A DNA stretch of 64,000 nt from Streptomyces sp. NRRL B-1347 (lineage in GTDB: Bacteria > Actinomycetota > Actinomycetes > Streptomycetales > Streptomycetaceae), in NCBI RefSeq assembly GCF_000720325.1, contig NZ_JOJM01000004.1, forward strand, positions 62,001 to 126,000, read 5' to 3'. Below the pieces are notes generated by a model. The model had not been told where the DNA came from and searched no databases. It worked only from the letters and a program-made list of their open reading frames with translations. A program made the position numbers and the translations under genes. Below are positions 1 to 64,000 of this stretch, piece after piece; the stretch's first letter is position 1, and every line of letters starts with the position of its first letter.

Positions 1-294
1 CACAAGGGGGAGCTGCCCAAGGTCTACTACGTCCTCTACAACGTCATGCACTCCATGGTCACCCAGGGCCTGGTGGCCCTCGCCTGGATCTGGCTGTGGG
101 GCTTCGAGTGGGCGCTGCTCGCGCTGGCCGTCCATCTCTGCGGCGACCGGGCGCTGTTCGGCAACTTCCTCAAGCCGTTCGGCGTGCACTTCGAGCCGGA
201 GGCGCACCGGGCCTACCGCCGCTTCCGCAGCGAGTACGAGGCCGCCGCCGTGGCACCGGACCCGAAGGGCGTGGGCTCGCTGTCATGGCCCTAG
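1..294 (+). CDS. Membrane protein, C-terminal part (5' end outside window)
   Basis: The reading frame is open from base 1 and ends in TAG at 292-294, giving the last 97 residues of a longer protein. The visible part has two hydrophobic stretches (roughly residues 12-36 and 37-52), then a cytoplasm-like tail with charged residues (FEPEAHRAYRRF). No family was identified from the sequence alone. Its stop overlaps the start of a flavin reductase gene (ATGGCCCTAG), so the two are translationally coupled, and a VlmB-like diiron gene follows. In the valanimycin pathway the membrane protein VlmO works with a flavin reductase (VlmR) and VlmB, so a VlmO-type role is plausible here. That is an inference from gene order, not from recognised residues. 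Confidence 0.7.
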   Translation, partial: HKGELPKVYYVLYNVMHSMVTQGLVALAWIWLWGFEWALLALAVHLCGDRALFGNFLKPFGVHFEPEAHRAYRRFRSEYEAAAVAPDPKGVGSLSWP

Positions 295-839
295 CCACCC
301 GACGCCCGGCCCCGCACGCCGCGGCGTGCGCCGCCGCCGACGTCGTCTCCGCGATGCGGCACTTCGCCACCGGGGTGACGGTCCTCACCTGCGGCGTGGG
401 CGAGGACGCCGAGGGCGTGACGGTCAGCACCTTCAGCGCGGTTCCGGGGCACCCCCCGATGGCCTGCGTGGCGCTGCGCAGCGGCAGCCGCGCACTGCGC
501 GCCGTGGCGCAGAGCCCGGCCTTCGTCGCCAACGGGCTCGCGGCCGGACAAGAGGCGCTGGCACGGCACTTCGCCCGCCGCACACGGCCCAGCGGCCTGA
601 GCCAGCTGCCGCCGAAGGCCTGGCTCGACGACCCGGCCGACGGCGTGCCGCGGCTCAGCGGCGCGGTCGCGTGGCTGGAGTGCCGCCCTGAGCGCACGGT
701 CGTCCTGAGCGATCACGAGCTGCTGATCGCGCGTGTCGTCTCGGCGGTCCACCGCGGCGGCACCCCACTGGTCACCTTCGCGGGCGAGCTGCACTCCGGC
801 CCCTCCACGCCCGCCTTCCGCCCCCGGGAAAGGGACTGA
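285..839 (+). CDS. Flavin reductase family protein (two-component oxygenase partner)
   Basis: This 184-residue protein has the flavin reductase/FMN-binding split-barrel pattern: MRHFATGVTVLT near the start, VSTFSAVPGHPPMACVAL in the middle, and FAxNxL-like FVANGLAAG. Family members use NAD(P)H to reduce FMN or FAD and pass it to an oxygenase. The start chosen is ATG at 285, which overlaps the upstream stop; the longer open frame upstream is the shadow of the membrane protein. The next gene encodes a diiron protein of the VlmB type, so the likely job is supplying electrons to that enzyme or to a flavin-dependent N-hydroxylase outside the window. The C-terminal half is a little divergent, so the flavin preference cannot be read. 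Confidence 0.85.
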   Translation: MALATRRPAPHAAACAAADVVSAMRHFATGVTVLTCGVGEDAEGVTVSTFSAVPGHPPMACVALRSGSRALRAVAQSPAFVANGLAAGQEALARHFARRTRPSGLSQLPPKAWLDDPADGVPRLSGAVAWLECRPERTVVLSDHELLIARVVSAVHRGGTPLVTFAGELHSGPSTPAFRPRERD

Positions 840-868
840 CCCCGGGAAAGGGACTGAAAGGACCCCCC

Positions 869-1879
869 ATGACGACATCGACGGCATCAACAACATCGCC
901 GACATCGACGCCTCCGACGGCACCGCCGGGCGGCATCCCGGCCGAGGCCGACTGGGACAGGGCACCCTCACTCCTGGAGGGCGCCGAGACCCTTGAACTC
1001 ACCCCGGCCCGCTGCAATTTGCGGTACTGGCTCAACGCCGTGCCGCAGGGCACGCTGCGCGGCCGCGACCTCGGCCACGACGACGACGTACGACCGCTGG
1101 ACGCGGTCACCAGGCCCGGCCCGCTCAACAGCGCGCTCACCCAGGAACTCGCCTACCGCTCGGTCGCCGAGGACAAGGCCACCCGGGCCATCGGCTACAT
1201 GACGGCACTCGCGCCGGACACCGACACCATGGAGTTCTACGCCACCCAGCTCATCGACGAGGCCCGGCACGCCATGGTGTTCCGCAGCCACCTGCTCGAC
1301 CTCGGCGTGCCCCAGGAGGAGCTGTTCGCCACGGTGGAGCGCCTTTCGGCCACCGACCGGGAGCGCATCCTCGTCCCCCTGGAGAACCTGGGGCTGCGGG
1401 TGCTGCGCGACGAGCGCGACTTCGTCGGCGGCGTCCTGGTCCTGACCGTCCTGGTCGAAGGAGTGCTGGCACCGGCCGCCGAACTCAGCGAGCGCAAGTG
1501 GCGGGTCTTCGACCCGGCCGCAGCCGACATCGAACGGGGCGCCGTAATCGACGAGATCCGGCACCTCACGGTCGGCAGCGCCGTCGTCCGTGACCACCTG
1601 CGCCGGAACCCGCACGACAAGGAGCGCCTCCTGGAGCTGATCCGGGAGGGCTACGCGCTGTGGGACAAGCTGCCGACGACCGAGCAGCTGATGCGCCGCG
1701 AGGAGCTCTTCCAGCAGGGCGTCGACGAGCATCGCGACCTGCTGGGCGACTACGAGATCTGGCCCGGCCGCCGCCTGGCCGACACCACCGCGGTGGAGCG
1801 CCTGGAGACCGGTCACGCCTGGGCCGCCCGCATGCAGCGCACCAGGCTGGCCCACATGGGCCTGGAGGAGGCGACATGA
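869..1879 (+). CDS. VlmB-like ferritin-fold diiron oxygenase
   Basis: This 336-residue protein carries the ligand set of a carboxylate-bridged diiron four-helix bundle: Glu101 (VAEDKAT), Glu131/His134 (DEARH), Glu198 (LVEGVL) and Glu229/His232 (DEIRH). The first 25 residues are Thr/Ser/Pro-rich and probably disordered. Both the pattern and the position after a flavin reductase fit VlmB, the diiron protein of azoxy biosynthesis, which is thought to oxidise a hydrazine-type intermediate to the azoxy group. A RBS-like AAAGGA lies upstream of the ATG at 869. The stop overlaps the desaturase start by ATGA, so the genes form one operon. The substrate is inferred from context; another N- or C-oxygenase role is possible. 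Confidence 0.75.
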   Translation: MTTSTASTTSPTSTPPTAPPGGIPAEADWDRAPSLLEGAETLELTPARCNLRYWLNAVPQGTLRGRDLGHDDDVRPLDAVTRPGPLNSALTQELAYRSVAEDKATRAIGYMTALAPDTDTMEFYATQLIDEARHAMVFRSHLLDLGVPQEELFATVERLSATDRERILVPLENLGLRVLRDERDFVGGVLVLTVLVEGVLAPAAELSERKWRVFDPAAADIERGAVIDEIRHLTVGSAVVRDHLRRNPHDKERLLELIREGYALWDKLPTTEQLMRREELFQQGVDEHRDLLGDYEIWPGRRLADTTAVERLETGHAWAARMQRTRLAHMGLEEAT

Positions 1880-2955
1880 GCGCCCTGGACGGGACGCCCG
1901 GCCCCACGGCTCCGCCGGGCCCGGACACCGCGAGCCTGCAGGAGCTCACCGAACTGGTCCGGCAGGCCGGACTCATGAAGTCCCAGCCGGGCTACTACAC
2001 CTTCAAGATCGTCACGAATCTGCTGCTCCTCGCCGCGGGCTGGACCCTGTTCGCGCTGATCGGCGACAGCTGGTGGCAGCTGGCCGTCGCCGTGTTCCTC
2101 GCGGTCTGCTTCGGCCAGACCGACCTCATCGGACACGACGCGGGCCACCGGCAGATCTTCCGCACCCGGCGCCCCGGCGACGTGATCGGCTACACCCACG
2201 GCAACCTGCTCACGGGGGTGAGCTTCGGCTGGTGGGTCGGCCACCACACCAAGCACCACAACTACCCGAACCACCTCTCGCTCGACCCGGACATCCTCCG
2301 CCGACAGGTGATCTTCGACGCGGGGGACCGGACCAAACGCACAGGTGCCGCGGGCCGGTTCATCGTCCGCCACCAGGCCTGGATGTTCTACGTACTGATC
2401 CTGATGGAGGGGCTGCGCCTGCACGCCTCGGGCTACGTGGCGGCGCGCAAGGGCGCCCTCAAGCGCTACGTGCTCCTCGACCTCGCCCTGCTGACGCTCC
2501 ATCTGGCGGCCTACCTGACAGCCGTGTTCACGGTTCTGTCGCCGGGCGTCGCGATCGCCTTCCTCGTCGTCCACCAGGCGGCCTTCGGCTTCTACATGGG
2601 CCTGATGTTCGCGCCCAACCACAAGGGCCTTCCGGTGCGCGACGGCGAGCAGGAGGAGCTGGACTGGCTCACCCGCCAGGTGATCACCTCGCGCAACCTG
2701 CTGCCCAACCGGATCACGGACTTCTTCTACGGCGGCCTCAACTACCAGATCGAGCACCACCTGTTCCCGTCCATGCCCCGGCGCAGCCTGCGCAGGGCCC
2801 AGCCCCTGGTGAAGGACTATCTGGTGCGCAACGGCCTGCCGTACGCGGAGGAGCGGCTGCTGCGGTCGTACCTGAACGTCGCCGACCACCTCGGCGGGGT
2901 CAGCGACGAAGTGGCCGCGCTGGAGCGCGACGCCCCGGTCCAGGGGGCCCGGTGA
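1876..2955 (+). CDS. Membrane fatty acid desaturase
   Basis: This 359-residue integral membrane desaturase has the three histidine boxes of the family: GHDAGH (residues 86-91), GHHTKHHNYPNH (122-133) and QIEHH (291-295), with hydrophobic segments between them. Such enzymes use a non-heme diiron centre and electrons from ferredoxin or cytochrome b5 to put a double bond into an acyl chain. It starts at an ATG overlapping the VlmB-like stop and ends in a GTGA overlap with a KAS III gene. The setting suggests it acts on a dedicated acyl or alkyl chain of the cluster product, for example the alkenyl chain seen in several azoxy natural products; that target is inferred. Confidence 0.9.
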   Translation: MSALDGTPGPTAPPGPDTASLQELTELVRQAGLMKSQPGYYTFKIVTNLLLLAAGWTLFALIGDSWWQLAVAVFLAVCFGQTDLIGHDAGHRQIFRTRRPGDVIGYTHGNLLTGVSFGWWVGHHTKHHNYPNHLSLDPDILRRQVIFDAGDRTKRTGAAGRFIVRHQAWMFYVLILMEGLRLHASGYVAARKGALKRYVLLDLALLTLHLAAYLTAVFTVLSPGVAIAFLVVHQAAFGFYMGLMFAPNHKGLPVRDGEQEELDWLTRQVITSRNLLPNRITDFFYGGLNYQIEHHLFPSMPRRSLRRAQPLVKDYLVRNGLPYAEERLLRSYLNVADHLGGVSDEVAALERDAPVQGAR

Positions 2956-3956
2956 GCGCCGACGCCGCCGTGCTGTGCGGCCTCGGCACCTGGCTTCCGC
3001 CGCACGCCGTCACCAACGCCGACCTGGCCCGCGAACTCGACACGTCGGACGACTGGATCCGCAGTCGTACGGGCATCGGCACCCGGCACGTCGCCGACCC
3101 GTCCATGGCGACGTCGGACCTCGCCGTGGAGGCGGGGCAGCGGGCGCTGAAGTCCGCCGGGCGCGAGGCCGTGGACGCCGTCGTGCTGGCCACCACCACG
3201 CCGGACCACCCCTGCCCGGCCACCGCCCCGCTGGTGGCCGACCGGCTCGGCCTCGGCACGGTGGCCGCCTTCGACGTGGGCGCCGTCTGCACCGGCTTCC
3301 TGTACGCCCTGGCCGCGGGGGCCGGACTGATCGCCGCCGGGGCGGCCGGCAGCGTGCTGGTCATCGGCGCGGACGTGTACTCCAGCATCCTCGACCCGGC
3401 CGACCGCTCGACCCGCGCCATCTTCGGCGACGGCGCAGGTGCCGTGGTGCTGCGCGCGGGACGGGCCGACGAGCCGGGCGCGCTCGTTCCTCCGGTGCTC
3501 GGCAGCGACGGCTCCGGCAGCGCACTCATCATCGTCCGCGCGGGAGGCTCCCGCGAGCCGCTGCACACGCTCGCCGCAGGCCGCGGGGACCCCTACTTCC
3601 GGATGGCGGGCAAGGCCGTCTTCCGCAACGCCGTGGAGCGCATGGCCGACGCCTCGCTCACCGCGGCGCGCCGGGCCGGCTGGGCGGCGGACGACATCGA
3701 CCGGCTCGTCGCGCACCAGGCGAACCTGCGGATCCTGCACGCGGTCGCGGACCGCATGCGGGTGCCGCGGGAGCGGTGCCCCGTCCACCTCGACCAGGTC
3801 GGCAACACCGCGGCCGCCTCCGTCCCCCTGGCCCTCGCGCACGCCGTGGCGACGGGCCGCCTGGAGTCCGGGCACCGCACGGTGCTCACCGCGTTCGGAG
3901 GCGGCCTCACCTGGGGTGCCTGCGCCGTGCGCTGGCCCGAGATCACCCCGGCATGA
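2952..3956 (+). CDS. Beta-ketoacyl-ACP synthase III (FabH-like)
   Basis: This 334-residue protein has the KAS III triad: Cys113 in GAVCTGF, His in VAHQAN and Asn in QVGNTAA. It also has the typical SDDWIRSRTGI start and IFGDGAGAVVL motif. KAS III enzymes condense an acyl-CoA starter with malonyl-ACP to begin a fatty acid. It starts with GTG overlapping the desaturase stop. An ACP and a KAS II follow at once, so the three make a compact chain-building set. This is probably a secondary-metabolite copy, not the housekeeping FabH, since it is embedded in an operon with a diiron oxygenase and a desaturase. Confidence 0.93.
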   Translation: MSADAAVLCGLGTWLPPHAVTNADLARELDTSDDWIRSRTGIGTRHVADPSMATSDLAVEAGQRALKSAGREAVDAVVLATTTPDHPCPATAPLVADRLGLGTVAAFDVGAVCTGFLYALAAGAGLIAAGAAGSVLVIGADVYSSILDPADRSTRAIFGDGAGAVVLRAGRADEPGALVPPVLGSDGSGSALIIVRAGGSREPLHTLAAGRGDPYFRMAGKAVFRNAVERMADASLTAARRAGWAADDIDRLVAHQANLRILHAVADRMRVPRERCPVHLDQVGNTAAASVPLALAHAVATGRLESGHRTVLTAFGGGLTWGACAVRWPEITPA

Positions 3957-4008
3957 GCCAAGCACCCGTCTCCGTACCCACCCGCACTCATCCGTTGAGG
4001 AGCACGAC

Positions 4009-4251
4009 ATGAGCAGCACGTACGACCGTCTTGTGGGCCTGCTGGCCAAGGGCTTCGGCGTCGAGCCGGGCGAGGTCGCCGCCGACGACACCTTCGAGGG
4101 CCTTGAACTGGACTCACTGGCCCTGGTGGAGCTGACGCTCGCCGTGCAGGAGGAGTTCGGCGTCACCCTCACCGACGACGACCTCCAGGCCAAGAACACC
4201 CTGGCGGACGCCGCCGAGGTCCTGGACGCGAAGCTGGTGGCGCTGCGATGA
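4009..4251 (+). CDS. Acyl carrier protein
   Basis: This 80-residue acidic protein has the 4'-phosphopantetheine attachment serine in LELDSLALVEL. It starts at ATG 4009 behind a good ribosome binding site (GAGGAG, 6 bases away). Its stop overlaps the KAS II start by ATGA. It lies between KAS III and KAS II genes and presumably carries the growing acyl chain for those enzymes and for the desaturase. Confidence 0.95.
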   Translation: MSSTYDRLVGLLAKGFGVEPGEVAADDTFEGLELDSLALVELTLAVQEEFGVTLTDDDLQAKNTLADAAEVLDAKLVALR

Positions 4252-5486
4252 CCTGGGCCGATGGCCGGTTCGACGCGGCGGTCACGGGCATCGGCATGGT
4301 GACCCCCGCCGGTCTCGGCACCGCCGCGTCCTGGGACCGCATCGCCGCGGCGGACGGCACCGCCGCGGCGAGCGTGCCCGCCCTCGCCGGGATCCGCGCC
4401 GACTTCGGCTGCTGGATACCCGGCTTCGACCCGGTGGCCGCGGTGGGCAGGCGCAAGGCCTGGCGCCTGGACCGCAGCAGCCAGCTCGCGCTCGCGGCGG
4501 CGGCCGAAGCCCTCGCCGACGCCGGTCTCGACCCCGCGAGCTGGGACGGCGCCAGGGTCGGCGTGGTGCTCGGCAGCGGCATCGGCGGGGCGTCGGCCTG
4601 GGAGCGACAGCACCACGTCCTGCGGGACCACGGCGCCGAGAAGGTCTCCGCCCTGTTGATCCCGATGCTCGCGGTCAACATGGCGGCCGGCTACATCGCC
4701 ATCGAGACCGGCGCCCGGGGGCCCAACTTCGTGACCGCCACGGCTTGCGCCTCCGGCGCCACGGCGATCGGCCAGGCGCGTGAACTCCTGCGCGGCGGGC
4801 GCTGCGACGTGGTGATCACGGGCGGCACCGAGGCCTGCCTCATCCCCTCGATCATCTCCGGCTTCCAGCAGATGGGCGCGCTCTCCGCACGCCGCGACCA
4901 ACCCACCGCCGCGTCCCGGCCGTTCGATGTGGACCGGGACGGCTTCGTGCCCGCCGAGGGCGCCGCCGTCCTGGTCCTGGAGCGCCCGGAGAGCGCACGG
5001 GCCCGCGGGGCCCGGGTCCGCGCCCGTGTCAGCGGCTACGGGGCATCGGCCGACGCCCACAACGCCACCGCGCCGGAACCCGGCGGCGCCGGAGCGGAGC
5101 TGGCGCTGCGGGCGGCCCTCGACGACGCCGGGCTCACCCCGGACGCGGTGGACCACGTCAACGCGCACGGCACCTCCACACCGCTCAACGACCTGATGGA
5201 GGCCCGCCTGATCCGGCGGATGTTCGGCGACCGGCCGTCGGTGACCTCCGTGAAGGGGGTGACGGGCCACTCCCTGGGCGCCGCAGGGGCGATCGAGGTG
5301 GCCGTCACCGCCCTCACCCTGGAGAAGGGCCTCGTACCACCGACCGCGAACCTCACCAGCCAGGATCCGGAGATCGATCTGGACGTCGTCACCAAGGCCG
5401 CGCGGCCCGCCGACGTACGGGTCGCCGTCAGCAACTCCTTCGGATTCGGCGGGCAGAACGCCGTGGTGCTGCTGACCCGCGCCTGA
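4248..5486 (+). CDS. Beta-ketoacyl-ACP synthase II (FabF-like)
   Basis: This 412-residue KAS I/II enzyme has an active-site Cys167 in TACASGA, the first His in NAHGTSTPLND, and Lys and second His in VKGVTGHSLGAAG. The C-terminal NSFGFGGQN is also typical. It elongates acyl-ACP with malonyl-ACP. The length and single-domain form match stand-alone FabF enzymes, not chain-length-factor partners, and all catalytic residues are present. It closes the + strand operon: the stop is followed by three 20-base repeats and a strong hairpin before the convergent ferritin-like gene. Confidence 0.93.
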   Translation: MTWADGRFDAAVTGIGMVTPAGLGTAASWDRIAAADGTAAASVPALAGIRADFGCWIPGFDPVAAVGRRKAWRLDRSSQLALAAAAEALADAGLDPASWDGARVGVVLGSGIGGASAWERQHHVLRDHGAEKVSALLIPMLAVNMAAGYIAIETGARGPNFVTATACASGATAIGQARELLRGGRCDVVITGGTEACLIPSIISGFQQMGALSARRDQPTAASRPFDVDRDGFVPAEGAAVLVLERPESARARGARVRARVSGYGASADAHNATAPEPGGAGAELALRAALDDAGLTPDAVDHVNAHGTSTPLNDLMEARLIRRMFGDRPSVTSVKGVTGHSLGAAGAIEVAVTALTLEKGLVPPTANLTSQDPEIDLDVVTKAARPADVRVAVSNSFGFGGQNAVVLLTRA

Positions 5487-5543
5487 GACACCTGCGGCAG
5501 CGCTGAGACACGTGCGGCAGCACTGAGTCACCTGCGGCAGCGC
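5484..5543 (+). repeat. Three tandem 20-base repeats starting at the KAS II stop codon
   Basis: The unit TGAGACACCTGCGGCAGCGC occurs three times end to end (5484, 5504, 5524) with 2-3 mismatches. The first copy begins with the TGA stop of the KAS II gene itself. The third runs into the terminator stem. Confidence 0.9.
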
Positions 5544-5581
5544 TACTGCGCCGGACCCGACGGGCCCGGCGCAGTAGCGCT
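5539..5581. terminator. Bidirectional hairpin terminator between convergent genes
   Basis: A perfect 16-base-pair stem, AGCGCTACTGCGCCGG at 5539-5554 and its complement at 5566-5581, has an 11-base loop. It lies between the ends of the convergent KAS II and ferritin-like genes and has no T-tract, as usual in high-GC actinobacteria. Confidence 0.85.
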
Positions 5582-5590
5582 GTCCGCCGC

Positions 5591-6706
5591 TCAGTCCTCG
5601 TCGCCCGTGCTCAGCCGCCCCTCGGCGATCGCGTGGTCGACCTCGCGCGTGCGCGCCTCGAGTTCGCGGCGCTCGATGTCCAGCGCCTCGGCCTGCGCCT
5701 CGTCCGCCTCCATGAGCTTGAGCAGGTCACGGTCCGCCATCTCCAGCACGCCCATGGCGGCGTAGGCCTGCTGGACCTTCGGCCCCCACAGGCCGATGTC
5801 CTTGACGCAGGGCACGATCCGGGTGAAGAGCCGCGAACGGAAGGCCCGCATGCGCGGACCGCGGTGCATGTACTCCATGCACTCCTTCATGTCGAAGCCG
5901 AGCGTCTCCCACACCTCCTGCATGCGCAGCCGGTCACGCATCAGATAGCAGCCCTCGACGACGAAGTCCTCGCGGTCGGCGATCTCCCGGCTGGTCAGGC
6001 CCTGGTAGTAGTCCCGCAGCGCGAGCCGGCCGAAGGCCACGTGGCGCGCCTCGTCCTGCATGACGTAGGAGAGGATCTGCTTCGGCAGCGGCTTGTCCGT
6101 CCGGTCGCGCAGAATGCCGAAGGCCGCGAGGGCGAGGCCCTCGATGAGCACCTGCATCCCGAGGTACGGCATGTCCCAGCGGGAGTCGTTGAGGGCCTGT
6201 CCCAGCAGGGACTTGAGGTGCGGACTGATGGGATAGCTCATCCCGATCTTGTCGTGGACGAAGCGGGTGAACAGCTCCGCGTGCCGCGCCTCGTCCATCA
6301 CCTGCGTCGCCGCGTAGAACTTGGAGTCGATGTCCGGCACCGACTCGACGATCCGGGCGGAGCAGATCATCGCCCCCTGCTCGCCGTGCAGGAACTGGCT
6401 GAACTCCCAGGCGGCCATGTGCTGTCGCAGCTCCTGCTTCTCCTTGCGGTTCAGCCGTGCGTACTGCCGTGATCCGTACAGCGCGAGGGTGTTCTCCGGG
6501 GTGCCGAGGACGTCATAGGGGTCCACGTCCAGGGACCAGTCGATCCGCTTCGTGCTGTCCCACTGCTTGTCCTTGCCCTTCTGGTAGAGGTTCAGCAATC
6601 GCTCGCGATCCGTGCCGTACTCCCAGGTGAACGTGTTCCGCCCCTGCATCGGGAACGACCAGGCGGTGCTGGTGTCCACGTGCGGGCTTTCGGCGGTACC
6701 GCTCAT
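5591..6706 (-). CDS. Second ferritin-like diiron protein
   Basis: This 371-residue protein has a second complete diiron ligand set: Glu109 (HGEQGA), Glu139/His142 (DEARH), Glu189 (LIEGLA) and Glu219/His222 (QDEARH). The spacing is that of a ribonucleotide-reductase-like or ferritin-like oxygenase. The C-terminal 50 residues are charged and helical. It is longer than, and clearly different from, the VlmB-like protein at 869-1879. It begins with ATG at 6706 behind GGGGA and ends against the shared terminator. Proteins of this shape do N-oxidations, hydroxylations or oxidative cleavages. In this cluster it could act on the fatty chain (for example, in making an amine or alkene) or on nitrogen; the sequence does not decide. 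Confidence 0.8.
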   Translation of the reverse strand: MSGTAESPHVDTSTAWSFPMQGRNTFTWEYGTDRERLLNLYQKGKDKQWDSTKRIDWSLDVDPYDVLGTPENTLALYGSRQYARLNRKEKQELRQHMAAWEFSQFLHGEQGAMICSARIVESVPDIDSKFYAATQVMDEARHAELFTRFVHDKIGMSYPISPHLKSLLGQALNDSRWDMPYLGMQVLIEGLALAAFGILRDRTDKPLPKQILSYVMQDEARHVAFGRLALRDYYQGLTSREIADREDFVVEGCYLMRDRLRMQEVWETLGFDMKECMEYMHRGPRMRAFRSRLFTRIVPCVKDIGLWGPKVQQAYAAMGVLEMADRDLLKLMEADEAQAEALDIERRELEARTREVDHAIAEGRLSTGDED

Positions 6707-6744
6707 GAGCAGTCCCCTTACGTGGTGTGGACGATGGCCGACGG

Positions 6745-7683
6745 TCAGGAATGCCCGGGCGGGGAGAGGACCGGCAGCACTCCCGGCAGGACGTCGAGGA
6801 CCAGGCGCGGGTGGCCGCGCAGTACCTCGCCGTCGCGTTCGAAGGGCAGCGGAGCGCCGTCGGTGCGGGCGATCTCGATGCGGCGGCCGCGCCGGTAGAG
6901 CACTTCGGGCCGTTCGACGTGGCGCCCCTCGCGGGTCAGGCCGGGCAGCTCCCTGGCGTCGAGGGCGCTGGTGACCACGCAGACGTCGAGCAGGCCGTCG
7001 TCGAGGACGGAGTGGGGGAGGACGAGGAACCCGCCGCCCCGGTAGCGGCCTCCGCCGACGTTGGCGAGGACCACGCCGCCGTCGTGGATCACCTCACCGT
7101 CGACGACGACGCGTGCCGGGTGCGGTACGAAGTCCCGCAGGGTGGCGGCCACCGCCTCCTGGTAGCGGGCGCGGCCGGTGAGCCGGGTGAGCCCCGCGGC
7201 CGTCTCCAGGGCCTCGGCGACGAGACCGGAGCAGGCGCCGAGCAGCACGGTCTCCCGGGTCTCCGCGATGCGCGCCACGTCGAGGCGCCGCACCGGAGGC
7301 CGCGCGGTGCCGAAGGCGAGAGCGAGGGACTCCTGCCAGGAGCGGTCCTGCCACACCTCCTTGTAGAAGGAGTTGCCCGTACCCGCCGGGACGCAGAAGA
7401 GCGCCGGGCCGCCGTGCCCCGGCCCGGCGTCCGCCGCGGTCACGAGGCCGTGCGCCACCTCGCTCGCCGTGCCGTCGCCGCCGACCGCGAGCACGGCGTC
7501 CGCGCCGTCCTGCGCGGCCTTCGCGGCGAGCGTGCGGGCGTGCCCCGGATACGCGGTCCGGACCACACTCACCTCCGCGACGAGCCGACGGCACGCGGCG
7601 GCGACGTCGCCGACCGGAAGCGAGGCCGCCCCGCCCGCCCTGTCGTTCGCCACGATCACTGCGGTGCCTGCCCAGTGGCTCAT
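6745..7683 (-). CDS. Diacylglycerol kinase-like (YegS/BmrU family) lipid kinase
   Basis: This 312-residue protein has the catalytic-domain signature of this kinase family, VGGDGTASEVAHGL, then a GTGNSFYKE nucleotide-loop motif and a C-terminal beta-sandwich half. Family members phosphorylate a hydroxyl group on a lipid or lipid-like acceptor with ATP. It lies 38 bases upstream of the ferritin-like gene on the same strand. In valanimycin biosynthesis the homologous VlmJ phosphorylates the serine-derived hydroxyl so that phosphate can be eliminated. With the VlmB-like and flavin reductase genes nearby, a VlmJ-type role is a reasonable inference. An ordinary lipid kinase is the alternative. Confidence 0.8.
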   Translation of the reverse strand: MSHWAGTAVIVANDRAGGAASLPVGDVAAACRRLVAEVSVVRTAYPGHARTLAAKAAQDGADAVLAVGGDGTASEVAHGLVTAADAGPGHGGPALFCVPAGTGNSFYKEVWQDRSWQESLALAFGTARPPVRRLDVARIAETRETVLLGACSGLVAEALETAAGLTRLTGRARYQEAVAATLRDFVPHPARVVVDGEVIHDGGVVLANVGGGRYRGGGFLVLPHSVLDDGLLDVCVVTSALDARELPGLTREGRHVERPEVLYRRGRRIEIARTDGAPLPFERDGEVLRGHPRLVLDVLPGVLPVLSPPGHS

Positions 7684-7777
7684 GCTTGCTTCCTTGTCCG
7701 AGTCAGGAATGGCCGAACGGGCGCTCCGACGCCGGGAGGCGCCCCGGGGGAGCGGCGGGCATGGCGCCGCCGAGGGC

Positions 7778-7867
7778 GGAGAGAGCAGGATTCGAACCTG
7801 CGTGAGGCATGCACCCCTGGCCGAAGACGGACTCCGGCCCCCATTGGGCCGCTATGGGTATCTCTCC
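7778..7867 (-). tRNA. Aberrant class II (serine-type) tRNA-like gene
   Basis: Read on the - strand, 7867 to 7778 folds as a tRNA. There is a perfect 7-pair acceptor stem (GGAGAGA with TCTCTCC), T at position 8 and A at 9, D-stem CCCA/TGGG, and a long variable arm (AGGGGTGCATGCCTC). The T-arm is perfect (GCAGG, loop TTCGAAT, CCTGC). The following base is G, the discriminator of serine tRNAs; CCA is not encoded. The odd part is the anticodon arm. It can pair 8 base pairs with a 5-base loop TCCGT, or form a 7-base loop GTCCGTC that would place CCG at the anticodon with a T at position 37. No serine codon fits CCG. It is either a decayed tRNA-Ser or a specialised one. It lies about 95 bases upstream of the lipid kinase on the same strand. 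Confidence 0.7.
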
Positions 7868-7917
7868 TCGCCGACCTCCGCGGCCGACACGAAGACCATG
7901 ACACCCCCGACTTGCAG

Positions 7918-7943
7918 CCCGCTGAAACGGAGGTCTCAGCGGG
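7918..7943. terminator. Hairpin between the acyltransferase fusion gene and the tRNA-like gene
   Basis: CCCGCTGA at 7918-7925 pairs with TCAGCGGG at 7936-7943 around a 10-base loop. It lies 35 bases past the stop of the large - strand gene at 7978 and before the tRNA-like gene, so it would separate the two transcription units. Confidence 0.65.
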
Positions 7944-7977
7944 GGCGTTCCGGGTGGGCCCAGCGCGGCGACGCCGG

Positions 7978-10686
7978 TCACAGCCAGCGGACCGTCCGTG
8001 TCACCCGGGTCACCACCGCCGCATAGCCCACGCCGACCGCGAGCGAGGCGGTCAGGGCGGTGACGGGGAAGTCCTCCTGGAGGCAGGGGTATATCTGGTA
8101 GTGCGTCAGGTAGATGTAGAGGGAACTGCTCGCCAGGAGGCCCGCGAGGGTGCTGAGGGGGCCGAGGCTGGGCAGGGTCGGTACCCAGATCAGCAGGCAC
8201 AGGCCGACGATCACGATGGTCGTGCGCAGGGGCTGGTCCTGGAACACGCCGGGCACGGTGAGCAGCAGCACGGCTGTCAGGAGCGCCCGGTGCCGCGCGG
8301 TGCGGGCCCGCGCGGCCGCCCACCCGAGCGTGAACAGCCAGAAGACCACGGTCGGGCTCAGCTGGGGGCGCAGCGATGCCAGGTCCAGGAGGTCGTAGCG
8401 GCCCACCAGGCCGACGGCCGTGAGTGCCAGCGGTACACCGAACTCGTAGCGCCGCTCCATCCGGTCCAGGAGGGGCACGGCCATGAGCGCGGCGAGGACG
8501 ACGAGGAAGTAGACCAGGGCCTCCACGAACCAGTAGGCCCAGTCGAAGCGGTCGTTCCCCGCGTCGAGCAGGCTGTTGAGCAGCACGGCGTTGGCCGGGT
8601 CGTAGAGGTCGGTCAGGAGCACCGCCCCGGAGATCCACACCATGCTCGGCACCGCGATGCGGGCGATGGTGCGCCACACGTGCCGCTGGCGCTCGCGGCG
8701 CGTGGCGTCGGTGAGTTGGAAGCGGGCGAAGTTGTAGCCGGCGACGCAGATGAGGACGTGGGCGAAGCCCTTGATGTCGAAGAGCCGGATGTGTGAGCCG
8801 ACGATGAGGACGATCCCGACGGCGCGCAGGGCGATGCCGGTTTCCAGAGTGCGGCGGGTTCGCCAGCACCCTGGGGTGACCCAGGAGCTCAGCACCCTGT
8901 GGAGTGCCGGAGTCGGCCGGTCGTGGCGCGGCTCCCGCCCATCCCCTGCATCAGCCGGGGGCGCCGCCGTGGCGCGCAGTTCGCGGATCGGCCGCCGGTG
9001 CCAGTCGGTGGGCAGATGGCCGAGTGCTTCCTCCAGGCGCAGGGACATCTCCACGTAGCACAGCGAGTCTCCGCCCAGACTGACGAAGCTGCTGTCCTCC
9101 GTGACATCGGTGTGGTCGAGGACGTCCGCGTAGAGACGGCGGAGGTCCTGCGCGGGGTCGGCGGGTGTCTCGTCCTCCGCGGGGCGTGTCCATTGCCGTA
9201 CGGCCGTGTAGTCGGGCTTGCCCGTGGCCAGCCGGGGGAGCCGATCCAGGACCCTGACCCGTACGGCGCGGGACGGCAGCCCGCACTCCTTCGCGACGAG
9301 CCGCCGGATCCGTGCCTGCTCACCGGCGCTGGCGAGCGCGGCCACCGCGAGGACCTCGCCGTCGCCCGCGCAGTACGCGGTGACCCCGTGCCGCTCCAGC
9401 AGGGACTCGACGCGCTGCGGGTCGATCCGCAGCCCGAGGATCTTCGTGAAGCGGCTGCGGCGGCCCACGATCTCGTACAGCCCGTCGGGTGCGCGCCGGG
9501 CGATGTCCCCGGTCAGCAGCTCCTCCACGGCCCGGCCGAGGGCGAGGTCGGCCGGGCGCTCGGCGTAACCGAGCATCACGTTCGGCCCCGAGTAGACCAG
9601 TTCGCCCACGTCCTGACCGTGGCCCTCGACCGGCCGCAGCCGGAAGGAGCCGCCGGGTATCGGCACCCCGACGGCTTCCGGGCGCTCGGCCGCGAGCTGG
9701 GGCGGGAGGTAGGCCATGCGGGCCGTGGCCTCGGTCTGGCCGTACATCACGAACAGCTGCCAGCCCGCACGGTGCCCCAACTCGGCGTACCGGGCGACGC
9801 GTTCGGGCGCGAGGCGGCCCCCGGCCTGGGTGACGCGACGCAGCCGCGGCAGGTCCATCCGCTCGAAGCCGACCCGGTCGAGCAGGTCGAAGGTGTACGG
9901 CACGCCTGCCAGCGAGGTGCCGCGGCCCGCGCGGAACTCCTCCCAGAAGGCCGCGTCGGACACCGACCGCTCGGTGAGGATCAGCCCGGCGCCGCACAGC
10001 AGATGGCTGTGGATGACGGACAGGCCGTAGCAGTAGTGCATGGGCAGCGTGGTGGCCGCCCGGTCCGTGTCGTCGAGGCCGAGGTAGGCGGCTATGGACT
10101 CGGCGTTGGCCTGGAGGTTGTTGTGGGAGAGCCGGACCAGCTTGGGCGAGCCGGTCGAGCCGGAGGTGCTCAGGAGCAGAGCGAGGTCAGGGTGGAGGGC
10201 GTGGGTGCTGCCCCGGTGCCTCTCGTCGAGGGTCCACGTCCCGTCGGCCTCCGGGCGGGCCACGACGTCGGGGGCGTACGCCTGTGTCAGTGAGCGGATG
10301 GTGCTCTCGCTGTCGCCCGGGACGAGCAGCACGGGGTGACCGGCGGACAGGGCGGCCAGATACGTGACGAGCGCGTCGGCCCGATGGGCGCCGGTCAGCA
10401 GCACAAGGCGCCGTACGGGCCCGAGGATCTCGGCGGTCGCGGTGACCCTCTCGGCCAACTCGCTGTACGACACCTGTCCTTGAGGCGTGATGAGGGCGAC
10501 GTGCTCGCTGTGCGCCGCGAGTCCATGCGCGAACGGCACACCCTGCGGCGGCCCGGTCCGTACATGCCGCATCGGAGGCGAGTCCGGGACGGCCGAAGGC
10601 GTGCGAAGTGAAGGCGCGGCATGGGGAGTTGAGGCCGATGAGGGGCCGGGGGCGGGGGCCGGGTGGGATTCGGAGGGGTAGAGCAC
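7978..10686 (-). CDS. Adenylation-carrier protein-membrane acyltransferase fusion
   Basis: This 902-residue protein has three parts. Residues about 45-500 are an AMP-binding adenylation domain with STSGSTGSPK, MYGQTEATA, LTGDIARR and a C-terminal RLATGKPDY lysine motif. About 515-580 is a carrier domain with its serine in LGGDSLCYVEM. From about 610 to the end is an acyltransferase-3 (OafA-like) membrane domain with many hydrophobic segments. The arrangement suggests that one polypeptide activates an acid, holds it as a thioester and transfers it to an acceptor at the membrane. The first 45 residues are Pro/Ser-rich. The GTG start at 10686 is chosen for the AGGAAAGG upstream; an internal ATG near 10570 is possible. 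It is divergent from an iron transporter with an iron box between, so iron control and a siderophore- or envelope-linked role are likely. The substrate is unknown. Confidence 0.85.
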   Translation of the reverse strand: MLYPSESHPAPAPGPSSASTPHAAPSLRTPSAVPDSPPMRHVRTGPPQGVPFAHGLAAHSEHVALITPQGQVSYSELAERVTATAEILGPVRRLVLLTGAHRADALVTYLAALSAGHPVLLVPGDSESTIRSLTQAYAPDVVARPEADGTWTLDERHRGSTHALHPDLALLLSTSGSTGSPKLVRLSHNNLQANAESIAAYLGLDDTDRAATTLPMHYCYGLSVIHSHLLCGAGLILTERSVSDAAFWEEFRAGRGTSLAGVPYTFDLLDRVGFERMDLPRLRRVTQAGGRLAPERVARYAELGHRAGWQLFVMYGQTEATARMAYLPPQLAAERPEAVGVPIPGGSFRLRPVEGHGQDVGELVYSGPNVMLGYAERPADLALGRAVEELLTGDIARRAPDGLYEIVGRRSRFTKILGLRIDPQRVESLLERHGVTAYCAGDGEVLAVAALASAGEQARIRRLVAKECGLPSRAVRVRVLDRLPRLATGKPDYTAVRQWTRPAEDETPADPAQDLRRLYADVLDHTDVTEDSSFVSLGGDSLCYVEMSLRLEEALGHLPTDWHRRPIRELRATAAPPADAGDGREPRHDRPTPALHRVLSSWVTPGCWRTRRTLETGIALRAVGIVLIVGSHIRLFDIKGFAHVLICVAGYNFARFQLTDATRRERQRHVWRTIARIAVPSMVWISGAVLLTDLYDPANAVLLNSLLDAGNDRFDWAYWFVEALVYFLVVLAALMAVPLLDRMERRYEFGVPLALTAVGLVGRYDLLDLASLRPQLSPTVVFWLFTLGWAAARARTARHRALLTAVLLLTVPGVFQDQPLRTTIVIVGLCLLIWVPTLPSLGPLSTLAGLLASSSLYIYLTHYQIYPCLQEDFPVTALTASLAVGVGYAAVVTRVTRTVRWL

Positions 10687-10739
10687 GGCGCGCGCCCTTT
10701 CCTCGGGTACGTCCGCGCTCGACGCGGAACCCTTGACGA

Positions 10740-10758
10740 TTAGGCAAGCATTACCTTA
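10740..10758. promoter_or_regulatory. Iron box (DmdR1/IdeR-type operator)
   Basis: TTAGGCAAGCATTACCTTA is a close match to the actinobacterial iron-box palindrome TTAGGTTAGGCTAACCTAA, with both outer arms kept. It lies between the divergent acyltransferase fusion gene (start 10686) and the Fe(III) binding protein gene (start 10885). Both would be repressed by an iron-loaded DtxR-family regulator. Confidence 0.8.
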
Positions 10759-10884
10759 TTCCTGGAAAGGTCGCAATCAAGCCATCGCGAAGCCACAGGC
10801 AGCCACAGGCACACTTCGCCCATCGCTCTCCGCCTACATGATCGGCGAGGGCGTGAGGGCGAGCCCCGCAGGAAGGCGCACGCC

Positions 10885-11931
10885 ATGCGACGTGTCTCGG
10901 TCAACCGAACGAACGTGCTGGTCACGGCAGTTCTCCTGCTGTCCGTCCTCGTGGCGTGCGGATCCGAAGGGAAGGGCAGCGGGGAGGGGAACGGCAGCTC
11001 CTCCCTCGTCATCTACTCCGGCCGCAACGAGAAGCTGGTCAAGCCACTTCTGGACAAGTTGGAGAAGGCCATCGGCGCCGAGGTCGAGGTGCGGTACGGC
11101 GAAAGCGCCGAACTCGCCGCCCAGATCCTGGAGGAGGGCGAACGCACCAAGGCCGGGCTCTTCTTCTCCCAGGACGCCGGAGCGCTGGGCGCCCTGTCCA
11201 AGGAGGGCATGTTGCGGAAGCTGCCCACCGCCACCCTCGACAAGGTCGACGAGGCGTACCGCGGCTCCGACGGCGACTGGGCCGGTCTCTCGGGACGCGT
11301 CCGCGTCATCGCGTACAACCCGGACCAGGTCGACGAGGGCGACGTCCCGGACAGCGTCTTCGACGTGGTCGAGCCGGAGTGGCAGGACAAGGTCGGCTTC
11401 GCCCCGACCAACGCCTCCTTCCAGGCCTTCGTCACCGGCATGCGCGTCCTGAAGGGCGACGCCGTCACCCGTGAGTGGCTGGAGGACCTGAAGGCGAACG
11501 GCGCCAAGACGTACGCCCACAACCTCGCCACCCTGGACGCCGTCGAGGACGGCGAGGTCTCCCTCGGCCTGGTCAACCACTACTACTGGTACGAGCGCGT
11601 CGCCGAGAAGGGTGAGGACAAGGTCGACTCCAAGCTGCACTTCCTGCCCGGCGAGGACCCCGGCGCACTGATCAACGTCGCAGGCGCGGGCATCCTCAAG
11701 GACAGCGGCCAGAGCGCGACCGCCCAGAAGGCCATGGACTACCTCCTGTCGAAGGAGGCGCAGACCTACTTCGCCGAGACGACCAAGGAGTACCCGCTGG
11801 CCGCGGGCGTGACCAGCACCGTGGAGGGCCTGCCGCCGTTCGATTCGCTCCAGTCACCCGACATCGACCTCGGCGAGCTGGAGTCCCTCCAGGAGACGCT
11901 GGCCATGCTCCAGGACGTCGGACTGGTCTGA
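10885..11931 (+). CDS. Fe(III) ABC transporter substrate-binding lipoprotein
   Basis: This 348-residue lipoprotein has a signal peptide ending in the lipobox LVAC. The fold is the FbpA/FutA-type iron-binding protein: YSGRNEKL near the mature N-terminus, VRYGESAEL, and a tyrosine cluster NHYYWYER that in this family binds ferric iron. It would catch iron outside the membrane and hand it to the permease encoded six bases downstream. The ATG at 10885 follows AGGAAGG. The gene is the first of three and is controlled by the iron box at 10740-10758. Confidence 0.9.
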   Translation: MRRVSVNRTNVLVTAVLLLSVLVACGSEGKGSGEGNGSSSLVIYSGRNEKLVKPLLDKLEKAIGAEVEVRYGESAELAAQILEEGERTKAGLFFSQDAGALGALSKEGMLRKLPTATLDKVDEAYRGSDGDWAGLSGRVRVIAYNPDQVDEGDVPDSVFDVVEPEWQDKVGFAPTNASFQAFVTGMRVLKGDAVTREWLEDLKANGAKTYAHNLATLDAVEDGEVSLGLVNHYYWYERVAEKGEDKVDSKLHFLPGEDPGALINVAGAGILKDSGQSATAQKAMDYLLSKEAQTYFAETTKEYPLAAGVTSTVEGLPPFDSLQSPDIDLGELESLQETLAMLQDVGLV

Positions 11932-11937
11932 CCCGCC

Positions 11938-13476
11938 GTGCGCACGCCGCCGCCCGCCTCCCGCCCGGCCCGGTCCCCTGCCCCCCTGATCCTGCTCGTC
12001 CCCGCCTGCGTGGCCGCCCTGTTCGCCCTGTTGCCCCTCGGCTACCTCGCCGTCCGCGCCTTGGAACGCGGCCCGGCCTTCGCCTGGGACGTCATCGCCG
12101 ACGAACGCACCCTGGAACTGCTCTCCCGCAGCCTCGGCCTGACCGCCGTGGTCGTGGCGGCCTGCCTGGTCCTCGGCGTCTCGCTGGCCTGGCTGACCGT
12201 GCGCGCCGCACTGCCCGGAGCCCGTGCCTGGTCGGTCCTCGCCGCGCTGCCCCTGGCCGTGCCCAGCTACGTCGCCGCCTTCGCCTGGCTGTCGGCCGAG
12301 CCGGACCTCGCCGGGTTCGGCGGCGCCGCACTCGCCCTGACACTGGTCAGCTTCCCCTACGTCACACTGCCGGTCGCCGCCGCGCTGCGGGGCATCGACC
12401 CCGCGCAGGAGGAGGCCGCACGCTCCCTCGGGCACGGGCCGCTGCGGACGTTCGCCAGGGTCACGCTCCCGCAGCTGCGACCGGCGGCCACGGGCGGGGC
12501 GCTGCTCGTCGCCCTGTACGTGCTCTCCGACTTCGGCGCGGTGTCCCTCATGCGGTACGACACCTTCACCCGGGCCATCCACACCTCCTACCGCGCCTCC
12601 TTCGACCGGACCCCGGCCGCCGCCCTCAGCCTGGTCCTCGTCGTGATGACGATCGCGCTGGTGGCCGCCGAGGCCCGCACCCGAGGACGCGCCGGGCACG
12701 CCAGGACCGGCACGGGCACCGCCCGCCCGGCCGACCGGACCCCCCTCGGCCGTTGGCGGCCGCTCGCCCTGCTGTGGTGCGGGGCGGTGGTGACCGTAGC
12801 CGTCGCCTTCCCCCTGGGCACCCTCGGGTACTGGCTCGCCGCGGGCAGCTCGGCCACCTGGGACCTCGGCGGACTCGCGGAGACGGCCTGGGCCACCCTC
12901 GGGGCCGCGGCGGCCGGTGCCGGCCTCACCACGGCCCTCGCCCTGCCCGTCGGGGTGATCGCCGCCCGGCGCCGGGGCCGCGGCGCCCGGCTCCTTGAGC
13001 AGGCCGCGTACGCGGGGCACGCGCTGCCCGGCATCACGGTGGCGCTCGCCCTGGTGTTCTTCGCCGTCCGCTACGCGTACCCGCTGTACCAGCAACTCCC
13101 GCTGCTGGTAGGCGCCTACGCCGTACTGTTCCTGCCGATCGCGGTGGCCGCCACGCGCGCGGCCGTGCTCCAGGCGCCACCCGCCCTGGAGGACGTGGCC
13201 CGCTCGCTGGGGCGACGGCCGTGGCAGGTGCTGCGCGAGGTCACCGTGCCGCTGGCCGCGCCCGGTGTGGCCGCCGGGGCGGCACTCACCTTCGTGGTCT
13301 GCATGAAGGAACTGCCCGCCACCCTCCTCCTGCGGCCCACCGGAATGGACACGCTCGCCACCCGGCTGTGGACCGAGACCAGCGCCGGATCCTTCGCGGC
13401 CGCCGCCCCCTACGCTGCCGCGCTGATCCTCCTGGCCGCCGTCCCCTCCTACCTCCTGGGCAGGCACCGGACATGA
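11938..13476 (+). CDS. Iron ABC transporter permease (double-length)
   Basis: This 512-residue membrane protein has two tandem permease modules, each with about six hydrophobic helices and an EAA-type loop: EEAARSLGHGPLRTF in the first half and EDVARSLGRRPWQVL in the second. This FbpB-like layout forms the whole transmembrane channel from one polypeptide. It begins at GTG, six bases after the binding-protein stop, and overlaps the ATPase gene by ATGA. It works with the flanking genes to bring ferric iron into the cell. Confidence 0.92.
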   Translation: MRTPPPASRPARSPAPLILLVPACVAALFALLPLGYLAVRALERGPAFAWDVIADERTLELLSRSLGLTAVVVAACLVLGVSLAWLTVRAALPGARAWSVLAALPLAVPSYVAAFAWLSAEPDLAGFGGAALALTLVSFPYVTLPVAAALRGIDPAQEEAARSLGHGPLRTFARVTLPQLRPAATGGALLVALYVLSDFGAVSLMRYDTFTRAIHTSYRASFDRTPAAALSLVLVVMTIALVAAEARTRGRAGHARTGTGTARPADRTPLGRWRPLALLWCGAVVTVAVAFPLGTLGYWLAAGSSATWDLGGLAETAWATLGAAAAGAGLTTALALPVGVIAARRRGRGARLLEQAAYAGHALPGITVALALVFFAVRYAYPLYQQLPLLVGAYAVLFLPIAVAATRAAVLQAPPALEDVARSLGRRPWQVLREVTVPLAAPGVAAGAALTFVVCMKELPATLLLRPTGMDTLATRLWTETSAGSFAAAAPYAAALILLAAVPSYLLGRHRT

Positions 13477-14516
13477 ACGAACTGCGCGTCGAAGGGCTCA
13501 CCAAGTCCTACGGAGCCGGGGAGCCGGTCCTGCGAGGCCTCGAACTCACCGTCCCCGCAGGCGCGTTGACGGCGGTCCTCGGCCCCTCCGGCTGCGGCAA
13601 GACCACCCTGCTGCGGGTCGTCGCCGGATTCCTGCGCGCCGACGCGGGCGCCGTCCGGCTCGGCGACCGGCTCCTGAACGGGCCTGGCACCCACCTCCCG
13701 CCGGAGCGGCGCCGCGTCGGCATCGTGCCCCAGGAAGGCGCCCTCTTCCCGCACCTGAGCGTGGCCCGCAACGTCGCCTTCGGACTCACCGGCGCCCACC
13801 GGGCCGAACGGCGACGCGTCACCGAGGAGACGCTCGACCTGGTCGGCCTCGCCGGTTACGGCGGCCGCATGCCGCACGAGCTGTCCGGCGGCCAGCAACA
13901 ACGCGTCGCCCTCGCCCGCGCGCTCGCCCCGCGGCCCCGACTCGTCCTGCTCGACGAGCCGTTCAACGCGCTGGACAGCGGGCTGCGGGCCGGAGTGCGC
14001 TCGGACGTGCGGGCCACGCTGCGGGCGACCGGGGCCACGGCGGTCCTCGTCACCCACGACCAGCAGGAGGCCCTGTCCACCGCCGACCTCGTCGCCGTCG
14101 TACGGGACGGCAGGGTCGCCCAGTGCGCCGCCCCGCAGGATCTCTACCGGTTCCCCGCGGATCCCTGGATCGCCTCCTTCGTCGGCGACGCCGTCCTGCT
14201 CCCCGGCACCGCCGACGGCGACGGCATGGCCCGGACCGCCCTGGGCGCCGTGCCCCTGGCCGCCCCCGCCGACGGCCTCCGCACCGGCAAGGTCCTGCTC
14301 CGCCCGGAACAACTCCTGCTGACCGACGCGGACGCCGACGGCTCGGCCAGGGGCACGGTGACCGACGTCGCCTACTACGGCCACGACGCCCTGCTCACCG
14401 TGACCATCGAGGGCCACGCCGCCCCGGTCCGCATCCGGGTCACGGGCCCCCTGCGCATCCGCCCGGGGCAGGAAACGGGCATCCGCGTGGCGGGCCGGGC
14501 CAGCTTTCACCCGTAG
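13473..14516 (+). CDS. Iron ABC transporter ATP-binding protein
   Basis: This 347-residue ABC ATPase has Walker [10 protein letters not shown], signature LSGGQQQR, Walker B LVLLDEP and the switch histidine in [11 protein letters not shown]-terminal TOBE-like domain begins near residue 240. The layout matches FbpC/CysA-group import ATPases. It overlaps the permease stop by four bases and closes the three-gene iron operon. A relic of an amidase gene follows. Confidence 0.93.
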
Positions 14517-14547
14517 CCGCGGATGCCGAGCTTGACGGCCGTGGACG

Positions 14548-14661
14548 ACCGAGTCGGGCGACTGGCAGACCTACGACGAGGTCTACGGGACCACGAACAA
14601 TCCGTGGGACCTGACCCGCGGACCTGGCGGTTCGTCCGGAGGGTCCGCCGCGGCACGGCCT
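14548..14661 (+). pseudogene. Amidase signature-family fragment
   Basis: A short + strand stretch reads NNPWDLTRGPGGSSGGSAAA, the core of the amidase signature including the Gly/Ser-rich catalytic loop. Nothing before or after it continues the enzyme. It is a relic of a deleted amidase gene, left between the iron operon and the first ArsR gene. Confidence 0.75.
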
Positions 14662-14801
14662 GGCCCGAACGCTGACGGCGTGAGCGCAGTCGGCCGCCAC
14701 CGCCCCCGTGCCTCAGGGTGGACAACCTCGGCCAGGTGTCCCCTGGTTGGAAGGCTGCAGTTCATCGCCGTGGTGACCGCAGGAGATACCATTGCGTGGA
14801 C

Positions 14802-14817
14802 TTGCAGAAGTCTGCAA
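14802..14817. promoter_or_regulatory. ArsR operator candidate, copy 1
   Basis: TTGCAGAAGTCTGCAA is a 16-base inverted repeat (arms TTGCAGA/TCTGCAA) just upstream of an ArsR-family gene. The outer TTGC-N8-GCAA frame recurs upstream of the two other ArsR genes nearby (15943-15958 and 19654-19675). Confidence 0.65.
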
Positions 14818-14884
14818 TTGGTTAGTTTCCTTGTCTGGTAAGTCCTGGAGGGGGTGGTCCGGTCTGAACGCGTTCGCTGAAGAG

Positions 14885-15265
14885 GTGCGGGAGCAGGTTC
14901 GTTGCACTCGTGCTTCGCTGTACGAGGCGCAGGCCGAGTTGTTCCACGTGCTGGGGCACCCGGTGCGCATCCGCGTGCTGGAGGCGCTCCAGAGCGGGCC
15001 CATACCGGTGCGGGAGCTCTTGACCGCTCTCGACCTGGAGATCGAGCCTTCGGAGTTGTCGCAGCAACTGGCGGTGTTGCTCGGCGGCGGGGTCGTCACG
15101 GTGAGCCGCAGCGGGGCGACAGCGGTGTACGAGGTGGCGGGCGGGGATGTGGCAGAGCTGCTCGCGGTGGCGCGCCGCGTCTCGTCCGTACGGCTGTCGG
15201 GCCGCAGCGAGCTGTCGGAGCAGACGCACCAGTCGGAACGGAGCAGGCCGGAGGCGGCCTCGTGA
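14885..15265 (+). CDS. ArsR/SmtB-family regulator 1
   Basis: This 126-residue winged-helix repressor has the pattern shared with its two neighbours: [19 protein letters not shown], then [12 protein letters not shown] in the recognition helix region and [14 protein letters not shown] in the wing and last helix. No cysteine pair of the ELCVCDL type is present, so the inducer is not a classical arsenic-type ligand. The start is uncertain: the frame is open from TTG at 14792, but a start downstream of the palindrome at 14802-14817 makes more sense. GTG at 14885 is chosen, with TTG 14831 as an alternative. The C-terminal tail is Ser/Glu-rich. Confidence 0.8.
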   Translation: MREQVRCTRASLYEAQAELFHVLGHPVRIRVLEALQSGPIPVRELLTALDLEIEPSELSQQLAVLLGGGVVTVSRSGATAVYEVAGGDVAELLAVARRVSSVRLSGRSELSEQTHQSERSRPEAAS

Positions 15266-15452
15266 CTGGCTCGGGCCGGTTTCTCTCGTGGTGCAAGGGG
15301 TAGGACGGAGGGCTCGCCATGGTGGCCGAGCTGGCCACCACCTACGGCGGTGGGGTTGCGCGGAACCGGCCGTCGGTCGTGACGGAAGGCGGCCGCCGTG
15401 TGGCATCAGCGCGCTGGCCATCACGCCGGGCGGCCGCCGGTCAAAGGGTCGG

Positions 15453-15803
15453 CTACGACGGCGGTTTCGTTTCCGCTGCGGCGGTCTGCAGGTCGGCGAG
15501 GAGCCCGGCCTGGCTGGCCAGCACCCCCGACAGGATGGTGCGTGCCACCCTCAGCAGCTCCGCGACGTGCGGGCTCGTCAGCGAGTAGTAGACGGTCGAG
15601 CCCTCCTTGCGGGTCACGACCAGATTCGCGCGCCGCAGGACGGCCAGCTGCTGGGAGAGGTGCGCGGGCTCGACGCCCACCTCCGGCAGCATCTCCGCGA
15701 CCGCGTGCTCGCGCATGCTCAGCAGCTCGAGCACCCTGATCCGCACGGGGTGCCCGAGTGTCTTGAAGAACTCGGCCTTGAGTTGATACAGCGGCCTGCT
15801 CAT
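15453..15803 (-). CDS. ArsR/SmtB-family regulator 2
   Basis: This 116-residue winged-helix protein ([54 protein letters not shown]) is a close paralogue of the proteins at 14885 and 19233. The ATG at 15803 follows GGGAGG; a longer frame runs upstream but lacks a better start. It stands alone, with no co-directional gene behind it, and a TTGC-N8-GCAA palindrome lies 140 bases upstream, suggesting autoregulation. It lacks cysteines typical of metal-sensing members. Confidence 0.88.
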   Translation of the reverse strand: MSRPLYQLKAEFFKTLGHPVRIRVLELLSMREHAVAEMLPEVGVEPAHLSQQLAVLRRANLVVTRKEGSTVYYSLTSPHVAELLRVARTILSGVLASQAGLLADLQTAAAETKPPS

Positions 15804-15942
15804 CGAACCGGCCTCCCGTTCTGCCCGCCGACGGCCGGCTGGCCGGGCCGTCGCCGTGAGTGCTCCGCGCATCGCTTCCGCCCCAAAATCATCAGCATGG
15901 GACCATCCTGGCCCCTGACCGCCAGGGTGATGACCTCAGGAA

Positions 15943-15958
15943 TTGCCAACATTAGCAA
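15943..15958. promoter_or_regulatory. ArsR operator candidate, copy 2
   Basis: TTGCCAACATTAGCAA has the same TTGC-N8-GCAA frame as the palindromes at 14802 and 19654. It lies upstream of the ArsR gene that starts at 15803 on the - strand. Confidence 0.55.
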
Positions 15959-15977
15959 GTCGGAAGGCTGGGGGAAG

Positions 15978-15997
15978 CGGGATCCTTTCGGATCCCG
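15978..15997. terminator. Hairpin in the gap between ArsR 2 and the STAS gene
   Basis: CGGGATCC at 15978-15985 and GGATCCCG at 15990-15997 form a perfect 8-pair stem with a TTTC loop. Apart from this and the operator at 15943, the gap 15804-16210 shows nothing I can recognise. Confidence 0.45.
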
Positions 15998-16210
15998 AGG
16001 ACGCACAGCGCGAACAGAACGTACTCAAACGCCCCGGCTCCTGCCGCGAGTGCCTTCGGGCAGCCCTCGGACCGGACGGGTGTTGCGGACACCAGCAGCT
16101 CGCTGCCAACGGTTCCTGGGACATGGCCGTCGGCTCGCCACAGCTGATGGAGGAGGGAGGCCATGCGGGATGCTGCCGGGCAGTCGTCCGGCCCGGTTCG
16201 CTGCCCGTGC

Positions 16211-16618
16211 TCAGCCGGACCAGCCGCCGGTGCGCCACTCCTGCCGCGGCCCCTCCGGTCCGTCGATCACCGACTGCCGCTTCGTTTGGTGCGCGGCGAG
16301 CGCGGCGGTCAGGTCGCCGTGGACGGGGATGGGCGGGCAGTCGCCGACCGGGACCAGGGAGCCGTCGGCGGGGATGGCCGCCAGTTCCAGTCGGCGCCCG
16401 TGCGCGGCGAGGCGACGGGCCGCCTCGGCCAGGGCGAGCTGGCCCTGGACGGACCAGCCGCGCAGTTCGGTGCAGTCGACGATGACCGGTCCCGTGCCGC
16501 GGGCCAGCACCCAGCCGACCGCGCCGGTGAAACGGTGTGCGGCGTCCTGCCCGAGGTGGCCTGCGACGGACAGGATGCCGAGGTCCGGCTCGATGGTGTA
16601 GCGCCACTCGATGGTCAT
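16211..16618 (-). CDS. STAS-domain protein (anti-anti-sigma type)
   Basis: This 135-residue protein has a STAS fold: LGILSVAGHLGQDAAHRF, then GTGPVIVDCTELRGWSVQGQ, where a conserved serine occupies the usual phosphorylation position, and a helix LAEAARRLAAHGRRL. STAS proteins of this size bind anti-sigma ATPases. An anti-sigma-type ATPase gene lies 55 bases upstream on the same strand, so the two probably form a partner-switching pair. The ATG at 16618 is chosen; the open frame upstream belongs to a different reading frame of the neighbour. It is the last gene of the operon headed by the ArsR gene at 19574. Confidence 0.82.
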   Translation of the reverse strand: MTIEWRYTIEPDLGILSVAGHLGQDAAHRFTGAVGWVLARGTGPVIVDCTELRGWSVQGQLALAEAARRLAAHGRRLELAAIPADGSLVPVGDCPPIPVHGDLTAALAAHQTKRQSVIDGPEGPRQEWRTGGWSG

Positions 16619-16673
16619 GGTCGTCGTCAACTGCCTTTCGTGCGCTGCCGCGGGTGCGGGTGACGGGTACGGA

Positions 16674-17093
16674 TCACAGGGGCAGGGTGATCCAGATGCT
16701 CTTGCCGCCTGCGTCGGCGTCCTGGCGTACGACTGCTGTGCCCGCCAGGGCGAGGGTGAGTTCGACGACGGTGGCCAGGCCGCTGCTCCGGTTGCCGGTG
16801 AGCGCGCCGTGGAGGGCGGGCTGATAGGGGTGACGGTCGTGGACGGCGAAGGCGAAGGTGTCCTTGGCGGCCGCGTAGATGACGGTGACGTGGGGCGAGG
16901 CCACGGCGGCGTGCCGCACCGCGTTGGCGACGAGTTCGCTGAGGATGAGCAGGGCTGGGTCGACGGCCGGGTGGCGGCGGCTGATGCCCCACTCGACCAG
17001 GACCTGCTCGGCCGTCTCCCGGGCCACACGCACCGCGGACGGAACCGTCGGCAGGGTCAGCACGTGCCGGTGGGGCAGCATCGCCAGGGTCAT
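16674..17093 (-). CDS. Anti-sigma-factor-type ATP-binding protein (HATPase)
   Basis: This 139-residue protein of the RsbW/SpoIIAB histidine-kinase-like ATPase group has the N-box LILSELVANAVRHA and a G-box-like SSGLATVVELTLA. Streptomyces has many such small proteins that bind sigma factors or STAS antagonists. Its ATG overlaps the preceding stop by one base (TGATG), so it is translated with the PPOX-fold gene upstream. The STAS gene downstream is its likely partner. The target sigma factor is not in the window. Confidence 0.85.
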   Translation of the reverse strand: MTLAMLPHRHVLTLPTVPSAVRVARETAEQVLVEWGISRRHPAVDPALLILSELVANAVRHAAVASPHVTVIYAAAKDTFAFAVHDRHPYQPALHGALTGNRSSGLATVVELTLALAGTAVVRQDADAGGKSIWITLPL

Positions 17094-17506
17094 CACGCCT
17101 CCGCGCGGGCGAGCCGGAACCCGCTCACCGTCTGCGGGTTGAGGCGCAGGAGCGAGTCGTGCGGGCCGTGCGTCCAGCCGGGCAGGGTGCGCCGGTAGTG
17201 GGCCAGCTCGTCGGGATCGGAGACGTACTCCACGGGGCCGCTGGCGCTCATGCTCCAGCCGGTGCCGATCGCGGTGCGGATCTCGTCCACGTGGTACGTC
17301 ACCGTGGCACCGGCGGGCAGCGCCGGTCGCGGCACGGGCGTGCGGACGACCAGGCGGCCGTACTCCAGCACATGAGCCGCCGGACGCAGGACGGGGGCGC
17401 CGTCGCGCACGTAGACGAGGCGGCCGGTGCGGCTGCCCTCCAGCAAGTAGAGGGCCTCGGCGCCGGAGACCTCGACCAGACGGCGCGGGGCGGGAGCTGT
17501 GCTCAT
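17093..17506 (-). CDS. Pyridoxamine 5'-phosphate oxidase-fold protein
   Basis: This 137-residue split-barrel protein contains EALYLLEGSRTGRLVYVRDGAP and PVLRPAAHVLEYGRLVVRT, typical of small F420- or flavin-binding PPOX-family proteins that reduce or sense small molecules. It overlaps the SulP gene upstream by ATGA and the ATPase gene downstream by one base, so it sits in the middle of a tightly coupled operon. The exact cofactor and substrate cannot be read. Confidence 0.8.
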   Translation of the reverse strand: MSTAPAPRRLVEVSGAEALYLLEGSRTGRLVYVRDGAPVLRPAAHVLEYGRLVVRTPVPRPALPAGATVTYHVDEIRTAIGTGWSMSASGPVEYVSDPDELAHYRRTLPGWTHGPHDSLLRLNPQTVSGFRLARAEA

Positions 17507-19236
17507 CGGACGGATCCCTCACGAGTGGAGCGGTCGGGGCGGGCGTTCTGGACGGGGACGGCGGGCAGCACCCCGGCGCGCTGCAGGCGGGTGCGGGCAC
17601 CGGCGAGGGCCTCGTGGGCGGTGGCGTACTCATGGCCCTCGGGCCGCAGCAGGTCCAGGGCACCGACCGCCTTCAGGACCTGCCGGTGCTCGGAGCGGAT
17701 CCCGCAGGCCAACACGGTGATGCCGCGCCGGTTCAGCGTCCGTACCGCGTCCTTGAGCGCGAGCGCGCCGGTGGCGTCCATGGTGGACACTCTCGACATG
17801 TGCAGGATGACCACGCGTACGTCGGCCGCCTGGTGCAGGTCGTGCAGCAAGTGGTGGGCGGCGGCGAAGAACAGCGGCCCGTCGATGCGATAGGCGACGA
17901 TGTGCTCGGCCAGCAGCGTGTGCTCCTCGGCACTGTGCTCCGCCCGCTCCAGCGGCACGGCGTCCATGCGGGCCTGGCGGGCCACGGCACGCAGCGCGAG
18001 GACGCCGGCGACGGCGAGGCCGATGACGACCGCGTACACCAGGTCGAGTGCGAGCGTGGCGGCGGCGGTCAGGACGAGGGTCAGCGCATCGGAGCGGGTC
18101 GCCTTCGCCATCGCCTTCAGCGAGGCGACGTCGACCATGCGCAGGGCGGTTGCGATCAGCACTCCGGCCAGTGCCGCGAGCGGGATCTTCGACACCAGCG
18201 GGGCGGCGGCGAACACGATCACGGCGAGGACGGCGGCATGGGTGAGTGCGGCCAGGCGCGAGGAGGCGCCGCTGCGGACATTGACCGCGGTCCGGGCGAT
18301 GGCACCGGTCGCGGGCACGCCGCCGAACAGCGGGGCGGCCATGTTGGCAAGGCCCTGCCCGAACAGCTCCTTGTCCGGGTCGTGCCGGGAGCCCGCCGTC
18401 ATGCCGTCGGCGACCGAGGCGGACAGCAAGGACTCCAGCGCGGCCAGGGCGGCGACCGCGATCGCGGGCGCGAGCAGGGAGCCGAGCGCCGACGCATCGA
18501 GGAAGCCCAGCGACGGGGCGGGCAGAGCGGAGGGCAGCTCCCCGATGGGCCTGGCCCCCTCCAGATGGAAGAGCTGCGCGACCAGCGTCGCGGCGAGAAC
18601 GGCGACGATCGAGAAGGGGATGGCGGGCCGCAGCCGCGCCCCGGCCAGCATGACCACGGCCACCGCTGCGGCAAGGGCGACGGCCGTCCAGTTCGGTGCC
18701 TTGGCGAACGCCTCAAGCGCTCGCCAGGTCACCATCAGGACCCGGTCGCCCTCCGGTGCGGGCACCCCCAGCGCGTTAGGGATCTGCTGCAGGCCGATCA
18801 CGCACGCGATACCGAGTGTGAAGCCCTCCACTACCGGCGCGGGTACGTACCGCATGTACTTGCCGGCCCGCAGGAGCGCGAGGGCCACCAGCATCACGCC
18901 CGCGAGCAGCCCGACGGTGAGGACTCCGCCGGGCCCGTGCTGGGCGGCGATCGGCACCAGGACCACGGTCATCGCCCCGGTCGGCCCGGACACCTGCAGC
19001 CGCGAGCCGCCGAACAGCGCGGCCAGCGCACCGGCGACCACCGCGGTGGCGAGCCCCGCCTGCGCGCCGAGCCCGGAGGAGACCCCGAAACCGAGGGCGA
19101 GCGGCAGCGCCACGATCGCCACCGTCAGGCCTGCGAGCAGGTCCCGGCGCGGGCTGCGGCCCATCTCGGCGACATCCGCGCGCGCGGGCAGAAGCGAGCG
19201 GACCAGTACCCGGACCTTGGTCAGCGGAGCGCTCAC
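17503..19236 (-). CDS. SulP-family anion transporter with STAS domain
   Basis: This 577-residue transporter has about 11-12 membrane segments beginning near residue 30, the family signature GLTVAIVALPLALGFG, and a cytoplasmic STAS domain from about residue 450 (VVILHMSRVSTMDATGALAL). SulP proteins move sulfate, bicarbonate or dicarboxylates. The GTG start overlaps the ArsR stop by four bases and the stop overlaps the next gene by four. Control by the ArsR protein and the palindrome at 19654 is therefore likely. The anion is not predictable from sequence. Confidence 0.92.
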   Translation of the reverse strand: MSAPLTKVRVLVRSLLPARADVAEMGRSPRRDLLAGLTVAIVALPLALGFGVSSGLGAQAGLATAVVAGALAALFGGSRLQVSGPTGAMTVVLVPIAAQHGPGGVLTVGLLAGVMLVALALLRAGKYMRYVPAPVVEGFTLGIACVIGLQQIPNALGVPAPEGDRVLMVTWRALEAFAKAPNWTAVALAAAVAVVMLAGARLRPAIPFSIVAVLAATLVAQLFHLEGARPIGELPSALPAPSLGFLDASALGSLLAPAIAVAALAALESLLSASVADGMTAGSRHDPDKELFGQGLANMAAPLFGGVPATGAIARTAVNVRSGASSRLAALTHAAVLAVIVFAAAPLVSKIPLAALAGVLIATALRMVDVASLKAMAKATRSDALTLVLTAAATLALDLVYAVVIGLAVAGVLALRAVARQARMDAVPLERAEHSAEEHTLLAEHIVAYRIDGPLFFAAAHHLLHDLHQAADVRVVILHMSRVSTMDATGALALKDAVRTLNRRGITVLACGIRSEHRQVLKAVGALDLLRPEGHEYATAHEALAGARTRLQRAGVLPAVPVQNARPDRSTREGSVR

Positions 19237-19574
19237 CGAGCGGCGACCTCGGCTTCCCGCAACTCCTCCAGCAGGTCGTGCCGCCCGGCCAGCAGCTGCG
19301 TCAGGATCCGGCGCGCGGCCCGCAGCAGCTCGGCGACATCCCCGCCGGACAGGGCGTACACCACCGTCGAACCCTCGCGCTGGGAGCTCACGATTCCCGA
19401 GCGGCGCAACACCGCCAGCTGCTGCGACAGCGTCGACGGCTCCACCTCTATCGCGGCCAGCAGGTCACGCACGGGCATCGGCCCGTCCTGCAGCAACTCC
19501 AGCACCCGTATCCGTACGGGATGACCGAGCATCCGGAAGAACTCGGCCTTGGCCTGATACAGCGGAACGGACAC
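19233..19574 (-). CDS. ArsR/SmtB-family regulator 3, operon leader
   Basis: This 113-residue winged-helix repressor is closely similar to the regulators at 14885 and 15453 ([49 protein letters not shown]). The GTG at 19574 is chosen for the strong AGGGAGAGGG upstream; a longer frame to 19643 exists but would overlap likely promoter sequence. Its stop overlaps the SulP start (GTGA). It would repress its own five-gene operon from the near-perfect 22-base palindrome at 19654-19675. No metal-binding cysteines are visible. Confidence 0.88.
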
Positions 19575-19653
19575 GAACCCTCTCCCTGGAACTCCCCAAG
19601 CGGCGAAGCCGTGCCCACGGCTACCTGTGGGCACGGCCACCACACCATCTAAC

Positions 19654-19675
19654 GAATTGCAAAATTTCGCAATTC
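19654..19675. promoter_or_regulatory. ArsR operator candidate, copy 3
   Basis: A 22-base near-perfect palindrome has arms GAATTGC and GCAATTC around AAAATTTC. It lies 80 bases upstream of the ArsR-SulP operon and 150 bases upstream of the divergent zinc-ribbon gene, and shares TTGC-N8-GCAA with the copies at 14802 and 15943. Confidence 0.75.
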
Positions 19676-19827
19676 AGCTAGTCGGTCTATCCTGGCCGGG
19701 CAACCCCAAGATCCACCAGAGCAGCGCCACGACCGCCGGAGCGGTCCGACGACGAGGCCGAGGTCGCGGCATCAGTGCCCGTCTCGGCCGATCGAGCGCG
19801 GCTCCCCAGCTGAAAAGGACCGCGCCG

Positions 19828-20181
19828 ATGTCCGAGAACCTGCCGCCCTGCCCCACCTGTTCCAGCGCGTACACCTACGAGATGGGCGCGCTCCTGGTCT
19901 GCCCCGAATGCGGGCACGAATGGTCACCCGCGTCCGCCGAACCGGCGCAGACCGCCGCGGACACGGCGATCAGGGACGCGGTCGGGAACGTGCTCGCCGA
20001 CGGCGACACGGTCACGGTGGTCAAGGCCCTGAAGGTCAAGGGCAGTCCCGCCGGCATCAAGGCGGGCACCAAGGTGCGGAACATCCGCCTCGTCGACGGC
20101 GTGGACGGCCACGACATCGACTGCAAGATCGACGGATTCGGCTCGATGCAACTCAAGTCCAGCGTGGTCAAGAAGGCCTGA
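19828..20181 (+). CDS. yjdM: Zinc-ribbon protein of the YjdM/PhnA family
   Basis: This 117-residue protein has an N-terminal zinc ribbon ([10 protein letters not shown] ... CPECGHEW) followed by the PhnA/YjdM domain ([36 protein letters not shown]). The family was named for its place in phosphonate operons, but its biochemical role is unclear and no phosphonate genes are here. ATG 19828 is chosen because it starts the conserved zinc ribbon and follows AAAAGGA. It is divergent from the ArsR-SulP operon across the palindrome at 19654 and may share its control. Confidence 0.9.
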
Positions 20182-20218
20182 CCCGGGCCGGGCGTTCCGG
20201 CGCGGGGAAGCGGTGCTC

Positions 20219-20743
20219 TCACCCCTTGACGGCCTCTGCGATCTGCTGGGCGGCCTGGGCGGGTGCGAGGTGCGTGGTGTCCACGACCTCGGCCTCGGCG
20301 TGCAGCCACGTGCGGGCCGCCTCGGCGTAGGGCTCCAGGTATTGGAGGCGGAACGGGGAGTTGGGGCCGAGCACCATGTCGCCCGCGATGCGCCCGCGAA
20401 GGGTGTCCTGGTCGGCATGGAGCACGAAGTGGCGCACCGGAATGGCGTGCTGGGCAAAGCCTGAGCTGATCTCGCGCCAGTACTGCTCGACCAGGACCGT
20501 CATGGGCATCACCAGGGTGCCGCCGGTGTAGTCGAGGACGCGTCGGGCGGTCTCGACCACGAGCGGCCGCCACGGCGGCCAGTGCTGGAAGTTGTCCGTC
20601 GCGGGCAGCCCTGGCTTGATGTCCATGAGTGTCTCGCCGACTTTCTCGGCGTCGAACACGCGGGAGTCCGGGATCAGTTGCTGCACGAGCGCGCCGGTCG
20701 TCGTCTTGCCTGCGCCGTGGGTGCCGTTGAGCCATACGATCAT
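20219..20743 (-). CDS. Small P-loop ATPase/kinase (TmrB-like)
   Basis: This 174-residue P-loop protein starts MIVWLNGTHGAGKTTT, with Walker A GTHGAGKTT at the very N-terminus, then VLHADQDTLRGRIAGD. That layout is seen in TmrB-like and chloramphenicol-phosphotransferase-like kinases. It probably phosphorylates or binds a small molecule; a resistance role is possible but not shown. The ATG at 20743 is a clear start; the longer frame upstream is a shadow of the convergent gene. It stands alone. Confidence 0.8.
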   Translation of the reverse strand: MIVWLNGTHGAGKTTTGALVQQLIPDSRVFDAEKVGETLMDIKPGLPATDNFQHWPPWRPLVVETARRVLDYTGGTLVMPMTVLVEQYWREISSGFAQHAIPVRHFVLHADQDTLRGRIAGDMVLGPNSPFRLQYLEPYAEAARTWLHAEAEVVDTTHLAPAQAAQQIAEAVKG

Positions 20744-20895
20744 GGGCTTGACGCTAGCGTCGTGCGGGCCCCAGGACAGGCGGAGCGGAAAATCCGGTGG
20801 CTGTGGCGTTCGGCCGTCACGCGGGGGATCTACGGTCCGCTGCCGCGGGCAGATCGCTGGTTGGAGCGGCATCTGCGGGCCCCTCCGGCTGGGGT

Positions 20896-20923
20896 TTGAC
20901 CTGAACCTTGGTTGATGTATGAG
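20896..20923 (+). promoter_or_regulatory. Possible sigma-70-type promoter
   Basis: TTGACC at 20896 and TATGAG at 20918 are 16 bases apart, 37 bases before the NmrA-like start at 20960. The match is fair only. Confidence 0.35.
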
Positions 20924-20959
20924 AGTCGTGTCATCGAACGGCGAGACGAGGAGTTTGCG

Positions 20960-21817
20960 ATGACACAGCCCAGGATCCTGGTGACCGGCGCGACGGGGAA
21001 GGTCGGCGGTGCGGTGGTGGCCCAGTTGCGTGCGGCGGGGGTGCCGGTGCGGGCGCTGGTGCGTGGGGAGGCGGAGTTCCCGGAGGGTGTGCAGGCGGTG
21101 CGTGGCGATCTCGGTGATCCCGCGTCGCTGGGTGCGGCTCTGGAGGGTGTCGATGCGGTCTTCCTGGTGTGGCCGTTCCTGAGCGCTGACGGTGCGTCGG
21201 ACGTGATCGACGTGATCGGGAAGCATGCTCGGCGGGTGGTGTACCTGTCGTCCGCCGGGGTTCAGGACGGGGGCGGGAAGGAGGAGGCGGGTGAGGCGAT
21301 CACCATGTTCCACACGGAGCTGGAGCGGCTGGTCGAGGCATCGGGGCTGGAGTGGACGGCGCTGCGGCCCACCGGGTTCGCGGGCAACACGCTGGGCTGG
21401 GCGCAGGAGGTCCGTGCCACCGGTGCGGTGCGGGCGCCGCTGGCGGGGCTTGCCCGTCCGCTGATCCACGAGGCGGACATGGCCGCGGTCGCCGTCCAGG
21501 CGCTGACGACCGATGCCCTGCTCGGTGCCCGCCCTGTGATCACCGGTCCGGAACTGGTCACCCAGGAACGGCAGGTGGCGCTGATCGGGGAGGCGATCGG
21601 GCGGCCGGTACGGTTTGACGAGGTCACGCTGGAGGAGGCCGTGGAGCAGATGAAGGCCGCGGGCTACCCGGCGGAGCTGGTGGAGGCCGTGTTGCCGGCG
21701 CAGGCGAAGATGATCGACCATCCGGAGCCGGTCAACGACGAGGTGGAGCGCATCACGGGCACCCCGGCCCGGTCCTTCCGGGAGTGGGCGGTGGACCACG
21801 CGGCGGACTTCCGTTGA
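20960..21817 (+). CDS. NmrA-like NAD(P)-binding protein
   Basis: This 285-residue Rossmann protein opens with ILVTGATGKVGGAVVAQL (the GxxGxxG nucleotide loop) and has VVYLSSAGVQD and LRPTGFAGN, matching the NmrA/atypical short-chain dehydrogenase group. Such proteins act as redox sensors or reduce quinones and similar compounds. ATG 20960 follows GACGAGGAG; the frame extends upstream without a ribosome binding site. It is a single gene. Confidence 0.88.
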   Translation: MTQPRILVTGATGKVGGAVVAQLRAAGVPVRALVRGEAEFPEGVQAVRGDLGDPASLGAALEGVDAVFLVWPFLSADGASDVIDVIGKHARRVVYLSSAGVQDGGGKEEAGEAITMFHTELERLVEASGLEWTALRPTGFAGNTLGWAQEVRATGAVRAPLAGLARPLIHEADMAAVAVQALTTDALLGARPVITGPELVTQERQVALIGEAIGRPVRFDEVTLEEAVEQMKAAGYPAELVEAVLPAQAKMIDHPEPVNDEVERITGTPARSFREWAVDHAADFR

Positions 21818-22303
21818 GAGAGGCGCTCATACCCGTGGGCGTAACCGGCGTAACCGGCGCAACCAGCCGAAGCGTCGGGTCCCGGCTCCGTCGCCCGCAC
21901 GCTGGACGCCGGGGCCGGGCCCTCTGCTCAGGGAAGCCCGCAAGCGGTGGAACCGTGCAGGCCGGGAGGCCGTCTCGGGAGCCGGGGCCGTTCCGCCCGT
22001 GCACGATCCCCGCATCGTTCACCGACGCCGATCCGACCCACGGCGGCTCGGTGACGCACTCGCCAGGTTCCACGCGCAGCGGGCGCCTGCCCGTCGGACG
22101 AGTTCGTGACGCCCGAGATGCTCGACCTGCTCGGGGCCGCACAACAGGGTGCGACCCAGCTCGCGAAGTTCCTCGTGACACAGGTGACCTCGGCAGGGGA
22201 CCCGTGGGGCAAGGAGCGTCGAGGCGGCGACGAGGCCGTCCGGACCCCTGGTGCGGAGTCAGGACGGCCTCGCTGCCCGTGGGCGTTCGAGACGTCGGTG
22301 ATG
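21818..22303. other. Gap without a definable gene
   Basis: A short repeat (GTAACCGGC twice) lies near 21842. Around 22106-22205 the + strand has a coding-like run (PEMLDLLGAAQQGATQLAKF) that I cannot assign and that has no proper beginning or end. It may be another gene relic. Confidence 0.4.
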
Positions 22304-22918
22304 TCAGAAGCGCACCGGCAGGCAGCTGAGCAAGGTGCCCTTGCCCGGCAGGTCGAAGTACTGGAACTGATCGGGCTCGACCGCCAGCTCCAGCCTCTGG
22401 TTCTTGAGCAGGAACGTGTCGATGACGATCTCCGTCTCGAGCTCGGCGAGACCTGCGCCGGTGCAGTAGTGCGAGCCGCTGCCGAAGGCCAGGTGGCGGA
22501 CGCCGGGGCCGAGGTCGCGGGCGACGTCGAGCCTCTGCGGGTCACTGAACTGCTTCGGGTCGTGGTTGACGTGCTTCTGGAGCCGAGTGAGCACCTGCGC
22601 CAGGGGCTCGCGCGCGGAGTACCGCACGCGCACTGGCAGGCTGCTGATGAACAGGCCGACCATGTCGTCGGCTCCCGTGAGTTCCGGCGGACGGCCGGTG
22701 ACGGTGGTGCCGAAGTGATGCCCAGCTCGCGCGCCCGGTCGGACAGGGCGCGGGCGGTCGCCACGTCGAGCGGGATCAAAGTCGCGGTAGGAGCGCACGT
22801 GCGGCAGCGCGGAGGCGTCGCCCTCGGCCTCGTACTGGAGGACCAGGTCCCGCATGAGGTGCGCGAGCGACCAGCCGTCGTATAGGGCGTGGTTGACGGT
22901 GAACACCAGCTCCGAGCA
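22304..22918 (-). pseudogene. NRPS condensation-domain fragment fused to a cytochrome P450 tail
   Basis: The - strand frame begins inside an NRPS condensation domain (VNHALYDGWSLAHLM, then GRPPELTGADDMVGLFI) and continues without a stop into the end of a P450 with the heme-cysteine loop FGSGSHYCTGAGLA. The C-domain lacks its N-terminal half and the P450 lacks everything before about its last 110 residues. A deletion has therefore joined two biosynthetic genes. A stop codon lies directly upstream in frame, so it cannot be a working protein. It is a trace of a lost nonribosomal peptide cluster. Confidence 0.85.
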
Positions 22919-22927
22919 CTCCGCGCT

Positions 22928-22953
22928 CCGCTTGGGGGCGAGTACCTAGGCCG
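22928..22953. repeat. Boundary repeat, copy 1
   Basis: The segment beginning CGCTTGGGGGCGAGTACCTA is about 80% identical over 26 bases to one at 29438-29463. Each copy lies exactly where a pseudogene has lost its 5' part. Confidence 0.5.
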
Positions 22954-22989
22954 TGCATCGAAAGTAGATCTTGTACATAGGGTGTCGGC

Positions 22990-23421
22990 ATGTCATTGAG
23001 TCACATAGCCCTCTCGTCCGGACGTTCGCTCGAGCTCACCGAGCTGCGAATGTCTTCGACCTATGCGGGGATGCTGGAGGGCTACCCGTGCAAGCCCCTC
23101 AATGACATGAAGGTCAGGAGCCTCCAGCGGCAGGCTGAACGTGCGTTTCCCGCCACGCCGGTCCATCTGGTTTTCCCCTCCCGCGAGTACCCGGACCAGA
23201 CTGCCGGCGCCTTCGGCCCCGTTGAGGTGCTGCCGCCCGTGGCCTGCATCGGCGCCTTCCGCTCGGCAGTGGTCGCCTCTGAACTGGACCCGGTGCTGCA
23301 CCGTTCCGCTCTCACCGTGGTCTGGTTCCAGACCGGCTTGGACGTCCCGTCGGGCGAGGACGCCGACCTTGTGCTGGGCAGCATTCGCTGGGAGGAGCTG
23401 GCCCAGGACTACGAGCTCTAG
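22990..23421 (+). CDS. Hypothetical protein, 143 residues
   Basis: I do not recognise this family. The protein is soluble with no signal peptide or membrane segment. It has an aromatic/acidic C-terminus (IRWEELAQDYEL) and a central YPDQTAGAFGPVEVLPPVACIGAF block. Codon use is normal for the window. ATG 22990 follows AGGGTGTC. The size, charge and C-terminal motif resemble many orphan Streptomyces proteins found near toxin or transposon remnants, but no partner is visible. Confidence 0.65.
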   Translation: MSLSHIALSSGRSLELTELRMSSTYAGMLEGYPCKPLNDMKVRSLQRQAERAFPATPVHLVFPSREYPDQTAGAFGPVEVLPPVACIGAFRSAVVASELDPVLHRSALTVVWFQTGLDVPSGEDADLVLGSIRWEELAQDYEL

Positions 23422-23586
23422 GAGCTGTCCGGCGGATCAAGCGTCAGCGGGCCGTGTTGCTGTACTCGGACGGTGCGGGCATCCGGAGTGCGGCGTAGAT
23501 CACTCACGGCTTGTCTCCGTTTCAGGCCATTCTGGCCCTGGCTCTGCTTGGCTGGTGGCTCTGACGATCACAGGAGGTCGATACGT

Positions 23587-23886
23587 ATGGCGCTCACACA
23601 CTGGGGGTTCATCTACACGGCGGACGGCAGCGCGGCAGGTGGCGACGTCAGCGTCGTGGACACGGGTACGTGCCGCAGTGTGTTCGTCGGGGTGGAGAAG
23701 CCCGAGGAGGGCATCGAGGCCGCGCGCCGCCTGGTGGACGAGGGTGTGCAACTGATTGAACTGTGCGGGGGATTCGGGCCGGTATGGGCCGGGCGTGTGA
23801 TCGAGGCGATCAACGGGGCAGTCCCCGTGGGCACGGTTGGCTACGGACCCGAAGCGGTCGATCAGGTGCACGCGATCTTCTCGTGA
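23587..23886 (+). CDS. DUF6506-like small protein
   Basis: This 99-residue protein contains HWGFIYTADGSAAGGDVSVV and VQLIELCGGFGPVWAGRVIE, which match the DUF6506 pattern as I recall it. Function is unknown. It has a strong ribosome binding site (AGGAGG, 7 bases before ATG 23587), so it is probably expressed. An IS5 transposase relic begins just after its stop. Confidence 0.75.
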   Translation: MALTHWGFIYTADGSAAGGDVSVVDTGTCRSVFVGVEKPEEGIEAARRLVDEGVQLIELCGGFGPVWAGRVIEAINGAVPVGTVGYGPEAVDQVHAIFS

Positions 23887-23896
23887 CGGGTGCCAG

Positions 23897-24744
23897 CTCC
23901 TTCACTCCGATAGGGGCCGGAGCCAGAGCCGAATGGCTGCGACGGTGACGGTGCCGTGAAGGATGTGGGCCCTCTTGTCGTATCTCGGCGCGACCGCCCG
24001 GGAGTTCTTGAGCGCGTTGATGGTGCGTTCGACCGCGTGACGCTTGCGGTAGTCGGCTTCTGCGGCGGCGCAGATAGGCACGGTTCTTGGGGGGGGAGGC
24101 GTACGCCTTGTCAGTCCGTACGCGGTCGGGGCGGACGCGGGGCCGGACCGGGCCGATGCGGGGCACACGGACCTTTGCCAGGACGGGTGCGAACTGCGGC
24201 GAGTCCCCGCGCTGCCCGGCGGTCACCACGATCGACATGGGCTTCTGGCCCCGTTCGACGGCCAGGTGCAGTTTGGTGGTGAACCCGCCGCGCGACCGTC
24301 CCAGTCCGTGATCTCCGGGCTCTTCATGGACACCGCCTGGTGGGTCCTTCTGCAGGTCGCCCTTCCTTCGGGCTCCGGCCGCGTGCTGGTGGGCACGGCA
24401 GACCGTGGAGTCGACGCTCAGGTCCCAGACGATCGCACCCGCCGCGTCGGCCAGGGACGGGAGCCGGGTGAGGATCCGGTGCTAGGTTCCGTGCCGCTGC
24501 CACCGGCGGAAGACCACCTGCGGAAGAGATCGTGGGCCCGTCCCCACGGTCCGTACTCGACGGGCACGTCCCGCCACGGAACGCCGGTCCGGACTCGGAA
24601 CCGTACGCCGTCGGTCAACTGCCGCCGGGACCGGACGGGCGGCCGCCCCGCCTTCAACCTCTTCGGCAGCAACGGCTCCAGCACCGCCCGCTGCTCGTCC
24701 GTGAGATCCCGGCGGCGCGACCACGGCGCCGTACGGGCGATCAG
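23897..24744 (-). pseudogene. IS5-family transposase, frameshifted
   Basis: Pieces of a DDE transposase lie in order on the - strand but in different frames. The N-terminus is LIARTAPWSRRRDLTDEQRA with GRPPVRSRRQLTDGV. The middle is MSIVVTAGQRGDSPQF and VRTDKAYASPPKNRAYL. The C-terminus is ERTINALKNSRAVAPRYDKR. Frameshifts break the gene, so it is inactive. Its 5' end touches the stop of the CU044_5270 gene. I could not identify terminal inverted repeats. Confidence 0.85.
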
Positions 24745-25661
24745 CCGGCCGGAGTCTGCCCCAGCCGGTCGACCACGCCGACGTCGAGGAGGGCGACGTC
24801 GTTCGAGCCGAGGTAGGCGAGGCGCTTGTCTTCGAAGACCCAGACCTGCCGGTCCTCGCCGTCGCCGAAGGCGAGTCCCACGCCGGAACGGCCGGACGCG
24901 TCCTCGGCGTCGCCGACCACGGTGATGCCCGGGATCCGGGCGGCGGCACGGTAGAGGGTGGCGCCCACGTCGGGCAGCAGGGTGGCCCCCTCGAGCATGC
25001 TGCCGATCATTTCCAGGGCAGCTTCCTCATGGGTGGGCCCCTGGCCCTCGGTCTCCGACCAGACCTTGTCGTACAGCGCGCCGGGGTCGGTGGGCAGGGC
25101 CTGCAGCTCACGGTAAGTGGTGGCGTTCGGGTCGGCCTGGAGCCGCATGTCCGTGGTGCCCTTTCCGGAGGGGCCGGACAGGACGGTGGTACGGGCGAGC
25201 CCCTCACGCCGGCCGTCGACGGCGCGCCAGTCCGCGCGACGGAAGGTGTCCAGTCCCTTGTCCGTCAGGTCGTCGGTGCCCTGGATGAGGGTGTAGACGT
25301 ACTGGTCGTCCCGTACGGAGGGAGCGTTCTTGGCGGCGGTGACGGTGGCGATGCGGTCAAGGAGCGCGACGGCTTCCGAGTCGGTGGCGGGCCTGGCCGG
25401 GCCGTCGCCGCCGACGGTGAGGACGGTGGCGAGAACCGCGGCGGCGGTGACGGGTACGGCCAGCAGGGCCACCATCGACCGCCGCAGCCGCCGGGGCGGG
25501 ACCCGGCCGGATCCGGCCGGGCCTGGGGTGGAGGCGGGGGCTTCCTCGGTGATCTCCTGCATGAGATGGGCCTCCATCAGCGTCATCCGGTCGCTCGACA
25601 GGACCGGGGCGCCCGGGTTGGGCAGCAGCCCGGCCAGCTCCTGGCGTTCTGTGGGATTCAT
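24741..25661 (-). CDS. CU044_5270 family protein (membrane-anchored anti-sigma-like)
   Basis: This 306-residue protein has a cytoplasmic N-terminal part (LPNPGAPVLSSDRMTLMEAHLM), one membrane segment near residues 62-84 (MVALLAVPVTAAAVLATVL) and a large outside domain with repeated YRELQALPTDPGALYDKV-type sequence. This family is found directly after ECF sigma genes and is thought to act as their anti-sigma factor. Its ATG overlaps the stop of such a sigma gene, but that sigma gene is broken by an inversion, so this protein may now be an orphan. The C-terminus ends at the IS5 relic. Confidence 0.85.
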   Translation of the reverse strand: MNPTERQELAGLLPNPGAPVLSSDRMTLMEAHLMQEITEEAPASTPGPAGSGRVPPRRLRRSMVALLAVPVTAAAVLATVLTVGGDGPARPATDSEAVALLDRIATVTAAKNAPSVRDDQYVYTLIQGTDDLTDKGLDTFRRADWRAVDGRREGLARTTVLSGPSGKGTTDMRLQADPNATTYRELQALPTDPGALYDKVWSETEGQGPTHEEAALEMIGSMLEGATLLPDVGATLYRAAARIPGITVVGDAEDASGRSGVGLAFGDGEDRQVWVFEDKRLAYLGSNDVALLDVGVVDRLGQTPAG

Positions 25662-25985
25662 CGGTCTCTCTCCTGTGCTGACCGGGCCGTCGCGGCTCGG
25701 TCATCCGGTTCCTGTCCGCGGGCGGGGAGGCGTCTCGTTCTTCCTTCGATCACGGTCGTGTTCCCTCCGGCCGGTGCTCCGGTACGGCGCGTCAGTTCGC
25801 TCTCGGCCAGCCGCCGCAGGCGCTGCCGGGCGCGGGCGAGCCGGGAGCGCACCGTGCTGACCGGCACCCGCAGGGCCGCGGCGGCGTCGGCGTAGCTCAG
25901 CTCGGACCAGACGCACAGCGCGAAGACCTCGCGCTCGCGGGGACGCAGCTGTCGCAGGGCAGCCGTGGCGGCGGCGAGCCGTACG
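25658..25985 (-). pseudogene. ECF sigma factor, region 4 half
   Basis: The - strand encodes LRQLRPREREVFALCVW and VPVSTVRSRLARARQRL, the sigma-70 region 4 helix-turn-helix of an ECF factor, ending in ATGA overlap with the anti-sigma-like gene. Upstream of about 25985 the sigma sequence stops. The missing region 2 is found on the opposite strand immediately next to it, so an inversion has cut the gene in two. Confidence 0.85.
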
Positions 25986-26150
25986 AGCCGGTGACGCCCA
26001 GGCGTTCGCCCATCTCTTCCGGCAGCATGCGCAGGCCATGCACGCTCACGCCGCACGGTGGCTCGGTGATCCGGGCCAGGCCGAGGACGTGGTCTCGCTG
26101 ACCTTCCTGGAGGCCTGGCGGCTGCGGGAGAAACTGCTGGACGACGACGG
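25975..26150 (+). pseudogene. ECF sigma factor, region 2 half, inverted
   Basis: Read on the + strand, the frame gives RAGDAQAFAHLFRQHAQAM and GDPGQAEDVVSLTFLEAW, the start and region 2 of an ECF sigma factor. Its start abuts the region 4 half encoded on the other strand at 25658-25985. After about 26150 the similarity ends. The two halves point away from one breakpoint, which is diagnostic of an inversion. Confidence 0.85.
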
Positions 26151-26303
26151 CTTCGCCGCACAGGCCCGGCACGGCGGGCCCGGCGGCCATCGACCGGTCA
26201 CCCGAGTGAACAACGCCGCCGCAGCCCCTGTGGACGCGCCGTCCCTCGCCGAGGCGCTGTGCGGGATGACGGGACAGCAGGGAAGCCGCCCAGCACCTGC
26301 TGA

Positions 26304-27185
26304 TCAAACGTATCCGTCCGTGCGCGGCCGGGCGGTTGGTGTCATGTCCTGCGCTCCGATGACGGACAGCAGCTCAAGGCGGGCGGCGCCGTCCGTGCCG
26401 GGGGGAGCGGTGAGCCAGAGCATCCGCTGGTGGCCGTCCTCGCTGAACAGGCTGTGGCAGTCCAGCTCGATCACGCCGAGGCCGGGGTGCACGATGCGTT
26501 TGTGGTCGGCCCTGCGCAAGGCGACGTCCCGGGTGTCCCACAGGGCGGTGAACTCGGCACTGCGGCGGCGCAGTTCGGCCACCATCCGGGTGACCTCGAC
26601 GTCACGCCCGCGGCGGGCGGCGACGGCCCGCAGGTCGGCGACGAAGACCTCGGAGTGGTGCGGGTGGTCCTCGTGCGGATAGATCGTGCGCGACGCGGGA
26701 TCGGTGAACCAGCGGTACAAGAAGCTGGCCGCAGGGCCACGGGCCGCCGGGGGCGGACCGAACAGGGCGGTGGCCAACTCGTTCTGCACCAGGGTCTCGT
26801 GCAGGTCGGTGATGACCAGGGCGGGTGTGGTGGTGAGCCGGTCGAGGAGGCTGAGCAGACCGGGCTGTACATGGGCGGTCGGGCCGTGCGCGGCGGGTGG
26901 TATGCGTCGGTCGGCGAGGTGGAACAGGTGGTCACGCTCGTCGCCGCTGAGCCGCAGCGCGCGGGCGAGCGAGGCCAGGGTCTGGTCGGAGGGCTGGACG
27001 CCACTGCCGCGTTCCAACTCCGTGTAGTAGTCGGCGGAGAGCCCGGCCAGCTGGGCCACCTCTTCGCGGCGCAGGCCGGGCACGCGGCGCCGTGGCCCGT
27101 CAGGCAGGCCCACGTCGCGCGGCCGGATGCGGGCGCGCCGGGACTTGAGGAACGCGGCGAGTTCGGGAAGGTCCACGCCGCCCAT
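26304..27185 (-). CDS. Helix-turn-helix regulator with MmyB-type ligand domain
   Basis: This 293-residue protein has an N-terminal XRE helix-turn-helix (RREEVAQLAGLSADYYTELERG) and a C-terminal MmyB-like PAS-type domain (WFTDPASRTIYPHEDHPHHS) that in this family binds a fatty-acid-like ligand. Such regulators usually control a divergent enzyme gene. Here the 4-oxalocrotonate tautomerase-like gene begins 143 bases away on the + strand. ATG 27185 is chosen from the conserved N-terminus; GTG a few codons later is possible. Confidence 0.88.
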   Translation of the reverse strand: MGGVDLPELAAFLKSRRARIRPRDVGLPDGPRRRVPGLRREEVAQLAGLSADYYTELERGSGVQPSDQTLASLARALRLSGDERDHLFHLADRRIPPAAHGPTAHVQPGLLSLLDRLTTTPALVITDLHETLVQNELATALFGPPPAARGPAASFLYRWFTDPASRTIYPHEDHPHHSEVFVADLRAVAARRGRDVEVTRMVAELRRRSAEFTALWDTRDVALRRADHKRIVHPGLGVIELDCHSLFSEDGHQRMLWLTAPPGTDGAARLELLSVIGAQDMTPTARPRTDGYV

Positions 27186-27327
27186 CCTCAACCGTGTGGC
27201 ACCGGCCGTGCCAGGGGCCGGCAACCCCAGGGTGGACACAGCCCTGGCTCGCGGTGCGGCGTTCGCCGACCGTGGTTCACGTAGCCAGCACTTCCGAACT
27301 TCCGAATCCTGCGTCAGGGAGCACGTC

Positions 27328-27543
27328 ATGCCGTTCGCGAACTTCAAGGTCCCCGCCGGGACCTTGACCACCGAGCAGATGGAGCGGATCGTCACCGCCG
27401 CCACCGAGCTGTACGTCGACCTCTACGGCGAACGTGCCCGCGCCACCACCATGGTCCTGGTCGAGGAGGTACCCGACGGTGGCTGGGGCGTCGGCGGCGA
27501 GGTCCTCACGCTCGCCAAGCTCCAGCAGACGGCCACCGGTTGA
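27328..27543 (+). CDS. 4-oxalocrotonate tautomerase-like protein
   Basis: This 71-residue protein begins MPFANFKVPAGTLT, giving the catalytic Pro as first residue after Met removal. It also has the TTEQMERIVTAATELYVDLYG helix and TMVLVEEVPDGGWGVGG, typical of the tautomerase superfamily. It would isomerise keto/enol acids as a small oligomer. It is divergent from the MmyB-type regulator and probably its target. The Kelch relic downstream follows after 21 bases. Confidence 0.88.
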   Translation: MPFANFKVPAGTLTTEQMERIVTAATELYVDLYGERARATTMVLVEEVPDGGWGVGGEVLTLAKLQQTATG

Positions 27544-27564
27544 CGCCCGCTAGGAGACAGCGAC

Positions 27565-28270
27565 ATGCGCAGACGCGCTGTCCTGAGCGGGGGCGCGGCA
27601 CTCCTGGCCGCGCTGCCCCTGGCTCCCCCAGCTGCCGCGCTCCACTACGAGCCCGGCCACGCCCGGCGCCGCGGCTCTGGAGGGCAAGGCGTACGTGATC
27701 GGCGGCATCCACCCGACCGCCGAGGCGGCCTGACCGGTGGCACGCCCTGGCAGGCCCTGGGCGACACGTACGCGTACGACCCGCGCGCCGACCGGTGGAC
27801 GCCGCTCACTCCTCTCCCCGCCGGGCCCGGCGGCGTACAGGACACCGTGGACCCCGTGTCGTCGTACGACCTCACCACCGGCTGCTGGGAACTGCTGCCT
27901 CGTCTGCCCGGGGCCCGCGACCACGCGGGCGGCGCCGTCGTCGGATCCGTCCTGTACGTGGTGGGCGGCCGCGATCGGGGACAGGATCACATCCGCGGCG
28001 ACGTCTTCGCCCTCGACCTGCGTACCCGCAGCTGGGGCCACCGGGCTCCGATGCCGACGCCACGTGGTGGGATTGCCGCGGCCGCTGTCGGCTCGGTGAT
28101 CTACACCTTCGGTGGCGAGGGCAACCCGGCTGACCGGTCGCACGGCGTCTTCCCCGACACGGAGGCGTACGACACCGCGCGCGACCGCTGGCACCGCCTG
28201 CCTCCGATGCCGGTGCCCCGGTCGACATTCACGACGGCTATCGCCCTCGGCGGCACTCCTCCGCCGTGCC
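27565..28270 (+). pseudogene. Secreted Kelch-repeat protein, frameshifted and truncated
   Basis: The gene starts well (AGGAG, then MRRRAVLSGGAALLAALPLA, a signal peptide). The first Kelch blade is out of frame: LEGKAYVIGGIHPTAEA appears in another frame and ends in TGA. Later blades (DTYAYDPRADRWTPLTPLPA, VLYVVGGRDRG, VIYTFGGEGN) are in the original frame. After RSTFTTAIALGG the protein ends in unrelated sequence. A frameshift and a 3' deletion make it a pseudogene. Confidence 0.8.
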
Positions 28271-28449
28271 GTGAGCGCCGATGCTGCCAGCGACCTCCTC
28301 CTTCACTCACCGGTCACATCGTCGTAGTTGCTGCCGATGATGTACGCCGGGTTCGGCTGGAGCAGCAGGGGGACGGCACACACCTCGGCCGTGAGCAGAT
28401 CGCCTTCCTTGGCTTCGGCCGCGGGCGCGTGACCGGCAAGCTGAAGGTC

Positions 28450-29075
28450 GGAGCGGCTCGCGGAGCTGGTGGCCCGGATCGAGAAGGCGGGTGGCGCTGC
28501 CGTGCAGATCCGCACCGACGTGACCCGACGGGACGACCTACAGGCCCTGTTCGCGCTGGCCGGAGAGCGATGCGGCCGACTCGACGTACTCGTCAGCAAC
28601 GCCGGAGTCGGCACGATCTCGCCTCTCGCCTCTCGATGATCTCCGTGTCGACGAGTGGAGCCAAATGGTCGACGTCAACGTGAAGGGCGTGCTGCACGGG
28701 ATCGGCGCCGCGCCGCCGGTCTTCCGGGCGCGGGGCACCGGCCACTTCATCACCACCGCTTCCACGGCCGCGTTTCGCATCGTGCCGACCATGGCGGTCT
28801 ACGCCGACATCAAGTTCGCGGTCCGGGCCATCTGTGAAGGACTGCGCCAGGAGGCCGGTGACTCCCCGCGGGTGACCACCGTCTCACCCGGTGCGACTGC
28901 GACCGACTTCGCCAAGGTGTCAACCAACAGCCAGGTCAGAGCAGAGATCACGAAGATGAGGGACCGCATCGCGATCCCGCCCGACGCGATCGCCCGGGCC
29001 ATCGCCTTCGCGATCGAACAGCCTGTCGCGGTCGGCGTGAACTTGATCGTCGTCCGGCCCACCGCCCAGAGCTGA
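28450..29075 (+). pseudogene. Short-chain dehydrogenase, truncated and frameshifted
   Basis: One frame gives ERLAELVARIEKAGGAAVQI and CGRLDVLVSNAGVGT, the middle of an SDR. After a stop near 28637 a second frame continues with RVDEWSQMVDVNVKGVLHGI and TDFAKVSTNSQVRAEI to 29075. The nucleotide-binding N-terminus is missing and the catalytic Tyr motif reads YADIK in place of YxxxK with the usual SA residues (the K is kept). It is a relic. Between 28270 and 28450 nothing clear remains; a - strand run (AVPLLLQPNPAYIIGS) may be a fragment of another gene. Confidence 0.8.
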
Positions 29076-29137
29076 CCTGACCTGACCTCCCCTGCCCTTC
29101 CGGTGGCGGACATCCGCACCCCGCGGGACTGCTCCGC

Positions 29138-29413
29138 TCAGCCTGTGATCGGGGTTTCGGTGGTGTAGAGGAAGCGGGTCTGGGAGCGGTCGAGGAAGTT
29201 CTCCTCGTCGACGGCGACGGTCGTGGTGAAGACCTCGGACGTGAACCAGCTGGTCGCGTCGGAGAGGTCATCGAACCAGACCTGGACGACACTGTCGTAG
29301 TAGGTGCTCGGCAAGCCGGGGATCTCGTCGCCGGTGGGGAAGAGCAGGAGATGGCGCCGGACCGGTACCGCTCTGTCCACCACGCTCGCGATCAGCGGCA
29401 GATGCTTGTGCGT
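29138..29413 (-). pseudogene. EthD-domain protein, 5' truncated
   Basis: The frame gives THKHLPLIASVVDRAVPVRR and YYDSVVQVWFDDLSDATSWF, which fit an EthD/dimeric alpha-beta barrel protein. The conserved first 15-20 residues are missing and a TGA lies directly upstream in frame. A GTG at 29383 could start a shortened protein, but without the first strand it is unlikely to fold. The truncation coincides with the 26-base boundary repeat at 29438. Confidence 0.6.
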
Positions 29414-29437
29414 TCAGTACAGCACGCACCGTGCTGC

Positions 29438-29463
29438 GCTTGGGGGCAAGTGCCTGGATCGTC
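29438..29463. repeat. Boundary repeat, copy 2
   Basis: The segment beginning CGCTTGGGGGCAAGTGCCTG matches 22928-22953 at about 21 of 26 positions. Both copies mark the broken edge of a pseudogene. Confidence 0.5.
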
Positions 29464-29530
29464 CTGAGTGGCCCGCAGTAGCCCGCAGCCGACCGGGACC
29501 TCGGGACCGCTGCGGCACGCTGGCGGCCGC

Positions 29531-30358
29531 TCAGGCCCCGGTGGAGAGTGCCACGTGGCGCCATTGGTCGAGTTCGCGTCGTACCAGGTCCAGCTTGGCC
29601 TCGATGCGTTCGACCGCGTCCGCGCCCAGTTGCAGGCGCAGCGGGGGCTCGGGGGCCTCGGTGATGTCGACGATGGCCTTGGCCGCCTTCGCAGGGTCGC
29701 CTTGCTGGCGGCCGTCGTTCTGGGCCATTGCCTCTCGTACCGGCCCGGCGCCGATGGCGTAGTCGGTGATGGAGGCCGGTTCGGTGTGGATGCTCAGGCT
29801 GCTGAGGAAGTCGGTGCGGAAGCCGCCCGGTTCGACGATGGTGACGCGGACGCCGAGCGGGGCCAGCTCGCCGTGCAGTGCCTCGGTGATGCCTTCGAGG
29901 GCGAACTTCGACGCCCCGTACAGGCCCACCGCCGGTGCGGTGGCGAAGCCGCCCACGGAGCCGATGTTCAGGACGTGCCCGGAGCGTTGGGCGCGCAAGG
30001 TCGGCAGGGTAGCCCGCAGCGTGTTGAGTACGCCGAAGACGTTGACGTCGAACAGGGCGCGGGCGGCCTTGTCGGGGACCTCCTCGATCGCGCCCACGAG
30101 GCCGTAGCCGGCGTTGTTGGCCACGACGTCGATCCGGCCGAACTCCGCCAGACCGGCCTCCACCGCGGCCGTCAGCTGCTGCGGCTCGGTCACGTCCGCC
30201 TGCACCGCGAGGAGTCCGTCCGGCTCCTGCGGATGCACCCGGAGCACCGCCGACGCGTCCCTCGCCGTGGCGATCACGCGGTGTCCTCGGTCCAGCGCCT
30301 CCCGGGTGATCTCCGCGCCGAGCCCACGCGATGCCCCGGTGACGAACCAAACGCTCAT
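29531..30358 (-). CDS. Short-chain dehydrogenase/reductase
   Basis: This complete 275-residue classical SDR has the TGASRGLG nucleotide loop, NNAGYG, a serine in NIGSVGG and catalytic YGASK. It is an NAD(P)-dependent oxidoreductase; the extended C-terminus (after about 200) is typical of the group that acts on larger hydrophobic substrates. ATG 30358 is clear. It is divergent from a MerR-family regulator with an operator-like repeat between them, so expression is probably inducible through that regulator. Confidence 0.9.
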   Translation of the reverse strand: MSVWFVTGASRGLGAEITREALDRGHRVIATARDASAVLRVHPQEPDGLLAVQADVTEPQQLTAAVEAGLAEFGRIDVVANNAGYGLVGAIEEVPDKAARALFDVNVFGVLNTLRATLPTLRAQRSGHVLNIGSVGGFATAPAVGLYGASKFALEGITEALHGELAPLGVRVTIVEPGGFRTDFLSSLSIHTEPASITDYAIGAGPVREAMAQNDGRQQGDPAKAAKAIVDITEAPEPPLRLQLGADAVERIEAKLDLVRRELDQWRHVALSTGA

Positions 30359-30402
30359 GTTCTCCCCCTCTTCAGGTGGCCCGACGGGCCCACAGCTCGA
30401 CG

Positions 30403-30425
30403 CTAGAACCTAGAGTCGTGTCTAG
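30403..30425. promoter_or_regulatory. MerR-type operator/promoter
   Basis: A 23-base inverted repeat with arms CTAGA and TCTAG and an inner CCTAGAG lies between the SDR (start 30358) and the MerR gene (start 30452). MerR regulators bind such palindromes inside stretched promoters. Confidence 0.6.
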
Positions 30426-30451
30426 ATCAACGACCTGGGGGAGGGACGTTC

Positions 30452-30937
30452 ATGGACCTGAGCATCGGCGAGGTGGCACAACGCAGCGGGTTGAGCGTGC
30501 ACGCGCTGCGGTTCTACGAGCGGGAGGGCCTGTTCGCCAACCCGGTGCGCCGCCTGTCCAACGGCCGCCGGATCTACCACGAGGAAGACCTGGAGTGGCT
30601 GGCCATCTGCACGAAGCTGCGCTCGTCCGGCATGTCCCTCGCGATGATCCGGGAGTACATCGAGCTGGTCCGCCAGGGCCCGGGCAACGAACACCAGCGC
30701 CTTGACCTCCTGCGCCGACACGAGAGCCACGTGGAGGCGCAGATCCGCGAGTTGCAGGACGCCCTGGACGTGATGCGGTTCAAGGTACGGATCTACGAGG
30801 ATCATGTCGCCCGCGGCGAAGCCGATCGGCTGTGGAATCCGTCCCACCCGGCCGCCGCGCAGGCTGGCACTCACCAGGAATGCCAGCCGCGGGCCGTGGA
30901 AGAGGACCCGCCCTCGGCGCGGGCCAGTTCGAGATGA
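30452..30937 (+). CDS. MerR-family transcriptional regulator
   Basis: This 161-residue protein starts with a MerR winged helix (SIGEVAQRSGLSVHALRFYE), continues with the dimer helix (HESHVEAQIRELQDALDVMR), and ends in a variable tail. There are no metal-binding cysteines in the usual place, so it more likely senses an organic compound or stress than a metal. It is divergent from the SDR gene and probably controls it through the repeat at 30403-30425. Confidence 0.9.
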   Translation: MDLSIGEVAQRSGLSVHALRFYEREGLFANPVRRLSNGRRIYHEEDLEWLAICTKLRSSGMSLAMIREYIELVRQGPGNEHQRLDLLRRHESHVEAQIRELQDALDVMRFKVRIYEDHVARGEADRLWNPSHPAAAQAGTHQECQPRAVEEDPPSARASSR

Positions 30938-30983
30938 CCGCCGCTGTCGGGTCCCCGCGCCGGGGCCCCGACAGCGGGTGACG

Positions 30984-31190
30984 TCAGGCGGTCCGGCCGA
31001 CGTCGTCGAAGTCGGTGGAGGCCGAGAGCTCGGCCCACGCCAGCATGTCGCGCTCGAAGGCGTCGCGTCCGGCCCGGACGAGCCGAAGCGCGTCGTTGCC
31101 GAGCAGCAGGCGCGTCGGCGGCTGGTCGGCCGCTACGATGCGCAGCACCGCGACCGCGGCCTTGTCCGGGTCGCCCAAACTGGCTGCTGG
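30984..31190 (-). pseudogene. SDR C-terminal fragment
   Basis: The - strand frame gives SLGDPDKAAVAVLRIVAADQ and TRLLLGNDALRLVRAG, then a stop at 30984. This is the C-terminal tail common to SDRs of the type at 29531. Nothing upstream continues it. The gene was lost from about 31190 onward, where the channel-like operon's leader begins. Confidence 0.75.
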
Positions 31191-31282
31191 GGCCGCCCCC
31201 TTGGAGCGAGCCCGCGGAAGAGCGGCACCGGGACGCCGATGCGGACTGACGCGCCTCGGGCCGAGCAGGAGGAGAGGGCCGG

Positions 31283-32278
31283 GTGCGCCGGTTTCGGGCG
31301 GCCGCCGTGCTGACCGTCGTGCTGGCCGCCGCGCTGCTCCCGCTCCTCGGGGCGGGCGGGGCACGGGCCGCGGCGCCGCGGCCCCGGCGCACGGTCGGGA
31401 TCCTCGTCTCCAACCTGTACAACCTCAGCCCCGGCAACGAGTCCTTCTCCGCCAAGTTCGACCTGTGGACGACCTGCCGCGGCGAGCACGGGCTCGACCC
31501 GCTCACCTCCCTGGACTTCAGCGACACGGAGGAGGTGGCGGAGGAGGCCCTGGAGTCCCGGACGGTCGACGGGGAGCGCTGGACCATCCTCACCGCGACC
31601 GCCACCTTCCACCACGGCTGGGAGGTCGACGACTTCCCCTTCGACCGCCACCGGCTCGACATCCGCTTCCACCTGGTCCGCCCCGAGCGCGAGCAGGCCT
31701 TCACCGTGGACCGCGAGGGCTCGCTCGTCCTGCCCGACATCAACCTGGGTGACTACGCCATGACCGGGTTCGAGGTCGCTCCGGCCGCGGTGACCTACCC
31801 CACCGCCCTGGGCAACCCTGCCGACGACTCCGCGGCCGGTCGGCGCCACTCCGGTCTCCTCGCCTCCGTCCACCTCCGACGAGCCCACTACGCGGGGTTC
31901 CTCACGGCCATCTCGCCGCTCTACATCGCGGTGGCCTTCACCGCCATCACCTTCCTGACGACCTCGCGCGACAGCGATGTGATGCTTGCCCGCCTGGGGC
32001 TCGCGGGCTCGGGCCTGTTCGCCGTCGTCATCAACATGCAGGTGACCCACTCCCAGCTCGGCACGTCCGGCCTCGGCCTGTCCGACGTGCTGCACATCGC
32101 GGGCCTCGCCTTCGTCATCGTCGCGGTCGCCGCCACCGTCGCCTGCTGGCAGAAGGTCACGCGGATGGAACACGTACTGCGCCTGAAGCAGCTCAACCGA
32201 AAGCTCGGCCTCGCAGCCGTCGCCCTCTACGTGCTGTTCAACGCCGCGGTCTTCGTCTACGGGGGATGGTGGCTGTGA
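31283..32278 (+). CDS. Pentameric ligand-gated ion channel-like protein
   Basis: This 331-residue protein has the layout of prokaryotic Cys-loop channels: signal peptide (1-30), an extracellular beta domain (31-195), and four membrane helices at about 204-226, 234-256, 267-289 and 308-328. The first strands (VSNLYNLSPGNESFSAKFDLW) and the FPFDRHRLDI loop (118-127) match the family's landmark F/Y-P-F-D motif. M2 (RLGLAGSGLFAVVINMQ) has the small/polar spacing of a pore helix. Family members assemble as five-fold cation or anion channels opened by an outside ligand or pH. The stop overlaps a second related gene. The start is a GTG (...CCGG GTG CGC) with GGAGGAG upstream. The ligand is unknown. 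Confidence 0.75.
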   Translation: MRRFRAAAVLTVVLAAALLPLLGAGGARAAAPRPRRTVGILVSNLYNLSPGNESFSAKFDLWTTCRGEHGLDPLTSLDFSDTEEVAEEALESRTVDGERWTILTATATFHHGWEVDDFPFDRHRLDIRFHLVRPEREQAFTVDREGSLVLPDINLGDYAMTGFEVAPAAVTYPTALGNPADDSAAGRRHSGLLASVHLRRAHYAGFLTAISPLYIAVAFTAITFLTTSRDSDVMLARLGLAGSGLFAVVINMQVTHSQLGTSGLGLSDVLHIAGLAFVIVAVAATVACWQKVTRMEHVLRLKQLNRKLGLAAVALYVLFNAAVFVYGGWWL

Positions 32279-33162
32279 GGTTCCCCCGGCGGCAGGCCAC
32301 CCGGATCGCCGTCGCGTTGGGAGTCCTGGTCCTGCTGCCCTTGGGCACGCTGTTCCTGTCGGCGCAACCGGCCGCCTCGGACCCGGGCCGTCAACGCTGC
32401 CGGTACGGCATCCACGTACGCGAGTTGAGGGACATCGACCTTTCGCGTGACAACTTCACGGCCACGTTCGTCCTGTGGTCGCTGTGCGACGAGAACCGCC
32501 GTGTCGGCCCCGCCGACTTCCTGTGGACCGTCAACGGCACCGAGCTGAAGAAGTCCCTGGTACGCAAGGAGACCACACCCGCCGGTCACTGGCGGGCGGT
32601 CAAGGTGACCGGCACCTTCAACAAGACCTGGTCGATGGCCCGGTACCCCTTCGACCACCAGACCCTGCAGCTGGTCATCGGTGCCGGGTACACCAGCCCC
32701 GACGACACCACGGCCACCGTGGACGCCGCGCACTCCGGCATCGTCCCGGACCTGGCCGCCGAGGGCCTGCACGTGCGCGGGTTCACCGTACGACCGGGCT
32801 ATCTGTCCACGGACTTCGCCGAGGGCAACCCGGCCTACAAGCCCGGCACCGAAGTCCGCTGGAACATCATGACCGTCACCATCGACACCCTCCAGATCAT
32901 CGGGCTCCTGTACGCCTGCGCGTCCGCCGGGGTCGCCGCCCTGACCTGGGTGCGGATCACCCAGGGCGCGACGGAGGGCTGGGTGCGGCGCTTCAACCGG
33001 TGGAGCCTGATCCTCACCACCGCCGCGTTCGTGGTCCTCAGCGCACTCACCGTCGTCCTCGCCATGCGGGACAGCGTCGACGAGAACGTCATGCGCATAC
33101 CCGACTGCCCCGACCGCCCCGGCGCCTGCATCTTCTGGCGACAGCCGCACGACACCGGGTGA
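32266..33162 (+). CDS. Channel-like extracellular domain protein, partner of 31283
   Basis: This 298-residue protein has a membrane anchor or signal (12-32) and then an extracellular domain like that of the preceding gene: LRDIDLSRDNFTATFVLWSL, a SMARYPFDHQTLQLVI loop at 124-139, and a helix-turn region. It has only two further hydrophobic segments (about 204-229 and 247-266) instead of four, so the usual M2 pore arrangement is not evident. The ATG lies 13 bases inside the upstream gene, so the two are coupled. It may be an accessory or heteromeric subunit. The last 20 residues carry a Cys pair. Nothing else is in the operon. Confidence 0.65.
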   Translation: MVAVRFPRRQATRIAVALGVLVLLPLGTLFLSAQPAASDPGRQRCRYGIHVRELRDIDLSRDNFTATFVLWSLCDENRRVGPADFLWTVNGTELKKSLVRKETTPAGHWRAVKVTGTFNKTWSMARYPFDHQTLQLVIGAGYTSPDDTTATVDAAHSGIVPDLAAEGLHVRGFTVRPGYLSTDFAEGNPAYKPGTEVRWNIMTVTIDTLQIIGLLYACASAGVAALTWVRITQGATEGWVRRFNRWSLILTTAAFVVLSALTVVLAMRDSVDENVMRIPDCPDRPGACIFWRQPHDTG

Positions 33163-33249
33163 GCGAGGGGAGTCCCACCGGCCGGCGGGGCCCGCCCGCG
33201 TGTCGCACGCCGCTGCGGTCGGCCCCGCACCCGTCCGGAGGCAGTACGG

Positions 33250-33390
33250 GCTGACAAGGCGTACCCGTCCCGCGCGATCCGTGAACACCTGCGCAAGCAC
33301 GGCTTCCGCGTGGTGATCCCCCTTGCGGCGGCTCAGCACAGACACCGGTTGCGTCGCGGCAGCCGAGGCGGCAGGCCACCTGCCCGGTTC
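33250..33390 (+). pseudogene. IS5-family transposase fragment
   Basis: The frame gives ADKAYPSRAIREHLRKHGF and GSRGGRPP, a well-known middle piece of IS5-type transposases (catalytic Asp and Arg-rich loop). Only about 45 residues survive. It marks an old insertion between the channel pair and the repeat protein. Confidence 0.8.
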
Positions 33391-33447
33391 ACGCACCGGA
33401 GGCGCCGCGGGGTGCGCGGTGCCTCCGGCCCACGCGGTCGGGGTCGG

Positions 33448-34119
33448 TCAGACGCGCACCAGGTACCACGCGCCCTTGCCGTTGCAGAGGTCCCGGTTGT
33501 TGCTGGTGGTGGTGCGGTAGCCGGGCGGGATGGGTGAGCCCGTGCAGACCCATGCGCCGGAATAGGCCCGTGAGTGGTACCAGGCACTCTTGCCGTTGCA
33601 GAGGTCGTTGTTGTAGTTGGTGAGGACGTACCCGGGCGCGACGGGTGACCCGGAGCAGGCCCATACGCCGTCACTGGCCAGTTCGTGGTACCAGGCGCTC
33701 TTGCCGTTGCAGAGGTCCCTGTTGTAGTTGGTGAGGACGTACCCGGGCACGATGGGTGAGCCCGAGCAGGCCCATATGCCGTCACTGGCGGGCTGGTGGT
33801 ACCACGCACCCCGGCCGTCGCAGAGGTCGCGGTTGAAGTCGGTGATGACGTACCCGGCCGGAACGGGCGTCCCGGAGCAGGCCCACACGGCTGCCGCGGC
33901 CTGCGGCCCCCGTTCCGTAGCGGCGGCCGTGCCCGCCGTACCGGCGAGCATCGCGGCGGCGATCAGCGCGATCGCTCCGATCACCGCCGCGATTCTGCTT
34001 CTGGCGACCGCCAGTCCGGTACGTCTTCTCCGCACCCCGCGGAAGGCGTCGGCCGGTTCACAGCTCTGCGCCCGCCCTGGCACACCACGCGGCCTCGACT
34101 GCCGTTCTCCGATGCTCAT
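33448..34119 (-). CDS. Secreted protein with four 37-residue repeats
   Basis: This 223-residue protein has a basic N-terminus and one hydrophobic stretch at about residues 45-70 (IAAVIGAIALIAAAMLAGTA), probably a signal peptide. Then come four near-identical repeats of 37 residues with consensus WACSGSPxxPGYVLTNYNRD and LCNGKSAWY. Each repeat has two cysteines and several aromatic residues, suggesting a disulfide-tied beta hairpin that binds carbohydrate or the cell wall. DNA of the middle repeats is nearly identical, so the array arose by recent duplication. ATG 34119 follows GGGAGGG. I do not know a named family. Confidence 0.8.
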   Translation of the reverse strand: MSIGERQSRPRGVPGRAQSCEPADAFRGVRRRRTGLAVARSRIAAVIGAIALIAAAMLAGTAGTAAATERGPQAAAAVWACSGTPVPAGYVITDFNRDLCDGRGAWYHQPASDGIWACSGSPIVPGYVLTNYNRDLCNGKSAWYHELASDGVWACSGSPVAPGYVLTNYNNDLCNGKSAWYHSRAYSGAWVCTGSPIPPGYRTTTSNNRDLCNGKGAWYLVRV

Positions 34120-34291
34120 TGCATACCCTCCCTGCAAGGACGGCGGCTCATGCCGCTGTCACGACGGGCAGAACGTAGCAACGGAACTGCACGCATGACC
34201 GGCAGCGGCTGATTTACCAGGAACGAAGGCTCAAGATCACTTCTTGACAGTGGTGCCGCAGGCCGCTGCGCCCCCGCGGGTCTGGGGGAGG

Positions 34292-35968
34292 CTACTTCTC
34301 CCAGCCCACCGTCTCCGGCAGCGGGCTGTAGAACATGGTCGCGCCCACGTTCGCCAGGTCCTTCTTGACGCTGTACGTCGACGGGCCGCTGAACAGCGGG
34401 AGCAGGGCGTAGTTCCGGAGGGCCTTCTGCTCGACCTTGTTCGCTGCCGTCGCCTGCTCGTCCAGGCCGGGGATGTCGGCCGTCGCGCGGATCTCCTTGT
34501 CCAGGGCCGGGGACCCGGCTCCGGTGAGGTTGGACTCACGGTCCGAGCAGTAGATCTCGCACAGGGAACGGGCCCCGAAGGGGTCCATGGAGCGGTTGCC
34601 CGAGACGACGAGGTCGAACTTCCGCTCGTTGAGGATGCTGGAGAAGTCCGAGTCGGCGGCCTTCTTGATGACGAGACGCACACCGACCGGCTTCAGCATC
34701 GCGGCAAGGGCCCCGGCGGTGGCCTTGGCCAGCGGTTCGTCGCCCATCAGCGGGTAACCGACCTCGAGCCTCTTGCCGCCCTTCTCCCGGACCCCGTCGC
34801 TCCCGGGCTTCCAGCCCGCCGCGTCGAGCTCCTTCTTCGCCTGGTCGGGGCTGTACTTCAGGACGGCCGAGACGTTGTCCTCATAGCTCTTCTGGAAGCT
34901 GTAGAACAGGGCCGAGCCGGGCAGCGGTTCCTTGTGGTCCAGGCCCTGGAACTGGATCTTCGCGAGCTGGCTGCGGTCGATGCTCTCCTGGATCGCCTTG
35001 CGCACCGCCTTGTCGCCGAGGACCGACGACTTGGTGTTGAAACGGAGCGAGTACTCGAACGGGCTGCCGCCGCTGCGGATCTCCGTGCCCTTGAGCCCCT
35101 TGACCTGCTTCAGGCTCTCCGCGTCGACCGCGGAGACGTAGTCGAGCTGACCGTTCTTGAAGGCGTTGACCGCCGCCGTCGACTCCAGGTTCACGTAGAC
35201 GCGCTTGTCGAGCTTGCCCTTCTTGCCCCACCACTTCGGGTTGCGGACGAAGGTGAGGTTGCCCGAGTGGGTGTCCCACTTGCCGACCGTGTACGGGCCC
35301 GCGCCCCACTCGGGGTGCGCCTTCTTCACGTAGCCCTTGTTGAAGACGTCGACCTTCGCGGCCTTGGGGTGCAGGAACGTGTAGAACAGGCTCGGCCAGG
35401 AGGCGTAGACGCCCTTGAAGGTGATGACGGCCTGCTTGTCGTCCTTGCCCCGTGCGACGTCGGTGATCTGGTCGTAGCCGGCCGTGGTGGTGGCCGCGTA
35501 GGCCTTGTCGGCACCGTTGTTGGCCTTCCATGTGGCCTGGATCGCGGTCCAGTCGATCGGCGTGCCGTCGTTGAAGGCGGCCTTCTTGTTGATCGTCAGG
35601 ACGACCTTCTGGTTGCCGCCCTTGACGGACACCTTCACATCGCTGAAGTAGTCCGGGTTGTACTGCACCTCACCGGTCGGCGAGAACGTGATCGCGTTCG
35701 CGTTGTACCAGCTCCACACCCGGGTCGCCGTCAGCGTGGAGGTGACGTTGAACGGGTTGCCCTGGTCGTCAAAGGTCCCCGCCGTCGTGTAGGTTCCGCC
35801 GTCCTTGAGCTTGTCGTACGCCGTCGGGTTGTAGTCGGCGGCTCCCGAAGCGGAGGACGGCGTGTTCTTCGTGCCCGCGGCGCCGTCTCCGGACGAGGAC
35901 TGGCACGCGGTGGCGGTGACGGAGATGGCGGTCACCAGAGCGGCGGACAGGGCGAGTTTGGCACGCAT
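34292..35968 (-). CDS. Peptide ABC transporter substrate-binding lipoprotein
   Basis: This 558-residue lipoprotein has a lipobox VTATAC and the family 5 (DppA/OppA) fold, including the NPFNVTSTL start, a NPKWWGKKG loop and RFNTKSSVLGDKAVRKAI. It binds peptides or similar solutes outside the membrane. Its length is normal and the frame is intact. However, its transporter partners upstream on the same strand are damaged: the ATPase gene that overlaps its start is cut off within the second ATPase domain, and the permease is a fusion. It may therefore no longer work unless other permeases serve it. Confidence 0.9.
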   Translation of the reverse strand: MRAKLALSAALVTAISVTATACQSSSGDGAAGTKNTPSSASGAADYNPTAYDKLKDGGTYTTAGTFDDQGNPFNVTSTLTATRVWSWYNANAITFSPTGEVQYNPDYFSDVKVSVKGGNQKVVLTINKKAAFNDGTPIDWTAIQATWKANNGADKAYAATTTAGYDQITDVARGKDDKQAVITFKGVYASWPSLFYTFLHPKAAKVDVFNKGYVKKAHPEWGAGPYTVGKWDTHSGNLTFVRNPKWWGKKGKLDKRVYVNLESTAAVNAFKNGQLDYVSAVDAESLKQVKGLKGTEIRSGGSPFEYSLRFNTKSSVLGDKAVRKAIQESIDRSQLAKIQFQGLDHKEPLPGSALFYSFQKSYEDNVSAVLKYSPDQAKKELDAAGWKPGSDGVREKGGKRLEVGYPLMGDEPLAKATAGALAAMLKPVGVRLVIKKAADSDFSSILNERKFDLVVSGNRSMDPFGARSLCEIYCSDRESNLTGAGSPALDKEIRATADIPGLDEQATAANKVEQKALRNYALLPLFSGPSTYSVKKDLANVGATMFYSPLPETVGWEK

Positions 35969-37521
35969 GTGCCGACGGCTTGCAGGGGTTCGGCGAGCAG
36001 CTGGTGGACGGGAAGCCGCGGGTCCAGGGCGCCCATGGGGTCCTGCATGACGATCTGTACGTCGTGCCGCAGGGTGCGTACGCGCCTGCGGGAGCCCGTG
36101 GCGGTGGTGTCGACCGAGGCGTTGGCATCCGTGCCCGTCGCCCCGATCTCCCTTCCCGCGATCTCGATGCGGCCGCCCTCCGGCCGTCGGAGCCGCAGGA
36201 TCTCCATCAGCGTCGTCGTCTTGCCGCTGCCCGACTCGCCGACCAGGCCGAGGGTGTCTCCGGTACGCAGCTCGAAGCTGACCCGGTTGACCGCGTGCAG
36301 CGTGCCGACCCGGCGCTTGATGAACGCGCCCTTGGTGACGGGGAAGGTCTTGACGAGGTCCTCGACGCGCAGCACCACCTCGCCGCCCTCGGAGCGGCCC
36401 GTGTCCACCTGCCGGTCGACGGGCACGACGCCCGGGGTGGCGGGGTCGACGGGGGCGGCGATGGGGGCGACGGGCGCGGCGTCACCGGCGGGATCCAGCG
36501 TCCCCTCGGCCATCTCGGCCGCGCGCAGGCAGGCCACGTCTCCGTGCCCCGTGACATGGCGCAGCTCCGGCTCCTCGGAGCGGCACGCGTCGAGCGCGAC
36601 GGCGCACCGGCTCGCGAAGGGGCAGCCGTCCGGCAGACCCGACAGGGCGGGCGGCTCGCCGCCGATGGGGACGAGGGGGCGGCGGACCCCGCCGTCCACG
36701 GTCGGCACCGCGGCCAGGAGCCGCGCGGTGTACGGCATCGTCGGCCGCCGGAACAGCGCGTGCACGTCCGTCTTCTCCACGAAGCGGCCCGCGTACATGA
36801 CGGCGACGTCGTCCGCGTGGCCTGCCACGACGCCGAGGTCATGAGTGATGAGTACGAGCCCGGCGCCGGTCTCCCGCTGCGCGAGGCGCAGGACGTCGAG
36901 GATCTGCGCCTGCATGGTGACGTCGAGCGCGGTGGTGGGCTCGTCGGCGACGAGCACGCTCGGCCGGTTGGCGATCGCCAGGGCGATGACCACGCGCTGG
37001 CGCATGCCGCCGGAGAACTGGTGGGGGAAGGCCGAGGCCCGGCTGCGGGGCTCGGGGATGCCGACGAGGTCGAGCAGTTCGACGGCCTGCTCCCAGGCCG
37101 CCTTCTTGGACAGGTCCTGATGGACCCGCAGCGCGTCGGAGAGCAGCCTGCCCACGGAGAAGATGGGGGTGAGCGCGGACAGGGGGTCCTGGAAGACCAT
37201 GCCGATGGAGTTGCCCCGTACGCGCGAGAGCGCCCGGTCGTCGAGGCCGGTCAGGTCCTGACCGCCGAGCAGGACCTGACCGCCGAGGTCGGCGGTGGGC
37301 GGCAGCAGGCCCATGACGCCCATCGCGGTGGCCGACTTGCCCGAGCCGGACTCGCCGACGATGCCGAGGGTCCGGCCCGGCAGCAGGTCGAAGCTGACGC
37401 CGCGCACCGCTTCGACGGGCCCGGCCTCCGAGGGGAAGGAGACCCGCAGGTCCCGTACGGAGAGCACGGGGGTGGCGCCGGTGGAGGAGACCCTGTCGCG
37501 CAGGGGAGTGGTGAGTGTCAT
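35932..37521 (-). CDS. Double ABC ATPase for peptide import, C-terminally truncated
   Basis: This 529-residue protein joins two ATPase modules. The first (residues about 20-260) is complete: GESGSGKSAT, FSGGMRQR signature, LVADEPTTAL and LITHDL, with an Opp-type CPFASRC zinc-like tail. The second starts correctly (GLVGESGSGKTTT) and continues to the Q-loop (IVMQDPMGALDP) but then ends in TCVPNSPCPPLW and a stop. Its signature and Walker B are missing. The break lies at about 35970, at the start of the substrate-binding gene, so a deletion removed the rest. It overlaps the fused permease gene by four bases. Confidence 0.85.
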   Translation of the reverse strand: MTLTTPLRDRVSSTGATPVLSVRDLRVSFPSEAGPVEAVRGVSFDLLPGRTLGIVGESGSGKSATAMGVMGLLPPTADLGGQVLLGGQDLTGLDDRALSRVRGNSIGMVFQDPLSALTPIFSVGRLLSDALRVHQDLSKKAAWEQAVELLDLVGIPEPRSRASAFPHQFSGGMRQRVVIALAIANRPSVLVADEPTTALDVTMQAQILDVLRLAQRETGAGLVLITHDLGVVAGHADDVAVMYAGRFVEKTDVHALFRRPTMPYTARLLAAVPTVDGGVRRPLVPIGGEPPALSGLPDGCPFASRCAVALDACRSEEPELRHVTGHGDVACLRAAEMAEGTLDPAGDAAPVAPIAAPVDPATPGVVPVDRQVDTGRSEGGEVVLRVEDLVKTFPVTKGAFIKRRVGTLHAVNRVSFELRTGDTLGLVGESGSGKTTTLMEILRLRRPEGGRIEIAGREIGATGTDANASVDTTATGSRRRVRTLRHDVQIVMQDPMGALDPRLPVHQLLAEPLQAVGTCVPNSPCPPLW

Positions 37522-38489
37522 CGTCGGCCTCCCGCCGCGCCGGTCACAGAGGTGGGGTCGAGGGCGTCGCGAAGGCCGTCGCCGATGAAGGTCATCGACA
37601 CGGTGAGCAGGACGACGAGACCCGCGGGAAAGGCGAAGAGCCAGGGAGCGCTGGTGATGGTGGCCGCCCCGTCGGCGAGCATCGTGCCGAGGGAGACGTC
37701 CGGGGTCTGGACGCCGAAGCCGAGGAACGACAGCGTGGTCTCGCTGAGCACGGTCGCCACGACCCCGAGCGTCAGGTCGCTGCGCCAGTGCCGCAGCCGT
37801 ACGTCGATGCGGCGGCGCGGCATCAGCGGGCTGATCCACATCAGGCCGGTGCGCCGGACGGTGCCCCGGTAGCGTCCGAACAGTGACAGGACCCAGGCGG
37901 AGCCGACCCGGCCCTGGGTGAGCCCGCCGAGAGCGAGCAGCGCGATGGCTCCGCAGCCGCCGACGGCGGCCCACTGCCAGTCGGCGAGCCCGTCCGCAGA
38001 GTGCTCGGGCAGCCGCAGCAACTCGGTAAGGCGTACCGGCAGGAGCCCGCCGGACCAGAGCAACACGCCTGCCCCGGCGACCGCGAGGAGCGCGACGAGC
38101 ACTGCCCACCATCCGGAACAAGCGGACCCGCACCGCTCGAAGAGCTCCCTTTCGAGCCGAGGAGGAGGTACGAGTCGGCGCGTCTTGGTGGTGCCGACCG
38201 GAGGCGGGGCCGGAGTGGGCTTCTGTCGCGGGGGCTGTTTCGCCGGTTCGGCGTCCCGGAAGAGGAGGTCCATGGGGATCGAGTTGTGGTGCTTCCGCAC
38301 GACGAGCGCGTCGATCTTTGCGGACCTGCCGCCCACACCGGCCGCTCTTCTGGCCTCCGCGGCCGTCCCGTCCGGACAGATCCCTGTCTCGGCCACGGGC
38401 TGCTTCTCGGTGGCTTTGGGTTCCGGTACAGGCACAGCAACCTCCCAGCGGCGCCCAAAGCGCTTTTCCCGAGAGCTCTTTGACGCCAT
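37518..38489 (-). pseudogene. Fusion of an SPFH-protein N-terminus to an ABC permease C-terminus
   Basis: The 323-residue frame is a chimera. Residues 1 to about 233 match a Streptomyces SPFH/band-7 protein (VLSLFGRYRGTVRRTGLMWI, PLMPRRRIDVRLRHW) with its two membrane segments and long disordered start. From about 236 it becomes the end of an oligopeptide permease of the OppC/DppC type (LSETTLSFLGFGVQTPDVSL, FIGDGLRDALDP). The frame stays open across the join at about 37780. Both parent genes are lost. The upstream SPFH promoter, with its TTGATC repeats, now drives the remains of the peptide transporter. Confidence 0.8.
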
Positions 38490-38544
38490 GACAGTTGATC
38501 ATCGATCAATCCGCTTCTTCCCGGGTCGGATTTGATCAACTGTC
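38490..38544. promoter_or_regulatory. Compound TTGATC operator upstream of the SPFH fusion gene
   Basis: GACAGTTGATC (38490-38500) and GATCAACTGTC (38534-38544) are an 11-base perfect inverted repeat. Inside it lies TTGATCATCGATCAA (38495-38509), and the right arm contains TTGATCAA. The element starts at the base before the ATG at 38489, so a bound repressor would block initiation. Confidence 0.7.
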
Positions 38545-38548
38545 GCTG

Positions 38549-38600
38549 AAGGTCCCTTCTCTCGGGACCTTGGTCCCGAATCAGCACACATGGTGTGTGC
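38549..38600. other. Two hairpins in the SPFH leader
   Basis: AAGGTCCC/GGGACCTT (38549-38571) forms an 8-pair stem. GCACACA/TGTGTGC (38584-38600) forms a 7-pair stem with a TGG loop. They lie between the TTGATC operator and the VOC gene and could be a terminator or a further protein site. Confidence 0.45.
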
Positions 38601-38650
38601 CCACGGCCGAGGAGGTGTCCGTGCAGGGACTCTGAGGGCTTCGATGAGTC

Positions 38651-39091
38651 TCAGTGCAGTTGCTCGGCGAGTCCGACGACGATGCCCGCCGGGCCGCGGA
38701 GGTAGCAGAGCAGGTAGCTGTCCTCGAACCGGGCGATCTCGCCGACTAGTTCGGCACCGTGCGGGCGGAGGCGGGCCACGGTGTCCTCGATGTCGTCGAC
38801 GGCGAACATGACGCGGTGCGTGCCCAGGACGTTGTGCGGCCGGTTGCGCGGCCCGGCGCTGATCGCCGCGGGGCTGTGGTATTTCGCCAGCTCGAGCCGG
38901 CTGTGCCCGTCCGGGGTCCGGAGCATCGCGATGTCACAGCGGACGCCGTCGAGTCCGGTGCACCGGTCGGCGAAGAGGCCCTCGACCTCCCCCCTGCCCT
39001 CCAGCTCCATGCCGAGTTCCACGAAGAACGCGATGGCGGCGTCCATGTCCTCGACGACGATGCCGACGTTGTCCATCCGCTGAATCGCCAT
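38651..39091 (-). CDS. VOC-family (glyoxalase-like) protein
   Basis: This 146-residue protein has two beta-alpha-beta-beta-beta units (MAIQRMDNVGIVVEDMDAAI and HRVMFAVDDIEDTVARL) and a conserved EDSYLLCYLRGPAGIVVGL end, typical of single-chain VOC metalloenzymes or binding proteins. Family members do lyase, dioxygenase or drug-binding jobs; which one applies is unclear. The ATG at 39091 has a GGGAGAGA upstream. It is a single gene. Confidence 0.88.
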   Translation of the reverse strand: MAIQRMDNVGIVVEDMDAAIAFFVELGMELEGRGEVEGLFADRCTGLDGVRCDIAMLRTPDGHSRLELAKYHSPAAISAGPRNRPHNVLGTHRVMFAVDDIEDTVARLRPHGAELVGEIARFEDSYLLCYLRGPAGIVVGLAEQLH

Positions 39092-39398
39092 GCTGATCTC
39101 TCCCTCTTCCTCGTGCGGTCGGTGGCGGCCGCTGTCCCTGGGACGGAGCCGGTGTCACCTTTTCGACATCCGCGGACAGCCGATCTCCGAAGAATCTAGA
39201 TCGCGCTTCGGCGCGCCCACAGCAGACCCGCGGGCCAGGCGCCACCAAGGAGCCGGTCGCCTCCAGCCAGTGTGCTCACCGCCGGAGTAGGCGGACGCTC
39301 ACAGGGGAGAGATCATCGCGCGCTCGGGGTGAACCCGGTCGCGCGGGCGGTACTCCTGGTGATCCTGCCCGCAGGTCTGCCGTCTCGGGGAGGATCCG
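39092..39398. other. Intergenic gap
   Basis: Divergent promoters for the VOC gene and the glycine-rich protein must lie here. A stretch with TCTAGATC near 39197 is AT-richer than the rest. I see no gene or strong repeat. Confidence 0.4.
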
Positions 39399-40421
39399 AT
39401 GTCCGTACACCGTCCGTCCGTCAGCTCTGTGTCGTGGAGAGCCGCGCTTTCCGCCACCGCCGCCCTGGCTGCCGCATGCGGCCTGGTCATTGCCTCACCC
39501 GGCCAGGCATCGGCCGCATCGATCAGCTGCATCGTCAACTCCGTCGAGGTGTCGGGGTCGACGATCAGCGGCACCAGCGGGGACGACACGATCCGCTGCT
39601 ACGAAGGCGTCGCCCGCGGCACTGCCATCGAGACCGGGGCCGGGAACGACACCATCATCGTCCAGGGAGAGCCCGCGTCGGGCACCGTGGGTGGCAACGG
39701 CCAGATCGGCAACAACGGGACCATCGACGGCGGCCCCGGCGACGACAACATCTTCGTCAGAGGCGGCAGCGGTGACAGCGGAGCCGTGACCGACGACGGC
39801 GGCAACGGCGGGGACGGCAACAACCGGACCATCATCGGCGGAGGCGGCACCGACACCATCACCGTCATCGGCGGCAGCGGAGGCGAGGGAGGACTCCGCA
39901 GGGGAGACGGCGGCGCCGGCGGCATCGGCAACGACGGCACAATCACCGCCCAGGGCACCGTCACCGCCGGCGGCGGTCGCGGCGGCAATGGAATGTCGCC
40001 CGGCAACTGGGACGCCGACGGCGGAGCGGGTGGTGACGGGAACAACAGCGGCATCTACCTGCTCGGCAACCCGGACAACCGGGCAGTGATCACCGGCGGG
40101 TCGGGCGGGCACGCCAGCGCCTCCGGCGAAGGTGGTAACGGCGGCCACGGCATCGACGGAGGCACCGAGGTCACCGGGACCGTGGACATCCGCGGCGGCA
40201 ACGGCGGCAGGGCCGGCCACCAGGGCTCGGAGGGCGGCGACGGAGGCCACGGCACCAACGATCAGCTCGTCGTCACCGGCCCCACCCTTGCCGCCGGTAC
40301 CGTCCAGGGAGGCAACGGCGGCCCGGGACGCCCCGGCGGCGCCGCCGGCCTGGGCAACAACGGAACCATCACCGGCGACATCACCGCCCTCGACGGCACC
40401 ACCGGCCCGACCGTCCCCTGA
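39399..40421 (+). CDS. Secreted glycine-rich repeat protein (PGRS-like)
   Basis: This 340-residue protein has a signal peptide (about 1-40, ending SPGQASA). It then has a region with GTSGDDTIRCYEG and ETGAGNDTIIVQG, which recalls the nonapeptides of hemolysin-type calcium-binding proteins. The rest is low-complexity GGNGG/GGAGG/GNNGTI repeats like those of mycobacterial PE_PGRS proteins. Calcium-binding beta-roll or an extended wall protein are both possible. ATG 39399 follows GGGGAGGA. No partner gene is nearby. Confidence 0.75.
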   Translation: MSVHRPSVSSVSWRAALSATAALAAACGLVIASPGQASAASISCIVNSVEVSGSTISGTSGDDTIRCYEGVARGTAIETGAGNDTIIVQGEPASGTVGGNGQIGNNGTIDGGPGDDNIFVRGGSGDSGAVTDDGGNGGDGNNRTIIGGGGTDTITVIGGSGGEGGLRRGDGGAGGIGNDGTITAQGTVTAGGGRGGNGMSPGNWDADGGAGGDGNNSGIYLLGNPDNRAVITGGSGGHASASGEGGNGGHGIDGGTEVTGTVDIRGGNGGRAGHQGSEGGDGGHGTNDQLVVTGPTLAAGTVQGGNGGPGRPGGAAGLGNNGTITGDITALDGTTGPTVP

Positions 40422-40511
40422 CCCGGCCACGCACACCCCCGGTGGCGGCCGGACTCCGCGGACCCCGAACGGCCCGGCCGCCACCAGCGCCGCGCAGGCA
40501 GCCCGGTCCCG

Positions 40512-41672
40512 TCAGGCAGGGTGCCGCACCCGCTCGGCGATGCCCTTGGTCACCTTCAGCTGATCGTCCTGAAGATTCCACTTCCCCTGCCGGTAGGCGT
40601 GGTTGCTCACCCAGAACACCCAGGTCGCGTCGCGGCGGAACTCCGTGACCGTCGCCAGTGACCAGTCGTTGCCCCCGTCGTGCCAGGCGACCCGGCCGTC
40701 ATCGGAGTCGATGATGACCCAGCCGTAGCCGTAGGCCCCGTCCAGCTCGGGCACTCGTACGTGTGGCGCGAACAGCTTCCGCTTCGCGGCGGCGGACAGG
40801 ACGCTCTCACCGGTGAGGGCGCGGTGCCAGCGGAACATGTCCCGGGCGGTGGAGAGCATCCCGCCGTTGCCGCGCAGGTTCCAGTGCGGCCCGTCGGCCG
40901 CCCACGGGTGGTCGGTCGGCCGCCCCTGCGGGCGCCCGTGCCGGTCGTACTCGACGGCGACCTGCGCGCGCTCCCAGTCGGGCAGCACGTAGCCGGTGCG
41001 GGTCATCCCGGCAGGGCGGAACAAGCGCTCGGCCAGGAAGCGTTCGTAGCTCTGGCCGGAGACCTTCTCGATGATCGCGGCCAGCAGGCCGTAGCCGACG
41101 TTCGAGTAGCGGAACTCCTTGCCGGGAGCCGACCGCAGGCGGGCCTTCATCGCCCCGGTCAGCAACTCCGCGCGCGACAGCGGGTCGTAGTCGTCGCCGA
41201 GCGAATCGGGCAGGCCCGCCGTGTGCGTCAGGAGATGGTGCACGGTGATGGCCCTCTTGTCCTCGGGTATGCGCCCGAGATGCATGCCGATCGGGTCGCT
41301 CACCCGGAGCTTGCCGCTCATCTCCAGCTTCAGGATCGCGGCGGCGGTGAACTGCTTCGTGATCGACATGACGTCGTACACGGTGTCGCAGGCCGCAGGG
41401 GTCTTCTCCGCGCGGTCGGACAGTCCGCGCCCTGCACAGTGGGTTAGCTTGCCCCCACGGGCGGCGGCCATGGTGATGCCCGGCCCCTTGCCCGTCCCCT
41501 TGGGGAGCGCCCCGTCGAGGTAACGGTCGACGGCCGGGTCGATCGGCTCTCCCCGCGCCGACGCCTTTCCCGTCTTCCCGCCGCCGGTCCCTGTTCCGGC
41601 CACGGTGTGGACGTCCGAGCACCCGACGAGTGCGAGTACGAGCAACAGCACGAGGGAACCGAGGCGACCCAC
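40512..41672 (-). CDS. Serine hydrolase of the beta-lactamase/DD-peptidase class C fold, lipoprotein
   Basis: This 386-residue lipoprotein has a lipobox (LALVGC) and the class C beta-lactamase motifs: SITK (SxxK), YSN (YxN) in EFRYSNVGYG, and WHDGG in place of the third KTG-type motif. Such proteins act as esterases, peptidases or D-aminopeptidases on the outer face of the membrane. GTG 41672 is chosen because GGAGG lies five bases before it and it puts the signal peptide directly after the start; a longer frame to 41735 adds an unlikely N-terminus. Confidence 0.88.
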   Translation of the reverse strand: MGRLGSLVLLLVLALVGCSDVHTVAGTGTGGGKTGKASARGEPIDPAVDRYLDGALPKGTGKGPGITMAAARGGKLTHCAGRGLSDRAEKTPAACDTVYDVMSITKQFTAAAILKLEMSGKLRVSDPIGMHLGRIPEDKRAITVHHLLTHTAGLPDSLGDDYDPLSRAELLTGAMKARLRSAPGKEFRYSNVGYGLLAAIIEKVSGQSYERFLAERLFRPAGMTRTGYVLPDWERAQVAVEYDRHGRPQGRPTDHPWAADGPHWNLRGNGGMLSTARDMFRWHRALTGESVLSAAAKRKLFAPHVRVPELDGAYGYGWVIIDSDDGRVAWHDGGNDWSLATVTEFRRDATWVFWVSNHAYRQGKWNLQDDQLKVTKGIAERVRHPA

Positions 41673-41817
41673 GCATGCCTCCAAGGCATCGACGACAGAT
41701 GTGAGGCCGAGGCTGACCGCCGCTCCCGGGCTCATTCAACAGATGGGCTGTTCGAGCTTGTGCGAGTTGCTGTACGCGCAGGTCAGCGGCGCACACCAGA
41801 ACCGGAGGGATACCCCC

Positions 41818-42261
41818 ATGACGTCACCGCCCGTGCCGACCCACACCGCAGGAGAGGCCGCGTTCATGAGCGAGTTGCGACGCCTCAAGGCCTGGTCGGG
41901 CCTCAGCTACCGGGAGTTGGAGCGCGCGGCGGCCGCGGCGGGTGAAGTGCTGCCGTACTCAACGGCGGCGACCATGCTCCGCCGGGACCGCCTGCCCCGT
42001 GAAGCCGTTCTCGTCGCCTTCGTCGTCGCGTGCGGCCTCGACGCCGACGACACCCGGCGGTGGGTGACCGCCCGCCGGGAACTCGCGATGGGCGCACGGC
42101 CACCCGCCGCACCTGTCCCGGAGCGGCCCGTACGGCGACGCCGACCGCGCTTGCGGCTCGCGGCCGTCGGCGTGGTGACGGCTGCCCTGTGCATGGGCGG
42201 CGCGACGGCGATCGCCACGACGACCGTCCAGGAGGAGCAGACGGTGGAGGGAACCCCTTGA
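41818..42261 (+). CDS. Helix-turn-helix protein with a C-terminal membrane segment
   Basis: This 147-residue protein has an XRE-type helix-turn-helix (MSELRRLKAWSGLSYRELER, AATMLRRDRLPREAVLVAFV) and, after an Arg/Pro-rich linker, one membrane segment (LRLAAVGVVTAALCMGGATA). This layout is common in Streptomyces and suggests a membrane-tethered regulator or sensor. ATG 41818 follows GGAGGGA. It is divergent from the serine hydrolase gene. The target is unknown. Confidence 0.8.
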   Translation: MTSPPVPTHTAGEAAFMSELRRLKAWSGLSYRELERAAAAAGEVLPYSTAATMLRRDRLPREAVLVAFVVACGLDADDTRRWVTARRELAMGARPPAAPVPERPVRRRRPRLRLAAVGVVTAALCMGGATAIATTTVQEEQTVEGTP

Positions 42262-42291
42262 GAACGTACGTGGTGCGCGTACCCCCACCGT

Positions 42292-42840
42292 CTACGGGCG
42301 GCTTGAGGTGGTGGCGCGTTCGGCGCGACGGGCCACCGCGCGCAGTACCTCGATCCTGATGTACGCCGCCCCGCCCAGCTGGATGAGCAGCCAGTAGACC
42401 CGGAAGGCGCGTCGGGCACGGGCGTGGGTGGAGTGCACCCGGGTCTCGAACGACAGGAGGGAGCCCCCGGCGTCGGGGACGACGCGCAGGCTCAGCGCCG
42501 CTTTGGCCCAGCCAGGCTCGTCGAACGCGATGAAGGCCGCCGCGTCCCCCGGGGTGACCGGGGCGGGCTGGGGGCGGGCCTTCCAGAAGCGGGCGACCAT
42601 GCCCTTGACCAGTTCCTCACCGTCCACCGTGACCAAGGTGGGCGTGGGGAAACTGTCGACGAACGGCCCCTCGACCCGGCCCCTGCCACCCAGGCGCAGC
42701 CGCATCAGCGTCCGGTACACAGGCAGTTCCCCGACGGTGACCTCGGTCAGTGCCCGCCACACGGTCGCCGGGTCCGCCGCGATCCGCCGGGCGAACCGGG
42801 AGCGAAGGTCGTAGGCGGGAAGCAGACGGTCGAGTTCCAT
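42292..42840 (-). CDS. SRPBCC-like hypothetical protein
   Basis: This 182-residue protein begins MELDRLLPAYDLRSRFARRI and has DPATVWRALTEVTVGELPVY, followed by beta-strand-rich sequence and a hydrophobic C-terminal segment (RVYWLLIQLGGAAYIRIEVL). This resembles the helix-grip SRPBCC/DUF2867-type fold used for binding hydrophobic ligands. A specific function cannot be given. The start at 42840 is the only good one. Confidence 0.65.
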   Translation of the reverse strand: MELDRLLPAYDLRSRFARRIAADPATVWRALTEVTVGELPVYRTLMRLRLGGRGRVEGPFVDSFPTPTLVTVDGEELVKGMVARFWKARPQPAPVTPGDAAAFIAFDEPGWAKAALSLRVVPDAGGSLLSFETRVHSTHARARRAFRVYWLLIQLGGAAYIRIEVLRAVARRAERATTSSRP

Positions 42841-43071
42841 CTCATCACTCCGGCAGAGTCCTTCGCGGACGGGCCGTCACGACACCCGCACGAACGCCGC
42901 CGCCACTCGAACGGGTTCAGCCGGGACGCAACCCAGCCGGGACGCAACCCGCCCCGGACCGCTCTCGCAGTGACCCACCCGCCGCCGGGCACTTCGGGGC
43001 CGCAAAGGCGGTGTGCTAAGATTATTTTCGTTCGCGTTTGACCCGGTTTGAGTGAGAGGGGGGTGAGGTTG

Positions 43072-43143
43072 ATGACTGCGGTGAAGACCGCTGCCGTGCG
43101 CAGCGCCCGCCGGACCATCCTCACGTCCCGGGCCCCGGTCTGA
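43072..43143 (+). CDS. Candidate leader peptide upstream of rsgA
   Basis: A 23-residue ORF beginning MTAVKTAAVRSARRT lies between a TAAGAT-like -10 (near 43016) and rsgA. It has a strong ribosome binding site (GGGGGGTGAGG, 7 bases before ATG) and ends in TGA at 43141-43143. The Arg-rich peptide ending in SRAPV looks like a stalling leader. Translation through it could control rsgA, which encodes a ribosome assembly GTPase. The role is inferred only. Confidence 0.45.
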   Translation: MTAVKTAAVRSARRTILTSRAPV

Positions 43144-43237
43144 CCGTCGTATTCCTTCCATCCGTGCTGTGAGCGATCCCGCTCGCACGGTGGATGTTCC
43201 CGCGTTCTGATGGGGTCCCTTCTCGCAAGGGTTCCAC

Positions 43238-44329
43238 GTGCATTCCCTGATTTCATCCTCTTTTCCGTCCCCGTCGTCGGCGCTGTCCGCGCTGGGCTGG
43301 GACGCCTCGTTCGACGCGCTGTTCACCGAGCACGCCGCGGCCGGTCTGGTCCCGGCCCGTGTGGTGCGCGTGGACCGCGGCCGCTGTGACGTCCTGACCG
43401 CCTCCGGTCCCGTACGGGCCGCGAGCCGCGGCCTGCCGCACAGCGATGCGGCGCACACCGTGTGCACCGGTGACTGGGCGGCCTTGCGTCCGGGCCCGGA
43501 GCCCGATCTGATCGCACTGCTGCCCCGGCGCGGCGCGATCACCCGGGCAGGCGCCGACCGCACCTCCCGCGGGCAGGTCCTCGCCGCGAACGTCGACACC
43601 GTCGTGGTCGCGGTCTCCCTGGCCGACGTCCTCAAGGCGGGCCGGATCGAGCGCCTGCTCGCCCTCGCCTGGGACAGCGGCGCGCGCCCCGTCGTCGCCC
43701 TCACCAAGCTGGACCTGGCCGACGACAGCGCCGCCGCCCATGCCGAGGTCACCGGCCTCGCGCCGGGCGTCGACATCGTCGCCACCAGTTCCGCGACGGG
43801 CGAGGGCCTGGACGTCCTGGCCGCCACCGTCACCGGTACGACGGTCCTGCTGGGCCCCTCCGGCGCGGGCAAGTCCACGCTGGCCAACGCCCTGTTGGGT
43901 CAGGACCGCATGGACACCGGCGCGGTGCGGGCGGCGGACGGCAAGGGGCGGCACACCACCGTCCACCGCGAGCTGCTGGTCCTGCCCGGCGGGGGCGTCC
44001 TGATCGACACCCCCGGTCTGCGCGGCATCGGCCTCCAGGGCGCCGCCGACGGCGTGGAGCAGGTGTTCGCCGAGATCCACGAGCTCGCGCAGGGCTGCGC
44101 CTTCCGCGACTGCACCCATGCCTCCGAGCCGGGGTGTGCCGTCCAAGACGCCATCGCCAGCGGACAGTTGAGTGAACGCCGCCTGGCGGGCTACCGCAAG
44201 CTGCAGCGCGAGAGCGCCTGGGCCGCCGCCCGTGAAACGGCGCGGCCCACCGGCAAACGATCGGAATTCCACAAGTCGATCACCCGTCATCAGCGGGCCA
44301 CCCGGCGCTTCTTCGACCAGCAGCAGTAA
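43238..44329 (+). CDS. rsgA: Ribosome small-subunit-dependent GTPase RsgA
   Basis: This 363-residue protein has the circularly permuted GTPase order typical of RsgA/YjeQ. An OB-fold start comes first, then G4 TKLD, G1 GPSGAGKST and G3 DTPGLRG. A C-terminal zinc knuckle follows (CAFRDCTHASEPGC). It helps finish the 30S subunit by testing decoding-site maturation. The GTG start at 43238 follows AAGGG. A 23-codon ORF 94 bases upstream may be a leader peptide. Length and all motifs are normal. Confidence 0.93.
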   Translation: MHSLISSSFPSPSSALSALGWDASFDALFTEHAAAGLVPARVVRVDRGRCDVLTASGPVRAASRGLPHSDAAHTVCTGDWAALRPGPEPDLIALLPRRGAITRAGADRTSRGQVLAANVDTVVVAVSLADVLKAGRIERLLALAWDSGARPVVALTKLDLADDSAAAHAEVTGLAPGVDIVATSSATGEGLDVLAATVTGTTVLLGPSGAGKSTLANALLGQDRMDTGAVRAADGKGRHTTVHRELLVLPGGGVLIDTPGLRGIGLQGAADGVEQVFAEIHELAQGCAFRDCTHASEPGCAVQDAIASGQLSERRLAGYRKLQRESAWAAARETARPTGKRSEFHKSITRHQRATRRFFDQQQ

Positions 44330-44390
44330 ACCGGTGCCACCGGCGCCCCGAGCCAGGGGACCGCCACCCCGGCTCCACCACTCGCACGCC

Positions 44391-44420
44391 GCTTCCCGTA
44401 CGCATCGCCGTACGGGAAGC
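44391..44420. terminator. Hairpin between rsgA and the acetyltransferase gene
   Basis: GCTTCCCGTACG (44391-44402) pairs perfectly with 44409-44420 around a 6-base loop. It lies 60 bases after the rsgA stop and 48 before the next start. Confidence 0.75.
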
Positions 44421-44467
44421 CCCTGATCAAAGACAACAACTCACCTGAAACGGAACGTGATCTCACC

Positions 44468-44983
44468 ATGAGCATCCGTCGCCAGTGGCTCACCCGAGCC
44501 GAGACCAACGCCGACATCCCCACCATCCACGCCATCAACGCCGCAGCCTTCGACACCCCGATGGAGGCCGACCTCGTCGACGCCCTGCGCGCCGACTCCT
44601 CCTGGATCGAGGGCCTGTCCATCGTCGCCACCGACGAGGACGGCAAGCTCATCGGGTACGCGCTGCTGACCCGCTGCCACATCGGCGAGACCCCGGCCCT
44701 GTGCCTGGCCCCCGTCGCCGTGTGGCCCGAGTACCAGAACACCGGCGCGGGCTCCGCCGCCATCCGCGCCGCGCTCAAGGCCGCCGAGGACATGGGCGAG
44801 CACTTCGTCGTCGTCCTCGGACACCCGGCCTACTACCCGCGGTTCGGCTTCACCCGCGCCTCCACCCACGGCATCGGGCTGACCATCGACGTCCCGGACG
44901 AGGCCCTGATGGCCCTCACCCTCGACACCGACCACCCGCTGCCCAGCGGCACCGTCCGCTACGCCGCACCCTTCGGCATCTGA
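44468..44983 (+). CDS. GNAT-family N-acetyltransferase
   Basis: This 171-residue protein has the GNAT core: APVAVWPEYQNTGAGSAAIR with an acetyl-CoA loop (Q/RxxGxG-like QNTGAGS) and FVVVLGHPAYYPRFGF, a hallmark of the YhbS subgroup. It would transfer an acetyl group to an amine of unknown identity. It stands between two hairpins, so it is a single-gene unit. Confidence 0.9.
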   Translation: MSIRRQWLTRAETNADIPTIHAINAAAFDTPMEADLVDALRADSSWIEGLSIVATDEDGKLIGYALLTRCHIGETPALCLAPVAVWPEYQNTGAGSAAIRAALKAAEDMGEHFVVVLGHPAYYPRFGFTRASTHGIGLTIDVPDEALMALTLDTDHPLPSGTVRYAAPFGI

Positions 44984-44997
44984 CGGACACCGCTGAC

Positions 44998-45026
44998 GGT
45001 CTGCCCGGGACCCACCCGGGCAGACC
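44998..45026. terminator. Strong hairpin after the acetyltransferase gene
   Basis: GGTCTGCCCGGG (44998-45009) and CCCGGGCAGACC (45015-45026) form a perfect 12-pair stem with loop ACCCA, starting 15 bases after the stop at 44983. The remaining gap to 45266 shows nothing I recognise. Confidence 0.85.
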
Positions 45027-45266
45027 GCCCCAGGGTTGCGTACCTCGAACGGCGGGGCATGCGCGCTTGCACGGGCTGTGCCGCCAGTCAAGAGGTTCAC
45101 CCGCCCTCGCCCTCACCGCCGCTGTCGGCCTCGGCGGCATCGCCCTGGCTCCCGGCGCGGGTGACGCCTGGGGCTGTCGTGGAACTGGACGCCCCGTGCC
45201 TCGTCCACCAGGCTCGTCCGTAGCGCATGGCCGCTGTCGGGCGAGCGAGGTGAGGGGTGAGGGTCC

Positions 45267-46295
45267 GTGGTGACGCGTCGTACGGTGATCAAGGCGGCGG
45301 GTGCGGGGACGCTGGCGAGCGGGCTGACCACGTCGGCCTGGGGTGCTTCCCGGGAGGCTGAGGGCGGCGACACGCTCGTGGTGGTGGAGAAGAGCAGCCA
45401 CGCGGTCAGCTTCTACGACGTCGCGTCGGGGCGGCGCCTGGAGACGGTCCGACTGCCCGACTACCCGCACGAGATGGTCGTCGACTCGCGCAGACGGTTC
45501 GCGTACGTCGGGCACTACGGGGTCCGCATGTCCTCCAGCGTGGGCGAGGGCGGGGCCGCGGTCTTCGTCATCGACCTCGTCGCGCGGTCGCTGGCGCGGA
45601 CCATCGACACGCGGCCGTTCCGCCGCATCCACGGCATGGGGATGGACCGGGACGGCCGGCTGTACGCGCTGAGTGAGGAGAAGGCAGTCCTGCTGGGTTT
45701 CGACGCGCCGGCCACCGACGAGGCGCCGTCCAGGGCGGTGCCCACGCACGGGGTGAAGACCCATTTGTTCACGCTCAGCCGCGATGGCGAACGCGCCTAC
45801 GTGACCGGCCTGTTGTCGCACACGGTGAGCCTCGTGCGCCCCCACGACGCCGCCGTTCCGCCGCTCCTGGTGACCCCCGGCCAGCTGCCCGAGAGCAGTT
45901 GTCTGAGCCGGGACGAGAAGACGCTGTTCGTCGGGGCCCGCAAGAGCTCGGCGCTGGTCGCCGTCGACGCGCGGACCATGAAGGTGCGGGAGAGCAGGAA
46001 GACGGGCGGCGATCCGCTGCGGGTCTACCCCCTCGACGACGACCGGCTGTTGGTGACGGACATCGCGGCCGACACCCTCACCGTCTGGAGCACCGACCTG
46101 CGGCCGATCCGCTCCCTGCAGCTCGACGGAAAACCGGCCGCCGTGTCACTCCACCCCACCGAACCGCTGGCCTATGTGTCCCTGCTGGGCACCAACCGCG
46201 TCGCCGTCGTCGACCTGGAACGGCTCACCGTCGTCGGCGGCTTCGGCACCCAGCTGGAACCGGACTCCTCGGCACTGCTGCCCGCCGCCCCTTGA
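45267..46295 (+). CDS. Exported YVTN-type beta-propeller protein
   Basis: This 342-residue protein starts with a Tat-like signal (TRRTVIKAAGAGTLASGLTT) and then six or seven propeller blades (HEMVVDSRRRFAYVGHYGV, ERAYVTGLLSHTVSLV, KTLFVGARKSSALVAVD, PLAYVSLLGTNRVAVVD). Such proteins bind ligands or act as scaffolds; some are lactonases. The catalytic residues of lactonases are not evident. GTG 45267 is chosen; GTG three bases later is equivalent. It is a single gene. Confidence 0.85.
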   Translation: MVTRRTVIKAAGAGTLASGLTTSAWGASREAEGGDTLVVVEKSSHAVSFYDVASGRRLETVRLPDYPHEMVVDSRRRFAYVGHYGVRMSSSVGEGGAAVFVIDLVARSLARTIDTRPFRRIHGMGMDRDGRLYALSEEKAVLLGFDAPATDEAPSRAVPTHGVKTHLFTLSRDGERAYVTGLLSHTVSLVRPHDAAVPPLLVTPGQLPESSCLSRDEKTLFVGARKSSALVAVDARTMKVRESRKTGGDPLRVYPLDDDRLLVTDIAADTLTVWSTDLRPIRSLQLDGKPAAVSLHPTEPLAYVSLLGTNRVAVVDLERLTVVGGFGTQLEPDSSALLPAAP

Positions 46296-46325
46296 GACGG
46301 CTTGAGGCGGCGGGCGGCAGCGATG

Positions 46326-47690
46326 TCAGGCGCCGCTCTCGCGGAGCATGTCCTCGCGCTCGACGATCTTCACGCGCTCCCGGCCCTGCGGCTCGCCGAG
46401 CGCCTTCTCGGCGGCGTCGAGGCGGTACCAGCCCTCCCACGTCGTGAAGCGGATGTTCCGCTCGCTGAGGAAGGCATCCACGGCCTCCGGGGCGGGCGCG
46501 GAAGGCTCCGGCAGACGGCCGTTCGCGTGGTCGTCCAGGAGGTTGGCGACCGTCTCGTTGGCGTCGCCCTTGGTGTGGCCGATGAGGCCGACGGGGCCGC
46601 GCCGGATCCAGCCCGTGACGTACGTGGACGTCAGGTGCGCCCCGGACTCCTCGATCACACGGCCGCCGTCGTCCGGCACCGTGCCGGACTCGACGTCCCA
46701 GGGGAGCTTGGGCAGCGCGTCGGACAGGTAGCCCACGGCGCGGTAGACCGCGGTGACGTCCCAGTCCTTGAAGGCGCCGGTGCCCTTGACGTTGCCGGTG
46801 CCGTCGAGCTCGGTGCGCTCGGTGCGCAGGCCGACGACCTTGCCGTCCTCGCCCAGGATCTCGGCGGGCGACTCGAAGAAGTGCAGGAAGAGCTTGTGCG
46901 GGCGGTCGCCGACGTCGCGGATCGCCCAGTTCTCCAGGGTCTTGGCGACCATGTCGGCCTGCTTGTTGCCGCGGCGGGTCGCGATGGAGCCGTCGTCGTA
47001 GTCGATGTCCTCGGGGTCGACGATGACCTCGATGTTGGGGGAATGGTCCAGCTCCCGCAGCTCCATCGGGCTGAACTTGGCCTGCGCGGGGCCGCGGCGG
47101 CCGAAGACGTGGATCTCGCGCGCCTTGTTGGCCTTCAGGCCGTCGTGGACGTTCGCCGGGATCTCCGTCGGCAGCAGTTCCTCGGCGGTCTTGGCCAGGA
47201 CGCGTGCCACGTCCAGGGCCACGTTGCCGACGCCGAGGACGGCGACCTTCTCCGCGTCCAGCGGCCAGGTCCGCGGGACGTCGGGGTGGCCGTCGTACCA
47301 GGAGACGAAGTCGGCCGCGCCGTAGGAGCCGTCGAGTTCGATGCCCGGGATGTCGAGAGTGCGGTCGGCCGTGGCGCCGGTGGAGAAGATCACCGCGTCG
47401 TAGAAGGCGCGGAGGTCGTCCAGGTTGATGTCGCGCGGGTAGTCGACGTTGCCGAAGAGGCGGATCTGCGGCTTGTCGAGCACCTGGTGCAGGGCCGTGA
47501 TGATGCCCTTGATCCGCGGGTGGTCGGGGGCCACGCCGTAACGGATCAGGCCGAACGGGGCGGGCATCCGCTCGAAGAGGTCGATGGACACGCCGGGGTC
47601 GGCGGCCACGTCGGACTTCAGCAGCGCGTCGGCGGCGTAGATCCCAGCGGGTCCGGCTCCGACGATGGCTACCCGCAGGGGGCGGTGCAT
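46326..47690 (-). CDS. fprA: Ferredoxin/flavodoxin-NADP+ reductase, FprA type
   Basis: This 454-residue flavoprotein has the FAD-binding start RVAIVGAGPAGIYAADAL and the NADP-binding loop VLGVGNVALDVARVL. It is of the glutathione-reductase-like class (adrenodoxin reductase/FprA) and moves electrons between NADPH and ferredoxin. ATG 47690 follows GAAGGG; a longer frame adds residues but no better start. An iron box lies 50 bases upstream, so expression rises when iron is short. The convergent neighbour is the beta-propeller gene. Confidence 0.9.
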   Translation of the reverse strand: MHRPLRVAIVGAGPAGIYAADALLKSDVAADPGVSIDLFERMPAPFGLIRYGVAPDHPRIKGIITALHQVLDKPQIRLFGNVDYPRDINLDDLRAFYDAVIFSTGATADRTLDIPGIELDGSYGAADFVSWYDGHPDVPRTWPLDAEKVAVLGVGNVALDVARVLAKTAEELLPTEIPANVHDGLKANKAREIHVFGRRGPAQAKFSPMELRELDHSPNIEVIVDPEDIDYDDGSIATRRGNKQADMVAKTLENWAIRDVGDRPHKLFLHFFESPAEILGEDGKVVGLRTERTELDGTGNVKGTGAFKDWDVTAVYRAVGYLSDALPKLPWDVESGTVPDDGGRVIEESGAHLTSTYVTGWIRRGPVGLIGHTKGDANETVANLLDDHANGRLPEPSAPAPEAVDAFLSERNIRFTTWEGWYRLDAAEKALGEPQGRERVKIVEREDMLRESGA

Positions 47691-47739
47691 GCTCAGGTTC
47701 CCTTCGAGCGGTGACGACTGACTCGACGGCAACCGTAAA

Positions 47740-47759
47740 CTAAGGTCACCCTAACCTAG
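47740..47759. promoter_or_regulatory. Iron box upstream of fprA
   Basis: On the - strand it reads CTAGGTTAGGGTGACCTTAG, a strong match to the DmdR1/IdeR palindrome. It is 50 bases upstream of the fprA start. Confidence 0.88.
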
Positions 47760-47799
47760 CAGGCGGGGTGGGTTTTCGGCCGCACGGGACCGTGTGAAT

Positions 47800-47813
47800 G
47801 TGCATATATGCAC
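47800..47813. promoter_or_regulatory. 14-base palindrome
   Basis: GTGCATATATGCAC is a perfect palindrome in the gap between fprA and the regulator gene, an AT-richer spot in this genome. A protein-binding site is likely, for an unknown factor. Confidence 0.5.
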
Positions 47814-47841
47814 GCTGATGAGGCTATTGATCAGCCGCGCG

Positions 47842-47921
47842 GTCAGTGCTCAGTGCTCAGCGCTCAGCGCCCAGTGCTCAGCAGTGCCCGGTGCTCAGCA
47901 GCATCCGGTGCTCAGCGCTCA
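47842..47921. repeat. Imperfect tandem repeat of GTGCTCAG
   Basis: About eight copies of a GTGCTCAG/GCGCTCAG-like unit lie between fprA and the end of the regulator gene, at 47842-47921. The last copy touches the stop of the regulator. Confidence 0.85.
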
Positions 47922-48797
47922 CGGGAAGACGAGCGTCGTGTCCACCGGCATCACCAGGTGCCAGCGGACCGTCACGTCGTCGTACGGGCCGCAGGTCAGG
48001 ATCCGTACGCCGACGGGGTCCGGGGCGACCAGGGGGAAGAACATCGGCCGGACGTCCTCGCCCGGAGGCGGCTCCGGGGCGGCGGGGGCGGGGGAGTCCC
48101 AGAGTGCCGCGACGCCCGGCTGCGCGCGCACCTCCCGGACGACCTCGTCGAGGCGCGCGTTCTCCGGCCAGCGCTGCCAGGCCAGGCGGAGCCGGGTGAG
48201 CAGGGGCACGGCCCAGCGGTCCTCCCAGTCGCGGAGCTGATAGCGGGCCTCGGGGGAGAACGCCCAGGTCATGACGTTGGCACCGGGGCGGACGAGCCAC
48301 GGGCAGTGCCGGGCCGCGACCGTGTTGGCCTCGATCACGTCCCACGCCTGGTCGCAGAGGTAGCTGACGTATCGCTGCTGGCGCATGAGCTGGACGAGCG
48401 CCGGGTCGAGGCCGTCGCGCGCCTCCGGCTCCGGGGCCGGGGGCTCGTGTCCGGTGCTCCGGTGGAGGGCGGCGGCCTGCTGCGGGGAGAGGTCCAGGAT
48501 CCGGCAGACCCCGGCGATCATCTCGCGGCTGTACCGGCGGTCCTCGCCCTTCTCCAGCGCCCGGTACCAGCGCTCGGAGACGCCGAGCTGCAGGGCCATG
48601 TCGAGCTGGGTGAGGTAGGTGCGGTGCCCGCGCGCGGGCAGGGAGCCGAGCGCCGGTGCGGGACCGCGCGCCCTGCGCCAGGTGCGGAGCATGCGGCCGA
48701 GGTCCTCGCGGCGGGCAGTCGTCCCGGTGGCGGTCCCAGTGGCGGCCCCGTCGGCGGTCCCGGCGGCGGTTCGGGTGTCGGTCCGGGCGTCGGTCAT
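47919..48797 (-). CDS. Helix-turn-helix regulator with MmyB-type domain
   Basis: This 292-residue protein has a low-complexity Thr/Ala/Gly N-terminus (DNA with GGTCCC repeats), an XRE helix-turn-helix (YLTQLDMALQLGVSERWYRA) and a C-terminal MmyB-like ligand domain (CDQAWDVIEANTVAARHCPW). It is divergent from the dihydroxyacetone kinase gene and probably regulates it or itself through the double palindrome at 48905-48940. ATG 48797 starts the frame; the true start may be internal because the first 25 residues look non-structured. Confidence 0.82.
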   Translation of the reverse strand: MTDARTDTRTAAGTADGAATGTATGTTARREDLGRMLRTWRRARGPAPALGSLPARGHRTYLTQLDMALQLGVSERWYRALEKGEDRRYSREMIAGVCRILDLSPQQAAALHRSTGHEPPAPEPEARDGLDPALVQLMRQQRYVSYLCDQAWDVIEANTVAARHCPWLVRPGANVMTWAFSPEARYQLRDWEDRWAVPLLTRLRLAWQRWPENARLDEVVREVRAQPGVAALWDSPAPAAPEPPPGEDVRPMFFPLVAPDPVGVRILTCGPYDDVTVRWHLVMPVDTTLVFP

Positions 48798-48904
48798 GGT
48801 AAAGATCTCGCAAAGAAGGTGGGGCTGATCAGGGGTTTTCCGGCGCAGCGGGTGCCGTGGAGCCCCTTCGGCGCTGGTGGCAGGATCGCATGGTGGAACG
48901 CGTA

Positions 48905-48940
48905 CCGGAACTTTTGAGTTCCGGAACCTGGAAGTTCCGG
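48905..48940. promoter_or_regulatory. Double operator with CGGAAC-N6-GTTCCG units
   Basis: Two overlapping palindromes, CGGAACTTTTGAGTTCCG and CGGAACCTGGAAGTTCCG, share their middle GTTCCGGAAC. Together they span 36 bases between the divergent regulator (start 48797) and dihydroxyacetone kinase (start 49081). Confidence 0.8.
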
Positions 48941-49080
48941 CCTTGGACGTCGTCCGGCGTCCAGGGTGGGCGCACGTCCAGAGCGGGGCGTGGTCGAAGC
49001 GGTGGCCTGTGCGGCCGTCGCGCCGGCTTCGGTCGCCCTACGCGGACCCCGAGCCGAGCCGACCTACGGAGAACCGACCG

Positions 49081-50820
49081 ATGAGCTACTTCCTGCCGGA
49101 ATCCGCCCCCGTGCTGACCGCCGCGCGCGGTCTCGCCCTGGCCCACCCCGGCATCGTCGAGGTCAACGGCGCGCCGCTGTACCTGCGGGCCCGCGCCGCC
49201 GACCCCGGCCGTCGTGTCGCCCTGGTGTCCGGCGGCGGCTCCGGGCACGAGCCGCTGCACACCGGCCTTCTCGGGCGCGGCGGCCTGGACGCGGTCTGCC
49301 CCGGCGAGGTGTTCGCCTCCCCGCACAACCGGCAGATCTACGAGGCGGGCGCGGCCGTCGCCAAGAGCGCGGGCGTGCTGCTGATCGTCAAGAACTACAC
49401 GGGCGACGTGATCAACTTCCAGATCGCGGCGGAGCGCCTGCGCCACGACGGCATCCCGGTCGCGACCGTGCTGGTCGATGACGACCTGGCCACCGACAGC
49501 GCCGACAGTGCCACGGGCCGCCGGGGGACGGCCGCCACGGTGGTCGTGGAGAAGCTCCTCGGCGCCGCCGCCGACCGGGGCGCCTCGCTCGAGGAGCTCC
49601 AGGAGCTGGGCACCCGCGTCGTGGCGCAGTCGCGCAGCGTCGCCGTCGCGGCCCGCGCCCAGACCTCGCCGACGACGACCGCTCCCGCCTTCACCCTGGA
49701 GCCCGGCGACCTCGACTACGGCGTCGGCATCCACGGCGAGCGCGGCATCCGCACCATCGCCCGGCCCTCCGTCGACGACCTGGTGCGGCGGATGACCGAC
49801 GACCTGCTCGACTCGCTGCCCGAGGGCTCCGAGGACGTGCTCGCCCTCGTCAACGGCCTCGGCGCCACCACCGAGCTCGAACTGCACGCCATCAGCTCGC
49901 TGCTGCACGACCGGCTCGTCGAGCGCGGCCTGCGCCCGGCCGTGACCGTCGCCGGCACGTACACCGCCGCCCTGGACATGGCCGGGTTCTCGCTCACCCT
50001 CACCCGCCTCGACGAGGGCTGGGTCGACCTGTGGACGGCGCCGACCGAGACCCCGCTCACGCTGCCCCGGACCGTGCGCGCCAAGGGTGCCGAGGCCGCC
50101 CCGGCCGAGGACGCCACGGAGCAGCGGCCCGAGTCGACGACCGCTTCCGCCGGTACGCCGGGCAGCCGGATCGTGCTCGACCGGTACGCGGAGGTCGTGG
50201 GGCAGGTCCGGGACAATCTCACCAAGCTCGACCAGCTCGTCGGCGACGGCGACTTCGGCGACAACCTCACCGGCGGCGTACGGCGCGCGGTGCGCCTTGC
50301 CGACGAGACGGGCGTCGAGGGCACGGCCGCGCTCGCCGACGCGTTCCTCAACGACGTCGGCGGTACGAGCGGCCCGCTCTTCGGGCTGCTCTTCAAGGAC
50401 CTGGCGGTCGCCGAGCCGGGCGACGGGCAGGCGCCCTCCGTCGCGGCCCTCGCGGAGGCCGCTGCGGCCGCGAGCGCGGCCATCAACCGCGTGGGCGGCG
50501 CGCGCGTCGGCGACTGCACGCTGGTCGACGCGCTGGTGCCCGCCGCCGAGTCCCTCGCCGTCGTGGCGGCAGGGGAGTCGACGGGCGAGCTCGCGGAGGC
50601 CCCGCTGACCACCGCGGCACAGGCCGCGATCCGCGGTGCCCTCTCGACGGCGTCGCTGCGCCCCCGGCGCGGTCGCGCGAGCTACGTCGGCGACCACGCC
50701 CTCGGCGTCCCGGACCCGGGCGCGCTCGCCGTCGCCCTGCTCTTCATGACCCTGGCCGAGGTGCACGAGCCGACGTGGGCCACGCGCCTCCCGGCCCCGG
50801 GTTACCTGACGACGATCTGA
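49081..50820 (+). CDS. Dihydroxyacetone kinase, fused DhaK-DhaL domains (ATP type)
   Basis: This 579-residue protein joins a DhaK domain (GGGSGHEPLH, and GVGIHGERG with the histidine that binds dihydroxyacetone) to a DhaL domain (LVGDGDFGDNL, the Asp cluster that holds Mg-ATP). It phosphorylates dihydroxyacetone, or a similar ketone, with ATP. The two halves are separated by an Ala/Glu-rich linker at about residues 340-375. ATG 49081 follows GGAGAA; a longer frame upstream runs through the operator and is not used. A 14-pair terminator follows. Confidence 0.92.
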   Translation: MSYFLPESAPVLTAARGLALAHPGIVEVNGAPLYLRARAADPGRRVALVSGGGSGHEPLHTGLLGRGGLDAVCPGEVFASPHNRQIYEAGAAVAKSAGVLLIVKNYTGDVINFQIAAERLRHDGIPVATVLVDDDLATDSADSATGRRGTAATVVVEKLLGAAADRGASLEELQELGTRVVAQSRSVAVAARAQTSPTTTAPAFTLEPGDLDYGVGIHGERGIRTIARPSVDDLVRRMTDDLLDSLPEGSEDVLALVNGLGATTELELHAISSLLHDRLVERGLRPAVTVAGTYTAALDMAGFSLTLTRLDEGWVDLWTAPTETPLTLPRTVRAKGAEAAPAEDATEQRPESTTASAGTPGSRIVLDRYAEVVGQVRDNLTKLDQLVGDGDFGDNLTGGVRRAVRLADETGVEGTAALADAFLNDVGGTSGPLFGLLFKDLAVAEPGDGQAPSVAALAEAAAAASAAINRVGGARVGDCTLVDALVPAAESLAVVAAGESTGELAEAPLTTAAQAAIRGALSTASLRPRRGRASYVGDHALGVPDPGALAVALLFMTLAEVHEPTWATRLPAPGYLTTI

Positions 50821-50846
50821 CCCGGCCTGCCCTCAGCCGTGCACGT

Positions 50847-50878
50847 GAGCCCCTGCGGGAAGTGTCCCGCAGGGGCTC
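50847..50878. terminator. Hairpin terminator after dihydroxyacetone kinase
   Basis: GAGCCCCTGCGGGA (50847-50860) and its complement (50865-50878) form a perfect 14-pair stem with loop AGTG. Between 50880 and 51170 a short - strand coding-like run (SSNPHLNTGSTERTSLTHTI) appears without a clear start or stop context; it may be a gene relic. Confidence 0.88.
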
Positions 50879-51170
50879 CGGCAGGGCGTGGATGCCGATG
50901 GTGTGGGTCAGCGAAGTGCGTTCGGTGCTGCCGGTGTTGAGGTGCGGGTTGGAGGAGACGACCAGGGCACACGGGCCATACCGCACCTCAGATGAGCGCG
51001 GCGACGAATCCCGGGGTCCGAGGGCGGGTGGCGGGGTGGCACACCGACACGGGACGCCAGGGGTGGGACCGCGAGCGAGGCGGGACCGCGGCCGGGATCG
51101 GGCGGCCCGGCACGGGTTCAGGACCTGTCCACGCGGCCCTGAACCCGCACCGGGCCCGGGTGCCCCGGCG

Positions 51171-51788
51171 TCAGAGCTTGGTGGCGAAGTTCTGCACCCA
51201 CCAGGGGCCGTTGGCCTTCAGGCTGACACCGGCGCCGAAGTCCTTGTACGCGCAGTTGAGGATGTTGGCGCGGTGCCCGGAGCTGCGCATCCAGTCACGC
51301 ATGGCGGTCTTGGGGCCCTTGGGACCCTTGTGTATGTTCTCGCCCCACGCTCCGGCCCGGTAGCCAGCCTTCCGCATGCGGTCGCCCGCGCTCTTGCCCT
51401 CGGGGCTGGTGTGGTCGTAGTAGTTGCGCGCCGCCATGTCCTTGGCGTGGGCCTGCGCGGCGGCCTGGACCCGGCGGTCCAGGCGCAGCGGCCTGCAACC
51501 CGCCTTCGCCCGCTCGGCGTTGACGAGGACCAGGAGCTGCTTCTGGTACCGCGCGGTCTTGCTCAGCGCCGGGCGCTTCGACGGCTTCTCGGCCTGCGGG
51601 GCGGCGCCCGGCTCGTCGCCGCCGGAGGTGTCCGCCAGCGCGAACGTACCCACCGACGCGAGGGCGGCGGCCGCCACGGCCCCGCCCGCCAGGACGCGGA
51701 CCTTCAGCCCGCGACGGCTCCGTCCGTGCCCGCCGCGCCCCTCGTCGGCACTGTCGTTGCCCAGCCGCGTGTCCTTGCCCAGGTGCAT
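51171..51788 (-). CDS. CAP-domain (SCP-like) membrane-anchored protein
   Basis: This 205-residue protein has a short cytoplasmic start, one membrane segment (VRVLAGGAVAAAALASVGTF) and an extracellular CAP domain with LVNAERAKAGCRPLRLD, AQAHAKDMAARNYYDHTSPE and GYRAGAWGENIHKG. The last includes the family's His/Glu pocket. Two cysteines (GCRPL, NCAYKD) could form a disulfide. CAP proteins of this kind in Streptomyces have no firmly assigned activity. ATG 51788 is clear. It is a single gene. Confidence 0.9.
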   Translation of the reverse strand: MHLGKDTRLGNDSADEGRGGHGRSRRGLKVRVLAGGAVAAAALASVGTFALADTSGGDEPGAAPQAEKPSKRPALSKTARYQKQLLVLVNAERAKAGCRPLRLDRRVQAAAQAHAKDMAARNYYDHTSPEGKSAGDRMRKAGYRAGAWGENIHKGPKGPKTAMRDWMRSSGHRANILNCAYKDFGAGVSLKANGPWWVQNFATKL

Positions 51789-51884
51789 GTCCGCTCCACT
51801 CTGTGGTGATCGTCGGTCGGTCCGACGTAAGGGAGACCGGGCGGAAGGACTGGGAACAACACTTTTTCGCGAACGTTCTCCGGA

Positions 51885-51919
51885 CGGCTGCGGCTGCGGC
51901 TGCGGCTGCGGCTGCGGCC
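51885..51919. repeat. CGGCTG hexanucleotide repeat
   Basis: About five and a half perfect copies of CGGCTG lie between the CAP gene and the secreted peptidase gene. Confidence 0.9.
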
Positions 51920-52088
51920 GAGACCACGGCTGCCGCCGCGCCCCTGAGCCGCCGAGCTCACGGCGCCGCGAGGCGCGGCCCCTTGACCGGCGCGAACTCG
52001 CGAGCCCCATGTGGCCGGTGAGGAAACCCGGTGCCCGCTTCCACCGTCCTCCCTGCCGAGAGCCATCGAGTTGACGGGAAGACAGCAC

Positions 52089-53561
52089 ATGAGACCGAAG
52101 CGCATCGTCGGCGGCACCGCCGCCGTCGCCGGGGCCCTGAGCCTGCTCGCCGTGGGGATGCCCGCGACGGCGCACGCCGCGGCCCCGGCGGCCGGACCGC
52201 GCTGGGGCACCTGCCCCGCCGGGACCGACGCGCCGCGCGGCACCTACTGCTCCACGCTCAAGGTGCCGCTGGACTACAAGAAGCCGGACGGCCGCCAGAT
52301 CAAGCTGACGCTGTCCGTCGCGGGCATGGGCGACGCCCCGCGCACCCTCGTGGTCAATCCGGGAGGCCCCGGCGAGTCCGGCATCGGCGTCGCCAAGATG
52401 GTGTGGAGCGCGCTGCCCCAGAAGGTCTCGGAGAAGTACAACGTCGTCAGCTTCGACCCGCGCGGCGTCGGCGCCAGCACCCCGGTCTCCTGCGGCGACA
52501 CCAGCAAGCTCACCAAGCACCCCGCCCTCCCGTACACGCCCCGCAACGCGGGCGAGGAGAAGAAGCGGCTCACCGTCGCCCGCAAGGTCGCCGAGCAGTG
52601 CCAGAAGCACTCCCGCGACCTGCTGCCGCACATGACCACCGAGAACGCCGCCCGGGACATGGACCGCATCCGGGCCGCGCTCGGCAAGCCGAAGCTCGAC
52701 TACCTCGGGTACTCGTACGGCACCCGCCTCGGTGCCACCTACGCGACGCTCTTCCCGAAGCGCACCGGCCGGATGGTCCTGGACAGCGTGATGGACCCCA
52801 CGGCGAGCTCCTACACCTCCCAGTTCCAGCAGAACACCGCGCTGCAGCACCGGGCCGAGCAGTTCTTCGCCTGGACCGCCAAGCACGACCGCACCTACCA
52901 CCTGGGGACCAGCCGCGCGAAGGTGGCCGCCGCCTGGGAGGCCACCCGCAAGAAGCTGACCGCGCGCCCGGCCGGCGGCCGGGCCGGGAGCGCCGAGCTC
53001 GACGACCTGCTGGCCTCCGCCATGTACACCGACCTGAGCTGGAGCGAACTGGCGCGGTCCGTGTCCGACTACCGGCGCGGCGACTCGGGCGCGCTGCTCT
53101 CGGCCACCGACCAGCTCGCCGAAGGCGGCGTCAACCCGGCCATGCTCGCCTACTCGTGCGTGGACGACCCCTGGCCCCGGGACTGGAAGACCTGGCGCGC
53201 CGACACGCGCGCCTCGGCCCGCAAGGCGCCGCTGTTCGGCTGGCTGAACAGCTGGTACAGCGCCCCGTGCGCGTTCTGGAAGGCCAAGCCCACCACCCCG
53301 GTGAAGATCGGTTCGGTGCGGGTGCCGCCGCCGCTGCTGCTCCAGGCCAAGGACGACGCGGCGACGCCGCTGGCAGGGGCACGCCGGATGCACGCGACCC
53401 TGAAGGGTTCGCGCCTGGTCGTCGCGGGCGGCGGCAACCACGGCCAGTTCCTGTTCGACGCCAACTCCTGCGTCGACAAGCACGGCAGCCGCTATCTGCT
53501 CACCGGCAAGCTGCCGACGCGCGACACCACCTGCCCGGCGACACCCGCCCCGACACCCTGA
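52089..53561 (+). CDS. Secreted alpha/beta hydrolase (tripeptidyl aminopeptidase type)
   Basis: This 490-residue protein has a signal peptide (1-31, ending TAHAAA) and the Streptomyces TAP fold: RTLVVNPGGPGESG (oxyanion loop), LGYSYGTRLGATYA with the nucleophilic serine in GYSYG, and a C-terminal GGNHGQF carrying the histidine. It removes tripeptides or similar from outside proteins. ATG 52089 follows GGGAAGAC. Proteins of this family often have a DDPWPRDW-like segment, which is present. It is a single gene. Confidence 0.92.
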   Translation: MRPKRIVGGTAAVAGALSLLAVGMPATAHAAAPAAGPRWGTCPAGTDAPRGTYCSTLKVPLDYKKPDGRQIKLTLSVAGMGDAPRTLVVNPGGPGESGIGVAKMVWSALPQKVSEKYNVVSFDPRGVGASTPVSCGDTSKLTKHPALPYTPRNAGEEKKRLTVARKVAEQCQKHSRDLLPHMTTENAARDMDRIRAALGKPKLDYLGYSYGTRLGATYATLFPKRTGRMVLDSVMDPTASSYTSQFQQNTALQHRAEQFFAWTAKHDRTYHLGTSRAKVAAAWEATRKKLTARPAGGRAGSAELDDLLASAMYTDLSWSELARSVSDYRRGDSGALLSATDQLAEGGVNPAMLAYSCVDDPWPRDWKTWRADTRASARKAPLFGWLNSWYSAPCAFWKAKPTTPVKIGSVRVPPPLLLQAKDDAATPLAGARRMHATLKGSRLVVAGGGNHGQFLFDANSCVDKHGSRYLLTGKLPTRDTTCPATPAPTP

Positions 53562-53605
53562 CGGCACTCGCCCCGACACCCTGACCCCGCGGTCCACGCG
53601 ACCAC

Positions 53606-53639
53606 GCCCGGAGGCGGCCCACCGGGGCCGCCTCCGGGC
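53606..53639. terminator. Hairpin after the secreted peptidase gene
   Basis: GCCCGGAGGCGGCC (53606-53619) and its complement (53626-53639) give a perfect 14-pair stem with loop CACCGG, 45 bases past the stop. Confidence 0.88.
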
Positions 53640-53796
53640 CGTCGTATCCGGGGCAGATCTCCTCCCGCGCCGCGTCCCTGAGGACCCGCCGCGCGCAATA
53701 TCAGCCAACTTGCAACATCACCCCATCGGGTGACAACGGCCCCGATCGCCCCATGCGAGCCTGATCGATATCCCCGGCAACACCCAGGGGTGCCGC

Positions 53797-56700
53797 ATGC
53801 GGGGCGACCACAAGGGGGTAGGCCGCGTGGGAACCACGAGGACGCTGCAGCAGATCATTCCCCGGCACGACCCGGAGTTCGAGCCCTGGGCGGCACGCCT
53901 GGGCATCGGCAGGGACGGGAAGGTGTACGTGGCCCGCTCGGCCGCCCCGGCCAGCGTCGTCCTGCGGCTCGCCCCGGACGGATCGACCACGCGCGTGGGC
54001 AAGGTGGGCAGCGCGCTGCTCGCGGTGACGGCCAACCGCGCGGGCAGGATCGCCACCGCGGAGCACCACTTCAGCCACCGGGTGGCGTTCTGGGACGAGG
54101 ACTTCCGGCCGCTGGGCTCCTTCGACGAGTTCACCGTCAACGACACGGACGGCTACTTCGCCCCGCCGGCCGTCGAAGCGGGCCCGTCCGGCGACTTCTA
54201 CGCGATGGACCAGCACGCCCTGCGGGTGCTGCGGCTGAATCCCGACAGACCGGACAGGATCGTGGTCGGCACCACCGACCTGAGCCGGTTGAGCAGCGAC
54301 CCCAAGGACCGCAGGCAGACGGTCGGCCTGCGCGTGGCGGAGGAGCGCGGTCTGCTCGTCACCGCGTGGCAGTCCGGAGTGATCCGGATGTGCACGTTCG
54401 ACGGGACACCGGTGGGAAACCCGGTGCAGGCCAAGCCCGTCGGCTTCGTCCTCAGCGGCTACGACGTGTCCGACGACGGCCACCTCTACGTCCTGACCGG
54501 CGGCCGCGAGGTGCAGATCTACGACCTGAACGGGAACAGGACCGGCACCCGCGTCCTCGCCCTGCCCGACACCGACCACGACGTCACGGACCTCAGGGTC
54601 AGCGGCAGGGAGTTCCTCGTCCGCCGCTCGGATCAGGTGACCCCGCTCGCGCGCCGGGACCACGTGACCCTGTTCGAGCGCTACGACCTGGCCACGGGGG
54701 CACTGATCGCCCGGGTCACCGCCGACGTCGAGCGGCTGACGGTGACGTACGACGCGGACGTCTGGACGGCCGGGGTGCGCATGCCGCTGACCATCGCCCA
54801 CGACCCGGGACGCTGGCCCAGCAGGCCGCGCCTGAAGGTGTGGCTGCGGCCCCTCGGCGTACCGGAGTTCACCGAACTCCCGCTCACCGCCGGAGGAGTC
54901 ACCCCGCCCGCCGACGCCCGGGGCCTGTACCAGGTGCGGGTGACGGCCGACACCGACGGCCGCTACAGCGAGTACGCCGTCGACGGCATCGTCGAGGTAC
55001 GTCAGCCGGACACACGCGGCACGGTGTCGATCTGGACGCCGTCGAACCGCTTCCACTACGGCCGGGGCGAACCGCTCGGCAACGCCGACGGCACACCGGC
55101 TGACAAGATCACGGTCTGCGCCCGCGCGGCGGCCGGGACACAACTGCCCACGTCCGTCCGCGTCCGGCTGCTGCACGGCGCCCAGGAGACGGCTGCCCGG
55201 GACGTCACCCTGGCAGCGGACGGCACCGGCACACTGGCCTTCGGCGCGGACGTCACCCGTGGCCTGGAACCGGGCCGGTACGTGCTCGACGCGAGCGTGC
55301 GGGGCTTCACCGTCGCCCCGCAGCACCTGGAGATCGGACCGGGCCTCGCCACGCGCCCCGGCTACCACATCACGCAGTACGGCGACATCTACGCCCAGGG
55401 CTACCCCGCGGACCCCCGGACGGCCCACCAGGTCCGAGGCGGCACCGACCTGCCCGAGCTCAGGGACATGCCCGAGACGACCGAGGCGTACGTGACGCGG
55501 GCGCGCACGCTCGGCATCAACCTCTTCGTGGACCGCGCCGAACCCGGCGCCTACGAGGACGTCCGCGCCGACCAGGGCATCCACCAGGACATCGGCCTGG
55601 ACCTGGTGGCCCGTCTGACGCAGGCGCGGGACGGCGTCGCCCCCGCCAAGGCCCTGGTCGAGGACCCGCGCCGCCGAGCCGTCGCCGCCTACGGCGCGTA
55701 CGGGATGGAGACCCAGGCCGTCCTGCTGGCGAACGACGCCTACGTGCCCTTCCTCCCCCAGGGGACACCGAAGAACTTCGAGCGCCGGACCCTGGCACAG
55801 CTCGACGCCGACCTGACGGCGGTCACCAAGAAGTTCCTGCCCTACGCCGCCTTCCGGGGCTGGACCTGGGCCGCCAACTGGTGGCAGTGGAAGGGCGCCA
55901 TCGGCGAGGCCGCCACGAAGGACCCCACCGAGCGGGACGCCTACCGCAAGGCCCTGACACAGGCGGAGGCGGCGAACGGGGCCTGGCTGGCCGTCCTGGA
56001 CACCGTCAGCGACCGGACCTTCGCCCACAAGCGCGAGACCGCGAACCACTTCCGCACCGTCCTGAAGTCACTCATGCCGAACGGCATCGGCGCGATCACC
56101 GGCCCCTACCGCGAGCGGCAGGCCCCGCCCCAGCTCGTCTTCACCGGCACCGACGAGGTCGACCTGCACTTCCAGGCGGAGCAGATCCAGCCGCCGCAGG
56201 TCACCCGGCACATGGTCGACTTCTACCGCAGGCCGGGCCGGCCCGCCTGGGGCCACCCCGAACTGGGGAACGACGACGGCACCGGCGGGATGATCATGCC
56301 GACGCTCCTCCAGCAGGTGATGCGCGGCGCGCACGGCACGGGCATGGTCACCGACATCGGGGCCGAGCACGTGGAGGGAGCCGACGCCCAGGACGAGCGT
56401 GCCGGTGGCAGCGGCGGCGTCCCCGGCGACCCGCGCAGCGGCAGCGCGGGCAAGACGTCGGTGCTGCGCGCCCTGTTCGACCTGTGCGCCCGCCTCGGCC
56501 CGGTCACCGCCGGGGCGCGGAGCGCCGACCCCGTCGCCATCGTCGTCTCCACACGCATGCAGCGCATCGAGTTCAACGAAGGGCAGTTCGCGGGCGTCTA
56601 CTTCCAGCGGCTCTACGAGGCGTACAACGCGTGCCTGTACGCACAGCGCCCGGCGTCCTTCGTGTGCGCCGAGGACGTCAGCGCCGAGGTGCTGCGCCGC

Positions 56701-59529
56701 TACCAGGCGGTGCTCGTCGTGGGCCAGACCGTGGAGCTCGACCCGCCGCTCGCGGCGGCCCTGGCCGCGGCGGGCGTACCGGTGTTCGCCGACGCCACCT
56801 GCCACCCCGACCGGGTCACCGGCTTCACCCGGCTCACCATCGGCTTCGACCACGTCGAGAAGACCCAGCAGCAGAACAAGGACGACTACCAGCAGCCCAT
56901 CCAGAACAACGACGCCGCCTACGCCGCCCTGCGCACCCTCTTCCTGGACCACGCCACGAAGCTGCGCACCGCACTGAGCGCCGTCACACCCTTCGCCGAG
57001 TGCGTCGACAACCCGGAAGTGCACCTCAGCGAGTGGACCGCGGGCGGCGTCCGCTACCTGTGGGCCGTCAACAACACCCTGCTCGACTGGGAACCGGGCC
57101 TCGCCTGGCGCGTCGGCCTGCTCTGTGCCCACCGCATCCCTGTCATGGCCAGGATCAAGGTGCGCCTGCCGCTGCTGCACCAGGTCGTCGACCTGCTCAC
57201 CGGCGCACCCGTCACCACGCTCCTCGGCGACGAGTTCACCGCCGACCTGCGCTCCGTGCCCGGCAGGCTCTACGCCGTCGTACCGGCGGTGCACGGCCCG
57301 CTGCCGACGGCCTCCGAGGACGCCTTCGGCCCGCACGTCCGCGACGTCGCCGTCTCGGCGGACGGCAAGAGCGCGGCACTCACCACGTTCAACTGGGACC
57401 ACAACGTCCACGGCATCGACCTCGCCACCGGCCGCACCACCTGGCGGCAGCGGCTCGGGCACCACTTCGCCTACGCACCCGTCGCCCACGCGGGCGGGTT
57501 CGCCGCGCAGGGCTTCGACGTGCTCAGCGCCGAGGGCTACCACCTGTACCTGCTCGACCCGGCCGGCACGGCCCGCCGCCGCTTCGCCCTGTTCGGACTG
57601 CCCAAGCGGGCCACCAACTGGGCGCGCGGCGACTGGGGCTACGACCTCGGCCTGAACAACTTCGCCGTGGCCCCCGACGGCACCTGGGTCGCCACCTGCG
57701 GCGACCTCGGCCTGGCCCTCTGGGACAGCACCGGCGCCGAGCGCTGGGCGCACCAATGGTGGGCGGACCACCGGCGCACGCCGCTGCGGCTCCTCGCCGT
57801 CGACAACGCCACCCTGATCACCTTCGCGTCCGGCCGGATCACCGGCCTCGCGGCGGCGACCGGGGCGACGCTGTGGACGCTGCCCGTCGCCGACATCGGC
57901 GCCTTCGGCGGCGGCGTGGTCAGCCGCGACCGGAGCACCGTCGTCATCTGGTCGGACACCGAGGGCGGCCGACTGTACGTCATCCGCGGCGGTGCCCTGC
58001 GCAACACCATCCCGGCCGCCGCCGACGAGGTCTCCGTCTCCGGCGACGGCACCCTCATCGCCGTCACCGAGCACCGCCAGCTGAAGGTCTTCGGCGCCGA
58101 CGGCGGGCTGCTGTGGACGTACACCGGCGACGACCTGCTGCGCCGCCCCCGCGTCTCGCCCGACGGGACCCGCGTCGCCGTCGGCAGCGAGCTGGGCACC
58201 CTGGCCGTCCTGACCCGCGACGGCGCCGTCGTCGGCACCGTCGACCTGAAGGCGCTGCCGGTGACGGCCTGGCTGCCCGACGGCGACCTGCTGGCCGCGA
58301 CCTGGATGGGCACGGTGGTCCGCTACCGCCCCGACCTGCGGCCCCGCTGGCAGAGCAGGCTCACCCCGACCGAACAGGACGTCCGACCCAAGCTGCGGTC
58401 CCCCGACCTGACCCCGCTGGTGCGCCGCACCTGGGGCAACGCCGCCGCCACCCCGAAGGACCTCACGGACAACGTGCTCAAACAGACGGGCGTCGTCTTC
58501 CGCACGAAGCTCCTCGACCGGGACCAGGAGATCTACCTCTCGCAGCAGAACGACACCGGCATCCTGCTCGACGGCAGCGCCAAGCCGCCCGCGCGGCCGT
58601 GGCTGCCCTGGTGGGTGATCAACTCCGTGGACAGCGGCTGGCACGGCAAGTTCGAGCTGACCGTCGACACCTACCGGCACTTGCTGCGCCTGGACGGCGT
58701 CACCATCGCCGAGGACCCCGCGCACCCCGAGTCGTGGCTGCGCGACGTCCGGCTCCAGTGGTGGGACACCCACGCCGGGCGCTGGGCCGACGGGCCGATG
58801 CTGCTGTCCGACCGGGCCGTGCACACGCACGTGTTCAGCACGCCGCTGGTGGCGTCCTGGTTCCGGTTCGTCACCACCGGCGGCGGCGCCTGGCCCGTGG
58901 GCAACCTCCGCATGGGGGAACTGGCCTTCCACGGCGAGGTCCTGGGCAACTCCCACCGGGACGTCATCGACAAGCAGGGCCGGGCGACCCTCTTCGACGA
59001 CCGGGAGAGCGACCTGCGCACCCTCGTCCACGGCGCGCTCTCCTACCAGCGCGGTGACGCCCGCCCCCAGGGAGGCACCTGCATCCGCCTCGACGTCACG
59101 GACGGCGTCTCGGAAGCCGTCGCGCACCCGCAGTTCTTCGCGCCGTTCGGCCATGTGATCCCCGAGTGGGACTTCCGGATCGCGGAGCACCCCGAGCCGG
59201 GCCAGTACCGGTACTTCCAGTTCGCCTGGAAGGCGACCGGGCCCGCCACCAGCGTCATGGGCCTGCGGCTCGGCCTCGCCTGGAACGCCCCCGCGGTGGT
59301 GGTCCTCGCCGGCACCTCCACCTGGCCGGACGCCGCGGTCCTGGCCCAGGTCAACTTCCCCACCCCACCGCGCACCTGGTCGACCGTCCGCCTCGACCTG
59401 TGGGAACTCACCCGCACCCAGGCCGATTTCCGCGTCCGCAGCCTCAGCCTCCGCACCATCGGCGGCGGCGCCCTCTTCGACCACATCGTCCTCGGCCGCA
59501 CCACGGCCGACCTGCCCGATCAGTCGTAG
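53797..59529 (+). CDS. 1910-residue multidomain protein with two beta-propellers
   Basis: This giant protein has no signal peptide. Residues about 1-330 look like a beta-propeller (VYVARSAAPASVVLRL, HLYVLTGGREVQIYD). About 350-530 are Ig-like strands (LKVWLRPLGVPEFTEL). About 530-1150 are a glycosidase-like core with aromatic segments (FRGWTWAANWWQWKG) and LYEAYNACLYAQRP, a region like the glutamine-amidotransferase-type domain of GH42 enzymes. About 1180-1560 is a second, PQQ-like propeller (GLALWDSTGAERWAHQWW). About 1560-1910 is a beta-sandwich like a carbohydrate-binding module. It lies in a sugar locus (GH4, ABC transporter), so action on a glycan is plausible. The start is ATG 53797, or GTG 53827, which has the better AAGGGGG. 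No named family was recognised. Confidence 0.75.
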   Translation: MRGDHKGVGRVGTTRTLQQIIPRHDPEFEPWAARLGIGRDGKVYVARSAAPASVVLRLAPDGSTTRVGKVGSALLAVTANRAGRIATAEHHFSHRVAFWDEDFRPLGSFDEFTVNDTDGYFAPPAVEAGPSGDFYAMDQHALRVLRLNPDRPDRIVVGTTDLSRLSSDPKDRRQTVGLRVAEERGLLVTAWQSGVIRMCTFDGTPVGNPVQAKPVGFVLSGYDVSDDGHLYVLTGGREVQIYDLNGNRTGTRVLALPDTDHDVTDLRVSGREFLVRRSDQVTPLARRDHVTLFERYDLATGALIARVTADVERLTVTYDADVWTAGVRMPLTIAHDPGRWPSRPRLKVWLRPLGVPEFTELPLTAGGVTPPADARGLYQVRVTADTDGRYSEYAVDGIVEVRQPDTRGTVSIWTPSNRFHYGRGEPLGNADGTPADKITVCARAAAGTQLPTSVRVRLLHGAQETAARDVTLAADGTGTLAFGADVTRGLEPGRYVLDASVRGFTVAPQHLEIGPGLATRPGYHITQYGDIYAQGYPADPRTAHQVRGGTDLPELRDMPETTEAYVTRARTLGINLFVDRAEPGAYEDVRADQGIHQDIGLDLVARLTQARDGVAPAKALVEDPRRRAVAAYGAYGMETQAVLLANDAYVPFLPQGTPKNFERRTLAQLDADLTAVTKKFLPYAAFRGWTWAANWWQWKGAIGEAATKDPTERDAYRKALTQAEAANGAWLAVLDTVSDRTFAHKRETANHFRTVLKSLMPNGIGAITGPYRERQAPPQLVFTGTDEVDLHFQAEQIQPPQVTRHMVDFYRRPGRPAWGHPELGNDDGTGGMIMPTLLQQVMRGAHGTGMVTDIGAEHVEGADAQDERAGGSGGVPGDPRSGSAGKTSVLRALFDLCARLGPVTAGARSADPVAIVVSTRMQRIEFNEGQFAGVYFQRLYEAYNACLYAQRPASFVCAEDVSAEVLRRYQAVLVVGQTVELDPPLAAALAAAGVPVFADATCHPDRVTGFTRLTIGFDHVEKTQQQNKDDYQQPIQNNDAAYAALRTLFLDHATKLRTALSAVTPFAECVDNPEVHLSEWTAGGVRYLWAVNNTLLDWEPGLAWRVGLLCAHRIPVMARIKVRLPLLHQVVDLLTGAPVTTLLGDEFTADLRSVPGRLYAVVPAVHGPLPTASEDAFGPHVRDVAVSADGKSAALTTFNWDHNVHGIDLATGRTTWRQRLGHHFAYAPVAHAGGFAAQGFDVLSAEGYHLYLLDPAGTARRRFALFGLPKRATNWARGDWGYDLGLNNFAVAPDGTWVATCGDLGLALWDSTGAERWAHQWWADHRRTPLRLLAVDNATLITFASGRITGLAAATGATLWTLPVADIGAFGGGVVSRDRSTVVIWSDTEGGRLYVIRGGALRNTIPAAADEVSVSGDGTLIAVTEHRQLKVFGADGGLLWTYTGDDLLRRPRVSPDGTRVAVGSELGTLAVLTRDGAVVGTVDLKALPVTAWLPDGDLLAATWMGTVVRYRPDLRPRWQSRLTPTEQDVRPKLRSPDLTPLVRRTWGNAAATPKDLTDNVLKQTGVVFRTKLLDRDQEIYLSQQNDTGILLDGSAKPPARPWLPWWVINSVDSGWHGKFELTVDTYRHLLRLDGVTIAEDPAHPESWLRDVRLQWWDTHAGRWADGPMLLSDRAVHTHVFSTPLVASWFRFVTTGGGAWPVGNLRMGELAFHGEVLGNSHRDVIDKQGRATLFDDRESDLRTLVHGALSYQRGDARPQGGTCIRLDVTDGVSEAVAHPQFFAPFGHVIPEWDFRIAEHPEPGQYRYFQFAWKATGPATSVMGLRLGLAWNAPAVVVLAGTSTWPDAAVLAQVNFPTPPRTWSTVRLDLWELTRTQADFRVRSLSLRTIGGGALFDHIVLGRTTADLPDQS

Positions 59530-59562
59530 AGCGCGCGGCGGAGCGTGAGGCCGCCCCCGAAG

Positions 59563-60069
59563 TCAGGCCTCGCTCGCGGCGGACACCCGCTCGCCGCACC
59601 ACGCGCAGAACGGCGCCCCCGACTCGGCCCGCATCGTGCCGCACTCCGGGCAGACCCGGTCCAGGGAACACGGTGCCTCGCCGCCCTCCTGCGGATCGAC
59701 GGCCGCGGTGCCGGCGATGCTCAGGCCGGGGCGGCGTGCGTGCACGGTCAGATAGACCAGGCCGTGCGCCCCCGCGGTCAGCGCGCGCCGGGAGGAGCGC
59801 GGCAGCCACGCCACGGATCCGGCGGCGAGGGCGAGCTGCTCGTCGTCGGAGTCCAGCCGGCCGTCGCCCGCGACGACGAGGAGGAGCACGTCGAGGGAGT
59901 TCTCCACATGGGCCGCCACGCCGCTGTCCGGGGGCAGTCTGATCAGGTTGGCGTCGAGCTGCCGTCGCTCCTCCGCCAGCTTCCACAGCGCCCCGGTCTG
60001 CGCGGAGGACACGTACGGCAGGTACTGGTCGAAGGAGACCAGTAGGCGGGGCTTCTCCGGTGCGGACAT
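59563..60069 (-). CDS. Cupin-like protein with C-terminal zinc ribbon
   Basis: This 168-residue protein has a cupin-like beta-barrel (LDVLLLVVAGDGRLDSDDEQ, LAAGSVAWLPRSSRRAL) followed by a zinc-ribbon with two Cys pairs (CPECGTMRAESGAPFCAWCG). Without a DNA-binding domain it may be a sensor or a scaffold. ATG 60069 has AGGAGG five bases before it, so the GTG two codons earlier is not used. It is encoded convergent to the 1910-residue protein and 120 bases from the GH4 gene, in the same sugar locus. Confidence 0.75.
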   Translation of the reverse strand: MSAPEKPRLLVSFDQYLPYVSSAQTGALWKLAEERRQLDANLIRLPPDSGVAAHVENSLDVLLLVVAGDGRLDSDDEQLALAAGSVAWLPRSSRRALTAGAHGLVYLTVHARRPGLSIAGTAAVDPQEGGEAPCSLDRVCPECGTMRAESGAPFCAWCGERVSAASEA

Positions 60070-60190
60070 CTGCACCTCCTGGCTGTGCGGCGGAACGGTG
60101 GAATCCTAAACGGACGGGACCCTCGAAGGGCGGGATCCCGGGGGCGGTCACCCCAAAGGCACCGAGCGTCGCGGAGGCGCGGCGGGACGG

Positions 60191-61513
60191 TCAGCCGTCG
60201 GCCGGGTCGGCGAGGAGCACCCGCAGGGACGGCTGGAGCAGCTCCCCATGGGCACGGACCATGTCGTCGCACAGGCGCCAGACGTCCCGCACGGTCAGGG
60301 TGGCGGCCGTGGCCGGGTCGGTCATCGCCGCGTGCCGGACGTGGCGCGGCTCGTCGTGCAGGGCGGCGCGGACGACCAGGTCGTTCGTGCTGAGGTAGGT
60401 GCGGTTGAGGGCGGCGAGCTGCGGGGGCAGGGACCCGGCGCGGGTCGGCTGGACCCCGGACGCGTCCACGAGACAGGGCACCTCGACGACGCCGTGGGCC
60501 GGGAGGTTGTCGATGAGGCCGTGGTTGGGCACGTTCCCGTAGACCGTGCGCGGGGTGCCGGTGACCACGCTGTGGATGACCTGCGGCGCGTACTCCATGG
60601 TGCCCTCGACGGCGAGCGGCTCCCCCTTGGCCAGGGCGTCACGCGTGCGGTGGTACGAGGCGACGTTCTCGTCGGTCATGTCGAGGTACGCGCCGACCGG
60701 CAGCCGCAGCCGGTCGACCTCGCTGTCGTGGTGCAGATACCAGGGGACGTACTCGGACGAGTGCTCGCTGGTCTCGGTCGGGTAGTAGCCCAGGCGCCGG
60801 TACATGTCCATGCGGACCCGCCGCCGCAACTGTGGTTCCCGGGCGATCAGTTCGTCGAGGCGGGGGTAGAGGTCTTCGCCGCCGCGCTCGAAGCGCAGCA
60901 CCCACGCCTGGTGGTTGACGCCCGCGGCCCGGTACGTGATCTCGTCGTACGGAACGTCGAGCAGCTCGGCCAGGTCCCGCAGGGTCCAGTACACGGAGTG
61001 GCACAGGCCGACGACCCGCGTCAGGCCGGTGGCCTGGGTGAGGTACTGGACGTTCATGGCCATGGGGTTGGTGTAGTTCAGCAGCCAGGCGTCGGGGCAC
61101 AGGTCGGCGATGTCCTCGCCGAGCAGCTTGAGGAACGGGAAGGTGCGCAGGGCGCGGAAGACGCCGCCGATGCCGAGGGTGTCGCCGATGGTCTGGCGCA
61201 GGCCGTAGCGGGCGGGCACGTGGAAGTCGGTGCGGGTCGCCTCGGCCATGCCGATCTGCACGGTGTTGATGACGAAGCCGGCACCGGCCAGGGACGCGCG
61301 GCGGTCGGCGTGGGCGGTGACGCGCGCGTCGGCGCCGCGCTCCGCCGCGATGTGCCGGGCGGCGGCCTCGGCGGTGTCGAGCCGTTCGGCGTCGATGTCG
61401 TGCAGGGCGATGTGGGCGCTCTTCAGCTCGGGGAAGGCGAGGAGGTCGGCGAGCAGGCCCTGGGTGAATTCCACGCTGCCCGCACCGATGAAGGCGATCT
61501 TGGGATGAGCCAT
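60191..61513 (-). CDS. GH4-family glycosidase (alpha-galactosidase/glucosidase type)
   Basis: This 440-residue enzyme has the GH4 start KIAFIGAGSVEFTQGLLADL (NAD-binding), NYTNPMAMNVQ and the metal-binding Cys/His pair in GLCHSV, with a later VNHQAW. GH4 enzymes use NAD+, Mn2+ and a redox-assisted mechanism to cleave alpha- or beta-glycosides or sugar phosphates. ATG 61513 starts right after a permease gene. It lies last in the sugar ABC operon, so the transporter's substrate is probably its substrate after uptake. MelA-type alpha-galactosidase is likely, but glycoside preference cannot be read with certainty. Confidence 0.9.
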   Translation of the reverse strand: MAHPKIAFIGAGSVEFTQGLLADLLAFPELKSAHIALHDIDAERLDTAEAAARHIAAERGADARVTAHADRRASLAGAGFVINTVQIGMAEATRTDFHVPARYGLRQTIGDTLGIGGVFRALRTFPFLKLLGEDIADLCPDAWLLNYTNPMAMNVQYLTQATGLTRVVGLCHSVYWTLRDLAELLDVPYDEITYRAAGVNHQAWVLRFERGGEDLYPRLDELIAREPQLRRRVRMDMYRRLGYYPTETSEHSSEYVPWYLHHDSEVDRLRLPVGAYLDMTDENVASYHRTRDALAKGEPLAVEGTMEYAPQVIHSVVTGTPRTVYGNVPNHGLIDNLPAHGVVEVPCLVDASGVQPTRAGSLPPQLAALNRTYLSTNDLVVRAALHDEPRHVRHAAMTDPATAATLTVRDVWRLCDDMVRAHGELLQPSLRVLLADPADG

Positions 61514-61566
61514 GAGGTGTTCACTCCGATGCTGAGGGCGTTGGGGGCGGGGGAGGGGGTGTGCGG

Positions 61567-62454
61567 TCAGCCCTTGATGCCGCTGGAGGTGATCGAGCGG
61601 ATGAAGGTCTTCTGGGCGAGGAGGAAGGCGAGCAGCACCGGCAGGACCGTGATCACGTTGCCCGCCATCACGGCGGACCACTGGGTGTGGTGCTGGCCCT
61701 GGAAGGTGGTCAGGCCCAGTTGCAGCGTGTACTGGGTGTCGTGGTTGATGGCGATCAACGGCCAGGTCAGGTCGTTCCACGTGGTGAGGAAGGTCAGCAC
61801 GGCGACGGTGGCGAGGGCGGGCCGGGCGAGCGGCAGCACGATCGAGCCGAGCACCCGGAGCCGTGAGCAGCCGTCGATCCAGGCGGCCTCCTCCAGCTCC
61901 CTCGGCAGGGACAGGAAGAACTGCCGGAACAGGAACACCGCGAACGGCGTGACCAGCGACGGCACGATCAGCGCGCCGAGGGTGTCGATGAGGCCGAGCT
62001 TCTTCATCACCAGAAAGGTCGGGATCATCGTCAGCTGGAACGGGACCGCCATCGTCGCCAGCATCAGCACGAGCAGCAGCCGCGAACCGGCGAACCGCAT
62101 CCGTGCGAAGGCGTAGCCGCCGAGCGCCCCGAACACGAGGTTCGAGGCCACCGCGGCGGCGGCGACGACCGTCGAGTTCAGCAGCCACCGCGGGAACATG
62201 GCGTTGCCGAGGACGTAGCGGTATCCGCCCAGGTCGATCGCGGACGGCCACAGCGCGGGCGGGAAGCGGTTGATCTCGGCGTCGCTCATCACCGAGCTGA
62301 GCAGCAGCCACACCAGCGGCACCGCGAACAGCGCCGCCAGTGGCGCGAGCAGCAGATGCCAGGCGCTGAACGGCAGCCGCGGCCGCCACCGCCGGGCAGC
62401 CGCCGGTGCGGGCCGGGCCCCGGCGCGGGACGGGCGGCTCGTGGTCACGGTCAT
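61567..62454 (-). CDS. Carbohydrate ABC transporter permease (MalG/AraQ type)
   Basis: This 295-residue permease has six membrane helices and the EAA loop EEAAWIDGCSRLRVLGSIVL. The C-terminus (FIRSITSSGIKG) is typical of CUT1-family sugar permeases. It overlaps the upstream permease by four bases. The ATG 62454 is chosen because the conserved domain starts about 25 residues later and the longer frame is a shadow of the other permease. It makes a pore with the permease at 62451. Confidence 0.92.
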   Translation of the reverse strand: MTVTTSRPSRAGARPAPAAARRWRPRLPFSAWHLLLAPLAALFAVPLVWLLLSSVMSDAEINRFPPALWPSAIDLGGYRYVLGNAMFPRWLLNSTVVAAAAVASNLVFGALGGYAFARMRFAGSRLLLVLMLATMAVPFQLTMIPTFLVMKKLGLIDTLGALIVPSLVTPFAVFLFRQFFLSLPRELEEAAWIDGCSRLRVLGSIVLPLARPALATVAVLTFLTTWNDLTWPLIAINHDTQYTLQLGLTTFQGQHHTQWSAVMAGNVITVLPVLLAFLLAQKTFIRSITSSGIKG

Positions 62455-63476
62455 GAGGCGGCCGCCTTCGTACGAGACGTACGACGTGAAGGCGGCGTAC
62501 GAGGTCCACGCGGCGTACGAGGCGCACGTGAGGCGCGCGGCGTGCGCGGGGCGCGTGCGCGGCCGCGCACCACCCGCAGCGCCACCGCGACGACGAGCAG
62601 CGTCACCGCCAGGACATAGGCGGCCGCGGCCCCGTACCCCGCGGTGAACTCCTTGAAGGCCTGCTCCCAGATGAAGTACACGATCACGGTGGTGGAGCCC
62701 AGCGGACCGCCCTTGGTGGTCACGTAGACGAGGTCGAAGACCTGGAGGGCCTGGATGGTCTGCCACAGCAGCAGGAACACGCTCACCGGCGCGAGCGCGG
62801 GCAGCGTCACATGCCGCAGCAGGCGCACCGGCCCCGCCCCGTCCAGGCGGGCGGCCTCGATCAGCGACTGCGGTACGTCCTGGAGCGCGGCCAGATAGAT
62901 GACGGTGCACAGGCCCGTGCCGCTCCACAAGGTGATGGCGACCAGGACGAACAGCGCCTGCGAGGGGTCGGTGAGGAACCCCTGCGACGAGACGCCCAGG
63001 CGGTGCAGGACCGAGTTGGCCGCGCCGAACTCCGGGTCGAGGATGAAGGAGAACAGCACGCCTTGCGCCGTGGCGGAGACGACGAACGGCACGAAGAACA
63101 AGGTGCGGTACAGGCCGGCGCAGCGGACGCGTCGGTTGAGGACCAGGGCGAGGGCAAGGCCCAGGGCGATGCTCAGCGGCACGTAGAGGACGGCGTAGAC
63201 CACGGTGTTCCGCACGGCCTCGTGGAAGTTCGGGTCGTGGCGCAGGGCGCGGTAGTTGTCCAGACCCACCCAACGGCTCGGCGTGACGAGGTCGTTGGCC
63301 TGGAAGGACAGCAGCAGCGACCAGCCGACGGGCACGATGCTCAGGCCGAGCACGACGAGCACGGCGGGGGAGACGAACGCCCAGGCGGTGGCGGTCTCGC
63401 GGCGGCGCCTCCGGCGCCGGGCGCGCGACCCCGACCGGTCCGAAGGCAGGGTCAGCGGTGCGGGATGCGGGGGCAT
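62451..63476 (-). CDS. Carbohydrate ABC transporter permease (MalF/UgpA type)
   Basis: This 341-residue permease has a basic start (RARRRRRRRE), six membrane helices and the EAA loop IEAARLDGAGPVRLLRHVTL. The C-terminal tail (from about 310) is an unusual Arg/Pro/Thr-rich run (RTPRASRAPRTPRGP), coded by short DNA repeats around GGCGTACGAGG. It overlaps the next permease by four bases. A substrate-binding protein gene lies 9 bases upstream. Confidence 0.9.
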   Translation of the reverse strand: MPPHPAPLTLPSDRSGSRARRRRRRRETATAWAFVSPAVLVVLGLSIVPVGWSLLLSFQANDLVTPSRWVGLDNYRALRHDPNFHEAVRNTVVYAVLYVPLSIALGLALALVLNRRVRCAGLYRTLFFVPFVVSATAQGVLFSFILDPEFGAANSVLHRLGVSSQGFLTDPSQALFVLVAITLWSGTGLCTVIYLAALQDVPQSLIEAARLDGAGPVRLLRHVTLPALAPVSVFLLLWQTIQALQVFDLVYVTTKGGPLGSTTVIVYFIWEQAFKEFTAGYGAAAAYVLAVTLLVVAVALRVVRGRARAPRTPRASRAPRTPRGPRTPPSRRTSRTKAAAS

Positions 63477-63485
63477 GTCACGTCC

Positions 63486-64000
63486 TCAACGCGGTATCAG
63501 CAGGGCGGCGTTGGACTCCTCGGCGCAGGAGCGCACCGCGTCGGCAGGGCTTGCCCGGCCCAGCAGCACGGAGACGACGGCCTGCCCCAGGGCGCGGGAC
63601 ACCCGGGGGTAGGCGGGGTGCACAGGGCGTACGCGCGCGGCGGTGAGCGCCTCGGTGAACACGTTGAGGCCGGGCGTGTCGGCGGCGTGCTCGCGCCAGG
63701 CCGGGCGCTCCTGGCTGCGGCGGCTCAGCGGCAGGCTGCCCGCGCGCACGTCCCACCGGCTGTCCTGGGCGGGCTGGATCAGCCAGGTGACGAAGGTCCG
63801 GGCGGCCCGCGCGCGGGCCTCGCCGTTGTCGAAGAGGACCCAGGTGTCGGGGCCGGAGACGGTCACGGGGCGGCGGCTGAAGGTGGGCAGCGGCACGACG
63901 TGGTAGTCGAGCCCGGCCTGGCGCAGGTCCGGGAGCTGCCACGGGCCGGTGACCACCATGCCCATCCGCCCGGACAGGAACACCTGGTACATCTGCCCGC
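63486..64000 (-). CDS. Sugar ABC transporter substrate-binding protein, C-terminal part
   Basis: The frame is open to the right edge of the window, giving about the last 170 residues of a CUT1-family sugar-binding protein. They contain GRMGMVVTGPWQLPDL, a hinge/ligand region, and a helix-rich C-terminus (ARTFVTWLIQPAQDSRWDVR). The signal peptide lies outside. It works with the two permeases 9 bases downstream and the GH4 enzyme. Confidence 0.85.
   Translation of the reverse strand, partial: GQMYQVFLSGRMGMVVTGPWQLPDLRQAGLDYHVVPLPTFSRRPVTVSGPDTWVLFDNGEARARAARTFVTWLIQPAQDSRWDVRAGSLPLSRRSQERPAWREHAADTPGLNVFTEALTAARVRPVHPAYPRVSRALGQAVVSVLLGRASPADAVRSCAEESNAALLIPR

Follow-up and report, generated by a model that had tools for sequence, protein, structure and literature searches.

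What does a tRNA do when it keeps the parts that a synthetase recognises and appears to have lost its anticodon loop? The question is raised by a minus-strand gene in a 64,000-nt stretch of DNA from Streptomyces sp. NRRL B-1347 (hereafter the window), which lies beside a cluster resembling those for azoxy compounds. A sequence-only reading had seen in it a serine-type tRNA that lost decoding and feeds biosynthesis. The co-occurrence with VlmA and the covarying stems described below support this view, and we consider it highly probable that what is encoded here is a serine tRNA without decoding function, dedicated to carrying the seryl group for VlmA-type transferases. The gene and its parts are as follows.

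7777..7867, minus strand: putative non-decoding class II (serine-type) tRNA gene, from the fold, a pattern match (G000:C4:69777-69867) and a family-model score of 112.5 bits
7861..7867, minus strand: 5′ strand GGAGAGA of the 7-bp acceptor stem, from the fold; 6/7 acceptor pairs are invariant in 85 distinct rows of the family alignment
7840..7858, minus strand: D-arm CCCAU-AGCGGCCCA-AUGGG with the loop GG retained, from the fold; D-loop GG occurs in 88/88 unique elements
7819..7839, minus strand: middle (anticodon-position) arm, 8-bp stem and 5-nt loop UCCGU, from the fold and covariation
7804..7817, minus strand: long variable arm, 5 bp and a 4-nt loop, typical of class II, from the fold and the family alignment
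7785..7801, minus strand: T-arm GCAGG-TTCGAAT-CCTGC with A51-U63, from the family alignment
7777..7784, minus strand: acceptor 3′ strand UCUCUCC and discriminator G73, CCA unencoded, from the sequence
7868..7940, minus strand: conserved 5′ flank with an inverted repeat GCTGAGAC..GTTTCAGC, from an alignment of six loci

Element nucleotide p corresponds to window position 7868-p (nucleotide 1 is 7867, G73 is 7777, length 91 nt), which places the acceptor at 1-7 with 84-90, the D-arm at 10-28, the middle arm at 29-49, the variable arm at 51-64 and the T-arm at 67-83. RNA folding returned a cloverleaf with a 7-bp acceptor, 5-bp D, 8-bp middle, 5-bp variable and 5-bp T stem (-45.5 kcal/mol, z -3.0 against shuffles). 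The long variable arm, the G73 and an acceptor/T branch of 7/5, seen in the window fold and in the aligned family, are those of a serine-type class II tRNA; tRNA-Leu and tRNA-Tyr of the same genome carry A73, the element and tRNA-Ser G73. The acceptor stem, T-arm, variable arm and G that had been called perfect are borne out by the fold, but CCA is unencoded and the interval proposed for the gene, 7778-7867, omits G73. In the window G73 is followed by CCC; CCA is likewise unencoded in 3/4 ordinary tRNA-Ser genes of the genome and is encoded in 12/88 unique family members.

The middle arm, GGCCGGAG-UCCGU-CUUCGGCC, folds into eight pairs around a five-base loop, just as the sequence-only reading had it, in place of the canonical 5-bp anticodon stem and 7-nt loop. 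When one inner G-C pair opens the loop becomes 7 nt, which is how ARAGORN draws it in a forced call of tRNA-Arg(CCG). The CCG read earlier from that loop is thus present in the window but is not conserved, the nominal anticodons of the window gene and its six first-found relatives being CCG, TCA or TCG. As a folding control, three of the four ordinary tRNA-Ser genes of the genome gave a 7-nt loop, and the GGA gene gave 8 bp and a closed 3-nt loop. Because the fold alone also closes tRNA-Ser GGA, the closed loop of the element rests on covariation and not on a single-sequence fold.

The 5′ flank common to six loci spans about 73 nt, with a 22-nt insertion in one, and the genes farther upstream vary between the loci looked at. 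That the flank is kept despite differing upstream genes suggests that the element has its own transcription signals, and the flank (7868..7940, minus strand) is a candidate promoter or leader of the tRNA gene. A scan around the element gave no sigma-70-like match and no terminator-like site in 7600-8100.

Standard models pass the element over. In an Rfam scan no family reached its gathering threshold, and the Rfam tRNA model found 66 tRNAs in the whole genome, with the element absent among them. The best match on the element strand, still under its threshold, was tRNA-Sec with 26.9 of the 47 bits required. Like tRNA-Sec (RF01852) the element is class II, of the SerRS-charged type and endowed with a long middle stem; unlike tRNA-Sec it has a 7-bp acceptor stem, and UCA is not conserved. 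We rejected tRNA-Sec identity on the score and on the absence of the extended acceptor/T branch and of UCA. ARAGORN labels two family members (L010:2266-2358 and L013:2463-2555) tRNA-SeC(TCA), and genomes could therefore receive false credit for a selenocysteine tRNA. Present tools (ARAGORN, Rfam) thus miss or mislabel such genes. On the other strand, RF04351 (Plastid-psbl-rps4 3′UTR) matches antisense to the tRNA at 7777-7835 (+) with E=0.0013, under the cut-off; antisense tRNA-Ser sequence may be part of that model.

The genome (10.2 Mb, 362 contigs) holds a single copy of the element. Beyond that copy the best matches span 17-24 nt, and neither sequence matches nor a comparison with tRNA-Ser revealed a close parent-like tRNA-Ser. 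The four ordinary tRNA-Ser genes (GCT, TGA, CGA and GGA), found among ten long tRNA genes that were fetched, score 38-52 bits on the family model described below, against 112.5 bits for the window gene, which itself belongs to the seven sequences that built the model.

Relatives were sought with a 20-base pattern, which yielded six further Streptomyces loci and one chance match (L011). Across these seven elements the acceptor, D- and T-arms are identical or almost so, and changes in the middle arm are compensated. A covariance model built from the seven sequences, and then an exact acceptor plus T-arm pattern, were run over 392 Streptomyces genomes. The model reported 53/392 genomes at E<=1e-6 (10 candidates scored per genome), and in this search G047 and G184 (49-50 bits) were left out, on their scores, as lying at the level of ordinary tRNAs; the exact pattern matched 49/392 and a reversed control pattern none. 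The 97 matches that were aligned score 61-115 bits, with one at 51.8, and several pattern-confirmed copies score 55-61 in the 392-genome model search. Beyond the genus, 19 loci other than the window were inspected from a class-level search of 374 genomes. Three (L204-L206) are true elements, from Streptomyces G654 and G516 and from G653 of another family, and the other 16 (L207-L222) are ordinary tRNA-Ser of up to 63 bits, so bit score alone cannot part the family from the tRNA-Ser of other genera. G653, the sole true element genome outside Streptomyces among the inspected class-level loci, has three tandem copies next to a SerRS-like gene and VlmA about 25 kb off. An order-level pattern scan matched 37/372 genomes, all Streptomyces, and 0/22 genomes of other genera.

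Copy number runs from 1 to 13 per genome (13 in G327, 12 in G365). Tandem arrays, at a spacing of about 96-156 nt, occur as well as copies dispersed over the chromosome, and no recognisable common neighbour gene was found for the dispersed copies in the three genomes examined (G365, G388, G003). G327, G365, G003, G033, G282, G388 and G954 hold 8-13 or more scattered copies each, and G954 has mirror-image copy sets near 0.14 Mb and 8.13 Mb on one contig.

The family is under selection as a folded RNA. In the 85 distinct rows of the 97 matches 96.1% of cells are paired, identical rows being counted once (L009/L017 and L013/L019 carry the same elements). Double-changed cells number 186, where shuffles give 46.9 and structures displaced by 1-3 columns give 3-31; the alignment leans towards the model structure, having been fitted to it. 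The middle stem has double changes at 8/8 pairs with 93.5% of cells paired, in keeping with the expectation that its substitutions would covary and not be random; its innermost pair closes the loop and is maintained in 77/80 cells, with six pair types in use. The first seven sequences alone gave a weak signal (2 double-changed cells; 39/500 shuffles as high), and an independent fold of 12 B-type members showed double changes at six pairs. Unconstrained folding of the region from D- to T-arm gave two hairpins in 88/88 unique elements. The loop of the first is 3-6 nt in 87 of these and 7 nt in one, and its size is even in 42, in which opening of pairs cannot yield a 7-nt loop in that hairpin. 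The 3- or 5-nt loops of another 45/88 members could open to 7 nt by pair breakage.

If the element serves biosynthesis, its company matters. The cluster around it comprises the following genes.

6745..7683, minus strand: VlmJ-like protein of lipid-kinase fold (PF00781/PF19279), the next gene downstream of the tRNA, from Pfam; homologues also come directly after the element at other loci
5591..6706, minus strand: AurF-family (PF11583) N-oxygenase-like protein, from Pfam
869..1879, plus strand: VlmB-like protein by homology, with 48% identity to the part of plasmid NZ_CP108456.1 that is annotated 'VlmB-like protein'
4248..5486, plus strand: beta-ketoacyl synthase of the cluster, from Pfam
C4:55954-56973 (L006:10954-11973), left of the window: VlmA-like PF09924 transferase, about 13 kb from the element

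Also left of the window are genes for an aldehyde dehydrogenase, a class III aminotransferase, a VlmK-like MmgE/PrpD protein and a protein that we take to be VlmH-like from an acyl-CoA-dehydrogenase-type match. The cluster is thus of VlmA type, with a PF09924 transferase and VlmH-, VlmB-, VlmJ- and VlmK-like partners; VlmO- and VlmR-like partners were not identified by name in it, and the VlmB-like protein has no Pfam match of its own. Homologues of the AurF-family protein, 76-91% identical, occur in element loci L009, L010, L012, L016, L017 and L021. A 902-aa frame with AMP-binding, carrier and acyltransferase-3 domains (7978-10686, minus strand) adjoins the tRNA. According to extracts of PMC9379638, on azodyrecins, VlmA is PF09924 and VlmJ/VlmK are PF19279/PF03972, SerRS genes lie near some VlmA groups, and the ady cluster includes no aminoacyl-tRNA synthetase gene.

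With the VlmA-like protein of this cluster as query, 80 of the same 392 genomes have a close VlmA-like gene (E<=1e-50). The element pattern occurs in 49 of these 80 and in 0 of the 312 others (Fisher p=1.7e-41, relatedness ignored), so that conservation of the gene beside vlm-like clusters, which the earlier reading had asked for, is found. Two genomes that have the element by the covariance model alone, G168 and G300, fall outside the 80 and have a diverged VlmA at a distance of 2-3 kb, in loci that also hold VlmJ-like, aminotransferase and GDSL genes. VlmA is also present in G654, G516 and G653 from the class-level search; of the element genomes newly found at order level, G516 and G654 are those in which it was checked. 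A tree with 80 VlmA rows groups the carriers in a single 50-row clade (SH-aLRT 98), in which 47 rows have the element and three lack it (G337, G086, G073), and label changes number 3 against 25 in shuffles; labels are per genome, not per locus, the row of L148 (G236) was dropped as a broken read-off and G123 was left out. G303 has two VlmA copies with the element near one, and the second copy, among the 30 rows outside the clade, bears the label solely on account of the first. Among the genomes searched the element therefore co-occurs exclusively with one VlmA clade. The 31/80 VlmA genomes without it belong nearly all to other VlmA clades, and VlmA chemistry thus does not require the element in general.

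Seryl-tRNA synthetases provide a further link. Each of the 51 element genomes has one or more SerRS that score at least 82 bits on PF02403 and were regarded as housekeeping. An extra SerRS was assigned to the system in 27/51: 26 diverged enzymes of 24-41 bits on PF02403 (two under the family cut-off) and a second SerRS of 80 bits beside the element of G373. Of these 27, 24 share a contig with VlmA at a distance of 5-28 kb. Relative to the SerRS of the window genome, 19/20 aligned SerRS loci are 25-34% identical in the N-domain and 40-44% in the core, and the twentieth, that of G373, is 56% and 74% identical. The remaining 24/51 element genomes have no extra SerRS assigned. Across the 51, some further copies of 54-86 bits were left unassigned. 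Further SerRS copies of 69-86 bits stand beside the best-scoring one in G388, G117, G365 (with an internal stop), G373, G169, G146, G113, G168 and G093; these could be resistance copies or duplicates, and that of G373 alone is linked to an element.

One annotated relative illustrates the layout. In plasmid NZ_CP108456.1 (Streptomyces sp. NBC_01267) serS is followed by genes for ACP, KAS III, a VlmB-like protein, a hypothetical protein, SRPBCC, an aminotransferase, acyl-CoA dehydrogenase, aldehyde dehydrogenase, MmgE/PrpD and diacylglycerol kinase, then by a gap in which no gene is listed and by DUF2156 (VlmA). The gene table of this record contains no RNA genes, and in G358:C2, whose coordinates match it, the element sits in the gap before DUF2156. 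The window genome has a single SerRS and its own cluster none, and the housekeeping enzyme would therefore have to charge the element. An additional class II synthetase core (PF00587, a 449-aa frame at G000:C4:269841-270464) lies 200 kb from the window, outside the PF02403 matches.

How, then, might the RNA work? We propose that it is transcribed and charged by SerRS, in the window genome by its single one, which would recognise the RNA by its G73 acceptor end and its long variable arm; in many relatives a second, cluster-encoded SerRS would perhaps do so. As a closed hairpin stands in place of the anticodon loop, the charged RNA should not read codons and would be excluded from the ribosome. 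The uniform T-stem pair A51-U63 should weaken EF-Tu binding. The VlmA-like enzyme of the cluster would then transfer the seryl group to an alkyl-hydroxylamine, en route to a presumed azoxy product. A51-U63 is found in 85/85 distinct model-found rows and G51-C63 in 26/26 ordinary actinobacterial tRNA-Ser examined, a count that is partly circular, since this T-arm is fixed in the pattern and favoured by the model.

Several known systems offer comparisons. In the non-proteinogenic tRNA-Gly of Staphylococcus aureus the anticodon arm is of ordinary form; the element, by contrast, has apparently lost its anticodon loop, and it is also tied to a biosynthetic cluster and accompanied by an extra SerRS in about half of the genomes. 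Like the element as proposed here, those tRNA-Gly feed a non-ribosomal aminoacyl transferase (for the pentaglycine bridge of the cell wall) and carry A51-U63, described in extracts of PMC4052509 as a weak EF-Tu pair; unlike it they have lost GG18-19. Allo-tRNAs (Soll group) resemble the element in being serine-type class II tRNAs with non-serine nominal anticodons that are known by sequence. Their acceptor/T branch is 8/4 or 9/3, and this sets them apart from the closed-loop family studied here, whose branch of 7/5 in window and relatives led us to reject allo-tRNA identity. According to part of PMC7609411, where the 8/4 form is described, allo-tRNAs are usable in translation. Finally, tRNA-Other of Bacillus cereus, a pseudo-tRNA, is a tRNA-like RNA with a role outside decoding, and we know of no link between it and a biosynthetic transferase.

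In valanimycin biosynthesis Ser-tRNA donates its serine to a hydroxylamine by the action of VlmA, and an extra SerRS, VlmL, is present; the extracts describing this (PMC4052509, PMC9379638, PMC11705231) mention no dedicated tRNA, and one describes the way in which Ser-tRNA is diverted from translation as unknown (PMC4052509). The chemistry of VlmA, VlmO and VlmB is treated in PMC11705231. The element is thus a candidate for the missing third partner of a VlmA/VlmL-type system. A dedicated tRNA in such clusters goes unmentioned in the portions covered of PMC9379638, PMC4052509, PMC7609411, PMC12945691, PMC6662830 and PMC11705231, of which PMC6662830, the S. rochei genome paper, gives in that portion tRNA gene counts only. 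A search of one open-access library found no description of such an RNA.

Other explanations must be set against this one. A tRNA-Ser decayed after duplication or integration would account for the lost anticodon loop and for the nonsense anticodons that ARAGORN returns, but it is at odds with covarying stems, an acceptor stem and T-arm that are nearly invariant across the family, a genome without a parent-like tRNA-Ser and the strict tie to one VlmA clade. The compensatory changes exclude decay for the family, the earlier doubt about it was well placed, and we give a pseudogene hardly any credence. Nor do we expect an odd translating tRNA, that is, a missense or nonsense suppressor of allo-tRNA-like kind that inserts serine at non-serine codons. 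Such a tRNA is extremely improbable given short and often even-sized loops, a closing pair that covaries, the lack of any conserved anticodon, a C preceding the nominal anticodon in some members (L009, L015) and a branch that is neither 8/4 nor 9/3. What speaks for it is that CCG, TCG or TCA are readable in some members, that about half of the loops could open and that allo-tRNAs with non-serine anticodons work in translation (PMC7609411, in part).

The gene could instead act in cis, as a tRNA mimic in the leader of the vlmJ (or vlmA) transcript that is bound by SerRS or senses uncharged tRNA. Here placement is informative. The element is at times directly upstream of a VlmJ-like gene, as in the window, and that gene often begins about 40-150 nt downstream on the same strand; a conserved 5′ flank precedes the element. 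The distance to vlmA in the 49 genomes is <0.5 kb in 24, <5 kb in 2, <20 kb in 12 and 22-32 kb in 3, with the two on different contigs in 8. Elements also follow closely after the methyltransferase gene of an AurF/AMP-ligase operon (L012; similarly in L013, with AurF beyond the locus edge), on the strand opposite to vlmA, in tandem or scattered. In G117, G033, G302 and G146 the fetched VlmA locus has no element and the copies are on other contigs; the four copies of G117 are all on a second contig, none near its VlmA. Such varied placement fits a trans-acting RNA better than a leader, a leader has no obvious need of an intact G73 acceptor stem and T-arm, and the lack of a terminator-like site in 7600-8100 adds to this, leaving the cis reading improbable. 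A dedicated non-ribosomal tRNA with a cargo other than serine, or serving an aminoacyl transfer other than the VlmA step, is also very doubtful. Serine as the transferred residue is a prediction from sequence features, and the VlmA loci of several multi-copy genomes have, in the stretch fetched, no matches at E<=1e-5 to the window cluster's vlmH, aminotransferase and aldehyde dehydrogenase, so that some products may not be classic azoxides; moreover, an azodyrecin VlmA homologue is proposed to take alanyl-tRNA (extracts of PMC9379638). Against it, serine is indicated by the co-encoded SerRS and by a long variable arm together with G73. A serine carrier for VlmA faces counterpoints of its own, namely the tRNA-Ser GGA loop that also closes and the window loop that becomes 7 nt if one G-C pair opens, the VlmA genomes and three clade rows without an element, the lack of a SerRS in the window's cluster and of an assigned extra one in 24 element genomes, the GG18-19 retained unlike in S. 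aureus tRNA-Gly (PMC4052509, in part), an A51-U63 count partly built into the search, copies on contigs other than the VlmA locus and dispersed copies that share no neighbour.

Compared with the earlier reading, the VlmA clade structure, the co-encoded SerRS, the uniform A51-U63 and the multi-copy and tandem arrays are additions. On balance we lean towards a private aminoacylation line in which a non-decoding tRNA, often its own SerRS with a diverged tRNA-binding domain, and its own transferase have coevolved, orthogonal to translation, with the tRNA gene amplified in some Streptomyces to roughly a dozen copies, dispersed or in tandem, to raise supply. A chargeable but non-decoding tRNA would answer directly how Ser-tRNA leaves translation, and would be a natural case of a tRNA selected without decoding. 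The element would also help genome mining by marking VlmA clusters of one clade, and the system is possibly a ready orthogonal SerRS/tRNA pair.

Lastly, we searched VlmA loci without the element for a substitute. The family model and ARAGORN, with Rfam for L125, L126 and L128, gave no convincing alternative element at these loci. Three ARAGORN calls were discarded: that in L134 is by sequence an ordinary 75-nt tRNA-Lys, that in L136 overlaps a VlmB-like coding match and that in L127 has no cloverleaf fold. L107-L123 form a separate VlmA clade (17 rows) of vlmA-vlmH-like operons in which the element is absent. In the stretches fetched for them, VlmJ/VlmK-like matches (E<=1e-12) and ARAGORN tRNAs were both lacking, and this clade is a candidate for the use of a different amino acid donor.
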